From positions 167,170 through 231,169 of the forward strand of contig NZ_LMQW01000012.1 of NCBI RefSeq assembly GCF_001425485.1: 64,000 bases of DNA. Direction: 5' to 3'. Below, one piece after another: positions 1 to 64,000 of this stretch; positions within the stretch are counted from its first letter, which is position 1, and the number at the start of each line of letters is the position of its first letter. The translations under genes and the position numbers were made by a program. Under the pieces are notes generated by a model. The model worked only from the letters and a program-made list of their open reading frames with translations. It was not told the origin of the DNA and made no database searches. The stretch is from Aureimonas sp. Leaf427 (GTDB taxonomy: Bacteria > Pseudomonadota > Alphaproteobacteria > Rhizobiales > Rhizobiaceae).

Positions 1-81
1 GGCGTTCTCGGCTTCCAGGCGATGGTCCGCGAAGCGCTGGATGGCAAAGATAAGCCGGCGCATCGGATCGCGGCGGAGTAG
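1..81 (+). CDS. C-terminal end of an unidentified protein (partial)
   Basis: The reading frame starting at base 1 is open for 26 codons and closes with TAG at 79-81. The tail reads GVLGFQAMVREALDGKDKP and then a short basic/acidic end. The rest of the gene lies outside the window. The composition fits an ordinary cytoplasmic enzyme tail, but it is too short to assign a family. It points rightward, toward the repeat element that follows. Confidence 0.45.
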   Translation, partial: GVLGFQAMVREALDGKDKPAHRIAAE

Positions 82-146
82 ATTTGCAAAGCAGGTTTGG
101 GCGCCGGCGGGCATCGAGGGTGTAGGATCGAGCGACGGATGGCGGC

Positions 147-369
147 GGGAGGCACCCCCCTCTGTCCTACCGGACATCTCCCCCGCAAGGAGGGAGATCG
201 GTAGCTTCGGCTGCCGCTGGAAGCTGCAAACGCATGCGGTTTGCCTGATCTCCCCCTCAAGGGGGGAGATCGGCCGTTCGACGGGTCGATCGAAAACGCA
301 GCCATTTGCGACAAGCCTGATCTCCCTCCTTGCGGGGGAGATGCCGGCAGGCAGAGGGGGGTGCCTCCC
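147..369. repeat. Mosaic palindromic intergenic repeat (copy A)
   Basis: The two ends are inverted copies of about 50 bases. The left arm starts GGGAGGCACCCCCC at 147 and the right arm ends in its complement at 369. Each arm contains a GATCTCCC...GGGAGAT dyad, and a third dyad of the same kind lies in the middle at about 247-271. Related elements lie at about 14335-14456 and 53128-53308. The organisation resembles rhizobial mosaic (RIME-like) elements; that family name is an inference from the pattern. No protein-coding content was seen. With the terminator at 381-416 it accounts for the gene-free stretch 82-446. Confidence 0.8.
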
Positions 370-380
370 ACTATCCTAAC

Positions 381-416
381 AAAAAAGCCGGACGCGATCC
401 CGTCGCGTCCGGCTTT
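381..416 (-). terminator. Rho-independent terminator of ohr
   Basis: A perfect 14-base dyad (AAAGCCGGACGCGA, loop TCCCG, then its complement) spans 384-416. Read on the minus strand it is followed by a run of T residues, the standard intrinsic terminator layout. It lies about 30 bases past the ohr stop codon. Confidence 0.88.
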
Positions 417-446
417 CTCAACTCAAATGTCAGCTATCTCTCCAGC

Positions 447-872
447 TCAGGCGAGGTTCAGTCCGACATTCACGTTGCCGCGCGTGGCGTTGGAATAGGG
501 GCAGACCTCGTGGGCGGCGGCCATCAGCTTCTCGCCGGCTTCGGCATCAACGTCGGGCAGGCTGACGAAGAGATCGGCGGTGATGCCGTAGCCGCCTTCC
601 GAGCGCGGGCCGAAGCCGACCTCGGCCGTGACCGTCGCGTCGGCGGGAACCTTGACGCCGACCTTGCCGGACACGGCCTTCATCGCGCCGAGGAAGCAGG
701 CGGAGTAGCCGGCCGCGAAGAGCTTCTCGGGATTCGCGCCGGGGCCGCCGGGGCCGCCCATTTCCTTCGGTACGACGAGCTTGACGTCGACCGAGCCGTC
801 ATCCGACTTCGCGGCGCCGTCGCGTCCGCCGGTGGAGGTGGCGCGGGTCTTGTAGATCACGTCGACGGGCAT
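447..872 (-). CDS. ohr: Organic hydroperoxide resistance protein Ohr
   Basis: This 141-residue protein is a thiol-dependent peroxidase of the OsmC/Ohr family that reduces fatty-acid and other organic hydroperoxides, using lipoyl or dihydrolipoamide partners in known members. Visible signatures are the catalytic Arg17 in GGRDG, the peroxidatic Cys59 in the YSACF motif and the resolving Cys124 in EVCPYSNATRGN. Length matches the family. It is transcribed leftward, away from ohrR, and ends at a strong terminator. The shared 180-base spacer with ohrR carries repeated candidate OhrR sites, so peroxide-responsive repression is likely. Confidence 0.96.
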   Translation of the reverse strand: MPVDVIYKTRATSTGGRDGAAKSDDGSVDVKLVVPKEMGGPGGPGANPEKLFAAGYSACFLGAMKAVSGKVGVKVPADATVTAEVGFGPRSEGGYGITADLFVSLPDVDAEAGEKLMAAAHEVCPYSNATRGNVNVGLNLA

Positions 873-939
873 GGGAGTCTCCTTCGTCCGATGGATGGGC
901 TGCCCGGCGCCGGAGCGGGCCGAAGCAGGCTGCGATTTC

Positions 940-1005
940 CTTATCGCGATATCGAATATCTACGCCTCGCCGATCGGACTGTCGAGATAAATCTTATCGC
1001 GATAT
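940..1005. promoter_or_regulatory. Candidate OhrR operator pair
   Basis: The 13-base sequence CTTATCGCGATAT occurs twice, at 940-952 and 993-1005, 53 bases apart (about five helical turns). The second copy overlaps a GATAA-ATC-TTATC dyad at 986-998. Both lie between the divergent ohr and ohrR starts, where OhrR regulators usually bind. Operator function is inferred from position and repetition. Confidence 0.6.
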
Positions 1006-1052
1006 GCAAATCGTGGTACGACATAGGCGAACCTTTTGACGGAACGACGCAA

Positions 1053-1505
1053 TTGCCCGCGCCCACGACACTTCCCCTCGACGATCAGCTCTGCTTCGCG
1101 CTCTACAGCGCGTCGATGGCGGTCACGCGGACCTACAAGCCGCTGCTCGACCGGCTCGGCCTGACCTATCCGCAATATCTCGTCCTCCACACGCTCTGGG
1201 AGGCGGACAGCCGCGGCATCGGCGCCATCGCGGAGCGGCTGGACCTCGAATCCAGCACCGTCACGCCGCTCGTCAAGCGCCTGGAAACCGCCGGCTTCGT
1301 CACCCGCCGCCGCAATCCCGCCGACGAGCGCCAGGTGGTCGTCGCGCTGACGACGGCAGGCCTTGCCATGCGCGAGGCCTGCGCCTGCCTCGGCGAAGCC
1401 CTGCTCGCCGCCTCCGGCATGCCGCTGCGGCGCATCGGCGAGCTCAACGCGGAAATCCGGATGCTGCGCGACGCGCTGGCGACGCGGCAGGAGGATGTCG
1501 CTTGA
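1053..1505 (+). CDS. ohrR: MarR-family peroxide-sensing repressor OhrR
   Basis: About 150 residues, with the OhrR signature DDQLCFALYSAS near the N-terminus; the Cys at residue 14 is the peroxide-reactive residue in this family. A MarR winged helix follows (LTYPQYLVLHTLWE, then ESSTVTPLVKRLETAGFVTRRRNPADERQ). A second Cys pair sits in EACACLGEA. The frame is open far upstream, but no ATG lies near the domain start. The TTG at 1053, preceded by GGAACG, gives a normal N-terminus and is preferred. It is divergent from ohr, its expected target. This start is uncertain by a few codons. Confidence 0.9.
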   Translation: MPAPTTLPLDDQLCFALYSASMAVTRTYKPLLDRLGLTYPQYLVLHTLWEADSRGIGAIAERLDLESSTVTPLVKRLETAGFVTRRRNPADERQVVVALTTAGLAMREACACLGEALLAASGMPLRRIGELNAEIRMLRDALATRQEDVA

Positions 1506-1539
1506 TTCAGGCTCACCTCTTCGCGCCCGCGGCCGCCCC

Positions 1540-2184
1540 TCAATAGCTCGGCGGCGTGATGGCCCATACGATCTGGAGGGGGACGGTGCCGGTGGAGCGG
1601 TAGCGGTGGGGCTTGGTGGAGGGGAAGGCGAAGCTGTCGCCGGCGCGCAGGTTGTAGCGCTTCTCCTCGACGAAAAGCTCCATCTCGCCGGCGAGGATCA
1701 GGCCGGCCTCCTCGCCTTCATGCTTGTAGGGCTCGGGGCCGCTGCCGGCGCCGGGCTGTAGCGTGCAGAAGAGAAGCTCCAGCGCGCCGTCGAGGCTCGG
1801 CGTCAGAAGCTCGTCGACGATGCCGACGCCGGACATGGTCATGCGCCGGCGCTGGTGGGCGCGCACGACGACGTCGCTTTCCGCGCTCGGCGGCTCCGGC
1901 TGGTCGGAGCGGAAGAACCAGCCGATCGTGACGCCCATCGTCTCGGAAATCTGCTGGAGCTGGCGGATCGTCGGCGTCGAGAGCCCGCGTTCGACCTGGC
2001 TGAGATGCCCGACGGACAGGCCCGTGCGACCCGCGACGTCCGACAGGGTGAGGCCTTTCTGCTTGCGCAACTCGCGGATGAGCGGCCCCAATGCCGCGAC
2101 GGGATCGGGGGCCGCGACCGCTCCGCCATCCTCGGCAGAGGCCTCGGCCGCTTCGTCCATCTCCAGCGATTGATCGTCCGTCAC
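1540..2184 (-). CDS. XRE-family regulator with C-terminal cupin domain
   Basis: 214 residues. An acidic 30-residue leader is followed by an XRE helix-turn-helix (about residues 33-90, LIRELRKQKGLTLSDVAGRTGLSVGHLSQVERG) and a cupin_2 sensor domain (about 125-210, with HEGEEAGLILAGEMELFV and RAGDSFAFPSTKPHRYRS). This architecture is typical of regulators of amino acid, polyamine or betaine catabolism, where the cupin senses a small ligand. It lies downstream of, and in the same direction as, the carnitine genes, separated from them by a repeat element. A role in carnitine or betaine control is an inference from position. Confidence 0.88.
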   Translation of the reverse strand: MTDDQSLEMDEAAEASAEDGGAVAAPDPVAALGPLIRELRKQKGLTLSDVAGRTGLSVGHLSQVERGLSTPTIRQLQQISETMGVTIGWFFRSDQPEPPSAESDVVVRAHQRRRMTMSGVGIVDELLTPSLDGALELLFCTLQPGAGSGPEPYKHEGEEAGLILAGEMELFVEEKRYNLRAGDSFAFPSTKPHRYRSTGTVPLQIVWAITPPSY

Positions 2185-2247
2185 GTCTGGCCTTCAACGC
2201 TCGCGGAGCCGTCCATCCCCAGCTTTGGATGAGGACGGAACCCGTGT

Positions 2248-2346
2248 TTCACGAGCGTGAAGGTAGCTCGCGCGCAATGGGGCCGCAAGTTCGACCACGC
2301 GAGTCGAGCGGACGCCGCAATTTCCCCCAATGTTTCACGGGGATGA
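2248..2346. promoter_or_regulatory. Candidate operator sites upstream of the XRE-cupin gene
   Basis: A perfect 14-base palindrome TTCACG-AG-CGTGAA lies at 2248-2261. A related imperfect copy (TGTTTCAC then GGATGAA) lies at about 2331-2346. Both are within about 165 bases of the regulator start at 2184. Such a pair would suit autoregulation; the binding protein is not identifiable from sequence. Confidence 0.4.
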
Positions 2347-2372
2347 AGGCAGCGGCCCTGGACATCGAGGCT

Positions 2373-2496
2373 TCTTCTCCCCTTTCGGGGAGAAGGTCGC
2401 GGCAGCGGGATGAGGGGTCTTGGCGCAACGGTCGGAGAAGGAGGCGCAAAGGTCCCCTCATCGGCCTGCCGGCCACTTCTCCCCGGAGGGGCGAAG
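2373..2496. repeat. Mosaic palindromic repeat, second type (copy D)
   Basis: The left arm is CTTCTCCCCTTTCGGGGAGAAGG followed by a short spacer and GATGAGGGG. The right arm is CCCCTCATC, a spacer, then CTTCTCCCC-GGAG-GGGCGAAG. The same building blocks, arranged with the CCCCTCATC ends outward, are found inside cobN at 58053-58184. It fills most of the gap between the carnitine dehydrogenase gene and the XRE regulator gene. Confidence 0.7.
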
Positions 2497-2544
2497 AAAG
2501 GAGGTCCTGAACGACCTGCCTCACATCGGGAAGCGGATGGCAGT

Positions 2545-4020
2545 CTACCGCCGCTCCCCGATCGCCCGCCCTGCCCCTTCGGGACGCGGGCGGGCGGCTG
2601 AGGTCTCCGCCAGCGCGGCCATCCTCGCGGCCATGTCGGCGCCGGCGGGGACCGCCTTGCCGCTTTTGGTGTCGACATGGAGAAGCATGTGCTCGCCGGT
2701 GGCGACCACCGTGCCGTGCCGGCTCATCGTGTGGAACAGGCGCAGGCGCTTGTCGTCGGCGGAGAGGACCTCGGTCGTGACGGAGAGGCGGTCGCCGACC
2801 TTGCCCTCCGCGAGGTGTCTGATGTGACTTTCCACGGTGAAGAAGCTGTGGCCGCCCGCCAGATAGGCGGCGTCCATGCCGAGGCGCTCCAGGGCGACGT
2901 CGGTCGCATCGCCGAAGACCTGTAGATAACGGTGCTCGGTCATGTGGCCGTTATAGTCGGCCCAGTCGGCGGGGACCGTGACCGTATGGGCGACGGGCAG
3001 CGGGGCCGGCGCGGGGGCGGCCTCGGCGAGGCGCGCCTCGTAGGTCTTCAAAAGTTCGCCCGCGCCCCAGCCGCGCTGCCCGCTCTTGGCCAGCGAGTGC
3101 ATAATGGCGACGAGATTGTCGTCGCGGATGCGCTCGAGGTCTCGGATGGAGAGGCCGGCGGCCTGTTCGTCAGACTGGTCGGAGATCTTGTCGACGAGCG
3201 CGTCGGTGAGGTCCGGCACGTCCATCAGCTTCGTCCAGGGCCATTTCAGGCAGGGGCCGAACTGGGCCATGAAATGGCGCATGCCGGCCTCGCCGCCGGC
3301 GATGCGGTAGACCTGGAAGATGCCCATCTGCGCCCAGCGCAGGCCGAAGGAATAGCGGATGACGTCGTCGATCTCCTCGACGCTCGCAATGTCGTCGTGG
3401 ACGAGCCAGAGCGCCTCGCGCCAGAGCGCTTCGAGCAGCCGGTCGCCGACGAAGGCGTCGATCTCCTTGCGGATCTTCAGGGGCTTCATGCCGAGCGAGG
3501 CGTAGAAGGCCCGCGCCCGGTCGATCGTCGCCTCCGTGGTCTTCTCGCCCGCCACGAGTTCCACCAGCGGCACGAGATAGACGGGATTGAACGGGTGGGC
3601 GACGAAGAGGCGGCCGGGATGGGCCATGTTCGCCTGGAGATCGGTCGGCAGAAGGCCGGAGGTCGAGGAGCCGACAAGCGCGTCCGGCCGCGCGTGGCGG
3701 TCGATCTCGGCGAGAAGCGTCTGCTTGAGGTCGAGGCGCTCGGGCGCGCTTTCCTGAATAAGATCGGCATCGCCCACCGCCTCGGCGAGGCTGGAGACGA
3801 AGATGACGCGGCCGGGCGCCGGGCGGGCGCCGGGGATCAGCCGCTCGAAGGCATGAGCGGCGTTCGCCATCAGCCCCTGCAGCTTGCGCTCGGCCTCCGG
3901 GTCCGGGTCGTAGACCGCGACGTCGAGCCCGTTCTGCGCGAAGCGGGCGACCCAGCCGCCCCCGATGACGCCGCCGCCGACGACGGCGACCTTGCGGATG
4001 TGGTCGATCCGATTCGGCAT
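2545..4020 (-). CDS. cdhAB: L-carnitine dehydrogenase fused to a betainyl-CoA-type thioesterase
   Basis: 491 residues in two parts. The N-terminal part (about 1-320) is a 3-hydroxyacyl-CoA dehydrogenase-like NAD enzyme with the Rossmann motif GGGVIGGGW at 15-23, ESAPE and HPFNP. This subfamily oxidises L-carnitine to 3-dehydrocarnitine. The C-terminal part (about 345-470) is a hot-dog thioesterase with DWADYNGHMTEHRYLQVF. The same fusion is known in Sinorhizobium carnitine degradation. It starts four bases after cdhC ends, so they form one operon. The C-terminal 30 residues are low-complexity and basic. Confidence 0.92.
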   Translation of the reverse strand: MPNRIDHIRKVAVVGGGVIGGGWVARFAQNGLDVAVYDPDPEAERKLQGLMANAAHAFERLIPGARPAPGRVIFVSSLAEAVGDADLIQESAPERLDLKQTLLAEIDRHARPDALVGSSTSGLLPTDLQANMAHPGRLFVAHPFNPVYLVPLVELVAGEKTTEATIDRARAFYASLGMKPLKIRKEIDAFVGDRLLEALWREALWLVHDDIASVEEIDDVIRYSFGLRWAQMGIFQVYRIAGGEAGMRHFMAQFGPCLKWPWTKLMDVPDLTDALVDKISDQSDEQAAGLSIRDLERIRDDNLVAIMHSLAKSGQRGWGAGELLKTYEARLAEAAPAPAPLPVAHTVTVPADWADYNGHMTEHRYLQVFGDATDVALERLGMDAAYLAGGHSFFTVESHIRHLAEGKVGDRLSVTTEVLSADDKRLRLFHTMSRHGTVVATGEHMLLHVDTKSGKAVPAGADMAARMAALAETSAARPRPEGAGRAIGERR

Positions 4021-4024
4021 GGCC

Positions 4025-4930
4025 TCAGCCCCTCTTCGTCAGCTTGAGCTTCGCCCGGGTCTCGGCCGGGGTCAGCACCTTGGCTCCCATGCCGAGGAGC
4101 GTGGTCCGCGCCGCCGCGACGAGATCGCCGTTCGAGGCGAGGACGCCCTTGCCGAGCCAGAGATTGTCCTCGAGGCCGACGCGGACATTGCCGCCGGCAA
4201 GCACGGCGAGCGCCGCATAGGGCAGCTGGTTGCGGCCGATCGAGAAGGCGGAGAAGACCCAGTCCTTCGGAAGGTTGTTCACCATGGCCATCAGCGTCCC
4301 GATATCGTCCGGCGCGCCCCAGGGAATGCCCATGCAGAGCTGGACGAGGACCGGCCCGTCGATCAGCCCTTGCGCATGCAGCCATTTGGCGAGGACGAGA
4401 TGGCCGGTGTCGAAGACCTCGATCTCGGGGCGCACGCCCAAGCCCTGCATCTGCCGGGCCATCTCCTTCAGCATGGCCGGCGTGTTGGTCATGACGTAGT
4501 CGCCCTCGCCGAAGTTCATCGTGCCGCAGTCGAGCGTGCAGATCTCGGGGAGAAGCTCGGCGACATGGACGAGGCGCTCGGTCGCGCCGACCATGTCGGT
4601 GCCTTCGGGCGAAGGCGGCAGCGGCGCCTCGACCGAGCCGAGCGTCAGGTCTCCGCCCATGCCGGCGGTGAGGTTGATGATGACGTCGACGCCCGACGCG
4701 CGGATGATCTCCACCGTCTCGCGATAGAGCGCGACGTCGCGCGAGCCCTTGCCGGTTTCGGGGTCGCGGACATGGATGTGGGCGACGGCGGCGCCCGCCT
4801 CGGCGGCTTCGATGGAGGCCTGCGCGATCTCCTTCGGCGTCACCGGCACCTTGTCGGAGCGCCCCACCGTGTCGCCGGCACCGGTGACGGCGCAGGTGAT
4901 GAAGACCTCGCGATTCATCTGGAGGGACAT
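4025..4930 (-). CDS. cdhC: 3-dehydrocarnitine cleavage enzyme (BKACE/DUF849 family)
   Basis: 301 residues from the ATG at 4930. Members of this zinc-dependent beta-keto-acid cleavage family condense a beta-keto acid with acetyl-CoA; the carnitine member converts dehydrocarnitine to betainyl-CoA and acetoacetate. Visible signatures are [15 protein letters not shown] at the start, the metal-binding [16 protein letters not shown], and [13 protein letters not shown] near the end. Earlier in-frame starts would add a low-complexity leader overlapping cdhR, so they were rejected. It is first in an operon with cdhAB. Its location supports the carnitine substrate rather than another BKACE substrate. 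Confidence 0.9.
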
Positions 4931-5027
4931 GGGCCGTGGCTCCCGCTGGCTGAAATGCTGAGCCGAGCTTGCCGCGACCGGCCGCGCAATGCGATACAGG
5001 GTGCGCCGATCGCAAGACCGAAAGCGC

Positions 5028-6023
5028 ATGGCCGTCACGATCTTCCAGCCCTCCGAGGCATGCCTCTCCATCGACATCCTCGTTCTGCCCGAGCTGTCGC
5101 TGCTCTCGCTCGCCTCGACGCTGGAGCCCTTGCGCGCGGCGAACCGGGTGGCGGGGCGCACGGTCTATCGCTGGCGCCTGCTCTCGCCGGACGGCGCACC
5201 CGTGACGAGTTCGAGCGGTGTCTCGCTGGCCGTCGACGGCGCCTTCCCGGCGGAGGCGCCGGGCGATGCCGTCTTCGTCGTCGCGGCCTTCGACATCGAG
5301 CGCCACGCGACGCGGCCGATCCTCGCGGCCCTGCGCCGGCTGGCGCGGGCGGGCGTGCCGCTCGGCGGGATCGAGGCGGGCGCCTGGGTTCTGGCGCTGG
5401 CGGGGCTGCTGGAAGGCCGGCGCGCGACGACGCATTGGGAGGATCTCGACGCCTTCGCCGCGCGCTTTCCAGGCGTCGCGGTCCTGCCCAGCCGTTTCGT
5501 CCTCGATCTCGGCAAGGCCGGGGGCGACCGGTTCACGACGGGGGGCGCGTCGCCCGCGCTCGACATGATGCTGGAGCTGATCCGGCGGCGGCAGGGCGCG
5601 CCGCTCGCGCTCTCGGTCGCCGGCATCTTCATCTACGAGGAGGCGCGGGCGGGAGAGGACCCGCAGCCCAGCCTCTCGCTCGGCCGGCTCGACTGGAACG
5701 AGCCGCGCGTGGCGAGCGCCATCCGCCTGATGGAGGCGCGAATCGAGCGCCCGGTCTCCATCGCGGCGCTGGCGCGCGCGGCCGGCGTCGCGCCGCGAAC
5801 GCTGGAGGCCCTGTTTCAACAGGCGGTCGGCACCTCGCCGCGCGAGTTCTATGCAGGATTGCGCCTGGAGGCGGGTCGTCGAATGGTTCTTGAAACCCGC
5901 GCGGATATGGCGTCTGTTGCCGAAGGATGCGGTTTCGCATCCGCCTCCGCCTTTGCCAGGGCCTTTCGCCGGCATTATGCCGAAAGCCCGACCGAGGCGC
6001 GACGAACAAGACGACGGCTTTGA
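5028..6023 (+). CDS. cdhR: GlxA/CdhR-type AraC-family regulator
   Basis: 331 residues. The N-terminal DJ-1/PfpI amidotransferase-like sensor domain (about 10-180) has [25 protein letters not shown], with GGIEAGAW where enzymes of this fold carry a nucleophilic Cys, so it is a ligand sensor and not an enzyme. A C-terminal AraC double helix-turn-helix follows (about 225-325, with [23 protein letters not shown] and [15 protein letters not shown]). It is divergent from cdhC, matching the carnitine activator CdhR of Pseudomonas. The ATG at 5028, preceded by GAAAG, is preferred over an ATG at 4989 without a ribosome-binding site. Confidence 0.88.
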
Positions 6024-6336
6024 ACTGGCGCCGCGAAACGGCGCGAGAGCAGACTTCTTTTCGGTTCGGAAAGTCTTGGACAGGTCATCTGCCCGATGAT
6101 GCGGCAGGGACTGCCGTCTTATTCGGCACATCACCTTTCCTTGATGAACTGCAAGCCGCACGAATATTTCGATCCCCTAAACGACAACTGATGTCGCACT
6201 TGGGCAACTTGCCTTCCGCGACTGTCGATAGCGTCGCGATCAAGGGACCTCGACGAACAAGGGGCCCGGACCCGGCGCATCCGAAGCTTGCGGACCGACG
6301 GGGCCTTACGAACAACGGCTGCGGCAGGAGACGGCG
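6024..6336. other. Gene-free leader upstream of the ABC importer operon
   Basis: No supported gene lies in this 313-base stretch. It is less GC-rich than the flanking genes. It holds a small dyad CGACA-ACTGA-TGTCG at 6182-6196 and other GTCGCGA-like words near 6230. It probably contains the promoter of the importer operon; no convincing -35/-10 pair was identified. Confidence 0.5.
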
Positions 6337-7929
6337 ATGAGCGACACACTCAAGGATCTCGGGGCAGCGGCCCGCCATGGCCTCAGCCGCCGCGAGTTCA
6401 TGGGCCGGGCGCTCGCCGCCGGCATCAGCCTGTCGGTCGCGGGCGATCTCTTCGCCTCCACCGCCATGGCGCAGACCGCGACCCCGGTGAAGGGCGGGCA
6501 CCTGAAGCTCGGCCTCGAAGGCGGCGCGGCGACGGACGTGCTCGACCCCGCCAAGGCGCTCTCGCAGGTCTCCTTCGTGGTCGGCCGCAACTGGGGCGAC
6601 ACGCTCGTCGAGAGCGATCCGCTGAACGGTCAGCCCGTGCCCTCGCTCGCCGAGAGCTGGGAATCCTCGCCGGACGCCAAGACCTGGACGTTCAAGATCC
6701 GCAAGGGCGTGCAGTTCCACAACGGCAAGGAGCTGACGATCGAGGACGTCGTCGCCACGCTGAAGCGCCACACCGACGAGAAGTCGGAATCGGGCGCGCT
6801 CGGCGTGATGAAGTCGATCGGCGAGATCAAGGCCGACGGCGGCAACCTCGTCGTGACCCTGTCCGAGGGCAATGCGGACCTGCCGCTTCTCCTCACCGAC
6901 TACCATCTCGTGATCCAGCCGAACGGCGGCCTCGACGACGTCAACGCGGCGGTCGGCACCGGGCCCTTCAAGCTTGCGAGCTTCGAGCCGGGCGTGCGCA
7001 TCACGTTCGAGAAGAATGCCAGCGACTGGCGCACCGACCGCGGCCATGTGGATTCGGTGGAGATCATCGTCATCAACGACGCCACGGCGCGCGTCGCGGC
7101 CCTCTCCTCGGGCCAGGTCCACTACATCAACCGCGTGGACCCCAAAACGGTCGGCCTTCTCAAGCGCTCGCCGAAGATCGACATCCTGAACACGTCGGGC
7201 CGCGGCCACTACGTGTTCATCATGCATTGCAACACCGCGCCCTTCGACAATATCGACCTGCGCCTCGCCCTGAAATACGCCATGGACCGCGAGACGATGG
7301 TGAAGACCATTCTCGCCGGCTACGGCAAGGTCGGCAACGACATCCCCGTCAACGAGACCTACGCGCTCTTCCCCGAGGGGCTGGAGCAGCGCGCCTACGA
7401 CCCGGACAAGGCGGCCTTCCACTACAAGAAGTCCGGCCATGACGGCGCGGTTCTTCTGCGCACGTCCGACGTCGCCTTCCCCGGCGCCGTCGATGCGGCC
7501 GTGCTCTATCAGGAATCGGCCAAGAAGGCGGGCATCAACATCGAGGTCAAGCGCGAGCCCGGCGACGGCTACTGGACCAATGTCTGGAACGTGCAGCCCT
7601 TCTGCACCTCCTACTGGGGCGGGCGCCCGACGCAGGACCAGATGTACACGACGGCCTACTATTCGAAGGCCGACTGGAACGACACGCGCTTCCTGCGCCC
7701 GGACTTCGACAAGCTGCTGCTCGAAGCGCGCGCCGAGCTCGACGAGCCCAAGCGCAAGGAGATGTACCGGACGATGGCGACCATGGTCCGCGACGAGGGC
7801 GGACTGATCCTGCCGATGTTCAACGACTTCGTGAACGCCTCGCAGAAGAGCGTGAAGGGCTACGTGCACGATATCGGCAACGACATGTCGAACGGCTTCG
7901 TGGCGACGCGCGTCTGGCTCGAAGCCTGA
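6337..7929 (+). CDS. ABC importer substrate-binding protein, family 5 (peptide type), Tat-exported
   Basis: 530 residues. The N-terminus has a twin-arginine signal (SRREF with Arg18-Arg19, then a hydrophobic stretch and AMA-Q near 43-46), so it is exported folded to the periplasm. The mature part is a cluster C family 5 binding protein (EGGAATDVLDPAKA, LAESWESSPDAKTWTFKIRKGVQFHNGKELT). Such proteins bind di- or oligopeptides, nickel complexes, glutathione or opines. It heads a tightly spaced operon with two permeases and a fused ATPase. The ligand cannot be read from sequence; the downstream CocE hydrolase hints at an ester or amide-bonded substrate. Confidence 0.92.
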   Translation: MSDTLKDLGAAARHGLSRREFMGRALAAGISLSVAGDLFASTAMAQTATPVKGGHLKLGLEGGAATDVLDPAKALSQVSFVVGRNWGDTLVESDPLNGQPVPSLAESWESSPDAKTWTFKIRKGVQFHNGKELTIEDVVATLKRHTDEKSESGALGVMKSIGEIKADGGNLVVTLSEGNADLPLLLTDYHLVIQPNGGLDDVNAAVGTGPFKLASFEPGVRITFEKNASDWRTDRGHVDSVEIIVINDATARVAALSSGQVHYINRVDPKTVGLLKRSPKIDILNTSGRGHYVFIMHCNTAPFDNIDLRLALKYAMDRETMVKTILAGYGKVGNDIPVNETYALFPEGLEQRAYDPDKAAFHYKKSGHDGAVLLRTSDVAFPGAVDAAVLYQESAKKAGINIEVKREPGDGYWTNVWNVQPFCTSYWGGRPTQDQMYTTAYYSKADWNDTRFLRPDFDKLLLEARAELDEPKRKEMYRTMATMVRDEGGLILPMFNDFVNASQKSVKGYVHDIGNDMSNGFVATRVWLEA

Positions 7930-9053
7930 TGAGCCTCGAGACGGGCTCCGGCCCCGGCACCCGGATGGGCGGCCCCGGCGCTTCGGGCGCCCTCCCCGCG
8001 GGGGACCCGATCGCCGCCGCGGGGCCGGCCGGGAGCATGCTCGTCTCGCTCTCGCCTTCGGGCGACGACCGCTCCGTCGTCGCCCGCTTCATGGGCGACA
8101 ATCCCCTGGCCTCGATGATCGCGCAGCGGCTGGTTCTCAGCCTCCTCCTGCTTCTGGCGGTCTCGCTCGTGCTCTTCCTCGGCATCCAGGCGCTGCCGGG
8201 GGATTTCGCGCAGACCTATCTCGGCCAGTCCGCGACGCCTCAGGCGGTGGAGAACATTCGCCGCGAGCTCGGCCTCGATCAGCCGGCCGTGACGCGCTAC
8301 CTGTCCTGGCTCGGCGGCGCGCTCCAGGGCGATTTCGGCCTGTCCTGGGCGAGCCGCAACTCGATCTCGGCGCAGATCGCGAACCGGCTGGGCAACACGC
8401 TCTTCCTCGCCTTCTTCGCCGCGCTCGTCTCCGTGCCGCTGGCGATCGGCCTCGGCATGCTCTCAGTCCTCTATCGCGACCGCATTCCGGACCGGATCAT
8501 CAACGTCTTCTCGCTGGCGGCGATCTCGCTGCCCGAGTTCTTCGTCGGCTATCTCTTCATCTTCCTCTTCGCGATCACGCTCGGCTGGGTCTCCTTCCCC
8601 TCCACCGTCTATGCCGGCATGCCCTTCCTGGAGCGGCTGGAGGCGATCGCGCTCCCCTGCGCGACGCTCGTCCTCGTCGTGCTCGCACATATGATGCGCA
8701 TGACGCGGGCCGCGATCCTCAACGTCATGGCCTCGCCCTACGTCGAGACGGCTGAGCTGAAGGGCCTCTCCAAGATGCGCATCATCGCGCGCCATGCCGG
8801 GCCCAACGCCATCGCGCCGATCATCAACGTCGTGGCGCTGAACCTTGCCTATCTCGTCGTCGGCGTCGTCGTGGTGGAGGTCGTCTTCGTCTATCCCGGC
8901 ATCGGGCAGTACATGGTGGATGCCGTGACCGTGCGCGACATGCCGGTCGTGCAGGCCTGCGGGCTGCTCTTCGCGGCGGTCTACATCCTGCTCAACATGG
9001 TCGCAGACATTCTCGCGATCGTCTTCAACCCGCGCCTCCGGCATCCGAAGTGA
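7929..9053 (+). CDS. ABC importer permease, DppB type
   Basis: 374 residues; the ATG shares one base with the preceding stop. The first 55 residues are a Gly/Pro/Ala-rich cytoplasmic extension not usual in the family, so a later start is possible. A DppB-like permease follows (IAQRLVLSLLLLLAVSLVLFLGIQALPGD). The EAA-like loop that contacts the ATPase is VETAELKGLSKMRIIARHAGPNA. The protein has about six membrane segments and ends NPRLRHPK. It pairs with the DppC-like permease ten bases downstream. Confidence 0.92.
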   Translation: MSLETGSGPGTRMGGPGASGALPAGDPIAAAGPAGSMLVSLSPSGDDRSVVARFMGDNPLASMIAQRLVLSLLLLLAVSLVLFLGIQALPGDFAQTYLGQSATPQAVENIRRELGLDQPAVTRYLSWLGGALQGDFGLSWASRNSISAQIANRLGNTLFLAFFAALVSVPLAIGLGMLSVLYRDRIPDRIINVFSLAAISLPEFFVGYLFIFLFAITLGWVSFPSTVYAGMPFLERLEAIALPCATLVLVVLAHMMRMTRAAILNVMASPYVETAELKGLSKMRIIARHAGPNAIAPIINVVALNLAYLVVGVVVVEVVFVYPGIGQYMVDAVTVRDMPVVQACGLLFAAVYILLNMVADILAIVFNPRLRHPK

Positions 9054-9063
9054 GGGCCGCCGC

Positions 9064-9885
9064 ATGAGGCTGCGCAGCATTCCCCTCAGCGCCTGGATCG
9101 GTTTCTTCGGCATCGCGCTCGCGCTTCTCTGCGCGCTTTTCGCCCCGTATCTGGCGCCGTATGGCGAGCGGGAGGTGGTCGGCGAGGTCTGGGAGCCGAT
9201 GGGGCCGGTCTTTCTGCTCGGCACCGACAATCTCGGCCGCGATCTCCTCTCGCGCCTGATCTTCGGCGCGCAGACGACGATCCTCGTCGCGGCCGCCGCG
9301 ACCTTCCTCTCCTTCACGATCGGCGTCGTCCTCTCCTTCACCGCGTCCGTCGTGCGCGGCTGGACGGACCAGGCGCTCTCGCGCCTCAACGATCTGATGA
9401 TGGCGATCCCGACGCTGATCTTCGCGCTCGTCGTTCTGGCCGTCCTGCCGCAGAAGCTCTGGATTCTGATCTCCGTCATGGCGGTTCTCGATTCCACCCG
9501 CGTCTTCCGGCTCGGCCGGGCGGTCGCGACCGACATCGTCGTCATGGACTTCGTGGAGGCCGCGCGGCTGCGCGGCGAGGGAACGGCCTGGATCATCCTG
9601 CGCGAGATCCTGCCGAACGCGCTCTCGCCGCTGCTCGCCGAGTTCGGCCTGCGCTTCGCCTTCTCCGTCCTCTTCCTCTCCACGCTCTCCTTCCTCGGCC
9701 TCGGCATCCAGCCGCCGGACGCGGACTGGGGCGGCATGGTGAAGGACAACAAGGACGGCATCATCTTCGGCGTCTCCGCCGCCCTCATCCCGGGCACGGC
9801 CATCGCGATGCTCGCGATCTCGGTCAATCTCGTCGTCGACTGGCTCCTCAACCGCACGTCGAGCCTCAAGGGCGGCCGCGGATGA
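9064..9885 (+). CDS. ABC importer permease, DppC type
   Basis: 273 residues. It opens with a membrane segment (WIGFFGIALALLCALFAPYLAPYG), followed by the DppC hallmark LLGTDNLGRDLLSRLIFGAQTTILVA. The EAA loop is FVEAARLRGEGTAWIILREILPNALSPLL, and FLSTLSFLGLGIQPPDADWGGMV is typical of the family. It is the second permease of the heterodimeric channel. Its stop overlaps the start of the ATPase gene. Confidence 0.94.
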   Translation: MRLRSIPLSAWIGFFGIALALLCALFAPYLAPYGEREVVGEVWEPMGPVFLLGTDNLGRDLLSRLIFGAQTTILVAAAATFLSFTIGVVLSFTASVVRGWTDQALSRLNDLMMAIPTLIFALVVLAVLPQKLWILISVMAVLDSTRVFRLGRAVATDIVVMDFVEAARLRGEGTAWIILREILPNALSPLLAEFGLRFAFSVLFLSTLSFLGLGIQPPDADWGGMVKDNKDGIIFGVSAALIPGTAIAMLAISVNLVVDWLLNRTSSLKGGRG

Positions 9886-11558
9886 GCGGTCCCGGCGGCC
9901 TTCCGGAAAGGGCGGCGATGAGCGATTCCAAGACGCTTCTGAAGGTTCGCGACCTCACGATCGGGGCGCGGATCTATCCGCCGGGCGAGGCGCCGAAGGA
10001 CATCACGATCGTCCACGGCGTGTCCTTCGATCTCCAAAAGGGCCGCGTGCTCGGCCTGATCGGCGAATCCGGCGCGGGCAAGTCGACGATCGGCCTCTCC
10101 GCGCTCGCCTACGGGCGCGGTGGCGTCGCGATCACCGGCGGCACGGTGACGCTGGACGGACAGGACATCCTGAAGCTCCCGCCTGCCGGCCTGCGCTCCA
10201 TTCGCGGCGCGAAGGTCTGCTATGTCGCGCAGTCTGCGGCAGCGGCCTTCAACCCCGCCTTCCGGCTCGGCGACCAGATCATGGAAGCCGCGCTGAAGCA
10301 CGGCATCCTGACGCGTGAGGAGGCGAAGAAGCGCGCCGACCATCTGTTCAAGATCCTCGGCCTGCCCAATCCCGACACGTTCGGCCAGCGCTATCCGCAT
10401 CAGGTCTCGGGCGGCCAGCTCCAGCGCGCGATGACCGCGATGGCGCTTCTCCCCTCGCCCGACCTCATCGTCTTCGACGAGCCGACGACCGCGCTCGACG
10501 TGACGACGCAGATCGACGTGCTCGTCGCCATCAAGCGCGCCATCGAGGAGACGGGCACGGCGGCGATCTACGTCACGCACGATCTCGCCGTCGTCGCGCA
10601 GATCGCCGACGACATCATGGTCCTGCGCAACGGCCGGACCGTCGAATACGGCACGGTGCGCGAGATCATCGAAACGCCGCGGCAGGAGTACACGCAGAAG
10701 CTCGTCTCCATCCGCCGCGAAGGCAAGGCGGAGGCGCCCGACCAGTCGGACCGGCTGCTGCGGATCGACCATGTGGACGCTGCCTACCCCAACGGCTTCC
10801 AGGTGCTGCACGGCGTCTCGATGCATCTGCCCAAGGGCCAGACGCTTGCCGTCGTCGGCGAATCCGGCTCCGGCAAGTCGACGCTGGCGCGCGTCATCAC
10901 CGGGCTGCTGCCGGCCCGAAACGGGCGCATCACCTTCAAGGGCCGCGAACTGCCGGCCAAGCTTTCCGGCCGCACGCGCGAGGATCTGCGCGCCATCCAG
11001 ATGATCTACCAGATGGCGGACACCGCCATGAACCCGCGCCACACGGTGGCCGATATCATCGGGCGGCCCCTGACCTTCTATTTCGGCCTGCGCGGCGCCA
11101 AGAAGGCGGCGCGGGTGAAGGACCTGCTCGACCAGATCGAGATGGGCGCCGGCTTCGCCGAGCGCTATCCGGCGGAGCTGTCCGGCGGCCAGAAGCAGCG
11201 CGTCGCCATCGCCCGGGCGCTCGCGGCCGACCCCGAACTGATCCTCTGCGACGAGCCGACCTCGGCGCTGGACCCGCTGGTGGCGGAGGGCATTCTCGAT
11301 CTCCTGATGCGGCTCCAGGCGGAGACGCAGGTCTCCTACCTCTTCATCACCCACGACATCGCGACCGTTAGGGCCATCGCCGATTCCGTGGCGGTCATGC
11401 ATCGCGGGCGGCTCGTGCGCTTCGGGCCGAAATCCCAGGTTCTCTCGCCGCCCTTCGACGACTATACCGATCTCCTCCTGAAATCGGTGCCGGAAATGCG
11501 CATCGGGTGGCTGGAAGCCGTGCGGGACGAGCGCCGCATGGCGGCGGCCGGCAACTGA
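9882..11558 (+). CDS. Fused double ABC ATPase (DppD-DppF type)
   Basis: 558 residues with two complete nucleotide-binding domains. The first has Walker [10 protein letters not shown], signature VSGGQLQR and Walker [13 protein letters not shown]. The second has [17 protein letters not shown] and [12 protein letters not shown]. It powers the two upstream permeases. The ATGA overlap at 9882 is taken as the start; an ATG at 9918 with GAAAGG upstream is an equally acceptable alternative that would drop 12 residues. Confidence 0.94.
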
Positions 11559-11584
11559 ACGAGCGACATGACGACCCTCCTCCC

Positions 11585-12316
11585 ATGACGACATTGGCCG
11601 GCGTCCTCTTCGACAAGGACGGAACGCTTCTCGACTTCGACGCGACCTGGGGGCCGGCGACGCGCGAGGTCCTCGGCACGCTGTCCGGCGGCGACGAGCG
11701 GCTGTTCCGCGCCCTAGCGGAGACCGGCGGCTACGTGCCGGACACCGGCAGCTTCCGGCCGGATTCGCCGATCATCGGCGGGGACACGACGGAGTTCGCG
11801 CCGGCCTGGGCGCTCATCCTCGGCAGCCGGCCGGACGAGGCCTTCGCCGACCGCGTCAACCGCCTCTACCGCGCGGCCTCGCTGACCCACCTCACCGCCT
11901 ATGACGACGTCGCGCCGATCATCGACGGTCTCTGCGACGCCGGCCTTGCCATCGGCCTTGCCACCAACGATTCCGAGGTGACGGCGCGCGCCCATCTGGA
12001 GGCGCTCGGCCTTCTCGATCGCTTCTCCTATGTCGCGGGCTACGATTCCGGCTGGGGCGGCAAGCCCGCGCCGGGCATGGTCGCGGGTTTCGCCGCCCAT
12101 GCGAACGCGCCCACCGAAGCCATCGTCATGATCGGCGACTCGCCGCACGACATCGCGGCGGCGCGGGCCGCCGGCGCCTTCGCCATCGGCATCGCCCGCA
12201 CGCCCCGCGCGGCCGCCAATCTCGGCGATCTCCCCGATGTCACCATCCGCTCCCTGACCGAGCTGCCCGCCGTGCTCGGCCGACACTTCGCCCTGCCTTC
12301 GAGACCCATCGCATGA
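11585..12316 (+). CDS. HAD-superfamily phosphatase (phosphoglycolate phosphatase-like)
   Basis: 243 residues from the ATG at 11585. The nucleophile motif is FDKDGTLLDFD, motif II is LATND, and motif IV is GDSPHDIAAARAAG. An alpha-helical cap lies between motifs I and II, as in phosphoglycolate phosphatase-like enzymes. The substrate is unknown. It lies between the importer and the CocE hydrolase, with which it overlaps by ATGA, so it is part of the same operon. Confidence 0.9.
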   Translation: MTTLAGVLFDKDGTLLDFDATWGPATREVLGTLSGGDERLFRALAETGGYVPDTGSFRPDSPIIGGDTTEFAPAWALILGSRPDEAFADRVNRLYRAASLTHLTAYDDVAPIIDGLCDAGLAIGLATNDSEVTARAHLEALGLLDRFSYVAGYDSGWGGKPAPGMVAGFAAHANAPTEAIVMIGDSPHDIAAARAAGAFAIGIARTPRAAANLGDLPDVTIRSLTELPAVLGRHFALPSRPIA

Positions 12317-14304
12317 CATCGCATAGCGTGACCGAGAACGAGTGGATCGTCCTGAAGGACGGCACGCGCCTTGCCGCCCGCATCTGGATGCCGCTCGATG
12401 CGCCGCCCGCCGGCGTGCCGGCCGTTCTCGAATACCTGCCCTATCGCAAGGGCGACGGCACCTCGATGCGCGACGAGGCCACCTATCCGGGCTTCGCCGA
12501 TGCGGGGATCGCGGGCATCCGCGTCGACATCCGGGGCTCCGGTGAGTCCGACGGCGTGATCGACGGCGAGTACACGCCGCGCGAGTTTTCCGATGCGCTG
12601 GAGGTGATCGACTGGATCGTCGCGCAACCCTGGTCGAACGGCTCGGTCGGCATGATGGGCATTTCCTGGGGCGGCTTCAATTCCCTGCAGATCGCCGCGC
12701 TGAAGCATCCGGCGCTGAAGGCCGTCATCTCCATCGCCTCGACGGTCGACCGCTACAACGACGACATCCACCACAAGAACGGCTGCCTCCTTTCGGCCAA
12801 CCTCTCCTGGGCCGCCTACATGCTGGCCTATCAGTCGCGCGCGCCCGATCCCGCGATCGTCGGCGAGCGCTGGCGCGAGATGTGGCTGGAGCGGCTGGAG
12901 GGCGAGCCCTTCTTCCTGGAGGAATGGCTGCGCCACCAGCGACGCGACGCGTTCTGGCGCCACGGCTCGATCTGCGAGGACTTCGAAGGCTTCCCCGTGC
13001 CGGCGCTCGTCATCGCGGGCTGGGCGGACGGCTATCGCAACACGCCGCTGAAGGCCGTGGAAGGGCTAGGGACCAAGGCGAAAGCCCTGATCGGGCCCTG
13101 GGTCCACAAATATCCGCACTTCGCCTGGCCGAAGCCGCGCACGGATTTTCTCGGCGAGGCCATCGCCTGGTGGAACCGCTGGCTGAAGGGCGAGGCGAAC
13201 GGGGCGGAGGCCGGCCCGCAGGTCCGCGCCTTCATCCTGGACGGGCCGAAGCCCGCGCTCCGGCGCGAGGTGGAGCCCGGCCGCTGGGTCGCGATGGAGA
13301 CGTGGCAGGCGCCGAAGGTTCATGTCCTGCACGGCCAGCCCGGCCGGCGCCTCGGGCCGCAGCCCGCGCCCACAGGCGAAGCCCTGTTCCTGCGCTCGCC
13401 GGAAGATACGGGCGTCATGGCCGGCGAATGGTTCACGCTGAAGCCCGATGCCGAAATGGCCGGCGACCAGCGCCTCGACGATGCCGGCTCGCTCACCTTC
13501 GAGACCGATCCGCTGAAGGCGCCGCTCGAGCTTCTCGGCTTTCCCACGCTGAAACTCTCTCTGACGCCGGAGGCGGCGAGCGGCAATCTCGTGGCGCGTC
13601 TGGTCGACGTGCACCCGACCGGCGAGGCGACCCGCATCAGCTTCGGCGTCCTCAACCTTTCCCATCGCGGCGGAAACGCCGAGCCGGTCGCTCTGGTGCC
13701 GGGCGAGGCGGTCGAGATCGCCCTGACGCTCGACGCCTGCGGCTACCGCCTCGCGCCCGGCCATGTTCTGCGGCTGTCCGTCTCCACGGCCTATTGGCCG
13801 ATGGTCCTGCCCGGCCCGATCTCCTCGGGCGTGACGATCGACAGCGGCTCGGTCCGGCTCGTCCTGCCGCTCCTGCCTTCGACGGCGGAGACCATCGAGA
13901 TCCCCGAGCCCGCCGATCCGAACCCGCTGCCGACCTATATCGAGCACGCGCCGGCCGTCTCCCGCCGCAGCGTCGAGCGCGACCTGATGGCGGGCGTCAC
14001 GCGCTATCGCCTGCTGGAGGATACCGGCCTCTACGAGCATCCGGACACGGGCCTCTCCACCCGGCAGGTGCGCGAGGAAACCTGGACCATCGCACCGGAC
14101 GATCCGCTCTCCATGGTGGGCGAAACCCGCTGGTCGACCGAGATGCAGCGCGCCGACGGCTGGACCGTGACGACGCGCACGCTGGCCAGCCTCTCCTGCA
14201 CGGCCACGGACTTCCACATCTCGGCGGAGGCGCGCGCCTACGAGGGCGAGCGGGAGGTCCATGTGAAGACCTGGGACACGGCGATCCCGCGGGATTTCAG
14301 CTGA
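12313..14304 (+). CDS. CocE/NonD-family serine hydrolase (X-Pro dipeptidyl-peptidase S15 type)
   Basis: 663 residues, the usual length for this family of esterases, acylases and dipeptidyl peptidases. The catalytic serine is Ser118 in GISWGG, preceded by DIRGSGESDG. The N-terminal alpha/beta-hydrolase part (to about 330) is followed by a jelly-roll C-terminal domain (GSLTFETDPLKAPLELLGFPTLKL and LRLSVSTAYWP). The last 130 residues form an additional domain seen in some alphaproteobacterial members. No signal peptide is visible, so it acts in the cytosol, plausibly on what the upstream importer brings in. Confidence 0.92.
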   Translation: MTSHSVTENEWIVLKDGTRLAARIWMPLDAPPAGVPAVLEYLPYRKGDGTSMRDEATYPGFADAGIAGIRVDIRGSGESDGVIDGEYTPREFSDALEVIDWIVAQPWSNGSVGMMGISWGGFNSLQIAALKHPALKAVISIASTVDRYNDDIHHKNGCLLSANLSWAAYMLAYQSRAPDPAIVGERWREMWLERLEGEPFFLEEWLRHQRRDAFWRHGSICEDFEGFPVPALVIAGWADGYRNTPLKAVEGLGTKAKALIGPWVHKYPHFAWPKPRTDFLGEAIAWWNRWLKGEANGAEAGPQVRAFILDGPKPALRREVEPGRWVAMETWQAPKVHVLHGQPGRRLGPQPAPTGEALFLRSPEDTGVMAGEWFTLKPDAEMAGDQRLDDAGSLTFETDPLKAPLELLGFPTLKLSLTPEAASGNLVARLVDVHPTGEATRISFGVLNLSHRGGNAEPVALVPGEAVEIALTLDACGYRLAPGHVLRLSVSTAYWPMVLPGPISSGVTIDSGSVRLVLPLLPSTAETIEIPEPADPNPLPTYIEHAPAVSRRSVERDLMAGVTRYRLLEDTGLYEHPDTGLSTRQVREETWTIAPDDPLSMVGETRWSTEMQRADGWTVTTRTLASLSCTATDFHISAEARAYEGEREVHVKTWDTAIPRDFS

Positions 14305-14334
14305 GGCTTAGGTTGCAAGGGTGAGCGCTCTACC

Positions 14335-14456
14335 GCGCCCCCCTCTGTCCTGCCGGACATCTCCCCCTCAAGGGGGGAGATCGGCAGCTCGGCGGCCGAG
14401 ATCAGCCTGATCTCCCCCCTTGAGGGGGAGATGCCGGCAGGCAGAGGGGGGGGCGC
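14335..14456. repeat. Mosaic palindromic intergenic repeat (copy B)
   Basis: The left end GCGCCCCCCTCTG and the right end CAGAGGGGG-GGGCGC are inverted. Each is followed inward by a GGACATCTCCCC/GGGGAGATGCC block and a GATCTCCCC dyad. It shares its blocks with the copies at 147-369 and 53128-53308. It lies between convergent genes and may also act as a bidirectional transcription barrier. Confidence 0.8.
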
Positions 14457-14498
14457 CATAGGACTCCAAACCTTCGACTGCATAAGCCAGCTTACCAG

Positions 14499-15407
14499 TT
14501 ACTCCTTGCCGCACAGATCCTCGATGCCTCGGCAAAGCGCCGCAAACCCGTCGCGGGCGCCGGGGCTCATGTGGCGGGCGCGGAGCCAGGCGTGGATCAT
14601 CTGCGGCTCGTTGCGATAGGTGACGGCGATGCCGGCCGCGGACATGCGCTCGGCGTAAATCCTCGCATCGTCGCGCAGGGGATCGAAATGCGCCGAGGTG
14701 ATGTAGGCGGGCGGAAGGTCCGTAAAGGACGAGGCCGCCAGAGGATGGGCGACGGCGTCCTCCGGGTCGGCGCGGTAGAGCTCGCGGTAATAGGCGACGT
14801 CTGCGGTCGTGAGGCCCGGCGCATGCGCCATGTCCAGAAACGAGCCCTGGCCGAGGTCGCCGCCGAGGCCGGGATAGATCAGAGCCTGTCCGACGATGCC
14901 CTCCATGCCCGCATCGCGGGCACGGATGCAGAGCCCCGCCGCGAGATTGCCGCCCGCGCTATCGCCGACGACGACGAGCCGCCGCCCCTCCGCGATCAGC
15001 GCATCGGCCACCGCCGCCACGTCGTCGGAGGCGGCGGGATGCAGGTCCTCCGGCGCGAGGCGATAGTCGACGGCGACGAGTTCGGCGCCGACGGCATGGG
15101 CGATCTCGGCGCAGATCGCGTCATGGCTTTTCAGCGAGCCGACGACGAAGCCGCCGCCATGCAGATAGAGGAGCACCGTGCTCCGGCGAAGCTCCGCCGG
15201 ATGGTAGCTGCGCGTCGCGATGCCCATGATCTCGGCATCGACGCTGGCAAGGCCCGGCGGCCGCGGTGCGTCGAAGGCGGCGCAGAGCGCGTCGTACCAG
15301 GCGCGCTGCTGCCCGATCGAGGCGGAGACCGCATTGGCCGGATAGAAGGCGTCGCAGCGCCGGATGAACTCGTTGATCTCGGGTTCGGCGGGCATGGGAT
15401 GGGGCAT
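14499..15407 (-). CDS. HSL-family alpha/beta hydrolase (esterase/lipase)
   Basis: 302 residues from the ATG at 15407, with AGG upstream. The oxyanion motif is HGGG (83-86) and the nucleophile is Ser150 in GDSAGG. The acid and base appear in SAHFDPLRDD and MIHAWLRA. These are the diagnostic features of hormone-sensitive-lipase-like bacterial esterases, which hydrolyse short acyl esters. It is cytoplasmic. A longer frame to 15518 has a low-complexity Arg/Ser-rich leader and was not used. It is divergent from gabD; a functional link is not evident. Confidence 0.88.
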   Translation of the reverse strand: MPHPMPAEPEINEFIRRCDAFYPANAVSASIGQQRAWYDALCAAFDAPRPPGLASVDAEIMGIATRSYHPAELRRSTVLLYLHGGGFVVGSLKSHDAICAEIAHAVGAELVAVDYRLAPEDLHPAASDDVAAVADALIAEGRRLVVVGDSAGGNLAAGLCIRARDAGMEGIVGQALIYPGLGGDLGQGSFLDMAHAPGLTTADVAYYRELYRADPEDAVAHPLAASSFTDLPPAYITSAHFDPLRDDARIYAERMSAAGIAVTYRNEPQMIHAWLRARHMSPGARDGFAALCRGIEDLCGKE

Positions 15408-15643
15408 GGAAAGGCCTGGGCTGCGAGGCTCCGAACGGGCGATCCGGCTCTCGGCGGACGATCCCGGCGCTCGGGAGCCCCTCGTGATCCCGCGAACTTG
15501 CAGCCGCGCGAGGGGCATTGCAATGTCCCGCTGATCATCCGCGGCGAAGGGGGGACGCGGGACTTTTCTCGGCGGACCTCCGGGTCTAAGCCTTTGCCCA
15601 TCGCACGGCCCCGCCCCGCCTCCACTTCCTTGAGAGATACGCC

Positions 15644-17107
15644 ATGACCAGCGCTCCCGACCTCTCCGCCTTCCTTCGCGAGACCTCCTATGTCGGCGGC
15701 GCCTGGATCGGCGCGGATGGCGGAAAGACGGTCGACGTCACCGATCCCGCCACGGGACGCACGCTCGGCACCGTGCCAGACTGCGGACGCTCCGAGACGC
15801 GGCGCGCGATCGAGGCGGCCAAGGCCGCCTTTCCCGCCTGGCGCGCGCGCACGGCCAAAGACCGCGCGGGGATCCTCCACAAGCTCGCCGACCTGATCGA
15901 GGCCGAGGCCGGGCCGCTCGCGGCGCTTCTGACGGCCGAACAGGGCAAGTCGCTCGCCGAGGCCACCGGCGAGGTGAAGTTCTCGGCCTCCTACGTCCGC
16001 TGGTTCGCGGAAGAGGCGCAGCGCGTCTATGGCGACGTCATTCCCTCGCCCTGGCCGGGCCGCAAGATCCTCGTCACGCACGAGCCGGTCGGCGTCGTCG
16101 GCGCGATCACGCCCTGGAACTTCCCCTCCTCGATGATCGCGCGCAAGCTCGCGCCCGCGCTCGCGGCTGGCTGCACCATCGTCGTCAAGCCGGCGATGCA
16201 GACGCCCTATTCGGGTCTTGCCTGGGGCGTCCTTTGCGAGCGCGTCGGCATTCCGGCCGGCGTGGTCAACATCCTCACGGGGTCGGCGAGCGAGATCGGC
16301 GCGGAACTGACCGAGAACCGCGACGTCGCCAAGATCACCTTCACCGGCTCGACGCCCGTCGGCAAGAAGCTCGTCGCCCAATGCGCGCCGACGCTGAAGC
16401 GCGTCTCGATGGAGCTCGGCGGCAATGCGCCCTTCATCGTCTTCGACGATGCCGACGTCGAACGGGCCGTGGCCGGCGCGATGATCGCCAAGTTCCGCAA
16501 TTCCGGCCAGACCTGCGTCTGCACCAACCGCTTCCTCGTCCAGTCCGGCATCCACGACCGCTTCGTCGAGGCGCTGGTCAAGGCGGTCGATGCGCTGAAG
16601 GTCGGCAACGGCATGGAGCCCGGCACCGAGCAGGGCCCGCTGATCGACGACCGCGCCATCGCCAAGGTCGAGGCGCATATCGCGGACGCGCTGGAAAAGG
16701 GCGCGGGCATTGCCACCGGCGGCCATCGCCACGCGCTCGGCGGCACGTTCTTCCAGCCGACCGTCCTCACCGGCGTGTCCGTCTCGGCCGCTTTGGCCAA
16801 GGAGGAAACCTTCGGCCCCATCGCACCGGTCTTCAAGTTCGAGACGGAGGCGGAAGCGATCGCGCTGGCCAACGACACCGAGTTCGGCCTCGCCAGCTAT
16901 TTCTACACCCGCGACCTCGGCCGCGCCTTCCGCGTCGCGCAAGCCCTGAAATCCGGCATGGTCGGCATCAACGAAGGGCTCATCACGACCGAGGTCGCCC
17001 CCTTCGGCGGCGTCAAGGAATCCGGCATGGGCCGCGAAGGATCGAAATACGGCATCGAGGACTATCTCGACATGAAATACATCTGCGTCGGCGGCCTCGA
17101 CGGCTGA
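15644..17107 (+). CDS. gabD: NAD(P)-dependent succinate-semialdehyde dehydrogenase
   Basis: 487 residues of the aldehyde dehydrogenase superfamily. The general base is Glu257 in MELGGN and the nucleophile Cys291 in SGQTCVCTNRF, a sequence typical of GabD rather than other ALDHs. ITPWNFPSSMIARKLAPAL and ITFTGSTPVGKKL form the cofactor site. It oxidises succinic semialdehyde to succinate, ending the GABA shunt. No transaminase gene is adjacent. Transcription ends in a stack of hairpins shared with the convergent sthA. Confidence 0.92.
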   Translation: MTSAPDLSAFLRETSYVGGAWIGADGGKTVDVTDPATGRTLGTVPDCGRSETRRAIEAAKAAFPAWRARTAKDRAGILHKLADLIEAEAGPLAALLTAEQGKSLAEATGEVKFSASYVRWFAEEAQRVYGDVIPSPWPGRKILVTHEPVGVVGAITPWNFPSSMIARKLAPALAAGCTIVVKPAMQTPYSGLAWGVLCERVGIPAGVVNILTGSASEIGAELTENRDVAKITFTGSTPVGKKLVAQCAPTLKRVSMELGGNAPFIVFDDADVERAVAGAMIAKFRNSGQTCVCTNRFLVQSGIHDRFVEALVKAVDALKVGNGMEPGTEQGPLIDDRAIAKVEAHIADALEKGAGIATGGHRHALGGTFFQPTVLTGVSVSAALAKEETFGPIAPVFKFETEAEAIALANDTEFGLASYFYTRDLGRAFRVAQALKSGMVGINEGLITTEVAPFGGVKESGMGREGSKYGIEDYLDMKYICVGGLDG

Positions 17108-17123
17108 GGCGCCGCGTATCGAG

Positions 17124-17282
17124 CGGGGCTGCCGCCCCGGTCCCCGCCCGGGAAGGACTTCCCGGACCCTTCCTTCTTTTTGTTCTGTCCAAGGGGCCAA
17201 CGGCCCCTTGGACAGAACAACACGGAATGGGTTCCAAGGGACGACCGTCCCTTGGCAGGGGTGCAGGGGACGGCGTCCCCTG
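17124..17282. terminator. Stack of five hairpins between convergent gabD and sthA
   Basis: Five successive perfect dyads fill the gap. CGGGGC/GCCCCG lies at 17124-17139 and CCGGGAAG/CTTCCCGG at 17148-17165. A 19-base stem with a 3-base loop lies at 17180-17220 (TTGTTCTGTCC onward, preceded by a pyrimidine/T run). CCAAGGGACG/CGTCCCTTGG lies at 17234-17255 and CAGGGGACG/CGTCCCCTG at 17264-17282. The T-rich flanks of the 19-base stem fit bidirectional termination. The repeated GTCC/GGAC words suggest that it is also a repeat-family element. Confidence 0.75.
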
Positions 17283-17285
17283 CCC

Positions 17286-18719
17286 TTACGCCACGACCGC
17301 CGCCGGCAGTTCCGGCGCGGCTGCGGGCGGCGCGAAGGCGCGGTTCCAGGCGTCGAGGCTTGCGACCTTGTAGGCTTCGGCGAGCGTCGGATAGTTGAAC
17401 GTGTTTTCCATGAAGTAGTCGATCGTGCCTTTGAGGTTCAGCACGGCCTGTCCGATGTGGATGAGTTCGGTGGCGCCCTCGCCGACGATGTGGACGCCGA
17501 GGAGACGGCGCGTCTTCTTGGAGAAGATCATCTTCATCATGCCGGAGGTGAGGCCCATGATCTGGCCGCGCGAGAGTTCGCGAAAGCGCGCGATGCCGCA
17601 TTCGTAGGGAATGCCGCGCTTCAGAACCTCCTCCTCCGTCATGCCGACGGTCGAGATCTCGGGCACGGAATAGATGCCGTAGGGAAAGAATTCCGGGGCC
17701 GGCGGCGGGGCGAGGCCGAAGGCGTGGCAGGCGGCGAGGCGGCCCTGCTCCATCGAGGTGGAGGCGAGCGAGGGGAAGCCGATCACGTCGCCGGTGGCGT
17801 AGATGTGCTTCACGCCGGTCTGCAGCGTCTTCGGATCGACCGCGATGCGGCCGCGATGATCGACGGTGAGGCCGGCGGCCGTGAGGTTCAGCCCGTCGGT
17901 CTCGCCGACGCGGCCGGCGGCGAAGAGCAGCATGTCGCTCGCCACATGGCGGCCGCTCTTGATCTTGCAGAGCGGACGGCCGGCCGCGTCGAACTCGACG
18001 GACTCGACCTCCGAGCCAAGGCGCAGCGAGACGTTGCGGTCGCGAAGCTCGTGGACGAACTCCTCGATCAGCTCCTTGTCGATGAAGTCCAGAAAGGTCG
18101 GGCGCGGCTCGATCAGCGTGACGGCGACGTCGAGGGCGGAGAAGATCGTGGCATATTCGACGCCGATGACGCCGGCGCCGATCACGGTCAGGCTGCGCGG
18201 CAGCTTCTCGATGCCGAGGATCTCGTCGCTGTCGAAGACGCTGGTGCCGTTGAAGGGCACGTAGGAAGGGCGGAACGGGCGCGTGCCGCAGGCGATGACG
18301 ATGTGATCGGCATCGTGGGTCTCGTCCTCGCCGTTCGCGAGTTCGACGCGGATCTCGTGCGGCGAGAGAAAGCTCGCCGTGGCCGAGAGCGTCTCGACAT
18401 GGTTGCGGGCGAACTGGTGGTCGAGCACCTCGACCTCGTGATCGAGCGTCTTCGCCCCGCGGTCGAGAAGGTCCGCGGCGGTGATGTCGCGCTTCACGCG
18501 GTAGGCCCGGCCGTAGAAGCCGCGCTCGCGCCAGCCGGTGAGGTTCAGCACGGTCTCGCGAAGCGTCTTGGAGGGGATCGTGCCGGTGTGGACGGAGACG
18601 CCGCCGACGCGCTTGCGCTTGTCGACCACCAGCACCGACTTGCCGAGCTTGGCGGCCTGGATGGCGGCGCGGCGGCCGGACGGGCCGCTGCCGATGACGA
18701 TCATGTCGTAGTGAGCCAT
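17286..18719 (-). CDS. sthA: Si-specific soluble NAD(P)+ transhydrogenase
   Basis: 477 residues, a FAD flavoprotein of the pyridine nucleotide-disulfide oxidoreductase family. FAD binding is seen in IVIGSGPSGRRAAIQAAKLG. Where disulfide reductases have a CxxxxC pair this protein has GVSVHTGTIPSKTLRE, which is the SthA form. The second nucleotide site is VIGAGVIGVEYATIF. It balances NADPH and NADH by moving reducing equivalents. The C-terminal dimerisation domain (EVLKRGIPYECGIARFRE) is intact. It is a single-gene unit. Confidence 0.95.
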   Translation of the reverse strand: MAHYDMIVIGSGPSGRRAAIQAAKLGKSVLVVDKRKRVGGVSVHTGTIPSKTLRETVLNLTGWRERGFYGRAYRVKRDITAADLLDRGAKTLDHEVEVLDHQFARNHVETLSATASFLSPHEIRVELANGEDETHDADHIVIACGTRPFRPSYVPFNGTSVFDSDEILGIEKLPRSLTVIGAGVIGVEYATIFSALDVAVTLIEPRPTFLDFIDKELIEEFVHELRDRNVSLRLGSEVESVEFDAAGRPLCKIKSGRHVASDMLLFAAGRVGETDGLNLTAAGLTVDHRGRIAVDPKTLQTGVKHIYATGDVIGFPSLASTSMEQGRLAACHAFGLAPPPAPEFFPYGIYSVPEISTVGMTEEEVLKRGIPYECGIARFRELSRGQIMGLTSGMMKMIFSKKTRRLLGVHIVGEGATELIHIGQAVLNLKGTIDYFMENTFNYPTLAEAYKVASLDAWNRAFAPPAAAPELPAAVVA

Positions 18720-18820
18720 GGGAGCGGTGCTTCGCGATATCGGGTTGAGCAGGGAAGGTCGCCGTCTGCAGCTAGCAGGCCGATATTGTGCGAAGCCGTT
18801 CTACCCGCGAAGCATCTTGT

Positions 18821-18850
18821 GTCCGGGATTGCTGCGGCGCAACCCCGGAC
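18821..18850 (-). terminator. Hairpin downstream of the small acidic protein gene
   Basis: GTCCGGG and CCCGGAC close a stem with an inner TTGC/GCAA helix and GCCGC loop, about 15 bases past the stop codon at 18865. There is no clear T-run, so intrinsic termination is only possible. Confidence 0.4.
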
Positions 18851-18864
18851 TTCCATGGCTTGGA

Positions 18865-19137
18865 TCAGACGAGATCGGGATCGCTGCCCGGACGCTCCAC
18901 CGATCCGCCGTCCGGCGCGTGGCCGGCGCCTTCGGTCTCGGTGATCGGCGCCTCCAGGTTTTCCTGCGCGCCTTCGCTGGTGCGCCCCGAGCCGGCCCGC
19001 TCGACGCTGCCATGCGACTCGGCGCCGGTTCCGCCGTCTATGCTGGCGACCTTCGGCTCGCCGCCCTCCTCGCCCAGAACGCTGATCGAGGCGTCGATGG
19101 CGGCGGGATCGGGCTGCGTCTTCGGCGTGTTGGACAT
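18865..19137 (-). CDS. Small acidic, probably disordered protein
   Basis: 90 residues from the ATG at 19137, which is preceded by a perfect GGAGG site; the longer frame upstream is antisense to the cyclase gene and was rejected. The sequence is rich in Gly, Glu, Ser, Pro and Asp, with no hydrophobic core or cysteine. A duplicated GSVER motif (HGSVERAGSG and GGSVERPGSD) is visible. The family is not recognised. It follows the cyclase gene on the same strand with a 58-base gap, so the two may be co-transcribed. It could be a stress-type hydrophilin-like protein; no function is assigned. Confidence 0.65.
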   Translation of the reverse strand: MSNTPKTQPDPAAIDASISVLGEEGGEPKVASIDGGTGAESHGSVERAGSGRTSEGAQENLEAPITETEGAGHAPDGGSVERPGSDPDLV

Positions 19138-19195
19138 GTGATCCTCCATTGTACGGGTCATGGAGGGGAAGCGGGCGGGGCGGGATTGCGTTCCC

Positions 19196-20434
19196 TCACG
19201 GCTCCGAGGGGACGGGGCCGAGGAGCGCCGGATCGATCGTGTAGAGATGTTCGGCCCGGCCGACGCCGCGCAGCGCGTAGCGGCCGACCGAGACGAGATC
19301 GGAGCGCGCGGGCTCGGGCGTCGCCGCGGTGAACTCGGCAGAGACGAGGAGCAGCCGGTCGACCGAGCGGCAGAGCGAGGCGATGCGGCTGACCTCGTTG
19401 ACGGCGGGGCCGACGACGGTGAAGTCGAGCCGGTCGTCCGCGCCAATATTGCCGAAGAGGACGTCGCCGATGTGGAGGCCGAGCGTCACCTCGGTGACGG
19501 GACGCCCCTCCCCGGCCCGCCGGCTCGTCAGCGCTTCGACGCGGCGGCGCATGTCCTTCTCCGCGCCGAGCGCGGCGCGGCTCGCCTCGGCGGGATCGTC
19601 GGCGGCGAAGATCGCGAGCACGCCGTCGCCGATCAGCTTCAGGACGTCGCCGCCCGCCGCATGGACGGCGCCGATCACGGCCTCGGCATAGTCGTTCAGA
19701 AGCGGCAGGATCTCGCCGGGATCGGCCCGGTCGGTGATGGTGGTGAAGCCTTTGAGGTCGGAAAACCAGAGGACGGCGCGGATCTTGTCGGCAAGGCCGC
19801 GCCGGATGCGGCCGGAAAGGACGCGGGCCCCGGCATCGCGGCCGAGATAGACCTCCACCAGCGTCCGCGCGACGCGGCCGAGCGAGAGCGACTGGATGGC
19901 GAGCACGAGCACCGGCACGAGCCGCCGCAGGGCGAGGATATCCTCGTCGCAGAACCCGCCGGGCTGGTCGGAGAGCCAGTTGGAATAGATGCAGTCCATC
20001 CCGGCGATCGTATCGGTGCCGGTGAAGAGGTGGCGGCAGACGAGATAGTCGGTGCGCCCTTCCGCCCGCAATTCGTCGAAGATCGCGAAATGCACGGGCG
20101 CCACCTCGTCGAGCCGCTGGCGCAATTCGCTCGTGCCGGTCTCGTCGAGATGGTGGAAGGTCGTGCGCCGCCAATTCTCCGCGGCGTCCCCGCTGTCGGT
20201 CCGGCCGTATTCGACGATGGGCGTCTCCTCCACGCCGTCGCTGCGCCAGCGGAAGGCGCGGCCCTCGTGGATCGGATGCAGCGTGTCGACGATGAGGATG
20301 GAGCGGCAGAGCGGAACGCCGGCCTCGACGAGATCGGAGCAGAAGAGCCGGAGGAGCTCGGGTTCGGCCATGCCGGCGAGACCCCGCTCGACGATGCGGG
20401 CCGCGATGCGCTCGGTCGTCGCGTGATCGATCAT
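19196..20434 (-). CDS. Class III adenylate/guanylate cyclase with N-terminal sensor-like domain
   Basis: 412 residues with no transmembrane segment. Residues about 1-190 form a GAF-like or rhizobial-cyclase sensor region (VEAGVPLCRSILIVDTLHP, GMDCIYSNWLSDQPGGFCDEDI). The catalytic class III domain spans about 215-390. It has metal-binding Asp226 (FSDLKGFT) and Asp270 (GDGVLAIF), Lys266 and Asp337 at the base-selecting positions typical of adenylate cyclases, and Asn346/Arg350 (NEVSRI) for transition-state contact. All key residues are present, so it should make cyclic AMP. The signal sensed is unknown. Confidence 0.9.
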   Translation of the reverse strand: MIDHATTERIAARIVERGLAGMAEPELLRLFCSDLVEAGVPLCRSILIVDTLHPIHEGRAFRWRSDGVEETPIVEYGRTDSGDAAENWRRTTFHHLDETGTSELRQRLDEVAPVHFAIFDELRAEGRTDYLVCRHLFTGTDTIAGMDCIYSNWLSDQPGGFCDEDILALRRLVPVLVLAIQSLSLGRVARTLVEVYLGRDAGARVLSGRIRRGLADKIRAVLWFSDLKGFTTITDRADPGEILPLLNDYAEAVIGAVHAAGGDVLKLIGDGVLAIFAADDPAEASRAALGAEKDMRRRVEALTSRRAGEGRPVTEVTLGLHIGDVLFGNIGADDRLDFTVVGPAVNEVSRIASLCRSVDRLLLVSAEFTAATPEPARSDLVSVGRYALRGVGRAEHLYTIDPALLGPVPSEP

Positions 20435-20561
20435 GTCGTCTCCTCCCGCACCGCTCCCGGCTCCTTCGCTCTAACCCCTTCCGGCGGACGCGCAAGGGTC
20501 TCTCCGCCCGGCGCCTTCGGTCGCTTTGACGGGGCGCTGCAACCGTGCTTCACATCCGGCC

Positions 20562-21944
20562 ATGTGGCAGACGCGCATCGACTTTCTGGACCCGGCGGAG
20601 GCCGCCGAGAAGCTCCGGCCCCTGGGCGGGCTCGCCTTTCTCGACAGCGCGATGCGGCACGAGACGCTCGGGCGCATGTCCTATGTCGCGGCCTCCCCGT
20701 TCCAGCGCTTCACCGTGGACGGCACCGGCGCGATGCTGGACGGGGTGCGCCTGCCCGGCCCGCCGCTGGAGCGGCTGCGCGAGGTTCTGGCCCGCTTTCC
20801 CGTCGAATTGCTGCCGAGCGCCGTGCCTTTCCAGGGCGGGGCGATCGGCGCGATCGGCTACGACTTCGCCCACCATCTGGAGCGCCTCGATCCGCCGCCC
20901 GGGCTCGACGCCGGGACGGTGGTCCTGCGGCTCGCCCTCTACGACACGATCGTCGCCTTCGACCACGAGGCCGGGACGGCCGACATCTTCGCCTCCGGCC
21001 ACCCGGCCGAGGGCGTGGACGCGCGGCGCGAGCGGGCCGAGCGGCGCATGGCCGAGGTGGCGGCGGCCCTGGCCGGCCCCGCGCCCGCCCGTCCGCCCAT
21101 GCCGGAGACGGCGCCGGACTGGCGCTCCAGCGTGACGCGGGAGAGCTATGCGGGCGCGATCGAGACGATCCGCGACTACATCCTCGCCGGCGACATCTAT
21201 CAGGCGAATTTCGCGCAGGCCTTCCAGGCCGCCCTCCCCGCCGGGTTCGATCCCTTCGCCTTCTATCGCCGCCTGCGCGCGGCCAATCCCGCGCCCTTCG
21301 CCGCCTTTCTGGAGGACACGGACCTTGCCGTCTGCTCCTCCTCGCCCGAGCGGTTCCTGAAACTCTCCGGCCGCTCGGTCGAGACGCGGCCGATCAAGGG
21401 AACGGCGCCGCGCAGCGCCGATCCGGCCGAAGATGTCGCGCTCGGCGCCGCGCTGCTCTCGTCAGAGAAGGACCGGGCGGAGAACGTCATGATCGTCGAT
21501 CTCCTGCGCAACGACATCGCGCGCGTCTGCCTCGCCGATTCCGTCGAGGTGCCCGTGCTCTGCGGCCTCGAAACCTATGCGTCCGTGCATCACCTCGTCT
21601 CCGTGGTGACGGGCGAGCTGAAGCCGGGCGCCGACGGGCTCGATCTCCTCGCCGCCTCCTTTCCCGGCGGCTCCATCACGGGCGCGCCGAAGATCCGGGC
21701 GATGGACATCATCACCGAGCTGGAGGGCCGGCCGCGCGGCGTCTATTGCGGCTCCATCGGCTGGATCGGCTTCGACGGCGCGCTCGATCTCAACATCGCC
21801 ATCCGCACCGTGACGATCGAGAACGGCACCGCGACGCTGCAGGCCGGCGGCGGCATCACGGTCCTTTCGGAGCCCGAGGCCGAATACGAGGAAACGCTGG
21901 CCAAGGCCGCCCGCGTCTTTTCCGCCTTCGAGGCGGCGCGATGA
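20562..21944 (+). CDS. pabB: Aminodeoxychorismate synthase component I
   Basis: 460 residues from the ATG at 20562. This chorismate-binding enzyme aminates chorismate with ammonia from its amidotransferase partner. Family signatures include GDIYQANFAQAF, SSSPERFLKL, TRPIKGTAPR, EKDRAENVMIVDLLRNDIARVC, YASVHHLVSVVTGEL and FPGGSITGAPKIRAMDII. The PIKGT form supports PabB over TrpE, as does the pabA-pabC context. It overlaps pabA by ATGA. Its product is 4-amino-4-deoxychorismate, the folate precursor. Confidence 0.92.
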   Translation: MWQTRIDFLDPAEAAEKLRPLGGLAFLDSAMRHETLGRMSYVAASPFQRFTVDGTGAMLDGVRLPGPPLERLREVLARFPVELLPSAVPFQGGAIGAIGYDFAHHLERLDPPPGLDAGTVVLRLALYDTIVAFDHEAGTADIFASGHPAEGVDARRERAERRMAEVAAALAGPAPARPPMPETAPDWRSSVTRESYAGAIETIRDYILAGDIYQANFAQAFQAALPAGFDPFAFYRRLRAANPAPFAAFLEDTDLAVCSSSPERFLKLSGRSVETRPIKGTAPRSADPAEDVALGAALLSSEKDRAENVMIVDLLRNDIARVCLADSVEVPVLCGLETYASVHHLVSVVTGELKPGADGLDLLAASFPGGSITGAPKIRAMDIITELEGRPRGVYCGSIGWIGFDGALDLNIAIRTVTIENGTATLQAGGGITVLSEPEAEYEETLAKAARVFSAFEAAR

Positions 21945-22540
21945 TCCTCGTCATCGACAATTACGACAGCTTCGTCTTCAACGTCGCCCGCTACATCGAG
22001 CGCGCGGGCGCCCCGACCGAAGTGCGCCGAAACGACGAGCTGAGCCTCGAGGCGATCGAGGCGATGGCGCCCCGCGCGATCGTCGTCTCGCCGGGACCGA
22101 AGGCGCCGCGGGACGCCGGCATCTCCCTGGCGACGGTCCAGCGCTTTTCCGGGCGCGTTCCGATCCTCGGCGTCTGCCTCGGCCATCAGGTCATCGGCGA
22201 GGTCTTCGGCGGCGACATCCGGCGCGCCCGGCGGCCGCTGCACGGCCGGGCCTCGACGGTGACGCACGATGGCGGCGGGCTCTTCGCCGGCGTGCCGAGC
22301 CCGATGCAGGCGGGGCGCTACCATTCGCTGATCGTCGAGGAAACCGAGGCGATGGAGGGCCATCTCCTCGTCGACGCCCGCTCGGAAGAGGGCGAGGTCA
22401 TGGGCCTTCGCCACCGGACGCATCCGACGCTCGGCATCCAGTTCCACCCCGAATCGGTCCTGACCGAACATGGTCTCGACCTCTTCCGAAACTTCCTCGA
22501 TCTTGCGGAGCGCTGGCATGACGACCACCGTCTGGCGTAA
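21941..22540 (+). CDS. pabA: Aminodeoxychorismate synthase glutamine amidotransferase
   Basis: 199 residues, class I glutamine amidotransferase. MILVIDNYDSFVFNVARY is the family start, the nucleophile is the Cys in GVCLGHQVIGE, and the catalytic His/Glu lie in GIQFHPESV. It supplies ammonia to the PabB subunit encoded immediately upstream (ATGA overlap), and pabC overlaps its end. The sequence alone would also fit TrpG; context makes PabA the better call. Confidence 0.92.
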   Translation: MILVIDNYDSFVFNVARYIERAGAPTEVRRNDELSLEAIEAMAPRAIVVSPGPKAPRDAGISLATVQRFSGRVPILGVCLGHQVIGEVFGGDIRRARRPLHGRASTVTHDGGGLFAGVPSPMQAGRYHSLIVEETEAMEGHLLVDARSEEGEVMGLRHRTHPTLGIQFHPESVLTEHGLDLFRNFLDLAERWHDDHRLA

Positions 22541-23381
22541 CGGCGCCTTCGTCGAGGCGGCGGGCGCCATCGACGCCACCGATCGCGGGCTTCTGCTCGG
22601 CGACGGCGTCTTCGACACCTCGCTCGCCATCGGCGGCCGCGTCTTCCAGCGCGACCAGCACCTCAAACGCCTGGAAGCCGCGCTCGGCGTCATCGGCATC
22701 CCCGCCGACGGGGCCGAGATCGCGGCCGCCATGGATGCGCTCGCGGCGCGCGAGGGCAACGGCTCGCTGCGCATCACGGTGACGCGCGGGCCGGGGCCGA
22801 GGGGCATCAAGGCCCCGGCCGACGTTCACCCGACGATCCTCGGCAGTTCCGCGCCGCTGAACGCCGGCGCCATGTTCGCGCCGATCCGGCTCGGCCTCTC
22901 GGCGGTGCGGCGCAACGAGACCTCGCCGCTCTCGCGGCTGAAGGCGCTCTCCTATCTCGACGCGGTGCTGGCCGCGCGGGAGATCGAGGCGAGCGGGGCG
23001 ACGGAAGCGCTGTTCCTCAACACGCGCGGCACGCTCGCCTGCTCCTCGCTCGCCAATGTCTTCGTCGTGGAAGGGTTCGAGCTGGCGACCCCGCCTCTGA
23101 AGGACGGCGTCCTGCCCGGCATCCTGCGCGGCTGGGTCCTCGCCCATGCCGAGGATCACGGCCTTCGCCCCATCGAGCGCTCGATCCCGAAGAAGGCGCT
23201 GGATCAGGCCGACGCGATCTTCCTCACCAATTCGCTGCGCCTCGTCTCTCCCGCCACGCTGACCGGAAAGGCCGACAGCGCCGACGTGCCGGAGGCGCTG
23301 CGCCGGCTGATGGCGGGCCTCTGCGAGGCGATCGCGGCGGAATGCGGCACCGACCCGCGCGCGCTCGGGGCCGCGCTTTAG
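22518..23381 (+). CDS. pabC: Aminodeoxychorismate lyase (class IV PLP enzyme)
   Basis: 287 residues from the ATG at 22518, overlapping pabA by 23 bases. Fold-type IV PLP signatures are LLLGDGVFDT at the start, the PLP lysine in LSRLKALSYLDAVLAARE, and the cofactor-binding segment TEALFLNTRGTLACSSLANVFVV. It releases pyruvate from aminodeoxychorismate to give 4-aminobenzoate. Branched-chain or D-amino acid transaminase is the alternative by sequence, but the operon with pabB and pabA decides for PabC. Confidence 0.88.
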   Translation: MTTTVWRNGAFVEAAGAIDATDRGLLLGDGVFDTSLAIGGRVFQRDQHLKRLEAALGVIGIPADGAEIAAAMDALAAREGNGSLRITVTRGPGPRGIKAPADVHPTILGSSAPLNAGAMFAPIRLGLSAVRRNETSPLSRLKALSYLDAVLAAREIEASGATEALFLNTRGTLACSSLANVFVVEGFELATPPLKDGVLPGILRGWVLAHAEDHGLRPIERSIPKKALDQADAIFLTNSLRLVSPATLTGKADSADVPEALRRLMAGLCEAIAAECGTDPRALGAAL

Positions 23382-23387
23382 AGTTTG

Positions 23388-23798
23388 TCAGGGACGCGCG
23401 CTGCCGCCGGCGACGAGCCAGGCCGGATCGAACCAGCGATCGGCCTCGCCGTCATAGGGCATGCGGTTGATGTCCCAGTGCCGGATATGGCGGGCATAGA
23501 CATCCCAGACGCGCGGACCGCCGCCGACGAAGACGACCCGATCGGAAAAGCGCGCGAGCACTTCCTCGGGGTCCTCGTGCGAGCGGATCACGACGAGCGT
23601 GCGGTCGGCGCGGGCAAAATCCGGCACGGCGCCGATCGTCGTCGGGCCCGCGATCAGGACATGGCCGCGCGTGATGTCGAAGAAGCGCTCGACATCCTCC
23701 ACGAAGGGCCGGCCGGTCCAGCCCTCCCAGGGCAGATGGCCGTGAAGACCGAGCTGTCCGGATTGTCCGATGGCGCAGATCGAGCGCACGTCAGCCAT
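23388..23798 (-). CDS. Short dihydrofolate reductase-like protein
   Basis: 136 residues, shorter than the roughly 160 of most bacterial DHFRs. DHFR features are visible but divergent: an ICAIGQSGQLGLHGHLPWEG substrate loop in place of the usual GxIGxxxxLPW, GHVLIAGPTTIGAVPDF for the second NADPH segment, and VVFVGGGPRVWDVY for the GG cofactor loop. It converges on pabC with a six-base gap, so it sits with folate synthesis genes. It may reduce dihydrofolate or act in a related pterin step; divergence leaves that open. Confidence 0.75.
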   Translation of the reverse strand: MADVRSICAIGQSGQLGLHGHLPWEGWTGRPFVEDVERFFDITRGHVLIAGPTTIGAVPDFARADRTLVVIRSHEDPEEVLARFSDRVVFVGGGPRVWDVYARHIRHWDINRMPYDGEADRWFDPAWLVAGGSARP

Positions 23799-23880
23799 GT
23801 CGTTCTCCCTTGGAGCCGGCGGCGGGGGCCTGCCGCTCGGCGCCCCGCTGATAGCAAGCGGCCGGCGGCGGGACCACCGG

Positions 23881-24618
23881 TCAATCGAGGCCCGGGAACC
23901 AGCTCGTATCGACCTTGTAGAAGCGGTCGACGAAATCGACCTCCTTCGAAAGCTCCGCCGAGTTCAGGAATTCGAGGATGCGGCCGTTGCGGCGGATGCG
24001 GTTTTCCAGCTCCAGGCTGCGGATCGCGCGGTTCACCGAGACGGTGCTGAGACCGACGGCGCCGCCGATCATCTCCTGCGTCAGCGGCAGTTCGAAACTT
24101 TCGCCGATTCTCGGGCGCGTGATGCGCAGACGGGCGTGGACCTGGAGAAGGAACAGCGCCACGCAGTCTCGCGCGTTGAGAAGCGTGGCGGCCCGCAGCC
24201 GGTCGATCATGGCCGCGCGCTCCAGCGCGGCGAAGGCGAAGAAGAGCGCGACGAGGCGGGGATGTTCCTTGAAGATCCGGCCGAGGGAGCGCTTGGGCAG
24301 CGGGCAGAGAGCGACGTCCGTCGCCGCCGTGTAGGTCAGCGTGGCCTCTTCGAAGGCCAACTGGCCGACGCCCACGACATCGCCGGGATAGAAGATGTCG
24401 GCGACGAGTTCCCCCCCGTCGGGGCTGGAGACATGGCCGTAGAGCCAGCCGGACTTGACGACGAAGATGTCCTCCATCGGCGCGCCCCGATCGACGATGC
24501 AGTCGCGCTTGCGATGGTGCTGCGTCGTCTCCTCCAACCCGGCGAGCATGTCGCTCTCGGCCTTGGTGAGCTCGACATAGTGGGACAGTTTGGAAACGAG
24601 GCAACTGTTGGTCGTCAT
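23881..24618 (-). CDS. Crp/Fnr-family transcriptional regulator
   Basis: 245 residues. The cyclic-nucleotide-binding fold (about 15-130) has IVDRGAPMEDIFVVKSGWLYGHVSSPDGGE and FYPGDVVGVGQLAF. The C-terminal winged helix (about 155-225) has LPLTQEMIGGAVGLSTVSVNRAIRSLE. There is no Fnr-type N-terminal cysteine cluster, so direct iron-sulfur oxygen sensing is unlikely, and the effector is unknown. Its start faces the MarR gene across about 210 bases. Confidence 0.9.
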   Translation of the reverse strand: MTTNSCLVSKLSHYVELTKAESDMLAGLEETTQHHRKRDCIVDRGAPMEDIFVVKSGWLYGHVSSPDGGELVADIFYPGDVVGVGQLAFEEATLTYTAATDVALCPLPKRSLGRIFKEHPRLVALFFAFAALERAAMIDRLRAATLLNARDCVALFLLQVHARLRITRPRIGESFELPLTQEMIGGAVGLSTVSVNRAIRSLELENRIRRNGRILEFLNSAELSKEVDFVDRFYKVDTSWFPGLD

Positions 24619-24830
24619 GGGCTCAAAGGATCGCCACCACGGTTGCTCTGTGCCTAGCCGGTCCGGTCTTCGGCGGCAACGGGATGTTTGCGGCGGAAGC
24701 CCGCGCGCCCCCCGGCATGCCGAGAAAACGGGGGCGATTCCCCCAACAAAGATAATTTCGGCTGATCAATCCATCGTATGATTAAACCACGTTAAAGACC
24801 GGCCGTGCGAGACGCCTCATAAGCTGGCCT

Positions 24831-25331
24831 ATGTTGGATCAAGAAACGTCGACGAAACTGAGCCGCGGCAGTGCCACGCCGGATCCGACGGCGACAGCCG
24901 ACGCCCGCCTTGTGCCGACCCTCCTCTCCATCGCCAAGTCCACCCGAGCCTTCCTGGCGCTTCTCCTCGCCGAGATCGATCTCCATCCCGGGCAGGACCA
25001 GCTCCTGCATCGGCTGGAGCCGGGCGAGACGGTGAGCGTCTCGATGCTCGCCGACCAGCTGTCGGTGCGCCCCTCCACCGTCTCCAAGATGCTGGACCGG
25101 CTGATCGAGAAGGAGCTCGTCGTCCGGGCCGCCAACAACCGCGACGCCCGCCGCACCATGGTGGCGCTGACGGCGCGCGGCGAGGAGGTGAAGGAGAAGG
25201 TCCGCACGATCTGGAACCGGCTGGAGCAGGAGCTGACCGCAGCCCTGCAGCCCGACGACATCAACCGTCTGCTCGGCGCGCTCGAACAGGTGGACGATCT
25301 CCTCACCGTCAAGCTGCGCCGCCTGCGCTGA
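24831..25331 (+). CDS. MarR-family transcriptional regulator
   Basis: 166 residues. A 30-residue polar leader is followed by a dimerisation helix and a winged helix: HPGQDQLLHRLEPGETVSVSMLADQLSVRPSTVSKMLDRLIEKELVVRAANNRDARRTMVALTARG. The wing DARR motif is intact. It lacks the OhrR cysteine. The target is unknown; it is divergent from the Crp/Fnr gene and precedes the galM gene by about 120 bases. Confidence 0.9.
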   Translation: MLDQETSTKLSRGSATPDPTATADARLVPTLLSIAKSTRAFLALLLAEIDLHPGQDQLLHRLEPGETVSVSMLADQLSVRPSTVSKMLDRLIEKELVVRAANNRDARRTMVALTARGEEVKEKVRTIWNRLEQELTAALQPDDINRLLGALEQVDDLLTVKLRRLR

Positions 25332-25451
25332 CACGCGCTGAACGCATGGCTCCGCCTGCAAGACGAAAGTGCAATGCGGTGAATGTTTGACAAGAAGGGC
25401 GCTCTTGCGCTCTTTCCGCTTCGCCCCCGTCGGAGGGGCGAAGGAGTTCGC

Positions 25452-26435
25452 ATGACCTTCGACCAACCCGCTCTCGACATTCTGCGCATCGGCTCGGCGG
25501 ATGGTCTCGCCGTCGAAATCCTGCCGCTCGGCGCCTCTGTCCGCTCGATCCGGCTCGGGGGCGGACGCTCGCTGGCGCTGGGCGCCGCCGATCTCGGCCT
25601 CTACGGCCCGGCCAATCGCAGCTTTCTCGGCGCCTCGATCGGCCGCCATGCCAACCGCATCGCCGATGCCCGCTTCGCGCTGGGATCGGAGAGGTTCGAG
25701 GTCTCGGCCAACGAGCCGCCTCATCATCTCCACGGCGGAACGACGGGTGCCTGGTCGCGCATCTGGACGGTGGAGGAGGAATCCTCGGACGGCGTGATCC
25801 TCTCGCTCCTCTCCAGGGACGGCGAGGACGGATATCCCGGCGCTGCCGAGATGACGGCGGCCTTCTCGATCGAGAACGGCGATACGCTGAAGATCGTCTA
25901 CGAGGGCCGCGTCGACCGCCCCTCCATCCTCGGCATGACCTCGCATCTCTACTTCAACCTCTCCGGCGAAGCCTCGACTCAAGGCCACCGGATCGAGATC
26001 GCGGCCGACGCCTATCTCCCCGTGGGCGAGACGCTGATCCCGACCGGCGAGGTGCGCCCCGTCGACGGCACGCCCTTCGACTTCCGCGCGGCCAAGCCGC
26101 TTGCGGACGGGCCGGACATGCTCGACCACAATTTCTGCTTCGGCCGCGAGCGCCATACCGAGCCGCAACGTCTCGCGACCCTGTCGAGCGAAGCCGGCGG
26201 CATCGCGCTCCACGTCCTTTCCACCGAATGCGGCCTCCAGGTCTATGACGGGGCGAAGTTCGACGGCACGATCGAGGGCCTCGACGGCGGCCCGATCCAG
26301 CCGCATGGGGGCATCGCCCTCGAACCGCAGGGCTGGCCGGACGCGCCGAACCGTCCCGACTTTCCCTCCGCGCGGATCGAGCCCGGCCAGACCTATCGGC
26401 ACACGATCCTCTACCGCTTCCAGCGGCTCGGCTGA
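25452..26435 (+). CDS. galM: Aldose 1-epimerase (galactose mutarotase)
   Basis: 327 residues from the ATG at 25452, preceded by AAGGAG. Signatures are FLGASIGRHANRIADARF, HHLHGGTTGAWSRIW (catalytic His pair), SHLYFNLSG, LDHNFCFGR and GGIALEPQGWPDAPNRPDFPS with the catalytic Glu. It interconverts alpha and beta anomers of aldoses. It converges on a gluconolactonase-like gene with a 24-base gap, a common sugar-oxidation pairing. Confidence 0.93.
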   Translation: MTFDQPALDILRIGSADGLAVEILPLGASVRSIRLGGGRSLALGAADLGLYGPANRSFLGASIGRHANRIADARFALGSERFEVSANEPPHHLHGGTTGAWSRIWTVEEESSDGVILSLLSRDGEDGYPGAAEMTAAFSIENGDTLKIVYEGRVDRPSILGMTSHLYFNLSGEASTQGHRIEIAADAYLPVGETLIPTGEVRPVDGTPFDFRAAKPLADGPDMLDHNFCFGRERHTEPQRLATLSSEAGGIALHVLSTECGLQVYDGAKFDGTIEGLDGGPIQPHGGIALEPQGWPDAPNRPDFPSARIEPGQTYRHTILYRFQRLG

Positions 26436-26459
26436 CGAAGGCCGACGCCGCCGCTCCTC

Positions 26460-27344
26460 TCAGTCCAGCCGGATCGGCGGATCGAGCTTGCCCCGGCAGC
26501 CGGCGTCGAAGAGGAAGGTCTTGCCGGCATCGGGGCAGGCGGCGAGCGCCTCCGGGCTCATGCCGTCGCGGGCCGAGGTGATCGCCAGATAGGAGAGGCC
26601 GGGCCCGCAGAAAGCCGGGCAGGTCGTATGCGGCGCACCGGTCTCGATGCGCCTGATAAGACGGCCGTCGGGCGAGAAGACCTGCACCTCCGCCCCGCCC
26701 CAGCGGGCGCTGTAGAGAAAGCCGTCGCGGTCGAGCACGGCGCCGTCCGGTCCGCCCGGATCGTCCGGAGCCGCCTGGTCGAAGACCACCGGTTCGCCAT
26801 CGGGCAGGCCGGTTTCGGGATGGGTCGCGACGCGCCAGATCGTGCCGCGCGGCGTGTCGGAGAAATGCGCGTAGGTTCCGTCCTCGGAGAAGCAGATGGC
26901 GTTGCCGACCGTCATGTCGGTGTAGAGCCGGCGAACCTCGCCCTTGAAGACCCAGTAGATCGAGCCTTTGCCCTTGGACTGGTCGAGCGCCATGGTGGAG
27001 CCCCAGAAGGCGCCGCAGGGATGGGTGCGTCCGTCGTTGGAGCGCAGGTCCGGGCGGTCGTCCTCGATCGGCGCGATGCGCTCGACGAGGGCGCGCCTTT
27101 CGCGGTCGAAGATCCAGAGGCCGGTTTCGGTGAAGATCATCTCCCGCGTCTCGTCGATCGCGGCGCCCGCCGAGGGCATTCCGGCGATCGACAGGGCCTG
27201 CGTCACGCCTTCGTCGAAATTCTGGGCCAATCTCCGCCCGCCGACGATATCGAACCAACGGAGCCGCCCCGTCATTGCGTCCAGCCCGATCCCTTCGCCC
27301 AGGACGGCTTGGTCGTGGCTCCAGACTTTCGCCTTCTCTCGCAT
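26460..27344 (-). CDS. SMP-30/gluconolactonase-family sugar lactonase
   Basis: 294 residues from the ATG at 27344, preceded by a perfect AGGAGG. This is a six-bladed propeller: LGEGIGLDAMTGRLRWFDI with the metal-binding Glu, RSNDGRTHPCGAFWGSTMA, NAICFSEDGTYAHFSDT and PGGPDGAVLDRDGFLYSARWGG. The acidic and Asn ligands of the divalent metal are in place. It opens a sugar 1,4- or 1,5-lactone; the specific sugar is uncertain. The frame extends upstream to 27389, but the Shine-Dalgarno site decides the start. Confidence 0.9.
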   Translation of the reverse strand: MREKAKVWSHDQAVLGEGIGLDAMTGRLRWFDIVGGRRLAQNFDEGVTQALSIAGMPSAGAAIDETREMIFTETGLWIFDRERRALVERIAPIEDDRPDLRSNDGRTHPCGAFWGSTMALDQSKGKGSIYWVFKGEVRRLYTDMTVGNAICFSEDGTYAHFSDTPRGTIWRVATHPETGLPDGEPVVFDQAAPDDPGGPDGAVLDRDGFLYSARWGGAEVQVFSPDGRLIRRIETGAPHTTCPAFCGPGLSYLAITSARDGMSPEALAACPDAGKTFLFDAGCRGKLDPPIRLD

Positions 27345-27481
27345 CCGGCCTCCTGTTGAACTGATCCGGCGCGTCAACGCTTTGGTCACCTCATGGGTCC
27401 AACAGAATGCCTCGTTTCCCCCACGAAGTTTCGCAACGGCTCGCTATGCAGCCTGCTCGATTGTGCATATGCTAAGAGCGT

Positions 27482-29140
27482 GTGCAGTTGCGTTCGAACC
27501 AAGATAGAGCATCCGTGATCCAGCGTTCCCGCCTATCCCGTCGCGCAGCTTTGAAGATGAGCATCGCCGGCATCGCACTGGCGGCCGGCGCCGCGCGCGG
27601 CGCCTTCGCGCAGACGCCCGCACCCGCGCCGGCGGCCCCCGCGCCCGAGCAGGCGCCGAGCCAGGCCGCGAACTTCGTCGACAATTTCGACTACGAGTCC
27701 TTTTCCGCCATGATGCGGCGGCGCTCCGAGACGCCCTTCGTCGACAACCGCCCGCCCATGCCGGACGTGCTGGCCAATCTCTCCTACGACGAGCACCGCG
27801 CGATCCGCTATCGGCCCGAGCGCGCGCTCTGGCGCGACGAGCCGGTCAATTTCCAGCTTCAGGCCTTCTCGCCCGGCTTCCTCGTCAAGGAGACGACGCG
27901 TCTCTTCGTCGGCGACGGCAAGCGCTTCGATCTGAAGTCCTTCACCGGCGCCGACTTCGAGTACCGCGCGCCGCTCGACCCGACCCTCTTCCAGAGCGTC
28001 GGCCTGCCCGGCATCGCGGGCTTCCGCCTGCACTACCCGCTCCAGCGGCCGGACTATTTCGACGAGCTGATCACCTTCCTCGGCGCCAGCTACTTCCGCG
28101 CGCTCGGCATGGGCACGCGCTACGGTCTCTCCGCGCGGGGCCTCGCGATCAACACGGCGACCGGCACGGCCGAGGAGTTTCCGCGCTTCTCCGCCTTCTA
28201 CGTCGTCCATCCCGAGCCCGGCGCGAAGACCATCCGCGTCTTCGCCGAGCTCGACAGCCCCAGCCTGACCGGCGCCTATGCCTTCGTCATCACGCCGGGC
28301 CCGCAGACGATGATCGACGTGACGGCGCGCCTCTACTTCCGCAACGCGGTCGACCGGCTGGGCGTGGCGCCACTCACCTCCATGTTCACCTTCGGCGAGA
28401 ACGACCGGCGCGAGCGCGACGACTTCCGCCCGGAAGTGCACGACAGCGACGGTCTGGCCATCTACCGCCGGACGGGCGAGCGCCTGTTCCGCCCGCTGAA
28501 GAATCCGGGCGAACTGGCTCTTTCCTACTTCCAGGAACAGTCGCCGGTGGCCTTTGGCCTCGTCCAGCGCGACCGCGACTTCTCGCACTATCAGGACGTC
28601 GAGGCGCGCTACGACCTGCGGCCCTCGCTGCTCATCGAGCCGCTCGGCGATTGGGGCCAGGGCATGGTGGAGCTCGTCGAGATTCCCACCGATTCCGAGG
28701 CGAACGACAATATCGTCGCCTTCTGGGTGCCCGAGCGTCGGCCGGAAGCGGGCAGCCAGTACGAGTTCCGCTATCGCATGCACTGGGGTCTCCAGGCGGA
28801 GGACCCGAACGGTCTGGCCAGCGTCACCGCGACGCTGGGCGGCGTCGGCGGCAATGCGGCCGATGTCGAGAAGTCCTCGACGCGGCGCTTCGCCATCAAC
28901 TTCACCGGCGGAACCGCGGCCAATCTGCCGCTCGACGCGGTGATCGATCCCATCATCGACGTCGCGCCGAATGCCAAGCTCGTGAACAGCCATCTGGACC
29001 GTCTGCCCGACGGCGGATGGCGGCTTTCGATGGAATTCGAGAAGCTCGACGGCGCGCCCGTGGAACTTCGGGCGAAACTTTCGATGCTGCAACGCATTAT
29101 CAGTGAGACATGGCTCTATCAGTGGACGGGCACCGTATGA
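27482..29140 (+). CDS. opgG: Periplasmic glucan biosynthesis protein OpgG (MdoG)
   Basis: 552 residues from a GTG at 27482 (a GTG at 27515 is an alternative). A twin-arginine signal (RLSRRAALKMS then a hydrophobic run ending AFAQ) sends it to the periplasm, followed by a Pro/Ala-rich linker. OpgG features are YDEHRAIRYRPERALW, PLQRPDYFDELITFLGASYFRALG, LTSMFTFGEND and RPEVHDSDGL. It acts with OpgH in building osmoregulated periplasmic glucans. The stop overlaps the start of the next gene by ATGA. Confidence 0.95.
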   Translation: MQLRSNQDRASVIQRSRLSRRAALKMSIAGIALAAGAARGAFAQTPAPAPAAPAPEQAPSQAANFVDNFDYESFSAMMRRRSETPFVDNRPPMPDVLANLSYDEHRAIRYRPERALWRDEPVNFQLQAFSPGFLVKETTRLFVGDGKRFDLKSFTGADFEYRAPLDPTLFQSVGLPGIAGFRLHYPLQRPDYFDELITFLGASYFRALGMGTRYGLSARGLAINTATGTAEEFPRFSAFYVVHPEPGAKTIRVFAELDSPSLTGAYAFVITPGPQTMIDVTARLYFRNAVDRLGVAPLTSMFTFGENDRRERDDFRPEVHDSDGLAIYRRTGERLFRPLKNPGELALSYFQEQSPVAFGLVQRDRDFSHYQDVEARYDLRPSLLIEPLGDWGQGMVELVEIPTDSEANDNIVAFWVPERRPEAGSQYEFRYRMHWGLQAEDPNGLASVTATLGGVGGNAADVEKSSTRRFAINFTGGTAANLPLDAVIDPIIDVAPNAKLVNSHLDRLPDGGWRLSMEFEKLDGAPVELRAKLSMLQRIISETWLYQWTGTV

Positions 29141-29556
29141 ACCACATGGCCGTATCCCCCAAGACCACCACTTCCGCGCCTCTGTCCGGCCTCGCGACCC
29201 AGCGCCGGGCCGAAGATGGCGTCCGGGCTCGCGCGGGCGGTTCCGCGTGGGCGGTTCCGGCGGGAACCGCGACGACGCCCGGCCTCCTGGTCGGACGTCC
29301 CGACCTCTCGGACGAGGCCGTGCTGCAGGCGATCGCCGAGCGCATGAGCTTCGAGGGCCGGGACGCCTCGAAGGCGAAGGCCGTTCTGGACGCGGCGCTT
29401 GCCGGACGGCCGGTCGCCTGCGCCTTCCTGCGCCGCTTGGTCCTTCCGCCGCCGCAATCGTCCCTTCAGATGCCGATCCAGTCGATCCTGCGCGAGCCGG
29501 TCGCGACCGGGGAGGCCAAGGGGTCCTGGCTCAGCCGGCTGTCCCTCGGCCGCTGA
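29137..29556 (+). CDS. opgI: OpgI-like small protein of the glucan operon
   Basis: 139 residues from the ATG overlapping the opgG stop. Residues 1-50 are low-complexity. The remainder (PDLSDEAVLQAIAERMSFEGRDASKAKAVLDAALAGRPVACAFLRRLVLPPP and then SILREPV) looks helical and soluble. No membrane segment or known domain was recognised. Its position between opgG and opgH matches opgI of Rhodobacter sphaeroides, which is required for glucan backbone synthesis there. The symbol rests mainly on position. Confidence 0.7.
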   Translation: MNHMAVSPKTTTSAPLSGLATQRRAEDGVRARAGGSAWAVPAGTATTPGLLVGRPDLSDEAVLQAIAERMSFEGRDASKAKAVLDAALAGRPVACAFLRRLVLPPPQSSLQMPIQSILREPVATGEAKGSWLSRLSLGR

Positions 29557-29642
29557 GATCCGGCATCGTGCCTTCACCGACCGGCGGCGGGTCCTGTCCC
29601 GCGGCCGGCATCGTCATGTCAGGCCTATAGTCTAAAGGCTCC

Positions 29643-31463
29643 TTGTTGATCGCGTTCAGACGTTTTGCTTTTGCGACGAGTGCCGTGGCCCTGGCGATCC
29701 TCGCCGGCGGCCTCTTCGCGTCCGTCATCACGGCCAGCGGCACCAGCCGCCTGCAGGTCCTGCAGGTGCTGCTCCTGACCATCTGCTGCGTCTGGCTGGC
29801 CTGGGGCTTCAACACGGCGGTCGCGGGCATCCTCTCGGGCGCGCGCTCGCGGCGCACGATCCCGCTTCCGGGGTCGGAAAGCTCGAGCCGCACCGCGATC
29901 CTCATGCCGGTCTACAACGAGGATTCCGATGCCGTCTTCGCGCGCGTCGCGGCCATGACGGAAGGGCTGAGGGCCATCGGCCGCCTCGGCCAGTTCGACG
30001 TCCACATCCTCAGCGACTCGACCAATCCCGCCTTCGCCGAGGCCGAGCGCCGCGCGACCTTCATCCTGACCGCCGAACTCGAAGCGGCCGGACACATCTA
30101 CTATCGCCACCGCGCCAAGAACACGGGCCGCAAGGCCGGCAACATCGCCGACTTCGTCACCAAGAGCGGCGGCGCCTACGACTACATGCTGGTTCTCGAC
30201 GCCGACAGCCTGATGCGGCCGCAGACCATTCTGGAAATGGTGGCTCGCATGGATGCCGAGCCCGATCTCGGCCTTCTCCAGACGCAGCCGCTGATCATCG
30301 GCCGGCGCACGCTCTTCGGCCGCGCCCTGCAATTCTCGGCCGCGATCTATTCGCCGGTCTTCTCGCGCGGCATCGCCTGGCTGCAGGGGCGCGAGGGGCC
30401 GTTCTGGGGCCACAACGCCATCATCCGCGTGAAGGCCTTCGCCGATTGCTGCGGCCTGCCGTCCCTGCCGGGCAAGGCGCCGTTCGGCGGCCATATCCTC
30501 AGCCACGATTTCGTCGAGGCCGCACTCCTCGCGCGCGGGGGCTACCGCGTCCGCCTCGACCCCGATCTCGACGGCTCCTACGAGGAGGCCCCGTCCAACC
30601 TCCTCGAATATGCCAAGCGCGACCGCCGCTGGTGCCAGGGCAATCTCCAGCACGGGCGCCTCATCACCGCGCCGCAGCTCAATCTCTGGAGCCGCATCGC
30701 GTTGGTCTGCGGGATCATGGCCTATGCGGCGTCGCCCATCTGGCTGATGTTCCTGATCGTCTCCATGCTGGATCCGATCATCGCGGCCGAGCCGAACTAC
30801 TTCCCCGCCGATTCGCTGTTCCCCGTCTTCCCGACGCCCGAGACGGGCAAGGCGCTGCTGCTCCTTCTCGGCATCTTCCTGCTTCTGCTTCTGCCCAAGA
30901 CCCTCATCGCCTTCGCCAGCGCCTTCGGCACGCGGCGCCGGGCCTTCGGCGGAACGCTGCAGGTTCTGGCCGGAGCGACGGCCGAGCTGTTCATGACCAG
31001 CCTGCTCGCGCCGGTCATGATGATGTTCCAGTCGAAGGCGGTCGCGGAGGTCGTGGTCGGCGCCGATGGCGGCTGGCCCTCGACCGAGCGCGAGGACGGG
31101 CGCCTGCCGATCTCCGAAGCGTTCAAAAGCTCCTGGTGGATGGTGATCGCGGGCACGGCGCTTCTGGCGGCGACCTTCTTCTACTCGCCCGACCTCTTTC
31201 TCTGGGTCAGCCCGATCGGCTTTCCGCTGATGCTCTCGCCGCTCCTCATCAGCCTGACCGGCGATCCGGCGCTCGGCGACGCGGCGCGGCAGGCGGGCAT
31301 CTTCGCGACGCCCTTCGAGCTGGACCCAGAGCCCGTCATCAAGGCCTCGGAAGCCTGGCGCCGCCGCATGACGGCGCTCAGCTCCGTGCCGGCGCCGGTC
31401 TCGGCACCGGCCTGCGCGCCCGAGCCGGCGGCGGAGCCGCTTGCCTCCGGCGCACCGGCCTGA
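29643..31463 (+). CDS. opgH: Glucan glucosyltransferase OpgH (MdoH)
   Basis: 606 residues, inner-membrane GT2 enzyme that polymerises UDP-glucose into the glucan backbone. Two N-terminal membrane segments precede the catalytic domain, which shows ILMPVYNED, VLDADSLM (the DxD-type site), GGHILSHDFVEAALLARGG and the processivity motif RDRRWCQGNLQH. Further membrane segments follow. An in-frame stop at 29628 leaves TTG at 29643 (or 29646), preceded by AAAGG, as the only reasonable start. It is shorter than E. coli MdoH because it lacks the long N-terminal region. Confidence 0.94.
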   Translation: MLIAFRRFAFATSAVALAILAGGLFASVITASGTSRLQVLQVLLLTICCVWLAWGFNTAVAGILSGARSRRTIPLPGSESSSRTAILMPVYNEDSDAVFARVAAMTEGLRAIGRLGQFDVHILSDSTNPAFAEAERRATFILTAELEAAGHIYYRHRAKNTGRKAGNIADFVTKSGGAYDYMLVLDADSLMRPQTILEMVARMDAEPDLGLLQTQPLIIGRRTLFGRALQFSAAIYSPVFSRGIAWLQGREGPFWGHNAIIRVKAFADCCGLPSLPGKAPFGGHILSHDFVEAALLARGGYRVRLDPDLDGSYEEAPSNLLEYAKRDRRWCQGNLQHGRLITAPQLNLWSRIALVCGIMAYAASPIWLMFLIVSMLDPIIAAEPNYFPADSLFPVFPTPETGKALLLLLGIFLLLLLPKTLIAFASAFGTRRRAFGGTLQVLAGATAELFMTSLLAPVMMMFQSKAVAEVVVGADGGWPSTEREDGRLPISEAFKSSWWMVIAGTALLAATFFYSPDLFLWVSPIGFPLMLSPLLISLTGDPALGDAARQAGIFATPFELDPEPVIKASEAWRRRMTALSSVPAPVSAPACAPEPAAEPLASGAPA

Positions 31464-31621
31464 AAGCGCGAACGACCGACGTCACGGGCTTGTCATTCAG
31501 GCTGGCTTCATCATCTTTCCATTAGGAAATTGCCGATCGAGGCCGGCAGACGTCTCCGTTTTGCCGCCTTCCTGATGCCTCACCTTTGCGTGAGGGCGAG
31601 AGGATCGAAGGGCCGCTATCC

Positions 31622-32842
31622 GTGACACAGTCGACGACATCAGCCCGCCCGGCCGGCAGCCAGCGAGACCACCGCGTCGATTTCTATCGCGGCATCGCGC
31701 TCTCCATGATCTTCGTGAACCATGCGCCCGACAATGTCTGGGAGCTCTACACGACCCGAAATTTCGGCTTCTCGGACGCGGCGGAGCTCTTCGTCTTCCT
31801 CGCCGGCTTCGCCTCGGCCTTCGCCTATGGACGAGGGTTTCTGAACGGCAACGTGCTGGTCTCGACCCTCAAGGCCTGGCGCCGGGCGGGCATGCTCTAC
31901 CTGGTCCACATCTTCCTCACGATGGCGGTCATCGCGCTCTTCGCCTATGGCGCTCTGCTTCTGGGCAACGGTGCGCTGATGGAGCAGCACGGCATCGGCT
32001 ACATCCTGACCAAGCCGCTGGAATCGCTGATCGGCATCGTCGTCCTCACCCAGCAGCTCGCCTATGTGAACATCCTGCCGATGTATTCGGTGATCCTCCT
32101 GATGCTGCCGCTGCATCTGGCGCTCGCCCGGATCTCGAGCGGCGCGATGCTTTGCGGCGCGATCCTGCTCTGGCTCGTCGCAGGCACGCTGCGGCTCGAT
32201 CTGCCGAACTACCCCGCCTCCGGCGGCTGGTTCTTCAACCCCTTCTCCTGGCAGCTCATCTTCGCGATCGGCCTTTACTGCGGCCTCTCCAAGTCGCAGC
32301 GCAATGCACCGGCCGTGCCCTACAGCCCCGTCCTCTACGCGGCGGCGCTCGCCTATCTCGCCTTCGCCTTCGCCTTCATCGGATGGCGCGGCATCGAGCA
32401 TCCGCTCGATCTGCCCATGCTGTTCGGGCAGTTCGACAAGACCTTCGTCTCGCTGCCGCGTCTCCTTCATGTCCTCGCGATGATCTACGTCTTCGCCTAT
32501 GCGCCGAAGACCTCGCCCGTCGCGAAGGTCTCGCGGCGCAATCCGTTCACGGCGCTCGGTAGGCATTCCCTGCCGGTCTTCGCGCTCGGCACGATCCTGG
32601 CGCTGGCCGCGCAGGTCGTGAAGTTCGGCCGGCCTGAGCACTTCGTCCTCGACACGGCGATGGTCGTCCTCGGCCTCAGCCTCCAGTTCGGCCTCGCCTA
32701 TTATCTGGAATGGTGGGGCGAGGCGAAGAAGCGGAGCCGGACGTCGCCCGCGCGGGCGACGGCTCCCGCCGCGAGGAAGAACCGTCCGGCGGCCGAGCCC
32801 AGGCGATCGCGCAACTTGATCGCGAACGGATCGTCTCTGTAA
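31622..32842 (+). CDS. opgC: OpgC: succinylation of periplasmic glucans
   Basis: 406 residues from the GTG at 31622, with GAAGGG upstream; a TTG at 31586 is an alternative. This is an acyltransferase-like membrane protein with about ten hydrophobic segments. It begins HRVDFYRGIALSMIFVNHAPDN and continues FGFSDAAELFVFLAGFASAFAYG, hallmarks of OpgC. In Rhodobacter it adds succinyl groups to the glucan made by OpgGIH. The basic Arg/Ala-rich tail of about 40 residues is cytoplasmic. It is the last gene of the operon, 158 bases after opgH. Confidence 0.92.
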   Translation: MTQSTTSARPAGSQRDHRVDFYRGIALSMIFVNHAPDNVWELYTTRNFGFSDAAELFVFLAGFASAFAYGRGFLNGNVLVSTLKAWRRAGMLYLVHIFLTMAVIALFAYGALLLGNGALMEQHGIGYILTKPLESLIGIVVLTQQLAYVNILPMYSVILLMLPLHLALARISSGAMLCGAILLWLVAGTLRLDLPNYPASGGWFFNPFSWQLIFAIGLYCGLSKSQRNAPAVPYSPVLYAAALAYLAFAFAFIGWRGIEHPLDLPMLFGQFDKTFVSLPRLLHVLAMIYVFAYAPKTSPVAKVSRRNPFTALGRHSLPVFALGTILALAAQVVKFGRPEHFVLDTAMVVLGLSLQFGLAYYLEWWGEAKKRSRTSPARATAPAARKNRPAAEPRRSRNLIANGSSL

Positions 32843-32871
32843 AGTCGGGGGACCGACGAGTGGGAGCCGCC

Positions 32872-33126
32872 ATGACCCGCATCTCCATCACCGTGCCCGA
32901 GACCGTCCTGGACTATGCCGAACGGCAGGTCAGCGATGGACGCTTTGGAAGCACGGACGAATTCTTCGAAGAAGCCGTTCGCACGGACCGCGATCGACGT
33001 CCGCTGACGATGGCAGAATTGCACGCCCGGCTCGACCGGGCTTCGGCAGGCGGCATCAGTTCCCGCCAGCTTCCCGACATCATGGGTGACGTCGAGGCAA
33101 AGCTTCGAGCCGATGGACGGCTATAG
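32872..33126 (+). CDS. parD: ParD-type antitoxin
   Basis: 84 residues. A ribbon-helix-helix DNA-binding N-terminus (RISITVPETVLDYAERQVSDGRFGSTDEFFEEAVR) is followed by a flexible toxin-neutralising tail. The size and motif fit type II ParD antitoxins. The parE start lies 14 bases inside its end, the usual antitoxin-first arrangement. Autorepression by ParD and the ParDE complex is expected from the family. Confidence 0.9.
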   Translation: MTRISITVPETVLDYAERQVSDGRFGSTDEFFEEAVRTDRDRRPLTMAELHARLDRASAGGISSRQLPDIMGDVEAKLRADGRL

Positions 33127-33409
33127 GCTGACCGATATCGCCGACAAGCGCCTCGCCGATATCTATGCCTATTCGCTTCTTCGTTTCGGCAAAGCGCCGG
33201 CTCGGACCTACTTTCTCGGCCTTCACGAGGCCTTCAACCGGATCGTTGCTCATCCGGAGCTGGGTCGTCTCGTGGAGGGACGCTCCCGGACGCGCCGGCT
33301 CGTCCACCGTCGACATTCCATCTTCTATGAGGTCGACACCATTGGGGTCTTGATCCTCGATATTCTCGGGGCCGGTCAGGACCCCGAGTTGCACGATCCG
33401 CAAAGCTGA
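33113..33409 (+). CDS. parE: ParE/RelE-superfamily toxin
   Basis: 98 residues from the ATG at 33113. It reads YRLTDIADKRLADIYAYSLLRFGKAPARTYFLGLHEAFNRIVAHPELGR, then a basic segment RSRTRRLVHRRHSIFYEVD. This is the ParE fold and RelE-like core; ParE toxins in characterised cases poison DNA gyrase. Both halves of the pair are intact. It converges on the iolG-like gene with a 14-base gap. Confidence 0.9.
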   Translation: MDGYRLTDIADKRLADIYAYSLLRFGKAPARTYFLGLHEAFNRIVAHPELGRLVEGRSRTRRLVHRRHSIFYEVDTIGVLILDILGAGQDPELHDPQS

Positions 33410-33423
33410 GCGGAACGCCCACG

Positions 33424-34407
33424 TCAGCCGGGCTTGACCTCTTCGCCCGTGCGCCAGGAGCGGTCGGCGGCGTCGGCGAGAAGGCCGGCGGCGAGGCCGT
33501 CGGCGCCGGAGGGGATCGGGGCCGTGCCGCCTTCGATCGCCTCGATGAAGTGCCGCAGCTCCTCGCGATAGGCGCGGGCATAGCGCTCCAGGAAGAAGTT
33601 CTGGACGGGATCGGCGGTGATGCCGGCTTCGGTCGCCAGGACCACCGTCGTCTCCGGCACGTTCTCGGCCTTGAGAAGGCCTTTGGAGCCATGGACCTCG
33701 ATGCGCTGGTCGTAGCCGTAGGTGGCGCGGCGCGAGCAGGAGATCTGGCAGATCTTGCCGGAGGCGGTGCGCATGAGAACGGCGGCCGTGTCGACGTCGC
33801 CGGCCTTTCCGATGGCGGGATCGACCAGCGCCGAGCCCATTGCGAAGACCGAGACGATCTCCTCGCCGAGGAGAAAGCGGGCCATGTCGAAATCGTGGAT
33901 CATCATGTCGCGGAAAAGACCGCCGGAGCGCTCGATATAGGAGACCGGCGGCGGGCTCGGATCGCGCGAGAGGATGGTGACGAGTTCGACCTCGCCGACG
34001 AGGCCGTCGCCGATGCGGGCTCGAAGCGCGGCGAAGTTCGGATCGAAGCGGCGGTTGAAGCCGATCATCAGCGGCGCCGCGCCGACCTTTTCCAGCGTGC
34101 GCCGGATGCGGTCGGAGGAGAGATCGACCGGCTTCTCGCAGAAGACCGCCTTGCCGGCCGCGGCCGCGGCCTCGATCATCTCGGCATGCATGTCAGTCGG
34201 CGTGCAGACGAGGACGGCGTCGATGTCGCCCGCGGAGAGGATCGCGCCGGCTTCGCGGACCTCGGCGCCCGTCGCCTCGGCCAGCCCCTTGGCCGCCTCG
34301 TGCGAGGCGTCGTGGACGGCGACGAGGCGCGCGCCCGCCGAATCCGCGACATTGGCGCCATGGATGCGGCCGATCCGGCCGGCTCCCAGAAGTCCGAATC
34401 TCAGCAT
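33424..34407 (-). CDS. iolG: Gfo/Idh/MocA oxidoreductase, probable inositol 2-dehydrogenase
   Basis: 327 residues from the ATG at 34407, preceded by GGAGAGGAA. The NAD site is GLLGAGRIGRIHGANVA. The catalytic Lys lies in CEKPVDL, and SGGLFRDMMIHDFDMARFLLGEE carries the Asp/His of myo-inositol dehydrogenases. It would oxidise myo-inositol or a similar cyclitol to the 2-keto compound. No other inositol genes are nearby, so substrate assignment rests on sequence. Confidence 0.88.
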   Translation of the reverse strand: MLRFGLLGAGRIGRIHGANVADSAGARLVAVHDASHEAAKGLAEATGAEVREAGAILSAGDIDAVLVCTPTDMHAEMIEAAAAAGKAVFCEKPVDLSSDRIRRTLEKVGAAPLMIGFNRRFDPNFAALRARIGDGLVGEVELVTILSRDPSPPPVSYIERSGGLFRDMMIHDFDMARFLLGEEIVSVFAMGSALVDPAIGKAGDVDTAAVLMRTASGKICQISCSRRATYGYDQRIEVHGSKGLLKAENVPETTVVLATEAGITADPVQNFFLERYARAYREELRHFIEAIEGGTAPIPSGADGLAAGLLADAADRSWRTGEEVKPG

Positions 34408-34450
34408 CGCATTCCTCTCCCGGCCGGCTTCGCTCTCCCGCCGGCGTTTC

Positions 34451-34504
34451 GGTTCATTTACGCCAGACCGAATGCCGGTCGCAACAGGCGTTTCATTTTG
34501 AACC
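34451..34504. promoter_or_regulatory. Inverted GGTTCA/TGAACC pair upstream of the inositol-dehydrogenase gene
   Basis: GGTTCATTT at 34451-34459 and ATTTTGAACC ending at 34504 form an inverted pair with a 38-base spacer, 44 bases upstream of the start at 34407. It could be a spaced operator; the regulator is unknown. Confidence 0.3.
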
Positions 34505-34664
34505 GGTGGTGCGAAAAAGGATAGCACGGTCCGGCCGATCCCGCCTTTCTCGACAGGGACGCATCGGGCGGGCTAAGAGCCTGGGAAAGCAGAGGCGAGG
34601 CGCTTGAGTTTGTCAGAACGAACCTGACGGACTCTAGGGACGGCGGCCCGGAGGAACGAGCGAC

Positions 34665-34868
34665 ATGGCGATCCGAAACCAGGACCACCCCTTCTTCCGG
34701 CCCCTCTGGCGGCGGATCGCGATCGTTCTCGTCACGGCGCTCTGGTGCGCGGTCGAGCTCTATCATGGCGAGACGACCTGGGCGGTCCTGACGGCGGGCA
34801 TCTGCCTCTATTCCATCTGGACCTTCTTCATCACCTATCCCAAGCAGCCGAACGACACCGCCGTCTGA
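34665..34868 (+). CDS. Small membrane protein (DUF3329-like)
   Basis: 67 residues. IRNQDHPFFRPLWRRIAIV leads into two hydrophobic segments (IVLVTALWCAVELY and WAVLTAGICLYSIWTFFI), giving a two-pass inner-membrane protein. The HPFFRPLWRR start is typical of a conserved small rhizobial family that I know as DUF3329. GAGGAACG lies upstream of the ATG. Function unknown. It converges on the cobalamin gene cobT. Confidence 0.75.
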   Translation: MAIRNQDHPFFRPLWRRIAIVLVTALWCAVELYHGETTWAVLTAGICLYSIWTFFITYPKQPNDTAV

Positions 34869-34898
34869 CCGGCATCGGCGCGGCGGGAAGCCCGGCTC

Positions 34899-35915
34899 TC
34901 AGCCGCGGTCGGTGACGCCGGCCATGGCGAAGGTGGCCATTCCCGTGTGGCAGGCCGCGGCGGCCTTGACGATGCCGGCGGCCAGCGCGGCGCCAGTGCC
35001 CTCGCCGAGCCGCATGCCGAGCGCGAGCAGCGGCACCTTGTCCATGCGCTCCAGCGCCTTCACATGGCCGGTCTCCGCCGAGACATGGCCGAAGAGGCAA
35101 TGGTCGAGCGCGTGCCGGTCCGCCCGGTGGAGCACAGCGGCGGCGGCGGTCGCGACGAAGCCGTCGACGATGACGGGCACGCGCTGGATGCGTGCGGCGA
35201 GAATCGCGCCGGCCATGGCGGCAAGTTCCCGGCCGCCCAGACGCCGCAGCACCTCCAGCGGATCGCCGAGATGGTCGGCATGCAGCGCCAGCGCCTTGTC
35301 GACGATCGCCGCCTTCAGAGCGATGCCTTTGGCGTCGTGGCCCGTGCCCGGCCCGACCCAGTCGGCGCCCGTGCCGCCGAAGAGGGCGGCCAGCACGGCG
35401 GCCGCAACCGTCGTATTGCCGATGCCCATCTCGCCGATGCACAGGAGATCGGGCTCGCCCATCAGGCATTCCATGCCGAAGGCCATGGTCGCGGCGCAGG
35501 TGCGCTCGTCCATCGCGGCCTCCTGCGAAATGTCGCCGGTCGGCACTTCGAGCGCGAGATCGAAGATCTTGAGGCCGAGATCATAGGCGGCGCAGATCTG
35601 GTTGATGGCCGCGCCGCCGGCCGCGAAATTGGCGACCATCTGCGCCGTCACTTCCGGCGGAAAGGCCGAGACGCCGTGAGCGGCGACGCCGTGATTGCCC
35701 GCGAAGACGGCGACCACGGGCCGCGTCACGGCGGGCGCGCGCCCCTGCCAGGCGGCGAGCCATTCGGCGATCTCCTCCAGGCGCCCGAGCGAGCCGAAAG
35801 GCTTGGTCAGCTCGGCATCGCGGTGGCGCACGGCATGCTGGGCCGCCGTGTCCGGCCCCGGCATCTGCTTCAGGAGCGCGCGGATATCGTCGAAGGGAAG
35901 GCCGGTCGCGGACAT
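34899..35915 (-). CDS. cobT: Nicotinate-nucleotide-dimethylbenzimidazole phosphoribosyltransferase
   Basis: 338 residues from the ATG at 35915 with AGGAGA upstream. It makes alpha-ribazole phosphate, the lower-ligand precursor. Family signatures are KPFGSLGRLEEIAEWLA, VAVFAGNHGVAAHGVSAFP, AAGGAAINQICAAYD, GEMGIGNTTVAAAVLAAL, and LALGMRLGEGTGAALAAGIVKAA with the catalytic Glu. In Pseudomonas denitrificans naming it is CobU, not to be confused with the chelatase subunit CobT. It is divergent from cobS, which uses its product after dephosphorylation. Confidence 0.95.
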   Translation of the reverse strand: MSATGLPFDDIRALLKQMPGPDTAAQHAVRHRDAELTKPFGSLGRLEEIAEWLAAWQGRAPAVTRPVVAVFAGNHGVAAHGVSAFPPEVTAQMVANFAAGGAAINQICAAYDLGLKIFDLALEVPTGDISQEAAMDERTCAATMAFGMECLMGEPDLLCIGEMGIGNTTVAAAVLAALFGGTGADWVGPGTGHDAKGIALKAAIVDKALALHADHLGDPLEVLRRLGGRELAAMAGAILAARIQRVPVIVDGFVATAAAAVLHRADRHALDHCLFGHVSAETGHVKALERMDKVPLLALGMRLGEGTGAALAAGIVKAAAACHTGMATFAMAGVTDRG

Positions 35916-36091
35916 GTCGCGTCTCCTCTGGCGCCCGGCGCGGCTTGGCCTGGTCTCTCGACCTCCAACGACATCCGTCCCGCCGCCGCGCGTCTCGTGG
36001 TTTGCCGTCTGCTCTAACGCTCGACGCGCGGCGCGTACAGAGGCGCCAGACCGCGAAGACAAGACCGCGGAAGGTCGGCTATGGGACGGTC

Positions 36092-36865
36092 ATGATCGCC
36101 GCAACGCTTCGCGCCCTCGCCTTTCTCACGCGCCTGCCGCCCGTCGGCTCCGCCTTCGAGGGCGAGCACCGGCTCGGCGACGACGCGCCGGCCTTTCCGC
36201 TGGCGGGGCTGGTGGCCGCCCTTCCCTCGGCCGTGCTTCTCGTCGCGGCCTCGGCGATCGGCCTTTCGCCGCTCGTGGCGGCGATCCTGGCGACAGCGCT
36301 GCTCGTCGCCGTGACGGGCGCGCTGCACGAGGACGGGCTCGCCGACGTCGCGGACGGGCTGGGTGGCCATCATGCCAAGGCGCGGGCGCTCGCGATCATG
36401 AAAGACAGCCGGATCGGCGCCTACGGCACGCTCGCGCTGATCCTGGCGCTGGCGCTGCGGATCGGGCTCCTCGCGGAGCTGACGGATCGCTCACCTCTCG
36501 GGGCAGCCTCGATCCTCCTCGCCTCGGCGGCGGCCAGCCGGGGCGCGATGGCTTGGATCTGGTCGAGCCTGCCTTCGGCGGACCCGAGAGGCCTTGCCGA
36601 TCGGATGGGCCAGCCGAGCTCCTGCGCCGGGCGCAGGGCGGCGCTGATCGGCATCCTGATTCTCGCCGGACCGGCTCTCGTTCTCGGCGGCCCCTTCGGC
36701 GGGGTTCTGCCGCTTCTTCTCGGCACGCTGGCGCTCGGGCAGGTGCGCAAGCTCCTGCAGACGCGCCTCGGCGGCCAGACGGGCGACGGGCTCGGGGCCT
36801 GCCAGCAGATCGTCGATCTCGCGATCCTTCTTGGCTTCGCGATCGCCTTCGCCCTCAGAGCATGA
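36092..36865 (+). CDS. cobS: Adenosylcobinamide-GDP ribazoletransferase (cobalamin synthase)
   Basis: 257 residues, a polytopic inner-membrane protein. Signatures are ALAFLTRLPPVG at the start, the metal-binding HEDGLADVADGLGG, and MKDSRIGAYGTLAL. It joins alpha-ribazole to adenosylcobinamide-GDP, the final assembly step (CobV in P. denitrificans naming). The tail GGQTGDGLGACQQ is characteristic. Its 3' end overlaps convergent cobD by 11 bases. Confidence 0.95.
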   Translation: MIAATLRALAFLTRLPPVGSAFEGEHRLGDDAPAFPLAGLVAALPSAVLLVAASAIGLSPLVAAILATALLVAVTGALHEDGLADVADGLGGHHAKARALAIMKDSRIGAYGTLALILALALRIGLLAELTDRSPLGAASILLASAAASRGAMAWIWSSLPSADPRGLADRMGQPSSCAGRRAALIGILILAGPALVLGGPFGGVLPLLLGTLALGQVRKLLQTRLGGQTGDGLGACQQIVDLAILLGFAIAFALRA

Positions 36866-37814
36866 CGAGAACGCCGATCGCGAGGCCGGCAAGCAGCATA
36901 TTGCCGAGCCGGGCGAAGAGGACGAGCGCGCGGTCGATATCGCCGGGTTCGGCCTCCATGCGGCCCGCGCCGTTCAGGAACCTCGCCTCGACCTTCATCG
37001 CGCCGTAGCGGCGGGGGCCGCCGAGCGCGATGCCGAGCGCGCCGGCGACAGCGGCTTCCGGCCAGCCGGCATTGGGCGAGCGATGCGAGGACGCGTCCGC
37101 CAGCGCCACGGCGACGGCGGGGCGAAACCTTCGGCCGGCTGCGAGCGCGAAGAGAAGCGCGGTCAGGCGGGCCGGAGCGAGATTGGCGAAATCGTCCAGC
37201 CGCGCCGCCGCCCAGCCGAAGGCGAGATGGCGCTCGCTCTTGTGGCCGATCATCGAGTCCGCCGTGTTCAGGAGCTTGTAGGCGAGAAGGCCGGGCAGGC
37301 CGAAGACGAGATAGGCGAGGAAGGGCGCGACGAGCCCGTCCGAGGCGTTTTCCGCTAGACTCTCGATCGCAGCCCGGCAGACGCCGGGCGCGTCGAGCTG
37401 GTCGGGATCGCGCCCGACGATCATCGAGACCGCTCGACGCCCACCGGCGAGCCCCTCGGCTCGCAGCGCGACGGCGACGGCCTCGACATGCTCGGCAAGG
37501 CTTCGATGCGCGAGGAAGACCGCCGCGACGATGGCCTCCAAGCCCCAGCCGACGGGACCGAGCGCGGCCAAGCCCTGGTGGAGCGCCAGCCCGACCAGGA
37601 CGGCCGCGCCGAGAAGCGCGAGGATGGAGAGAACGCCGTTGCGGCGCCGGGCCGCGAAGGAAAGGTCCGGGCGATTGAAACGACGATCCGCCCAGGCGAT
37701 GGCGCTTCCGAAGGCGACGACGGGATGGGGCAGGCGCCGCCAGAGCCAGGGCGGATCGCCGACGAGCCGGTCGAGTAGCGTCGCGGCGAGGAGCATCGCG
37801 AGGTGAACGCTCAC
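36855..37814 (-). CDS. cobD: Adenosylcobinamide-phosphate synthase CobD (CbiB)
   Basis: 319 residues, inner-membrane enzyme that attaches the aminopropanol arm to cobyric acid. It shows LLAATLLDRLVGDPPWLWRRLPHPVVAFG, MIVGRDPDQLDAPGVCRAAIESLAENASDGLVAPFLAY and YKLLNTADSMIGHKSERH. The start is GTG at 37814, overlapping the cobB stop as GTGA, so translation is probably coupled. Longer frames read antisense to other genes and were discarded. Confidence 0.95.
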   Translation of the reverse strand: MSVHLAMLLAATLLDRLVGDPPWLWRRLPHPVVAFGSAIAWADRRFNRPDLSFAARRRNGVLSILALLGAAVLVGLALHQGLAALGPVGWGLEAIVAAVFLAHRSLAEHVEAVAVALRAEGLAGGRRAVSMIVGRDPDQLDAPGVCRAAIESLAENASDGLVAPFLAYLVFGLPGLLAYKLLNTADSMIGHKSERHLAFGWAAARLDDFANLAPARLTALLFALAAGRRFRPAVAVALADASSHRSPNAGWPEAAVAGALGIALGGPRRYGAMKVEARFLNGAGRMEAEPGDIDRALVLFARLGNMLLAGLAIGVLVML

Positions 37815-39097
37815 GGCGCGACGTCGATCAGATGAAGAAAGGAGCCGGCGACGCGGCGTTCGACGAGGCCCATCGTGCCGAGATCCTCGCCGAGCGCGTC
37901 TTCCGCCTGGAAGAGCGGCGCGGCCGCCCCTTGCGAGAGGATGGTCGCGTAGTGGAACTCGTGCGCGGTCGCCCGGCCGCCGAAGGGCACGGGCCCGAGC
38001 GCCCGCACGCGGCGATAGCCGAGATGGAGGCGGCGCGCGGCAAAGCTCGTCTCCAGCGGCAGAAGGCCGAGCATGGCGTGGCGCTCTCCCGCGGCATCGA
38101 CGAGACCGCTGCCCAGAACCATGTAGCCGCCGCACTCGCCATAGATCGACGCGCCGCGCGCCGCCGCCGCCTGCATGCCGGCCCGGAAGGCGACGGCATC
38201 GGCCAGCCGGCCCGCGTGAAGCTCGGGATAGCCGCCGGGCAGGAACACGGCATCGGCGCCGCCGTCCGGCGCCTCCCCCGCAAGCGGCGAGAAGGGCAGG
38301 AGTTCGGCGCCGGCCTCGCGCCAGCCCGCCAGGAGATGGGGATAGGCGAAGGCGAAGGCTTCGTCGCGCGCCACCGCGATGCGCTGGCCGAGCGGCGGCA
38401 GGCGCGCCACGCCGGGCGCGGCCGATGCCATGCGCCGTGCGAGAGCCTCCAGCGCCGCCATGTCGGCATGCGCGGCGACCATCTCGGCCGCGCCGGAGAC
38501 GAAGCGCTCGAGATCGCCGTGCTCGCCAGCCTGGACGAGACCGAGATGGCGCTCGGGCAGATGGAGAGCGGGGGAGCGCGGGACGACGCCGAGAACGGGC
38601 AGCCCGATCGGCTCCAGTGCCGTGCGCAGCATGGCCTCGTGCCGCGCCGAGCCGACGCGGTTCAAGAGGAGGCCGGCAAGGGTCAATCCGGGGCGATGAT
38701 CTCGAAAGCCGCGCACGAGGGCGGCGACGGATTGCGAGACCTTGGCGCAGTCGACGACGAGGAGGCAGGAGAGGCCGAGAAGCTCCGCCAGATCCGCCGA
38801 GGAGCCCGTGCCATCCGCCGCTCCGTCGAAAAGCCCCATCATGCCCTCCACGACCAGCGCCTCGCCGCCCGCCTCTGCCGCGAGCGCCCGGATCAGGTCG
38901 GGGCGCATGGCGAAGGGGTCGAGATTGAGGGCCGGCCGGCCGGTCGCGGCGGCATGGAAGGCGGGGTCGATATAGTCGGGGCCGGCTTTGGCGGCGGACA
39001 CGGCGAGGCCGCGATTCTTCAGCGCGCGCAGCAGCGCCAGCGTCAGGACGGTCTTGCCGGAGCCGGAGCTCGGTGCCGCGACGAGAAGACCGCTCAT
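37811..39097 (-). CDS. cobB: Cobyrinic/hydrogenobyrinic acid a,c-diamide synthase
   Basis: 428 residues from the ATG at 39097 (a GTG at 39112 would add five). The N-terminal P-loop ATPase has LLVAAPSSGSGKT, AGPDYIDPAFHAAATGRPALNLD and VEGMMGLFDG. The C-terminal class I amidotransferase has the nucleophile Cys in YGECGGYMVLG and ends with an HEFHYA segment. It amidates the a and c side chains using glutamine and ATP. The name covers substrates with or without cobalt; which applies depends on when cobalt is inserted here. Confidence 0.95.
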   Translation of the reverse strand: MSGLLVAAPSSGSGKTVLTLALLRALKNRGLAVSAAKAGPDYIDPAFHAAATGRPALNLDPFAMRPDLIRALAAEAGGEALVVEGMMGLFDGAADGTGSSADLAELLGLSCLLVVDCAKVSQSVAALVRGFRDHRPGLTLAGLLLNRVGSARHEAMLRTALEPIGLPVLGVVPRSPALHLPERHLGLVQAGEHGDLERFVSGAAEMVAAHADMAALEALARRMASAAPGVARLPPLGQRIAVARDEAFAFAYPHLLAGWREAGAELLPFSPLAGEAPDGGADAVFLPGGYPELHAGRLADAVAFRAGMQAAAARGASIYGECGGYMVLGSGLVDAAGERHAMLGLLPLETSFAARRLHLGYRRVRALGPVPFGGRATAHEFHYATILSQGAAAPLFQAEDALGEDLGTMGLVERRVAGSFLHLIDVAP

Positions 39098-39159
39098 GGC
39101 GCGACCCGCCACGGCGCCGGAGGCTTACCGACGGGCCGCGGCGCGCCTATAGAGAGCCC

Positions 39160-40290
39160 ATGGCGGTCGAGCGCGTGGATCAGGGCGGGGACAGGGCGAA
39201 GGCGGGGCCGGGCGGCCCGCTCCGGCGCGGCTGGACGACGGGCGCCTGCGCGACGGCCGCGACGAAGGCCGCGCTCTGCGCGCTTCTCACCGGCCACTTC
39301 CCCGATCCCGTCGAGATCCTCCTGCCGAAGGGCGAGCGCCCGGCCTTCGCGCTGAACCGCCAGCGGCTCGGCGAGGGCTCGGCCATGGCGGCGATCATCA
39401 AGGATGCCGGCGACGATCCCGACGTGACGCATCTGGCCGAGATCGTCTCCACCGTGCGCCTCTTGCCCGCCGGCTCGGGGCTGGTCTTCCGCGCCGGACC
39501 GGGCGTCGGCATGGTGACGATGCCGGGCCTGCCGATCCCGCCGGGCGAGCCCGCGATCAATCCGGTTCCCCGCGCCCTGATGCGCGGCGTGGTGGAAGCG
39601 CTCGCGGCCGAGCACGGAACGGGAGGCGACGTCGAGATCGAGATTTCCGTCAGCGGCGGGGAGGCGCTGGCGCAGAAGACCTGGAACCCCCGCCTCGGCA
39701 TCGTCGGCGGGCTCTCCATTCTGGGTACGACGGGGATCGTCCATCCCTTTTCCTGCTCGGCCTGGATTCACTCGATCCATCGCGGCATCGACGTCGCGAA
39801 GGCGGCGGGGCTCGCCCATGTCGTCGGCTCCACCGGCTCGACCAGCGAGGATGCCGCGCGCCGGCGCTTTCCCGATCTGCCCGAGATCGCCTATCTCGAC
39901 ATGGGCGACTTCGCGGGCGGGCTGATCAAGTATCTGCGCCTCCATCCCGTGCCGCGCGTGACGATCGCCGGCGGCTTCGCCAAGCTCGTCAAGCTTTCGC
40001 AAGGGGCGATGGACCTCCATTCCGGCCGCAGCCAGGTGGACTTCGCCTTCCTCGCCGACCTTGCCGCGAGCATCGATCCGGGCCGGGGCGCCGCCCTTCG
40101 CGACAGCCTTCTCTCGGCCAACACGGCCAAGGCCGCGCTCGATCTCTCCGCCGCGGCCGGGCTCGATCTCGGCCGGGGCGTCGCCGAAGCTGCCCGGGCG
40201 CAGGTGCAGGACATGCTGCGCGGCGCGCCGGTCGCGGCCGAGGTGCTCGTCGTCGATCGCGCCGGCGAGGTGGTCGGCCATGCCGGTTGA
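39160..40290 (+). CDS. cbiD: CbiD, C1-methyltransferase of the corrin ring
   Basis: 376 residues from the ATG at 39160 with AGAGAG upstream. Diagnostic CbiD segments are LRRGWTTGACATAATKAAL, PGVGMVTMPGLPIPPGEPAINPVPR, LGIVGGLSILGTTGIVHPFSCSAWIHSI and HVVGSTGSTSE. In the oxygen-independent pathway it methylates cobalt-precorrin-5B at C1; the aerobic counterpart is CobF, which is not in this window. It overlaps cobK by 11 bases and is divergent from cobB. Confidence 0.95.
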   Translation: MAVERVDQGGDRAKAGPGGPLRRGWTTGACATAATKAALCALLTGHFPDPVEILLPKGERPAFALNRQRLGEGSAMAAIIKDAGDDPDVTHLAEIVSTVRLLPAGSGLVFRAGPGVGMVTMPGLPIPPGEPAINPVPRALMRGVVEALAAEHGTGGDVEIEISVSGGEALAQKTWNPRLGIVGGLSILGTTGIVHPFSCSAWIHSIHRGIDVAKAAGLAHVVGSTGSTSEDAARRRFPDLPEIAYLDMGDFAGGLIKYLRLHPVPRVTIAGGFAKLVKLSQGAMDLHSGRSQVDFAFLADLAASIDPGRGAALRDSLLSANTAKAALDLSAAAGLDLGRGVAEAARAQVQDMLRGAPVAAEVLVVDRAGEVVGHAG

Positions 40291-41089
40291 GACGATCCTG
40301 CTCCTCGCGGGCACGGCGGAGGGACACGCGCTCGCCGAGCGCATTGCCGGGGACCGGCCCGAAAGCCGGCTCATCACGTCTCTTGCCGGCCGCACCAAGA
40401 CACCGCGCCTGCCTGCGGGCGAGGTTCGGATCGGCGGGTTCGGCGGGGTGGAGGCGCTCGCAGCGTTCCTGACCGCGGAGCGCGTGACGCGGCTCGTCGA
40501 TGCGACGCATCCCTTCGCCGCCGGCATGGCGCGCAACGCGGCCCAGGCGGCCGATCGCACGGGCACGCCTCGGCTGAAGCTGCTGCGGCCGGCCTGGGTG
40601 CCGGGCCCAAGCGACCGCTGGCGCGAGGTCTCCTGCCTCGGCGCCGCGCGCGATGCGCTTCCCCCCGGCGCGCGGCCGTTCCTAGCGCTCGGCCGGCAGC
40701 ATCTGGCGCCCTTCCGGCATCGGAGCGACATCTCGCCGGTCCTTCGCATGGTGGATGCGCCGGAGGAGCCCCTGCCCTTTCCCGCCGAGCTCGTGCTCGG
40801 CCTTCCCGGCCTGAATGCGGCCGACGAGATCGCACTCTTCGAGCGATATGGCGTCACGCATCTCGTCTGCCGAAATTCCGGCGGGGCCGCTTCCTTCGCC
40901 AAGCTGGAAGCGGCGCGAGCGCTCGGCCTTCCCGTCATCCTGATCGAAAGGCCGAAGCCGCCGGAAGGGCCGCTTGCGGCCGGCATCGAGGAGGTTCTCG
41001 CCTGGCTCGGCGAAGGCCTCACGGCGCCGCCTTGCGGCGGGGACGCAGGACATGGACCTGGGTCGGATCGTAGAGATGGGAGTCGATGA
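40280..41089 (+). CDS. cobK: Precorrin-6A reductase
   Basis: 269 residues. ILLLAGTAEGHALAERIAGD is the CobK/CbiJ N-terminal signature, and TRLVDATHPFAAGMARNAAQA, FLALGRQHL and THLVCRNSGG follow. It uses NADPH to reduce precorrin-6A. The normal fold ends near residue 250. The last 20 residues are a Gly/Arg/Asp-rich run-on that reads 71 bases into the opposite strand of cobM before reaching a stop, so the genes overlap tail to tail. Confidence 0.93.
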   Translation: MPVETILLLAGTAEGHALAERIAGDRPESRLITSLAGRTKTPRLPAGEVRIGGFGGVEALAAFLTAERVTRLVDATHPFAAGMARNAAQAADRTGTPRLKLLRPAWVPGPSDRWREVSCLGAARDALPPGARPFLALGRQHLAPFRHRSDISPVLRMVDAPEEPLPFPAELVLGLPGLNAADEIALFERYGVTHLVCRNSGGAASFAKLEAARALGLPVILIERPKPPEGPLAAGIEEVLAWLGEGLTAPPCGGDAGHGPGSDRRDGSR

Positions 41090-41795
41090 ACTCCGTCGCG
41101 CCCAGCGCCCGGCCGACGAAGATCAAAGCGGTCCGCGTCAGCTTGGCCTCGCGGATGCGGGTGTGGATATCGCCGAGCGTGCCCCGGATGAAGGCCTCGT
41201 CCGGCCAGCCGACGCGATAGGCGACGATGACCGGGCAGTCCGGCCCGTAGGCTTCGACCGGCTCCAGCTCGCGCTTGATATGGCCGATATTGCGCACGGA
41301 GAGATGGATCGCGAGCGTCGCACCGCTGCGGGCGAGCGTCGCCAGATCCTCGCCCTCCGGCATGGCGGAGGATTTCATGGCCGTGCGCGTGAGGATGACG
41401 GTCTGGCAGACCTCCGGCACGGTCAGCTCCAGCTTCAGCGCCGCCGCCGCCGCCGCGAAGGCGGGGACGCCGGGGGTCACGTCGAAGGGAATGCCGAGCG
41501 CCTCCAGCCGGCGCATCTGCTCGGCCGTCGCGCCATAGAGCGAGGGATCGCCGGAATGGACGCGCGCGACGTCGAGGCCGGCCTCGTGCGCCGCCGCCAT
41601 TTCCGCCACGATCTCGTCGAGCGTCATCGGCGCGGTGTCGAGGACGCGGGCGCCGGAGGGCGCGGCCGCGACGATGGCCTCGGGCACGAGCGAGCCGGCG
41701 AAGAGGCAGACCGGGCAGGCCTCGATCAGCCGGAGGCCGCGAACCGTGATGAGATCGGGGGAGCCGGGACCGGCGCCGATGAAATGAACGGTCAT
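41019..41795 (-). CDS. cobM: Precorrin-4 C11-methyltransferase
   Basis: 258 residues of the tetrapyrrole methylase family. VHFIGAGPGSPDLITVRGLRLIEACPVCLFAGSLVPEAI is the diagnostic start, with the SAM loop in ARVHSGDPSLYGATAEQMRRLEALGIPFDVTPGVPAF. It methylates C11 with SAM. AAGGAG precedes its ATG, which overlaps the upstream stop by ATGA. It is the last gene of the leftward corrin-ring operon. Confidence 0.95.
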   Translation of the reverse strand: MTVHFIGAGPGSPDLITVRGLRLIEACPVCLFAGSLVPEAIVAAAPSGARVLDTAPMTLDEIVAEMAAAHEAGLDVARVHSGDPSLYGATAEQMRRLEALGIPFDVTPGVPAFAAAAAALKLELTVPEVCQTVILTRTAMKSSAMPEGEDLATLARSGATLAIHLSVRNIGHIKRELEPVEAYGPDCPVIVAYRVGWPDEAFIRGTLGDIHTRIREAKLTRTALIFVGRALGATEFIDSHLYDPTQVHVLRPRRKAAP

Positions 41796-43615
41796 GCCGC
41801 GCTCTCCTTGAGGACCGCAAGGCCGCTGCCGGACTTGTCGGCATAGCCGCGCGGCGTATAGGCCCAGCGCCTGCCGTCGCCGGTCGTCAGCGCCCGCGTC
41901 TCGGAGGAGCCGACGATGACGACGGTCAGCATGTCGACCTCCTCGATATCCAGCCGGGCCAGCTCGACGATGCGCACATGCTCGCCCTCGCGCCCGAGAT
42001 TGGTGGCGAGGATGACGGGCGTCTCGGCGGGGCGATGGCGCAGCAGAACGTCGCGCGCATAGGCGAGCTGCGTGCGCCGGCGCTTGGAGACGGGGTTGTA
42101 GAAGGCGATGACGAAGTCGCCCTCCGCCGCCGCCTTCACCCGCCGCTCGATGGCCGGCCAGGGCGTCAGGAGATCGGAGAGCGAGATCGTGCAGAAGTCG
42201 TGGCCGAGCGGCGCGCCGGCCCGCGCGGCGGCGGCCTGAAGCGCCGAGATGCCGGGCGAGACCTCCACCGCGATGCGCCGGGCCGCAGGCGAAACGCCGC
42301 CTCTGTCGAGAAGCTCGAAGACGAGCGTCGCCATGGCGTAGATGCCGGCATCGCCCGAGCAGACGAGCGCGACCGAGCGCCCCCCGCCCGCCAGTTCCAT
42401 CGCATGGCGCACGCGCTTCTCCTCGTCGCCGAGCGGGAAGTCGTGCCGCGCCTTGCCGGTCGCGAGGGGGCCGAGGAGATCGAGATAGAGCGAGTAGCCG
42501 ACGAGATCGCTCGAAGCCTCCACCATCGCGGAGACCTCCGGCGAGCGCCACTCGGCGCCCCCCGGCCCGATGCCGACGACGAAGAGCCGGCCCCGCGCGC
42601 GGCCGAAGCCGAGCGGATCGACCGGTGCGGGCGCCTTGGCGAGGGCGGCGGTGACGCGCGCGCCCTTGCGCTTGGCGACGATCAGCGCGCCGGCCGGCCC
42701 GGTGCCGGCAAGCGCCGCGCCTTCGCTGACGCCATGGCAGCCGGTCTCGGCGAAGACGATGTCGGACGGGTGGGCCAGCCGCGGCGATTCGGCTTCGAGG
42801 GTGGCGGCGTCGAAGAAGCGGGCGGGCACGCCGAAATGCGCGGCGACGGCATGGACGGCGGCCTCGTCGGCCTTCAGGTCGATCGAGACGACGGCGGCGA
42901 GCGACAGCCGGCTGACCTTCGCCTCCGCCAGCACGGTTTCGGCCAAGGCGATGGCGTCTCCGGCCGGCGCTCCGCGCTCCGTGCCGATGCCGAGAACGAG
43001 GGTCGCCGGGCGATAGAGCAGCTCGCGTGGCGCGGGGTCGCAGGCCTCCTCGGTGATGCGGAGCGTGACGCGGCCGTCGTCGGAGACAGGGATCTTCGAG
43101 GCGGCAAGCCAGGGTGCGTCGCCCTCGATCCAGGCCTCTTCGCCCGCCACGAGATCGGCCATGACGGATTTGGCGTCCCCCACATTCTCCAGCCGCCAGC
43201 CGGCGGGTGGGGCATCGAGGGCGATGCCGAAGCGCAGGTCGCCCGCCGTCGTGATGGCGGGTGAAACGCCCAGCGCCGCGGCGATGCGGCGCGCCAGATC
43301 GTTCGCGCCATGGTGCCCGCCGAGCAGCGGAACGACGGCCGAGCCGTCCTCGGCGATGGCGAGCACCGGAGGCTCGGCACTCTTGTCTGCCAGCAGAGGC
43401 GCGAGGATGCGGATCACGGCGCCCGAGGCCATCAGCGCGAGGATCGGCCGACCTTCGGCAAAGAGCGCGGCAAGATGCGGCGCGGTCGCCGCAAAGCTCC
43501 GGTCGGCGCCCTCGACGCGGGTGGTCAGGCCGTGGACCTCGCCGCCCGTCAGCGCGGCGAGGCGCCGTGCGAGCGGCAGGGCGGAGGGCGAGAGAACGAC
43601 GATCGCGGGCTTCAT
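41792..43615 (-). CDS. cobJ: CbiG-CobJ fusion (lactone-opening protein plus C17-methyltransferase)
   Basis: 607 residues. Residues 1 to about 335 form a complete CbiG. The N-terminal domain has LASGAVIRILAPLL-type sequence and PLLGGHHGANDLARRIA near 96-111, and the CobE-like C-terminal domain has LVLGIGTERGAPA near 207 and FAETGCHGVSEGAAL near 288. Residues 344-595 are the CobJ/CbiH methyltransferase (LFVVGIGPGG, LVCSGDAGIYAMATLVFELL, ATNLGREGE). CobJ/CbiH methylates C17 and contracts the ring; CbiG opens the delta-lactone in the oxygen-independent route. A full CbiG, and not only the CobE part, is notable. ATGA overlaps join it to cobI and cobM. Confidence 0.93.
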   Translation of the reverse strand: MKPAIVVLSPSALPLARRLAALTGGEVHGLTTRVEGADRSFAATAPHLAALFAEGRPILALMASGAVIRILAPLLADKSAEPPVLAIAEDGSAVVPLLGGHHGANDLARRIAAALGVSPAITTAGDLRFGIALDAPPAGWRLENVGDAKSVMADLVAGEEAWIEGDAPWLAASKIPVSDDGRVTLRITEEACDPAPRELLYRPATLVLGIGTERGAPAGDAIALAETVLAEAKVSRLSLAAVVSIDLKADEAAVHAVAAHFGVPARFFDAATLEAESPRLAHPSDIVFAETGCHGVSEGAALAGTGPAGALIVAKRKGARVTAALAKAPAPVDPLGFGRARGRLFVVGIGPGGAEWRSPEVSAMVEASSDLVGYSLYLDLLGPLATGKARHDFPLGDEEKRVRHAMELAGGGRSVALVCSGDAGIYAMATLVFELLDRGGVSPAARRIAVEVSPGISALQAAAARAGAPLGHDFCTISLSDLLTPWPAIERRVKAAAEGDFVIAFYNPVSKRRRTQLAYARDVLLRHRPAETPVILATNLGREGEHVRIVELARLDIEEVDMLTVVIVGSSETRALTTGDGRRWAYTPRGYADKSGSGLAVLKESAA

Positions 43616-44346
43616 CGGGCGCCTTCCATCTGGCGGGCAAGGCCGAGCAGTGCCGGCTCGGCGCCGCGATAGCCGAGGATCAGCGAGAAATACGGCGTCT
43701 CCGCCGGTGCGTCGGATAGCGGGCTCAGGCGCTCACCGGCCTGGGTCGCGCGCTCGACATAGGTCGCGTTCGCCTCCAGTCCGAGGCGGGCGAGAAGGGC
43801 GCGGATGCGGGCCATGTGGCGGCCGAGCTTCATGATGACGAAGCCTTCCGCCCGCTCCAGCAGCGCCTCGATCGCCTCGTCGCCCAGCGGCGCCGGAATG
43901 ACGGTCAGCACGTCGTTGCGCGCCACCAGCGGGCGCAGCGCAAGGGCGGCCGCCGCGTTGATGGAGGACACGCCGGGAACGATCTCCACGGGATGGTGCG
44001 CGGCGAGCCGCTCGAAGAGATACATGAAGGACCCGTAGAAGAAGGGATCGCCCTCGCAGAGGACGGCGACGTCGCGGCCGGCCTCCAGACAAGCGGAAAT
44101 GCGCCCGGCCGCCGCATCGTAGACCTCGCGCGCCGGCGCACGGTCGACGCGCATGGGCACGAGGATCTCGATCTCCTCCTGCCCGCCTGGCAGATGGGCC
44201 TCGACGATGCGCCGGGCGATGCTCGGCCCGCTGTCGGAAGCGGGATAGGCGATGACCGGCGCGGCACGCAGGATGCGCAGCGCCTTCAACGTCAGAAGCT
44301 CCGGATCGCCCGGCCCGACGCCGAGCCCGTAGAGACGGCCCGTCAT
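43612..44346 (-). CDS. cobI: Precorrin-2 C20-methyltransferase
   Basis: 244 residues from the ATG at 44346, preceded by AAGAGGTG. The tetrapyrrole methylase start GRLYGLGVGPGDPELLTLKALRIL is typical. The SAM site is VLCEGDPFFYGSFMYLFERL, and EIVPGVSSINAAAA follows. It methylates C20 of precorrin-2 or cobalt-precorrin-2. The upstream neighbour on the same strand is cobL, but a toxin-antitoxin pair on the opposite strand separates them, so cobI may need its own promoter. Confidence 0.94.
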   Translation of the reverse strand: MTGRLYGLGVGPGDPELLTLKALRILRAAPVIAYPASDSGPSIARRIVEAHLPGGQEEIEILVPMRVDRAPAREVYDAAAGRISACLEAGRDVAVLCEGDPFFYGSFMYLFERLAAHHPVEIVPGVSSINAAAALALRPLVARNDVLTVIPAPLGDEAIEALLERAEGFVIMKLGRHMARIRALLARLGLEANATYVERATQAGERLSPLSDAPAETPYFSLILGYRGAEPALLGLARQMEGAR

Positions 44347-44393
44347 GCGACGCACCTCTTGATGACGAGAGTTTTCGTAGCTACAAATTCACC

Positions 44394-44684
44394 ATGGACG
44401 GACAGCGCTTCGACTGGGACCCTGTGAAGGCGGAGAGCAATCTTCGCCGGCATCGCGTTTCGTTCGAAGCCGTCCGGTCTTTCGACTTCGAGGCGGCGAT
44501 GATCGTCGCGGATGATCGGGACGACTACGGCGAACTTCGTTGGCAGGCGACGGGACCGATCGGCCTGCGTGTCCACGTTCTCGTCTATACGATGCGCGGA
44601 GATACGCTCCGCGTCATCTCGCTTCGCAAAGCCAATGACAGGGAGATCAGAACCCATGAACGCTACGTCCTCAATGAGCCCTGA
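44394..44684 (+). CDS. brnT: BrnT-family ribonuclease toxin
   Basis: 96 residues. The N-terminus FDWDPVKAESNLRRHRVSFEAV is characteristic of BrnT, a RelE-fold ribonuclease, and the C-terminal RVISLRKANDREIRTHERY carries the expected basic and His residues. The gene is complete. It is expressed opposite to the cobalamin genes around it. As in other BrnTA modules the toxin gene comes first, and brnA begins 29 bases before its end. Confidence 0.93.
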   Translation: MDGQRFDWDPVKAESNLRRHRVSFEAVRSFDFEAAMIVADDRDDYGELRWQATGPIGLRVHVLVYTMRGDTLRVISLRKANDREIRTHERYVLNEP

Positions 44685-44967
44685 AGCCCGTCGCCGCGCG
44701 CTGGCCGCCATCAAGGCGTCCCTGGAAGACCTGACACCCGAGGAGGACGCCGAGATCACGGCCGCCGCCGAGGCCGATCCCGACGCCCGGCCCTTCACCG
44801 ACGAGGAATATGCCAGGGCCCGCCGCATCGGGCGTCCGCCGGCCGAAAACCCGAAGAAGCTCGTCAGCGTCCGCCTGGATGCCGACGTGCTGGCGCGGCT
44901 GAGGGCGGACGGCGCCGGCTGGCAGACGCGCATGAACGCGCTCCTGCGTAACTCCCTCGGGATCTGA
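44656..44967 (+). CDS. brnA: BrnA-family antitoxin
   Basis: 103 residues from the ATG at 44656. The C-terminal ribbon-helix-helix GRPPAENPKKLVSVRLDADVLARLRADGAGWQTRMNALLRNSL is the BrnA signature and would bind the module's own promoter. The acidic N-terminal part (TPEEDAEITAAAEADPDARPFTDEEYARARR) is expected to wrap the toxin. It overlaps brnT, so the two are translationally coupled. Confidence 0.92.
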   Translation: MNATSSMSPEARRRALAAIKASLEDLTPEEDAEITAAAEADPDARPFTDEEYARARRIGRPPAENPKKLVSVRLDADVLARLRADGAGWQTRMNALLRNSLGI

Positions 44968-45028
44968 CGCGGATCCGGCCGGATGGATACCGCGGCGTGG
45001 GCGACGACGGGAACAGGGTTCCGCCCGC

Positions 45029-46240
45029 TCATGCCGGAGCCTTCGTCAAGTGCCAGTGCGCCACGGTCATGGAGGGCTTGAAGCCGCGATAGGGGCCGAC
45101 GGGTTCGGCCTTCTCCACTGCGACGCGCATGAGCTCGCCGCCGTGCTCGGCATGAAGGCCGGTCAGGATGGCCTCCGATTCCAGCGTCACCGCATGGGCG
45201 ACGATGCGACCGCCCGGCCTCAGCGCGGCGAAGGCGGCGTCGAACACGCCATCGGACAGGCCTCCGCCGAGGAAGACGGCGTCCGGCGCCTCCAGGGCCG
45301 CGAAGGCATTGGGCGCATGGCCGGCGACGATCTGGAGTTCGGGCACACCGAAGGCCGCCGCGTTCTCCGCGATCATCCGGCGCCGCGCCTCGACCGGCTC
45401 GATGGCGAAGGCGCGCAGACCCCGGCCGGCGCGCAGCCATTCGACCGAGATCGAGCCGGACCCCGCGCCGACATCCCAGAGAAGATCGCCCGGCATCGGC
45501 GCGAGGGCCGCGATGGCGAGCGCGCGCAGGACGCGCTTGGTCATCTTGCCGTCGTGGATGAAGCTCTCGTCGGGAAGGCCCGGCACCATCGGGCGAGGCT
45601 CGGCGGCGCGGCCGGGCCGGCAGAGAACCGCGACCGTGTTGAGATCGGCGACCTCGCCGAGATCGAAATCCCCCGCGCTCGTCTCGCGCACGCGCTCCTT
45701 CGGCCCGCCCATATGCTCCAGAACGGTGAGCCGGCTTGGCCCGTAGCCACGCGAGGTGAGAAGCCGCGCCAAAGCGCGCGGGCTCTCGCCGCCTTCGGAG
45801 AGGACGAGGAGCCGCGCATCCGGCTGGAGATGGCGCGTCACGGCCTCGAGCGGACGGCCGTGGACGGTCAGGCAGATCGTTTCCTCCAGCGGCCAGCCGA
45901 GGCGGGCGGCGGCCAGCGAGAAGGCCGAGGGCGCGGAGAGGACGCGCATCTCCTCCGCCGGAAAGGAGCGCGCGAGCGTCGCGCCGACGCCGAACCACAT
46001 GGGATCGCCGGTGGCGAGCACGACGGTCGGCTGGCCCCTGCGCTCGGCGATGGCGTCGAGGGAGCGTGCGAAGGGCTGTAGCCATTCCACGCGGCGCGCC
46101 CGGTGCTCGCCCAGCATGGCGAGATGGCGCTTGCCGCCGAAGATCGTCGTCGCCGTGCCGAGGGCGGCGCGCGCTTCCGGCGTCAGCGTGGCGAACCCGC
46201 CGTCGCCGATGCCGACGATCGTCAGCCAGCGCGGACTCAT
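45029..46240 (-). CDS. cobL: Precorrin-6Y C5,15-methyltransferase (decarboxylating)
   Basis: 403 residues. The N-terminal CbiE-type methylase domain (about 1-200) begins WLTIVGIGDGGFATLTPEARAAL. The C-terminal CbiT-type domain (about 215-395) has IHDGKMTKRVLRALAIAALAPMPGDLLWDVGAGSGSISVEW. It performs two methylations and a decarboxylation. The ATG at 46240 has GGAGGC upstream and overlaps the cobH stop. Its 3' end faces brnA across 61 bases. Confidence 0.95.
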   Translation of the reverse strand: MSPRWLTIVGIGDGGFATLTPEARAALGTATTIFGGKRHLAMLGEHRARRVEWLQPFARSLDAIAERRGQPTVVLATGDPMWFGVGATLARSFPAEEMRVLSAPSAFSLAAARLGWPLEETICLTVHGRPLEAVTRHLQPDARLLVLSEGGESPRALARLLTSRGYGPSRLTVLEHMGGPKERVRETSAGDFDLGEVADLNTVAVLCRPGRAAEPRPMVPGLPDESFIHDGKMTKRVLRALAIAALAPMPGDLLWDVGAGSGSISVEWLRAGRGLRAFAIEPVEARRRMIAENAAAFGVPELQIVAGHAPNAFAALEAPDAVFLGGGLSDGVFDAAFAALRPGGRIVAHAVTLESEAILTGLHAEHGGELMRVAVEKAEPVGPYRGFKPSMTVAHWHLTKAPA

Positions 46241-47799
46241 GCGATGCCTCCGGCGAGACCGGCGGCGAGCGCGTTGACGGCGGCCGAGGCCAGCGCGGAG
46301 CCGCCGCGCCGGCCATGGACCGTGACGAAGGGAATGCCGCGCGAGTGGCGCGACAGTTCGGCCTTCGATTCCGCCGCGCCGACGAAGCCGACGGGCAGGC
46401 CGAGGATGACGGCCGGGCGCGGGGCGCCCCGATCCAGCCGCTCGAGCAGCCGAAAGAGCGCGGTCGGCGCGTTGCCGATGGCGACGACCGCGCCTTCCAG
46501 CGCATCGTCCCAGAGATCGACCTGCGCGGCCGAGCGAGTCGTCTCCAGGCGCGCCGCGAGCGGGGCGACGGCCGGATCGTTCAGCCGGCAAAGAATAGCG
46601 TTTCCAGCAGAAAGATGTCGCCGGATGATGCCGTGGACGACCATCTCGGCGTCGCAGAGGATCGGGCGACCCGCCGCCAGCGCCGCACGTCCGGCCTCCA
46701 CGGCGCCGGTCGAGACCTCAAGATCGCCGAGGAGATCGGGCATTCCGCAGGCATGAACGAGCCGGATCGCGAGATCGCGCGCCTCCTCCGGCACGCGCGA
46801 CAGATCGGCTTCCGCCCGGATCGCGGCGAAGCTCGCGGCATAGATCGCGGCGGGATCGCGGAGATAGCGAAGGGGTTCGGGGACAGGCGCCGCCTCCGGT
46901 ACATCCGTCGCGAAGCCGGGGCTTCCGATGCCGAGAATCCAGCCCTCCTCGGAGAGGACGGCGTCATGGTCGTCGTCGGCAAGCCCCTCGGGACGCGCCA
47001 TCATCTCCGCCAACTGCCCCCGCGCATCCGCCTTGGCGAAGCCCTCGGCCAGGGTCTCGACCTGAGCTTCATCGAGACAGGATCGCCCCTCGATCGCGAC
47101 CGGGAAGAGCGACGGATAGATTTCCGCGATGATGCAGGGCGCGGCGGGACGATCCGCGAAGCCGGTCTCGAACGGCCAGACCGCGACATGCTCGCGCAGG
47201 TCGGGCTCGGCGAGCAGCGCTTCGAGGCGCGCGATGCCGAGAAGCGCCTGGCTCCCGACGCTGCCGGCATAGGCCAGCTTCCAGACCGGCTGGGCCCGCG
47301 GCGCCCGCAATTCGCAATGTCGCCGTTCGGCGATCGTGCCGGGATAGGGAACCGGCTTCGTGATGGAAAGGCCCGCGATGTCGAGATGGGAGGGCCGGCC
47401 CCAGAACATCGGGCCGTCGGCGAAGGCCGTCCGGTTCAGCCGTCCCGCCACTTCGAACCGGTTGGACGTGTTGTCGTCGCGGTCGCGGATCAGCGAGGCG
47501 ATCTGCCGCCAGAGCGAGCGCCAGTCGGCGCCGCCGCCGAGCTTGGCCGCCGTGCCCTTCGGATAGCCCAAGGGAAAGTCGAAGCCGAGCAGAAGCCGGG
47601 CGCCGTCCTCGACCGCGGACCGGATCTCGGCCTCCACGATCTCCATCGCCTCGTGCCGCGTGCGGGGATTGCGGCTCGGCTGAAGCGCGACGCTCCGTCC
47701 CTCGCGCTCGGCCCGTCCGATCCAGATGGAATCCTTGCCGCCGGTCGGCGTGTTCGAAGCCGACCAGTCCACCATCACATATCGATCGAAACGGCTCAT
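46237..47799 (-). CDS. cobH: DUF429-like domain fused to precorrin-8X methylmutase CobH
   Basis: 520 residues, more than twice the usual CobH length of about 210. Residues about 311-520 are CobH, with catalytic His349 in RLVHACG, then GRPILCDAEMVVHGI, NAPTALFRLLERLD and PVGFVGAAESKAEL; it moves the C11 methyl to C12. Residues 1-305 resemble the DUF429/RNase H-like fold: RYVMVDWSASNTPTGGKDSIWIG, LLLGFDFPLGYPKG, DNTSNRFEVAGRLNR and a late Glu-rich segment. I do not know a role for this domain in corrin synthesis. Both joints with neighbours are ATGA overlaps, so the reading frame is secure. Confidence 0.88.
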   Translation of the reverse strand: MSRFDRYVMVDWSASNTPTGGKDSIWIGRAEREGRSVALQPSRNPRTRHEAMEIVEAEIRSAVEDGARLLLGFDFPLGYPKGTAAKLGGGADWRSLWRQIASLIRDRDDNTSNRFEVAGRLNRTAFADGPMFWGRPSHLDIAGLSITKPVPYPGTIAERRHCELRAPRAQPVWKLAYAGSVGSQALLGIARLEALLAEPDLREHVAVWPFETGFADRPAAPCIIAEIYPSLFPVAIEGRSCLDEAQVETLAEGFAKADARGQLAEMMARPEGLADDDHDAVLSEEGWILGIGSPGFATDVPEAAPVPEPLRYLRDPAAIYAASFAAIRAEADLSRVPEEARDLAIRLVHACGMPDLLGDLEVSTGAVEAGRAALAAGRPILCDAEMVVHGIIRRHLSAGNAILCRLNDPAVAPLAARLETTRSAAQVDLWDDALEGAVVAIGNAPTALFRLLERLDRGAPRPAVILGLPVGFVGAAESKAELSRHSRGIPFVTVHGRRGGSALASAAVNALAAGLAGGIA

Positions 47800-49019
47800 C
47801 GCCTCGCCATGGAACGCGGGCCGAGCGGATGGTCGGCATGGGGATAGGGGTGGTGGACGTGATCGTGGGCGCCATGGTCATGGCCATGGGCGGCAGCGGG
47901 GCCGTGGGAATGGCCATGGTCATGGCCGTGATCGTGATCGTGCCCGTGCGCGTGGTCATGAACGTGCCCGTGCGCGGCGGCGTGGTCGTGGTGATGGTGG
48001 CCGTGATCCGAGCCGTGCGGGTGGTCGTGGTCGTGGGCATGACCATGCGCATGATCCTGCCCATGCCGGTGATCGGCCAGCGCCTTGGCGGGCGCGGTCT
48101 TGCAGGCGCCGGTGCAGGCGCGGTCGCAGAGCGTGCAGTCGGCGGAGGAGCCGATGCCTTCGACATGGTGGTGGTGGCTCTCCTGCGGCAAGCCGACCTC
48201 CGCCTCGAAGCCCAGCACCTGCTCGCGGTATTTGCACATGCCGCAGTTCATGTTGTTCGTGCCGTCGAGGATCTCGTGAAGACGGTCCACGAAGGTCTCG
48301 ACCACGAGATCGTGCGCGCCGAGATAGGGCGCCTTCAGGAAGGCGATCTCGGGATGGCGCGCCGCGACGATGTCGGTCTCGTCGAAGATCCGGCGCACGA
48401 GGACGCCGGTGAAGAGGAAATACGGGAAGACGACGATGCGGCGGTAGCCGAGGCGGCTGGCGTGTTCGAGGCCGGGGCCGACCAGCGGGAAGGTGACGCC
48501 GGAATAGGCCGTCTCGCCCCAGCCGAAGCCGAGGCCCTCCCAGAGCATGCGCATGACCTTGGCGACGTTGGAATTGGCGTCGGGATCGGAAGCGCCGCGG
48601 CCGACGACGACGAGCATCGTGTCGTGCAGCGGCTCGCCGTCGCGCCAGCCGTTCGCCCGCAGGCATTCCCGAATGCGCTCGCCGGCGGCGCGGATCATCT
48701 TCGGGTCGATGCCGAGCTCGCGCCCGTAGTCGATGGGAAGGCCGTTCGCGGCGGCATAGGTGTTGAGGACGGAAGGGATGTCGTTCTTGGCGTGGCCGGC
48801 GGCGAACAGCATGCCGGGCAGCGCGAGCACGCGCCGCGCGCCGCCTTCGCGCAGGCGGTCGAGCCCCTCGCGGATCACGGGCCGGGCGAATTCGAGATAG
48901 CCGTGCTCGACCGTCCAGTCGGGCAGGCGCTTCACGAGCTTGGCCGCAAGGCCGGAGAATTCCTCCATCGCGGCGGCATCCCGGCTGCCATGGCCGCAGA
49001 GCATCAAAGCGTTCATCAT
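47796..49019 (-). CDS. cbiX: CbiX-type sirohydrochlorin cobaltochelatase with His-rich tail
   Basis: 407 residues. Two CbiX half-domains (about 1-245) include catalytic His10 in LCGHGSRD and His76 in AAGHAKNDIP. Two cysteine clusters follow, MNCGMC (Cys259, Cys262) and CTLCDRACTGAC (Cys295-Cys306), which in long CbiX proteins can hold iron-sulfur. An extraordinary His/Asp-rich tail (about 318-400) follows, suited to storing cobalt or nickel. The family inserts Co2+ into sirohydrochlorin early in the pathway. It heads the leftward operon; upstream spacer 260 bases. A metal chaperone role is an alternative. Confidence 0.92.
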   Translation of the reverse strand: MMNALMLCGHGSRDAAAMEEFSGLAAKLVKRLPDWTVEHGYLEFARPVIREGLDRLREGGARRVLALPGMLFAAGHAKNDIPSVLNTYAAANGLPIDYGRELGIDPKMIRAAGERIRECLRANGWRDGEPLHDTMLVVVGRGASDPDANSNVAKVMRMLWEGLGFGWGETAYSGVTFPLVGPGLEHASRLGYRRIVVFPYFLFTGVLVRRIFDETDIVAARHPEIAFLKAPYLGAHDLVVETFVDRLHEILDGTNNMNCGMCKYREQVLGFEAEVGLPQESHHHHVEGIGSSADCTLCDRACTGACKTAPAKALADHRHGQDHAHGHAHDHDHPHGSDHGHHHHDHAAAHGHVHDHAHGHDHDHGHDHGHSHGPAAAHGHDHGAHDHVHHPYPHADHPLGPRSMARR

Positions 49020-49084
49020 CGTCTCCTCCGTTCAACATCGCCGGAGGAGCGCCGGAGGCCGATGCCTCGAGCGGACCGATCCGA

Positions 49085-49190
49085 CAGCTTCCGTCCTGGC
49101 CCCCTGCTTGGGTCGGCCTCACCGGAATCGCTGGAGAGCCCCCTTCGGGGCACCGTCAGTACGGCAACGGGTAAACAGCACGGAAGGCCT
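49085..49190. other. Possible structured leader between cbiX and the tauE-like gene
   Basis: CTTCCGT at about 49089 pairs with ACGGAAG at about 49180. Between them are two hairpins, GCCCC-CTTC-GGGGC near 49138-49152 and CCGT-CAGT-ACGG near 49153-49164. No B12 box is present. On the minus strand, GACGGTGCCCC and ATTCCGGTGAGG weakly recall the 5' half of a cobalamin riboswitch, but the conserved core is missing. It lies in the 260-base divergent spacer, so it could be a leader for either operon or mere GC-rich folding. Confidence 0.25.
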
Positions 49191-49279
49191 GCCGTCAAAT
49201 CCCGGGCGCTGGCCGTTCAAGCGCTTTCCAAAGCGGGCGGAGCGGGATAGGCAGCAGCCACGCCGCCGGAACATAGCCC

Positions 49280-50023
49280 ATGCTCACCGAGACCTTCCTC
49301 CTCCTCGTCGCGGCCGGCTTTCTCGCCGGCTTCATCGACGCGATCGCGGGCGGGGGCGGGCTGATCACCGTGCCGGCGCTCCTCATCGGCGGCGTCGATC
49401 CGCTGACGGCGCTCGGCACGAACAAGCTGCAGTCGCTCTTCGGCTCCGGCTCGGCCTCGCTCGCCTATGCGCGCAAGGGCCATGTCGATCTGAAGAAGCT
49501 CGGGCCGACCGCCCTCCTCTCCTTCGCCGGGGCGGTTCTCGGCGCGCTCGGCGCGCAGGTGCTCTCGACGGACGTGTTGAAGACGATCCTTCCCGCGCTC
49601 CTCATCGCCATCGCGCTCTTCTTCGCCTTCAAGCCGGGCCTCTCCGACGAGGATGCCGGGCGGCGCCTCTCGCCGGTCGTCTTCGCGCTCGTCGTGGTGC
49701 CGCTGATCGGGGCCTATGACGGGCTGTTCGGGCCGGGCACGGGCTCCTTCTTCATGCTCGCCTTCGTCACGCTGGCGGGCTTCGGCGTGTTGAAGGCGAC
49801 CGCCCACACCAAGCTTCTCAACTTCGCCTCCAATGTCGGCGGCTTCGTCGTCTTCGCCGCGACGGGCGGCGTCCTCTGGAAGCTCGGCCTTGCCATGGGC
49901 GTCGCGCAGTTCGTCGGCGCAAGGGTCGGGGCGGGATTTGCCATGCGCTTCGGCTCGAAGATCATCCGGCCGCTTCTCGTCGTCACCTGCCTTGCGCTGG
50001 CGACCAAGCTGCTTCTGGGATGA
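49280..50023 (+). CDS. TauE/SafE (TSUP) family membrane transporter
   Basis: 247 residues with about eight hydrophobic segments and the internal duplication typical of the family. It begins [29 protein letters not shown], then GTNKLQS, and the second half has [21 protein letters not shown] and [11 protein letters not shown]. Members export or import small anions such as sulfite or organic sulfonates. Here it overlaps cobQ by ATGA and stands in the cobalamin locus, so a related role is possible but not shown. Confidence 0.88.
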
Positions 50024-51516
50024 CGGCCCGCCCATCCGGGCAGAGGCCCGCCGCGATCATGCTCCAGGGCACGGGATCGGATGTCGGCAAGACCGTGCTC
50101 GTCGCCGGGCTCTGCCGGCTCTTCACGCGGCGGGGCCTTCGCGTGCGCCCCTTCAAGCCGCAGAACATGTCGAACAATGCCGCCGTCGCCGCCATTCCCG
50201 GCAGCGCGGACATGGGCGAGATCGGGCGGGCGCAATGGCTCCAGGCGCTCGCCTGTTCCGTCGCGCCCGACGTGCGGATGAACCCTGTGCTTCTCAAGCC
50301 GCAATCGGAGACGGGCTCGCAGATCGTCGTCGCCGGCCGCGTCGCCGGCCAGGCCAGCGGGCGCGACTATCAGCGGCTGAAACCGGACCTGCTCGGCCGC
50401 GTGCTGGAGTGCTTCTCCTCGCTTTCGCAGGACGCCGATCTCCTGATCGTGGAGGGCGCGGGCTCGCCGGCCGAGATCAACCTTCGCGCCGGCGACATCG
50501 CGAACATGGGCTTTGCGACGGCGGCGAACGTGCCGGTCGTCCTCGTCGGCGATATCGACCGGGGGGGCGTCATCGCCTCGCTCGTCGGCACGCACACGGT
50601 GCTGGAGGAGGCCGACCGGGCGATGATCCGGGGCTTCATCGTCAACAAGTTCCGCGGCGACGTCTCGCTCTTCGACGAGGGGCTCTCAGCCGTCACGCGC
50701 TTCACCGGCTGGCCGGCGCTCGGCACCGTGCCGCATCTTCCCGCCGCCGCGCGTCTGCCGGCGGAGGATTCGGTCGCGCTGGAGCGGCTCGGCCGGCAGA
50801 CTCCGGGCGCGCTGACGGTGGCCGTGCCGATGCTCGGGCGGATCGCGAACTTCGACGATCTCGACCCTTTGGCGGCCGAGCCCGGCGTGGAGGTCGTGTT
50901 CGTGAAGGCCGGCGAGACGCTGCCGGAGCGCGCCCGGCTCGTGCTGATCCCCGGCTCGAAATCGACCATCGCGGACCTCGCCGCCTTCCGCGCGGCCGGC
51001 TGGGACCGCGACCTCGCCGCCCATGCCGCGCGCGGCGGGCAGATCGTCGGGCTCTGCGGCGGCTATCAGATGCTGGGGCGGCGGGTGCTCGACCCGCACG
51101 GGATCGAGGGCTCCGAGCGCGAGGCCGAAGGGCTCGGCCTGCTCGACGTCGAGACCGTGATGGCGCCGGAGAAGACGGTGCGCGAGGTCTTGGCCGAAAC
51201 GCCGGAGGGCGAGGCGCTGACCGGCTACGAGATCCATCTCGGCCGCACGACCGGCCCCGACTGCGCGCGGCCGGTCGTCTTTTCCGGCGGCGTGCCGGAC
51301 GGGGCGCGGAGCGCGGACGGGCGGATCTTCGGCACCTATCTCCACGGCCTCTTCACCGCCGACGGCTGGCGCCGTCGCTTCCTGGCCGGCCTCGGACACG
51401 ATGTCGCCGCGCGCGACCACCGGGCCGGCGTCGAAGCCGCGCTCGACGCGCTGGCCGACGCGCTGGAAACGCATCTCGACACCGACCGCCTGCTGGCGAT
51501 CGCGCGGACGCGGTAG
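50020..51516 (+). CDS. cobQ: Cobyric acid synthase
   Basis: 498 residues. The P-loop ATPase domain has [32 protein letters not shown] and [12 protein letters not shown]. The C-terminal amidotransferase has the nucleophile Cys in [13 protein letters not shown] and the catalytic His in YLHGLF. It amidates side chains b, d, e and g of adenosylcobyrinic acid a,c-diamide. All segments are intact. It is coupled to the upstream transporter gene and converges on an SDR gene. Confidence 0.95.
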
Positions 51517-51556
51517 CGGTTCCGCGCAGGCGCGTCAGCGGTTCCGCGCGGGAACG

Positions 51557-52414
51557 TCAGGCCTTCGTCCTCTCCGCCAGGAAGGCCTTGAACTCGGCGT
51601 CGTAGCCGCCGTGCCAGCGCGACAGCGGCGGGCGGTTGTCCACGATGTCGCCGGCCGCCCAGAGAATGCGCGCCTCGTCCATCTCGCGCGTCACCTCGCC
51701 GTCGGGACAGAGGATGTAGAAGTCGCCGGCGGCGATGCGCTCCAGCATGAAGTCGGCCGTCTCGTCGGGCGTCCAGGCGCCGGCGGGCTTCTCGGTGCGG
51801 CCCTTGGCGGTGAGCCTGGTGAAGACGAAGCCGGGGATCAGGAGCTTGGCGGAGATGCGCCCGCCCTCCGTGCCGCGCAGCTCGTGCTCCAGCGCCTCGG
51901 TGAAGGCCTTCACGCCGGCTTTGACCACGTTGTAGGCGGGGTCGCCGGGCGGCGTGGTGATGCCCTGCTTGGAGCCGGTGTTGATCACGAGGCCCGGCTC
52001 GCCGGAGGCCAGCATGCGCGGCACGAAGGTCTGGCAGCCCGAGACGACGCCGCCGAGATTGACGGCAAGCACGCGCGCCCAGGCCTCCTCGGGGCCGAAG
52101 ATGCCGCTGCCCGGCTGGATGCCGGCATTGTTCATGAGGACGTTCACGCGCCCGAAGGCGGCAAAGGCCTCGTCGGCCAGCGCTTCCAGCTCTCCGCGCT
52201 CGGCGACGTCGACCTTGCGCGCGAGGATGCGGGCCCCGCCCGATGCTGCCGTCCGAAGCTCGGCCGCGGCGCTCTCGAGCGCGGCCTCGTTCGCGTCGGC
52301 GATGAGAACGGAGAGCCCGGCCTCGACGAAGCGGCGGGCGCTGGCAAGGCCGATGCCGCCGGCGCCTCCCGTGACGACGGCGGCATGGCCGGGGGCGAGA
52401 GCTGGGTGGATCAT
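51557..52414 (-). CDS. Short-chain dehydrogenase/reductase
   Basis: 285 residues. The cofactor loop is TGGAGGIGLASARRF, followed by NNAGIQPGSG, the catalytic Ser in INTGSKQG and YxxxK in AYNVVKAG. The Asp in LIADANE after beta-2 suggests NAD preference. The C-terminal 60 residues are longer than in minimal SDRs. The substrate is unknown. It sits between cobQ and the riboswitch on the opposite strand and probably has no role in cobalamin synthesis. Confidence 0.9.
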   Translation of the reverse strand: MIHPALAPGHAAVVTGGAGGIGLASARRFVEAGLSVLIADANEAALESAAAELRTAASGGARILARKVDVAERGELEALADEAFAAFGRVNVLMNNAGIQPGSGIFGPEEAWARVLAVNLGGVVSGCQTFVPRMLASGEPGLVINTGSKQGITTPPGDPAYNVVKAGVKAFTEALEHELRGTEGGRISAKLLIPGFVFTRLTAKGRTEKPAGAWTPDETADFMLERIAAGDFYILCPDGEVTREMDEARILWAAGDIVDNRPPLSRWHGGYDAEFKAFLAERTKA

Positions 52415-52489
52415 GGGTCGGGACTTTCGATATCGACTGACTCGGCTGACAGGTAGGCCGGCCTCGCCATCCGTCGATCGCGGGATTCG

Positions 52490-52517
52490 TTGACAGGGTC
52501 TGGAATGCGTCTATCCT
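52490..52517 (+). promoter_or_regulatory. Sigma-70-type promoter of the riboswitch-cbtB transcript
   Basis: A perfect -35 TTGACA at 52490-52495, a 16-base spacer and a -10-like TATCCT at 52512-52517. Transcription would begin near 52524, just before the first riboswitch helix. Confidence 0.65.
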
Positions 52518-52520
52518 CGG

Positions 52521-52860
52521 CAGTGGATGGTCCGGCGGCGCTGATCTTGCGCCATCGGCTAAGAGGGAATGCGAAGGGACGACCCAATCGGGGTCCCGCG
52601 TCGCAGCCGACCCCGCGACTGTAGAGCGGCGAGGTCCTTCCACCCCCGCGATTCGCGTCAGCGAATTCGCGCGGCGACGAACGCTGATCGCGTTTGCGTG
52701 GTGACAAATGCCTTCGGCATTTGCGCAGCGACAAGCGCCATCCGCATTTGCGCAGCGACAAATGCCTTCGGCATTTGCGCAGGGGGAAACGCCACTGGCG
52801 CCGCAAGGGGCTGGGAAGGCAGGAAGAGACCGACGACCCGCGAGCCAGGAGACCTGCCAT
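52521..52860 (+). ncRNA. Cobalamin riboswitch with expanded peripheral arm
   Basis: Conserved pieces occur in order: GGTCC of the first helices, GGCTAAGAGGGAATGCG at about 52557-52573 (core GGGAA), CGCAGCC-ACCCCGCGACTGTAGAGCGGC at about 52602-52630, GCCACTGG at about 52790, CTGGGAAGGC at about 52811, and a perfect B12 box AGCCAGGAGACCTGCC at 52843-52858. Between AGCGGCGAGG and CCACTGG, where most members have one or two short stems, about 150 bases of extra hairpins are present. It precedes cbtB by about 47 bases and should reduce cobalt uptake and cobalamin gene expression when cobalamin is abundant. Confidence 0.92.
52703..52783 (+). repeat. Three tandem 27-bp units inside the riboswitch
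   Basis: Units lie at 52703-52729, 52730-52756 and 52757-52783. The first and third agree at 26 of 27 positions; the middle one has several changes. Units one and three each fold as AAATGCC-TTC-GGCATTT. A further stem upstream (CAGCG at about 52669 with CGCTG at about 52682) extends the same arm. Confidence 0.9.
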
Positions 52861-52906
52861 CCCTTGGAAAAGGCCGCGATTCCGCGCGCCTTCACGGAGG
52901 TTGAGC

Positions 52907-53101
52907 ATGTCCGTTTCCCACACCGCCCCGCATGGGGTCGCAGCGCCCGCCGCTGTCGCCACGTCCACCCGCCTTCTCGCGGGCCTTTCCGCGATGATCC
53001 TCGGACTCGTCCTCGTCTGGGGCGCCGGCTTCGCCTCCGCCCAGACCCTGCACGACACCGCCCACGATGTCCGCCACGGCTTCGGCTTTCCCTGCCATTG
53101 A
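52907..53101 (+). CDS. cbtB: CbtB, small subunit of a predicted cobalt transporter
   Basis: 64 residues; ACGGAGG lies at a good distance from the ATG. A polar N-terminus with one His is followed by a single membrane segment (LLAGLSAMILGLVLVWGAGFASA) and a short C-terminal tail ending HDTAHDVRHGFGFPCH. The His-rich end with a Cys is the family's metal-binding signature. CbtB and CbtA form a cobalt transporter typically under B12 control in alphaproteobacteria, exactly as here. Confidence 0.95.
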   Translation: MSVSHTAPHGVAAPAAVATSTRLLAGLSAMILGLVLVWGAGFASAQTLHDTAHDVRHGFGFPCH

Positions 53102-53127
53102 GCGTTTGAGCTTCGCTTGAAGCCGCC

Positions 53128-53308
53128 GATCTCCCCCCTCGAGGGGAAGATGCCTGGCAAGGCAGAGGGGGGCGCCTCGCGAGATGGTCGGATCGCGTGA
53201 CGTCGTGCTTGGCCTTTCGGTCGCGTGGCGTCGATGGACTTCGACGGCAGCGCTCCTCGGCGCCCCCCCTCTGCCTTGCCAGGCATCTCCCCCTCAAGGG
53301 GGGAGATC
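53128..53308. repeat. Mosaic palindromic repeat (copy C) between cbtB and cbtA
   Basis: The left half (GATCTCCCCCCTCGAGGGGAAGATGCC then GGCAGAGGGGGGCGCC) and the right half (its inverse ending GGGGGGAGATC at 53308) face each other with the CTCTG ends inward, opposite to copies A and B. It makes up most of the 294-base gap between the two transporter genes (53102-53395), which holds no gene. Confidence 0.8.
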
Positions 53309-53395
53309 GGACGCTTCGCCGTATCGCCACGCTTGCCGACGTCGCCGCCCGGCGCCGGCGCAAGCGTTGGATGCCCATCCTGGACGGACCCAACC

Positions 53396-54169
53396 ATGAT
53401 CACCCGCTACCTTCTCGCCGCGCTCGGCGCCGGCCTTCTCGCAGGGCTTCTCCTCACCCCGATCCAATATGCCCGGATCGTGCCCCTCATCCTCCATGCG
53501 GAAACCTACGAGGACGGCGGCGCGCCGCACGAGCACGCATCCGTGCCCGGCCTCGTCGGCACCGCGCAGGCCGGTACGCTCGATGACGCGCCGCTGCTCC
53601 TCGCCCATTCCACCGCACCCGGCGAGGCGCACGAGGAAGCCGAGGCACCCGCGCTGGTCGAAAGCCGGCTGCTCGGCACGGTCCTCGCCAATCTCGTCAC
53701 CGGCTCCGGCTTCGCCCTGATCCTCGCCGCCGTCGGTCTCGTCGCGGGCCGGCCGATCACGGCGGCGAACGGGCTCGTCTGGGGCGCGCTCGGCTTCGGC
53801 GTCGTCTCGCTCGCGCCCTCGCTCGGCCTCGCGCCCGAACTGCCCGCCATGCCGGCCGCCGAGCTCGCCGACCGGCAGCTCTGGTGGATCTCGACCGTGG
53901 CGCTCTCGGCGCTCGGCGCGGGGCTTCTGATCCTCGGCCGAAAGCCGCTCCTGAAAGTGCTCGGCGTCCTCGCGCTCGTGCTGCCGCAGCTCTACGGCGC
54001 GCCGCAGCCGGCGGATCTGACGAGCCCCGTGCCGCCGACGCTGGCGGCCGAGTTCGCGGTCGCCTCGCTCGCCACCTCGCTCGCCTTCTGGCTGATCCTC
54101 GGCCTCGCGCTCGGCGTCCTCTTCGACCGGCTGAAGCGCGACGCCGGCCCGGCGGCGGCGCTCGCATGA
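53396..54169 (+). CDS. cbtA: CbtA, membrane subunit of a predicted cobalt transporter
   Basis: 257 residues from the ATG at 53396. About five to six hydrophobic segments are visible (ITRYLLAALGAGLLAGLLLTPIQ at the start). A periplasmic His/Glu-rich loop (ILHAETYEDGGAPHEHAS, then HSTAPGEAHEEAEAP) probably helps bind cobalt. LYGAPQPADLTSPVPPTLAAEFAVASL near the end is a family signature. It overlaps cobP by ATGA, so the riboswitch transcript continues into the cobalamin genes. Confidence 0.94.
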   Translation: MITRYLLAALGAGLLAGLLLTPIQYARIVPLILHAETYEDGGAPHEHASVPGLVGTAQAGTLDDAPLLLAHSTAPGEAHEEAEAPALVESRLLGTVLANLVTGSGFALILAAVGLVAGRPITAANGLVWGALGFGVVSLAPSLGLAPELPAMPAAELADRQLWWISTVALSALGAGLLILGRKPLLKVLGVLALVLPQLYGAPQPADLTSPVPPTLAAEFAVASLATSLAFWLILGLALGVLFDRLKRDAGPAAALA

Positions 54170-54711
54170 CGCTGCCCGTCCCGATCCTGCGCAACGGCGC
54201 GACGCTCGTTCTCGGCGGTGCGCGGTCGGGGAAGAGCCGGTTCGCGGAGGGGCTGATCGAGGCCTCTCCGCTGGACCCGCTCTACATCGCGACCGCGGGC
54301 GATCCGGGCGGCGACGCCGAGATGGCCTCGCGCATCGCCGAGCACCGCGCCCGGCGGGGCGCCCGCTGGCGCGACACCGAGGCCCCGCTCGATCTCTGCG
54401 GTGCGCTGGAGCGCCACGCGCAGCTCGGCACGGCCGTCCTCGTCGACTGCCTGACGCTCTGGCTAACGAACCTCATGGTCGCCGATCGCGACGTTCCCGC
54501 CGAATGCGAGGCGCTGGTCGAGATGCTCTTTCGCGAGCGCTTCTCGCCCGTCGTCCTCGTCTCCAACGAGGTCGGTCTCGGCATCGTGCCGGACAATGCC
54601 ATGGCCCGCGCCTTCCGCGACCATGCCGGCCGCCTCCACCAATCCATCGCGGCCCGCGCGGGCGACGTCTACTTCGTCGCCGCCGGCCTGCCGCTGAAGC
54701 TCAAAGGCTGA
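54166..54711 (+). CDS. cobP: Adenosylcobinamide kinase / adenosylcobinamide-phosphate guanylyltransferase
   Basis: 181 residues. The P-loop is LVLGGARSGKSRFAE, and IAEHRARRGARWRDTEAPLDL carries the guanylated His region. VDCLTLWLTNLMV and VSNEVGLGIVPDNAMARAFRDHAGRLHQSIA complete the family pattern. It phosphorylates adenosylcobinamide and transfers GMP, preparing it for CobS. It is five bases upstream of cobW. Confidence 0.95.
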   Translation: MTLPVPILRNGATLVLGGARSGKSRFAEGLIEASPLDPLYIATAGDPGGDAEMASRIAEHRARRGARWRDTEAPLDLCGALERHAQLGTAVLVDCLTLWLTNLMVADRDVPAECEALVEMLFRERFSPVVLVSNEVGLGIVPDNAMARAFRDHAGRLHQSIAARAGDVYFVAAGLPLKLKG

Positions 54712-54716
54712 TCTCC

Positions 54717-55802
54717 ATGCAGAAGACACTCGTGTCGAAGATTCCCGCAACCGTCGTCACCGGCTTTCTCGGCGCGGGCAAGACGACGCTCATCCGCAAC
54801 CTTCTCCAGAATGCCGGCGGGCGGCGCATCGCTCTGATCATCAACGAGTTCGGCGATCTCGGCGTCGACGGCGACCTCTTGAAGGGCTGCGGTGTGGAGA
54901 CCTGCCGCGAGGAGGACGTGGTCGAGCTGACGAACGGCTGCATCTGCTGCACCGTCGCCGACGACTTCATCCCGACCATGACGAAGCTTCTGGAGCGCGC
55001 CGACCGGCTCGATCATATCGTCATCGAGACCTCGGGCCTCGCCTTGCCGCAGCCGCTCGTCGCCGCCTTCAACTGGCCCGAGGTCAAGGCCCGCGTCACC
55101 GTGGACGGCGTCGTCACCGTGATCGACGCCGCCGCGGTCGCCGCCGGGCGCTTTGCCAGCGACGAAGGCAAGCTCGCCGAGCAGCGCGCGGCCGACGAAA
55201 GCCTCGACCACGACGATCCGCTGGAGGAGCTCTTCGAGGACCAGATCCGCGCGGCCGATCTCCTGATCCTCAACAAGGCCGATCTCCTCGACCATGCCGG
55301 CCTTGCGAGCGTGCGCCGCACGGTGGAAGAGGCGTCCGGCGGGCGCGTCATGAAGATGCTGACCGCCGAGCACGGCAAGCTGCCCGCCGAGATCCTGCTC
55401 GGGCTCGGCGCCGGCACGGAGGATCTCATCGCGGACCGCCGCTCGCATCACGAGATCGAGCACGAGGGCGGCGAACCGCACGACCACGACGACTTCGAGA
55501 GCTTCGTTGCGGAGGCCGGCGAGGTGTCGAACGTCGCCGGCCTCACGGCAGGACTGAAGGTGCTTCTGGAAGGCCACGACATCCTGCGGCTGAAAGGGTT
55601 CGCCGCCGTCGCGGGCAAGCCGGCGCGGCTCGTCGTGCAGGCCGTCGGCCATCGCATCGAGACCTATTTCGACCGGCCCTGGGCGCCGGGCGAGACGCGC
55701 GAGACGCGCCTCGTCGTGATCGGCCTGCACGATGCGCTGGACGAGGCCGAGATCTCGGCGACCATCGCAGCGCTCGGGACGACGGCCGCCAAGGCCGCCT
55801 GA
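54717..55802 (+). CDS. cobW: CobW, GTP-dependent cobalt chaperone
   Basis: 361 residues. The P-loop is VTGFLGAGKTT (15-24) and the metal-binding motif NGCICC at 73-78 is intact. Switch and specificity motifs include INEFGDLGVDG, ETSGLALPQPL and LNKADL. A His/Asp/Glu-rich insert (HHEIEHEGGEPHDHDD) precedes the C-terminal CobW_C domain. In the late-insertion pathway it delivers Co2+ to CobN-containing chelatase, and cobN starts on the last base of its stop codon. Confidence 0.95.
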   Translation: MQKTLVSKIPATVVTGFLGAGKTTLIRNLLQNAGGRRIALIINEFGDLGVDGDLLKGCGVETCREEDVVELTNGCICCTVADDFIPTMTKLLERADRLDHIVIETSGLALPQPLVAAFNWPEVKARVTVDGVVTVIDAAAVAAGRFASDEGKLAEQRAADESLDHDDPLEELFEDQIRAADLLILNKADLLDHAGLASVRRTVEEASGGRVMKMLTAEHGKLPAEILLGLGAGTEDLIADRRSHHEIEHEGGEPHDHDDFESFVAEAGEVSNVAGLTAGLKVLLEGHDILRLKGFAAVAGKPARLVVQAVGHRIETYFDRPWAPGETRETRLVVIGLHDALDEAEISATIAALGTTAAKAA

Positions 55803-58800
55803 TGCATCTCCTCCTCGCCCGCGCCGGCACGGTGGCGGAGGCCGGCGAGGCGGTCGATCTCGGCCAGTCGCCGGCCGACCTCGTGGTGCTGTCGGCCGCC
55901 GACACGGAACTGGCGGCGCTCGCCGGCGCGGCGCGGCGGCTGGGGACGGACGCGCCAACGCTTCGGCTGGCAAACCTCCTGCGGCTCCGCCATCCCATGT
56001 CGGTCGACACGTCGATCGAGCGCACGTTCCGCCATGCCAAGCTGATCGTCGTGCGGCTGCTCGGCGGCGCGGGGTACTGGCCCTATGGCTGCGAAGCGCT
56101 GCTTTCGCTGGCCCAGCGCACGGGCGTCGCGCTCGCGGTGCTGCCGGGGGACGACAAGCCCGATCCGGGTCTGGATCGGTTTTCGACCGTCTCGACGGCG
56201 GATCGCGAGCGGCTCTGGCGCTGCCTCTGCGAGGGCGGGGCGGCGAATGCGGACGGCTTCCTGGCGGGATGCCGGGCGGTGATCGACGGGCGGCCTGTCG
56301 AGGCCGAGGCGCGACCGCTGATGAAGGCGGGGGTGCTGGAGCGGGGTGGGGCGGATGCGCCGCGCTCGATGGCGCGCGAGCCGTTTCTCGACCACGGCAC
56401 TCCCAGTCCCGACCGTCCGACCGCTGCCGTCGTCTTCTACCGCGCCCTCGTTCAAAGCGGGCAGACCGCGCCCGTCGAGGCTCTCTGCGCGGCGCTGGAG
56501 GCGGAGGGGTTCGAGGCGCTGCCCGTCTTCGTCTCCAGCCTGAAGGACCCGGTTTCCACCGAGACCCTTCGCGCGATCTTCGCGCGCCGGCCGCCGTCCG
56601 TCGTCGTGAACCTCACGGGCTTCGCCGTGTCCTCGCCATCGGGCACGCGGACCCCGACCGTGCTGGAGGAGAACGGCGCGATCGTGCTTCAGGCCGTGTT
56701 GTCGGGCGGGCGCGAAGAGGACTGGGCCTCGTCCCTGCGCGGGCTTTCCGGCCGCGATCTCGCCATGAGCGTCGCGCTGCCCGAAGTGGACGGGCGCGTG
56801 ATGACGCGGGCGGTCGCCTTCAAGGCGGCGGCCGAATGGGACGAGGCGACGGAATGCGAGATCGTCGAGCATCGCGCGGTTCCGGACCGGCTCGCCTTCG
56901 TCGCCCGCCTCGCGCGCAACTGGGCGCGGCTGCGGCAGACGCCGGCAAACCAACGCCGCGTCGCGATCCTCCTCGCCAATTATCCGAACCGGGACGGGCG
57001 CATCGCCAACGGGGTCGGATTGGACACGCCGGCCGGCACGATCGAAGTGCTCCGGGCGATGACGGCGGCGGGCTACGAGACCGGCGCGATCCCGGCCGAC
57101 GGCAACGCCCTCGTCGCGCATCTCCTGCAAGGCCCGACCAATGCCGGCTGGCGCGACCGCAAGGTGCGTGAATGGATGGCGCCGGACGCCTATGCGACGG
57201 CCTTCGCCGCGCTGCCGGAGAGCGTCCGGCTCGCGGTGACGGAGCGCTGGGGCGCGCCGGAGGCCGATCCGTTCTTCGAGCCGGCGCGCGGCTTCGCGCT
57301 GCCGCTCGCGCGGTTCGGCCATGTCATGGTCGGCATCCAGCCGGCGCGCGGCTACAACATCGATCCCAAGGAGACATACCACTCCCCCGACCTCGTGCCG
57401 CCGCATCATTACATCGCGACCTACGCCTTCCTGCGCGAGGTCTTCGGCCTCCATGCGATCGTGCACATGGGCAAGCACGGCAATCTCGAATGGCTGCCGG
57501 GCAAGGCGCTGGCGCTCAGCCAGGACTGCCTGCCGGAGGCGGTGCTGGGGCCGCTGCCCCATCTCTACCCGTTCATCGTCAACGATCCCGGCGAGGGCAC
57601 GCAGGCCAAGCGACGCGCCTCCGCCGTCATCGTCGACCACCTGACCCCGCCCCTCACCCGCGCGGAAAGCTACGGCCCCTTGCGCGATCTCGAACGGCTG
57701 GTGGACGAGGTCTATGCGGCCGAGGGCGATGTCCGGCGCACCGCGCTTCTGAGGCGACAGATCTTCGATCTCCTCGGCGAAGCGGGAATTGGGGCGGATG
57801 CCGGCATCGCCAGAGGGGACACCGGAGACGAGGCGCTGGAGCGGCTCGACGCCTGGCTCTGCGATCTGAAGGAGATGCAGATCCGGGACGGGCTGCATGT
57901 CTTCGGCGTCTCGCCGGACGGGCGGCTGCTGACCGATCTCACGGTGGCGCTGGCGCGGCTGCCGCGCGGATACGAGGCGGGGGACGCCTCGCTGCACCGG
58001 GCGATCGCGGGGGATCTGGGGCTGGGCGACGCCCCCGCCCGCGACGCGGGCGTCCCCTCATCCGGCCCTTCGGGCCACCTTCTCCCCGCAGGGGAGAAGA
58101 AGGAGCCCCGTCCTGCAACGGTCGATGGGACGCGCCATTCTTCTCCCCTGCGGGGAGAAGGTGCCCGGAGGGCGGATGAGGGGCTCTTGCCGCCCCCCTT
58201 CGACCCCCTCGACTGCGATCTTTCCGCTCCCTGGGCCGGCCCCCGTCCCCAGCTTCTCCACAGCCTGTCCACCGATGCCTGGCGCACGACCGGCGACACG
58301 GTGGAGCGGATCGAACTCCTGGCGGCCGGCCTCGTCTCCGGCGACATCCGGCCGGATATCCACATGCCGTCCACAGCCCGCGTGCTGGAGGCGATCTCCT
58401 CCGGGCTCAAGCCGTCCGTGATCGCCTGCGGACCCGCCGAGATCGCAGGGCTTCTGGCCGGGCTCGACGGACGCTTCGTCGCGCCCGGCCCGTCCGGCGC
58501 GCCGTCGCGCGGGCGGCCGGACGTGCTGCCGACCGGGCGCAACTTCTTCTCGGTGGACACGAGAGCCGTTCCGACGCCGGCCGCCTGGACGCTGGGCGCG
58601 GCCTCGGCCGAGCTTCTCGTCACGCGCCATCTGCAGGACCATGGCGAGTGGCCGGCCGCCATCGGCCTCACCTGCTGGGGCACGGCGAACATGCGAACGG
58701 GCGGCGACGATCTGGCGCAAGCGCTGGCGCTGATCGGCGCCAAGCCGGTCTGGGACCTCGCCTCCGGCCGCGTCACCGGCTACGCGATCCGCACGCTCGC

Positions 58801-59719
58801 CGAACTCGGCCGCCCGCGCGTCGACGTGACCTTGCGCATTTCCGGCTTCTTCCGCGACGCCTTTCCCGACCAGATCGCGCTCTTCGACCGCGCCGCGCGC
58901 GCGGTCGGCGCGCTCGACGAGCCGGCGGAGGAGAACCCGATCGCGGCGCGGATGACGGCGGAGAAGACCGCGCTCGAAAGCTCCGGCCTCTCCCCCGCCG
59001 AGGCGGACCGGCGAGCCGGCTTTCGCGTCTTCGGCTCCAAGCCCGGCGCCTACGGGGCCGGCCTCCAGGCGCTGATCGACGAGGGCGGCTGGCGCGACGC
59101 GGGCGATCTGGCCGAGGGCTATCTCGTCTGGGGCTCCTATGCCTACGGGTTCGAGACGGAGGGCGACGGCGCGCGGGCCGAGTTCGAGGCGCGGCTGTCG
59201 CGGCTGGACGCGGTCGTGCAGAACCAGGACAATCGCGAGCACGATCTTCTCGATTCCGACGACTACTACCAGTTCGAGGGCGGCATGACGGCCGCCGCCG
59301 AGCATCTCTCCGGCGCGCGGCCCGCGATCTATCACAACGACCATTCGCGGCCCGAGCGGCCCGTGGTGCGCACGCTGGAGGAGGAGATCGCCCGCGTCGT
59401 GCGCGCCCGCGTGGTCAATCCCAAATGGATCGCGGGCGTCATGCGCCACGGCTACAAGGGCGCCTTCGAGATGGCGGCGACGGTGGACTATCTCGTCGCC
59501 TTCGCCGCGACGACCGGGGCGGTCGCCGATCATCATTTCGATGCGGTGCTTGTCGCCTATCTCCTCGACGAGACCTCGCGCGACTTTCTCATCGCCAACA
59601 ATGAGCCGGCTTATCGCGAGATGAGCGCCAAGCTTCTGGACGCGATCGACCGCGGCCTCTGGTCGCCCCGGTCGAACTCGGCAAGAATGATGCTCGCCGC
59701 CGCAGCCGGCGCACACTGA
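55802..59719 (+). CDS. cobN: Cobaltochelatase large subunit CobN
   Basis: 1305 residues, slightly long for the family. It binds hydrogenobyrinic acid a,c-diamide and inserts Co2+ with the CobS/CobT AAA+ subunits, which are not in this window. Signatures are PARGYNIDPKETYHSPDLVPPHHYIATYAFLREVFG, HMGKHGNLEWLPGK, FIVNDPGEGTQAKRR, RISGFFRDAFPDQIALFDRA, FGSKPGAYGAGL and NQDNREHDLLDSDDYYQFEGG. Residues about 751-794 are repeat-derived low-complexity sequence inserted in frame (see the repeat at 58053-58184), at a surface-loop-like position before FDCDLSAPW-type sequence. Both flanks remain family-like. Confidence 0.95.
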   Translation: MHLLLARAGTVAEAGEAVDLGQSPADLVVLSAADTELAALAGAARRLGTDAPTLRLANLLRLRHPMSVDTSIERTFRHAKLIVVRLLGGAGYWPYGCEALLSLAQRTGVALAVLPGDDKPDPGLDRFSTVSTADRERLWRCLCEGGAANADGFLAGCRAVIDGRPVEAEARPLMKAGVLERGGADAPRSMAREPFLDHGTPSPDRPTAAVVFYRALVQSGQTAPVEALCAALEAEGFEALPVFVSSLKDPVSTETLRAIFARRPPSVVVNLTGFAVSSPSGTRTPTVLEENGAIVLQAVLSGGREEDWASSLRGLSGRDLAMSVALPEVDGRVMTRAVAFKAAAEWDEATECEIVEHRAVPDRLAFVARLARNWARLRQTPANQRRVAILLANYPNRDGRIANGVGLDTPAGTIEVLRAMTAAGYETGAIPADGNALVAHLLQGPTNAGWRDRKVREWMAPDAYATAFAALPESVRLAVTERWGAPEADPFFEPARGFALPLARFGHVMVGIQPARGYNIDPKETYHSPDLVPPHHYIATYAFLREVFGLHAIVHMGKHGNLEWLPGKALALSQDCLPEAVLGPLPHLYPFIVNDPGEGTQAKRRASAVIVDHLTPPLTRAESYGPLRDLERLVDEVYAAEGDVRRTALLRRQIFDLLGEAGIGADAGIARGDTGDEALERLDAWLCDLKEMQIRDGLHVFGVSPDGRLLTDLTVALARLPRGYEAGDASLHRAIAGDLGLGDAPARDAGVPSSGPSGHLLPAGEKKEPRPATVDGTRHSSPLRGEGARRADEGLLPPPFDPLDCDLSAPWAGPRPQLLHSLSTDAWRTTGDTVERIELLAAGLVSGDIRPDIHMPSTARVLEAISSGLKPSVIACGPAEIAGLLAGLDGRFVAPGPSGAPSRGRPDVLPTGRNFFSVDTRAVPTPAAWTLGAASAELLVTRHLQDHGEWPAAIGLTCWGTANMRTGGDDLAQALALIGAKPVWDLASGRVTGYAIRTLAELGRPRVDVTLRISGFFRDAFPDQIALFDRAARAVGALDEPAEENPIAARMTAEKTALESSGLSPAEADRRAGFRVFGSKPGAYGAGLQALIDEGGWRDAGDLAEGYLVWGSYAYGFETEGDGARAEFEARLSRLDAVVQNQDNREHDLLDSDDYYQFEGGMTAAAEHLSGARPAIYHNDHSRPERPVVRTLEEEIARVVRARVVNPKWIAGVMRHGYKGAFEMAATVDYLVAFAATTGAVADHHFDAVLVAYLLDETSRDFLIANNEPAYREMSAKLLDAIDRGLWSPRSNSARMMLAAAAGAH
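58053..58184. repeat. Palindromic repeat inserted in frame within cobN (copy E)
   Basis: The outer arms TCCCCTCATCCGGCCC and its inverse ending GGATGAGGGG are followed inward by CTTCTCCCC-GCA-GGGGAGAAG dyads, the same blocks as copy D at 2373-2496 in reversed order. The length, about 132 bases, is a multiple of three, and the host reading frame continues through it without a stop. Confidence 0.85.
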
Positions 59720-59734
59720 ACAGGACGAACCGAC

Positions 59735-60373
59735 ATGGCCGAGATTTCCCCTGCGATCGCCAACCTCACCGAGGAGGAGCTCGACGCGCGCCATGCCGAG
59801 AAGATGAAGAAAAAGAAGGCCGCGCGCGACAAGATCCTGGCGACCAAGACCGAGGAGAAGGGCCTCGTCATCGTCCACACCGGCAAGGGCAAGGGCAAGT
59901 CCACCGCCGCCTTCGGCCTCGTCTTCCGGGCGCTCGGCAACGGCATGAAGGTCGGCATCGTGCAGTTCGTGAAGGGCAAGTGGGAGACCGGCGAGCGCCA
60001 GGCGCTGGAGCGCTTTCCCGGCGAGGTGACGATCACCGCCATGGGCGACGGCTTCACCTGGGAGACGCAGGACCGCCGCCGCGACATCGAGGCGGCGAAG
60101 GCGGCCTGGGCGCGGGCGACCGAGCTGATCATGGACGAGGAGCACCAGCTCGTCCTTCTCGACGAGCTGAACATCGTCCTTCGCTACGACTATCTCGACC
60201 TCGCCGAGGTGCTGGCGGTGCTGGCGAAGAAGCCGCCCATGAAGCACGTCGTCATCACCGGGCGGAACGCCAAGGAGGAGCTGATCGAGTTTGCCGATCT
60301 CGTGACCGAGATGGAGGCGATCAAGCATCCCTTCCGCTCCGGCATCAAGGCGCAGCGCGGCATCGAATTCTAA
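59735..60373 (+). CDS. cobO: Corrinoid adenosyltransferase CobO (CobA type)
   Basis: 212 residues. The P-loop is VHTGKGKGKSTAAFGLVFRALG, then GIVQFVKGKWETGERQAL and LLDELNIVLRYDYLD. The basic coiled N-terminal leader (AEKMKKKKAARDKIL) is normal for CobO. It transfers the adenosyl group from ATP to the corrinoid cobalt. It follows cobN by 15 bases and is the last gene of the riboswitch operon. Confidence 0.95.
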   Translation: MAEISPAIANLTEEELDARHAEKMKKKKAARDKILATKTEEKGLVIVHTGKGKGKSTAAFGLVFRALGNGMKVGIVQFVKGKWETGERQALERFPGEVTITAMGDGFTWETQDRRRDIEAAKAAWARATELIMDEEHQLVLLDELNIVLRYDYLDLAEVLAVLAKKPPMKHVVITGRNAKEELIEFADLVTEMEAIKHPFRSGIKAQRGIEF

Positions 60374-60377
60374 GACC

Positions 60378-61079
60378 TTACCAGACGAGCGCTACGACAT
60401 AGTAATGGCCGAACAGATGATCCGCATCATCCGGGATCGTCGTGTCCGCCGGATATCCGAATGCCGCAGTATAAGACTTTTGGGCGCGCGCCGACCATGC
60501 TGCCGAACGTAGCGCGTTGGGCTTGGCAAGCTCGTCACTCGAATCATAGACGATATAGAATAGGATCTGCCCAAACATCGGGGATGCGTCTCTCCAAAAG
60601 AACCACATCATCTGAGGTTTTTTGTCGGCATGAGATGCTGAAATCTCTTCTTCGTAGGTTGTTTTGCGAGTAAAGAAATAGATATATCGAGATATGTCAG
60701 CTGATCCAACGTGCGGATAAACGGCCTGCATGTAAAAAAACATCGGCAGGACTGCATATGAGAAGAATTTCTTCCATCTGAGATTGAATAAGAACCAGGC
60801 ACATGCACCCAGCCCCACGATTGGCGACAAGGAATAAACCAGAAACAAGAAAAAACTGGCTGTCGATATCGGTGGGTAGAGATCCCACGAAAAATCCGCT
60901 GACAACGAAAAAATAAGAGGAGCGACGAAAATGAAGGCTGTGGGCCACACAACCCAGCCATCTTTCGTCGAAGGCAAAGACCCGTTTCCAGATGCGGAGC
61001 TAGAGACGCACTCTCTCTTTTCGAAAGGATAAGTCATCTTCCAACCACAGCTCAATGACACAGGAATACTAGCTTCCAT
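60378..61079 (-). CDS. Unrecognised membrane protein in an AT-rich island
   Basis: 233 residues from the ATG at 61079 (a second Met at residue 15 is an alternative; neither has a strong ribosome-binding site). Three to four hydrophobic segments are visible: VVWPTAFIFVAPLIFSL, ASFFLFLVYSLSPIVGLGACAWFLF and FFSYAVLPMFFYMQAVY. A soluble part with aromatic residues follows (KPQMMWFFWRDASPMFGQILFYIVYD). I do not recognise the family. The gene is clearly poorer in GC than all its neighbours and uses A/T-ending codons freely, which suggests recent acquisition. It converges on cobO with a four-base gap. Confidence 0.7.
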   Translation of the reverse strand: MEASIPVSLSCGWKMTYPFEKRECVSSSASGNGSLPSTKDGWVVWPTAFIFVAPLIFSLSADFSWDLYPPISTASFFLFLVYSLSPIVGLGACAWFLFNLRWKKFFSYAVLPMFFYMQAVYPHVGSADISRYIYFFTRKTTYEEEISASHADKKPQMMWFFWRDASPMFGQILFYIVYDSSDELAKPNALRSAAWSARAQKSYTAAFGYPADTTIPDDADHLFGHYYVVALVW

Positions 61080-61165
61080 CTAGCCCGTTGTCGATGTCGC
61101 AGCCCCTGCACCCATATCCGGTTTCATGCGTTTGTAGTTTGGAATCATGATAATCGGAGTATCGG

Positions 61166-61690
61166 ATGCAACTGACGGTCAATGGAACGGAGCATGAGGT
61201 GGACCTCGACGTCCGCACCTCGCTGCTCGACGCGCTGCGCGAACATCTCGCGCTCACCGGCACCAAGAAGGGCTGTGACCACGGCCAGTGCGGCGCCTGC
61301 ACGGTGCTCGTCAACGGCCGCCGCATCAATTCCTGCCTGACCCTCGCCGTGATGCACGAGGGCGACGAGATTACGACGGTCGAGGGCCTCGGCGCGCCCG
61401 GCGATCTCCACCCGATGCAGGAAAGCTTTCTCAAGCACGACGGCTATCAGTGCGGCTATTGCACGCCCGGCCAGATCGTCTCGGCCGTCGGCATGCTGGG
61501 CGAGGTCGAGAAGGGCTGGCCGAGCCATGTCACGTCCGATCTCGGCGGCGGCGCTTCGCTCTCCAACGAGGAGATCTCCGAGCGCATGAGCGGCAATCTC
61601 TGCCGCTGCTCGGCCTATCCGAACATCGTTGATGCCATTCGCGAGGTCGGCGCCCAGCCGGTCGCCGAGCAGCGTAAGGACGCCGCATGA
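61166..61690 (+). CDS. paoA: Aldehyde oxidoreductase [2Fe-2S] subunit (PaoA/YagT type)
   Basis: 174 residues, xanthine dehydrogenase family small subunit. Plant-type cluster cysteines are Cys37, Cys42, Cys45 and Cys57; the second cluster uses Cys96, Cys99, Cys146 and Cys148. It passes electrons from the molybdenum centre toward FAD. No export signal is seen, unlike E. coli PaoA, so the complex may be cytoplasmic. It overlaps paoB by ATGA. Confidence 0.93.
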
Positions 61691-62670
61691 TCCCCTTCAC
61701 TTACGTCCGCGCGACCGATTCCGCCGGTGCCGCGGCCGCCGCGACCGCGTCGAGCGCCCGCTTCATCGCGGGCGGCACGAACCTTCTCGACCTCATGAAG
61801 CTGCAGATCGAGACGCCGACGAAGCTCGTCGACATCACGCATCTGCCGCTGCGCGACATCGCGGCCGAGGGTGACGGCCTGAAGATCGGCGCGCTCGTGC
61901 CGAACTCCGATCTCGCCGCCGACGAGCGCATCCGGCAGGACTATCCGCTGCTCTCCCGCGCGCTTCTGGCGGGCGCCTCGGGGCAGCTCCGGAACAAGGC
62001 GACGACCGGCGGCAATCTCCTTCAGCGCACGCGCTGCAGCTATTTCTACGAGACGAACGCGGCCTGCAACAAGCGCGAGCCGGGCTCGGGCTGCGACGCG
62101 ATCGGCGGCTTCAACCGCATTCATGCCATTCTGGGAGCCAGCGAACATTGCATCGCGACGCATCCCTCCGACATGGCGGTGGCCCTGCGCGCCCTCGATG
62201 CCAAGGTGGAGACGCTGACCGCCGAGGGCGAGACGCGCCTCCTGCCGCTCGAGGCCTTCTATCGCCTGCCCGGCACGACGCCCGAGATCGAGACCAACCT
62301 CCAGGCGGGCGAGCTGATCACCGCCGTGGTCCTGCCCGCCCCGCTCGGCGGCCGGCAGGTCTACCGCAAGGTCCGCGACCGCGCGTCCTATGCCTTCGCG
62401 CTGATCTCCGTCGCCGCCAATGTCGGCATCGAGGCCGGCGTCATGCGCAACGTGCGTCTCGCCTTCGGCGGGCTTGCGCACATGCCCTGGCGCGACGCCT
62501 CGGTCGAGGCGCTTCTCGAGGGACAGGCGCCCTCCGACGACCTCTTCGCCAAGGCCGCCGACCGGTTGCTCGCCGATGCCGTCGGCCAGGGCGAAAACGA
62601 TTTCAAGATCGAGCTGGTGCGCCGGACGCTGCCGGCCGTTCTCTCCGAAGCCACGGGAGCTGCCGCATGA
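61687..62670 (+). CDS. paoB: Aldehyde oxidoreductase FAD subunit (PaoB/YagS type)
   Basis: 327 residues. FAD-binding features are [21 protein letters not shown] and [19 protein letters not shown]. An insert with Cys117, Cys127, Cys136 and Cys155 ([31 protein letters not shown]) matches the extra [4Fe-4S] site of PaoB, which separates it from plain xanthine dehydrogenase FAD subunits. ATGA overlaps on both sides make a three-gene operon. Confidence 0.93.
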
Positions 62671-64000
62671 GCGGAACCACCAAGGTCATGCAGAACAACA
62701 AGCGCCTCGGCGAAACGCGGCTCGACCGCGGCTCGCTCGCCGTGCTCGGCAAGGGCGTCGACCGGTTCGAAGGCCCGCTCAAGGTCTCGGGCCGCGCGAC
62801 CTATGCCTACGAGAACCTTCGCGGGCAGGACGTCGCCTATGGCTATATCGTCACCGCCGGCACGGGCTCGGGCACGATCAAGCGCATCGACACGCTGAAG
62901 GCGATGAGCCTTGCCGGCGTCCTTCACGTGGTCGTCGACGACACCGCGCCCCGCGCCTCCGCCGATCCGAACGACAACAAGCCCGCCTCCATCAAGGGCG
63001 CCGTCACGCATTTCGGCCAGCCCGTCTGCATGGTCGTCGCGACGAGCTTCGAGATCGCCCGCGAGGCGGCCTCGCTGGTCGAGATCGAGATCGAGCCCTC
63101 CGAAGGCAAGTACGATCTTACGGAAGAGAAGGACGAGGCCTACGATCCCGGCGACGGGACGATGCCCTCCACGGTCGAGAAAGGCTCGTTCGACAAGGCC
63201 TTCGCCTCTGCCGAAACGCAGCTCGACGTAACCTACACGACGCCGAGCCAGAGCCATTCGGCCATGGAGCCTCATGCCGCCGTCGCGGTCTGGGAGGGTA
63301 ATGACCTCACGCTTTACGGCTGCTACCAGCTCGTCTCGACCAACGTGCCGCAGCTCGCCAAGGCGCTCGGCATCTCGGCAAGCCACGTCCATCTGGTGAA
63401 CCCGTTCATCGGTGGCGGCTTCGGCGGCAAGCTCGGCATCGGGCCGGAATCGGTCTTCGCCGCCATGGCCGCGCGCGAGATCGGGCGACCCGTCAAGGTC
63501 GCGCTGACACGCCAGCAGGTCTACCAGGGCACCTCCCGGCGCTCCGACACGATCCAGCGCGTGCGCATCGGCGCGACGAAGGACGGCCGGATCACCGCCA
63601 TCGCCCATGACACCATCACCGGCAACACGCGCGGCGACGACTTCTTCGAGCCCGCCGGCATTTCGACGCAGTTCCTCTATGCCGGCGACAACCGGCAGAT
63701 CACCCATCGCAAGGCGGATGTGAACATCCTCCTCTCCTCCTCCATGCGCGCGCCCGGCGAGGCCGTCGGCATGCTGGCGACGGAAAACGCGATGGACGAA
63801 ATGGCCGAGAAGCTCGGCCTCGACCCGATCGAGTTCCGCAAGCGCAACGAGCCGGAGGTGGACCCGCAGGAGGGCCTGCCCTTCTCCTCGCGCATGCTGA
63901 TCGAGTGCATGGACGAGGGCGCGGAGCGCTTCGGCTGGGAGAAGCGCCCGAAGGCGCCGATGTCGCGCCGCGAGGGCGAATGGCTGATCGGCTACGGCAT
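62667..64000 (+). CDS. paoC: Aldehyde oxidoreductase molybdenum subunit (PaoC/YagR type), cut by the window end
   Basis: The first 444 codons are present; the full protein would be about 730-770 residues. [23 protein letters not shown] starts the first domain, and [28 protein letters not shown] and [13 protein letters not shown] begin the molybdopterin-binding part. [34 protein letters not shown] follows. The catalytic Glu near the C-terminus is outside the window. In characterised homologues it oxidises aromatic and other aldehydes and needs an MCD-type molybdenum cofactor with a PaoD chaperone, expected downstream. Confidence 0.93.

Follow-up and report, generated by a model that had tools for sequence, protein, structure and literature searches.

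A cobalamin riboswitch upstream of cbtB with an optional arm probably enlarged by a local tandem array of 27-nt period

The cobalamin riboswitch that precedes cbtB in the 64-kb stretch of Aureimonas sp. Leaf427 DNA analysed here (the window) carries a tandem array of about five hairpin-prone units in one arm of its P6 extension. We consider it probable that this is an ordinary AdoCbl riboswitch of the P6-extension type, standing before an operon for cobalt uptake and B12 synthesis, whose optional arm has grown by local tandem duplication, leaving the aptamer intact and sensing little affected.

Is the aptamer itself sound? An Rfam scan of the whole window returned a single match at the gathering cut-off, to RF00174 (Cobalamin), at 59.2 bits (cut-off 31.5 bits; E 3.9e-12) and over the full model, 1-189. 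The first-pass annotation had recognised a cobalamin riboswitch with a perfect B12 box at this place, and is borne out on both counts. The failure of the 5' and 3' halves to align as one aptamer, which it had named as the outcome that would speak against it, did not occur. The features that define the leader are as follows.

52490..52517, + strand: putative sigma-70-like promoter, TTGACA-16-TATCCT (consensus match only)
52511..52875, + strand: cobalamin riboswitch aptamer (single full-length match to the RF00174 covariance model)
52842..52858, + strand: B12 box GAGCCAGGAGACCTGCC (Rfam alignment and exact motif)
52893..52904, + strand: ribosome binding site CACGGAGGTTGA (motif shared with relatives)

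The core of the B12 box, AGCCAGGAGACC, is identical in all 11 relatives compared. At the ribosome site upstream of cbtB, CACGGAGGTTG is unchanged in 11 of 11 and the last A is kept in 9 of them. The putative promoter, of which one was found against 0.1 expected in shuffles, overlaps the 5' start of the aptamer. For the L5-L13 kissing loop to the expression platform, the GACCCAATC stretch expected for L5 is present in the window sequence and presumably plays that part. At 59.2 bits the aptamer has the lowest score among seven riboswitches in six genomes of the genus, the others ranging from 76.9 to 104.4 bits; so low a score leaves room for a function that may have been lost or altered.

What genes lie downstream? 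Pfam identifies a run of cobalt and B12 genes on the 3' side of the riboswitch, in the order cbtB-cbtA-cobU-cobW-cobN, and a divergent short-chain dehydrogenase (SDR) gene lies upstream.

52907..53101, + strand: cbtB (PF09489, E 1.7e-18)
53396..54169, + strand: cbtA (PF09490, E 4.4e-48)
54166..54711, + strand: cobU (PF02283)
54714..55802, + strand: cobW (PF02492, PF07683)
55802..59719, + strand: cobN (PF02514)

The gap between cbtB and cbtA contains, at 53119-53317, an inverted repeat with 54-nt arms that are 93% complementary and 91 nt apart. The operon thus contains a dispersed palindromic repeat that is abundant in the genome: the surrounding stretch, 53110-53320, has 155 matching rows there (both strands counted, so that the places are fewer). 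On the minus strand at 47796-49019 there is a frame that we call CbiX-like from reading its translation; its very His-rich tail is encoded by short tandem repeats (47927-47976; TRF score 79). The same genome has a second cobalamin riboswitch (L016, 1501-1773; contig C50), which scores 76.9 bits and has an arm spacing of 70 nt.

Where in the aptamer does the array sit? Arm anatomy was read from fixed conserved motifs in place of an Rfam or MAFFT alignment. Inside the arm the Rfam alignment is out of register: it sets GCGATT on the GCCACT positions of the model, and the true GCCACTGG lies at 52791.

52633..52641, + strand: P8 5' strand GGTCCTTCC (pairs with 52822-52831)
52791..52820, + strand: conserved GCCACTGG..GGGAAGGC hairpin, true position (exact motifs)
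52822..52831, + strand: P8 3' strand GGAAGAGACC (pairs with 52633-52641)

The P8 duplex and the GCCACTG..GGGAAGGC hairpin are predicted in the window and in every one of the 11 relatives examined, with differing bases. In one such instance, a C-G pair of the P8 in the window is T-A in A. glaciei and in genome G005. Since the conserved hairpin is intact at 52791-52820, the array fills the optional hairpin that lies between the P8 5' strand and the GCCACTG..GGGAAGGC hairpin, within the P6 extension. The array had been assigned to a peripheral arm from the outset, and the P8 and conserved-hairpin motifs of the relatives place it there too.

Of what is the array composed? TRF reports the 27-nt period with scores of 132 and 160, the two highest among the 96 rows for the window; no other row exceeds 79. 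Shuffling 52511-52910 by dinucleotides 500 times gave an array scoring at least 30 in 70 cases, and the best of these reached 60 against the 160 of the real sequence; the head-to-tail copies are thus above chance. The array extends over 52648-52783 in about five units.

52648..52675, + strand: unit U0, 28 nt, with hairpin TTCGC-GTCA-GCGAA at 52652-52665 (pairing probability 0.99)
52676..52702, + strand: unit U1, 27 nt, predicted to pair chiefly with U3 (unit comparison, folding)
52703..52729, + strand: unit U2, 27 nt, with hairpin CAAATGCC-TTC-GGCATTTG (TRF, folding, unit comparison)
52730..52756, + strand: unit U3, 27 nt, own hairpin disrupted (folding, unit comparison)
52757..52783, + strand: unit U4, 27 nt (TRF, folding, unit comparison)

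The statement that two units agree at 26 of 27 positions is correct for U2 and U4, which have a single difference. The description of the array as an exact triplication must be given up: U3 differs from U2 at four positions and from U4 at five, and U1 and U0 precede these three, so that there are about five units. U1 differs from U3 at 10 positions of 27 and from U2 and U4 at 11 each and is, on this comparison, older than the three units that follow it. U1 and U2 retain their pairing with different bases, C-G in U1 and T-A in U2.

Both TRF and the repeat search suggested a single 54-nt duplication, U1U2 giving U3U4. One clean event of this kind would not account for the unit differences as we read them: U1 and U3 disagree at 10 of 27 positions, U2 and U4 at a single one. 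The idea that the aptamer's own GGAAACGCCACTGG strand gave rise to the units was rejected, the best match in the array being 8 of 14, which 1626 of 2000 shuffles reach as well; in this comparison the 27-nt register was the best of 27, a result that is weak on its own. On the reading that we favour, a 27-nt hairpin-forming unit would have been duplicated locally in the optional hairpin, by slippage or by palindrome-driven duplication.

How might the enlarged arm fold? The whole arm (52641-52790) has a predicted energy of -79.6 kcal/mol and a z-score of -5.90, and none of 200 shuffles was as stable. It is closed by a stem of its own.

52643..52647, + strand: CCCCC, 5' side of the arm-closing stem (pairing probability about 0.91 with 52782-52786)
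52782..52786, + strand: GGGGG, 3' side of the arm-closing stem (predicted pairing)

The closing stem has a probability of 0.91 when the arm is folded by itself and of 0.92 within the full leader; the U2 hairpin stands at 0.87 in both, and the U4 hairpin at 0.87. In the best fold of the arm the U2 hairpin is enclosed by a pairing of U1 with U3, the expected numbers of pairs being 15.4 for U1-U3, 1.0 for U1-U1 and 0.9 for U3-U3, and the probability of U1 forming its own hairpin being 0.12. When the units were folded singly, over ranges displaced by one base relative to their limits, U2 and U4 each gave an 8-bp hairpin; U0 and U1 formed hairpins too, and U3 formed none. The z-scores of U0 to U4 are 0.01, -1.16, -1.92, 0.11 and -2.34 (200 shuffles each), with 95, 27, 11, 103 and 5 of the 200 shuffles folding at least as well; on these values the single units are not exceptional. 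A row of separate hairpins as the main fold was rejected: a hand-made structure of this kind reached -40.5 kcal/mol, whereas the best fold has -79.6. This gap is overstated, for the structure contained a 4-bp closing stem and the U0, U1, U2 and U4 hairpins and omitted U3 and all other pairs. We conclude that the array is predicted to fold as a hairpin cluster of its own on the CCCCC/GGGGG stem, outside the ligand-binding core. The correct folding of P8 and core with the array in place is likewise a prediction only.

If the units were gained by duplication, might their number matter? On one account the array is a length-variable tuner: the number of units would vary between cells or strains, shift folding, pausing or mRNA stability, and so set the response. 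The near-identity of U2 and U4 is what recent duplication or homogenisation would leave. There are, moreover, two nearly equal predicted folds, one at -79.6 kcal/mol with U1 on U3 and one at -78.3 kcal/mol when only the U1 hairpin is forced, and the number of units could alter which of them pair. On the other hand, the predicted closing stem persists in the full leader (0.92), the divergence of U3 and U1 argues that not all units turn over fast, and the evidence base is one genome per species. We regard this account, which is that of the first-pass annotation with its young array of probably variable copy number, as unlikely.

Selection could also have acted on the hairpin cluster as an RNA element that recruits a protein or RNase, or that slows RNA polymerase, so stabilising or timing the leader. 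Such a role, which we judge very unlikely, is consistent with the strong fold of the whole arm and with the pairing that U1 and U2 keep by different bases. But any palindromic array would be expected to fold strongly, and the low energy of the arm is a sign neither of selection nor of neutrality. Template-switch correction can also yield paired changes inside a palindrome, and could account for those in U1 and U2. U3, furthermore, lacks a hairpin of its own, and among the genomes searched the array occurs in one only.

How long is this arm in other riboswitches? The ACTGTA-to-GCCACTG spacing reaches 167 nt in the window, against 39, 50, 50, 42 and 65 nt in the five other genomes of the genus. 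The genus search gave seven riboswitches in six genomes, two of them in the genome of the window itself. The SDR gene adjoins the switch in five of the five other genomes, and cbtB and cbtA accompany it in four. At the locus L014 (genome G002) an orthologous riboswitch at the same SDR gene has cobU and cobW after it, and the 1.5 kb examined there contains no match to cbtB or cbtA. Named genomes with CbtA contributed 46 loci, of which 41 could be parsed (L060, L062, L064, L066 and L083 could not). The spacing in these 41 cbtA-linked riboswitches is 12-65 nt, 29 of them falling at 12-24 nt and 12 at 38-65 nt. This count takes in switches on the plus strand that precede cbtA and have exact motifs, minus-strand switches at some loci being left out, and three of the 41 appear to be genus genomes already counted. 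A further set, L018-L047 (spacings 18-25 nt), was excluded, being the best-scoring family matches and biased to short arms.

The ACTGTA-GCCACTG arm is thus, as far as motif spacing can tell, the variable site of the clade. The first-pass annotation had spoken of a normally short variable stem; the stem is indeed variable, and shorter elsewhere, but it has no one fixed length. Identical arms in related genomes, had they been common, would have counted against an unusual arm in the window, and among the relatives examined none shares it. Another part, the stretch between GCCACTG and GGGAAGG, measures 7-16 nt in the window and 11 relatives. In L058, L059, L093 and L094 it is long, at 26, 26, 26 and 64 nt.

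Does the array occur anywhere else? A search of its own genome gave 21 rows, with no second copy: only the array itself fell below E 0.2, the next match standing at E 0.225. It was not found elsewhere in the genus (best other match E 0.028) or in plasmid records, and a 24-base unit pattern had no exact match in a collection of genome contigs from which the array's own genome may be left out. Two of 150 other family genomes sampled gave short matches to the array, one of 32 nt at 88% (E 4.3e-4) and one of 21 nt, exact (E 9.7e-4).

Long arms in general were surveyed in 394 family genomes with exact-motif patterns, which miss switches with a changed motif. Spacings of 72-102 occurred in one genome, G307; those of 101-141, after one extra base, in two, neither with an Rfam match; and those of 140-200, again after one extra base, in six, a search that includes the window as positive control. 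The window and genome G263 account for the real long arms in this last range; three of the remaining matches lack an Rfam match, and the other (G151) is a short-armed switch in which the pattern reaches a later motif. By strict motifs, then, 3 of 394 family genomes have a long arm, the window included. In an order sample of 397 genomes the one match at spacings of 103-163 (G755) has no Rfam match; this range excludes the spacing of the window and had no positive control.

The riboswitch of G263 (L102, 1432-1769, minus strand, 67.8 bits) has an arm spacing of about 146 nt. Its arm holds a dispersed repeat of two palindromes, about 105 bp long, whose sequence gives 36 matching rows in the G263 genome; 18 of these, the arm itself among them, cover 90 nt or more, and some rows are opposite strands of one place. 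Paramesorhizobium and Phyllobacterium have the same arm without this repeat. The G263 arm folds strongly (z -7.88). The long arm of G307 is single-copy, and TRF finds no array there. Because unrelated sequence expands the same arm in G263 and G307, long insertions appear to be tolerated in it, and three unrelated sequences enlarging one arm in three genomes favour such tolerance over one conserved function.

The arm of the window might likewise have received a dispersed palindromic repeat of the REP, RIME or MITE-like kind. G263 offers precisely such a case in the same arm, but no further copy of the window array was found in its genome, its genus or the plasmid records. Repeats of this kind come in several copies, and with the next match in its own genome at E 0.225 we rejected the identification for the window; as an explanation it is highly improbable. 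A broader proposal draws both on the tandem hairpin units of the window and on the dispersed repeat of G263. The optional arm of the P6 extension would be a landing and growth site for palindromic DNA, and would supply the switch with new folding domains able to evolve, its response changing with their unit number or register. We think this decidedly unlikely.

Could the arm encode a peptide? A frame of 111 codons starts at an ATG (52569) within the aptamer, passes through the array, in which each 27-nt unit equals nine codons, and ends at 52904, immediately ahead of the start of cbtB at 52907. Long reading frames are common in GC-rich DNA, however, and the frame from the same ATG has 10-18 codons in 10 of 11 relatives and 57 in one. 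Regulation of cbtB by a short frame of this kind is the most improbable of the explanations weighed here. It would have a model in the metE B12 riboswitch of M. tuberculosis, where, as PMC11260477 reports, a frame lying in the P9-P10 extension is translated. Both switches carry extra sequence in the P6 extension; in metE the frame is translated, whereas that of the window is not conserved.

How does the array compare with what is known? With the AdoCbl riboswitches of RF00174 that have a P6 extension (P7, P8, P10, P11) the window shares the full model match, the B12 box, P8, the GCCACTG..GGGAAGGC hairpin and the B12 and cobalt genes. It differs in an arm of 167 nt, instead of 12-65 nt in the 41 cbtA-linked switches, and in the building of that arm from tandem hairpin units. 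The switch of G263 is alike in the arm concerned, in its similar length and in its strong fold; there the arm is filled by a dispersed repeat, in the window by a local array. Large non-conserved insertions at peripheral sites of riboswitches are known and tolerated, with stable stem-loops predicted to form clear of the core, according to the portions of PMC2258182 and PMC9600662 consulted (for tolerance, a figure legend in the latter). The variable insertions of the one and the variable P6 accessory region of the other thus resemble the arm of the window, a long peripheral insertion predicted to form stem-loops off the core; that of the window is a tandem array, and the same portions make no mention of tandem repeats. 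Variable P6 arms are already in print; the tandem make-up of this one is unusual, and in the open-access library searched we noticed no report of a cobalamin riboswitch with such an array in one of its arms.

What, then, of function? On the preferred reading, that of an ordinary riboswitch with a locally grown arm, the predicted folding implies that the array, held on its own closing stem, should stay clear of the core. Sensing would proceed as in relatives, B12 binding stabilising the core and a loop contact to the expression platform, and the B12-bound leader would shut off or reduce translation of cbtB, by analogy with the switches described in PMC11260477, PMC2258182 and PMC9600662. It is from this analogy that we infer ligand binding and translational off-switching for the switch of the window. 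Because the array is rare, occurring in one genome, and insertions are known to be tolerated, we infer that it is near-neutral.

Regarding the side arms of riboswitches, the window shows that palindromic sequence can be added to one arm without obscuring the core or the B12 box. Such an arm can grow by two routes, a local array as in the window or a dispersed repeat as in G263. Rfam shifts register in arms of this kind, and their anatomy is better read from conserved motifs. If the number of units proves both variable and functional, the array would provide a simple natural system for the effects of a peripheral RNA domain on a switch.
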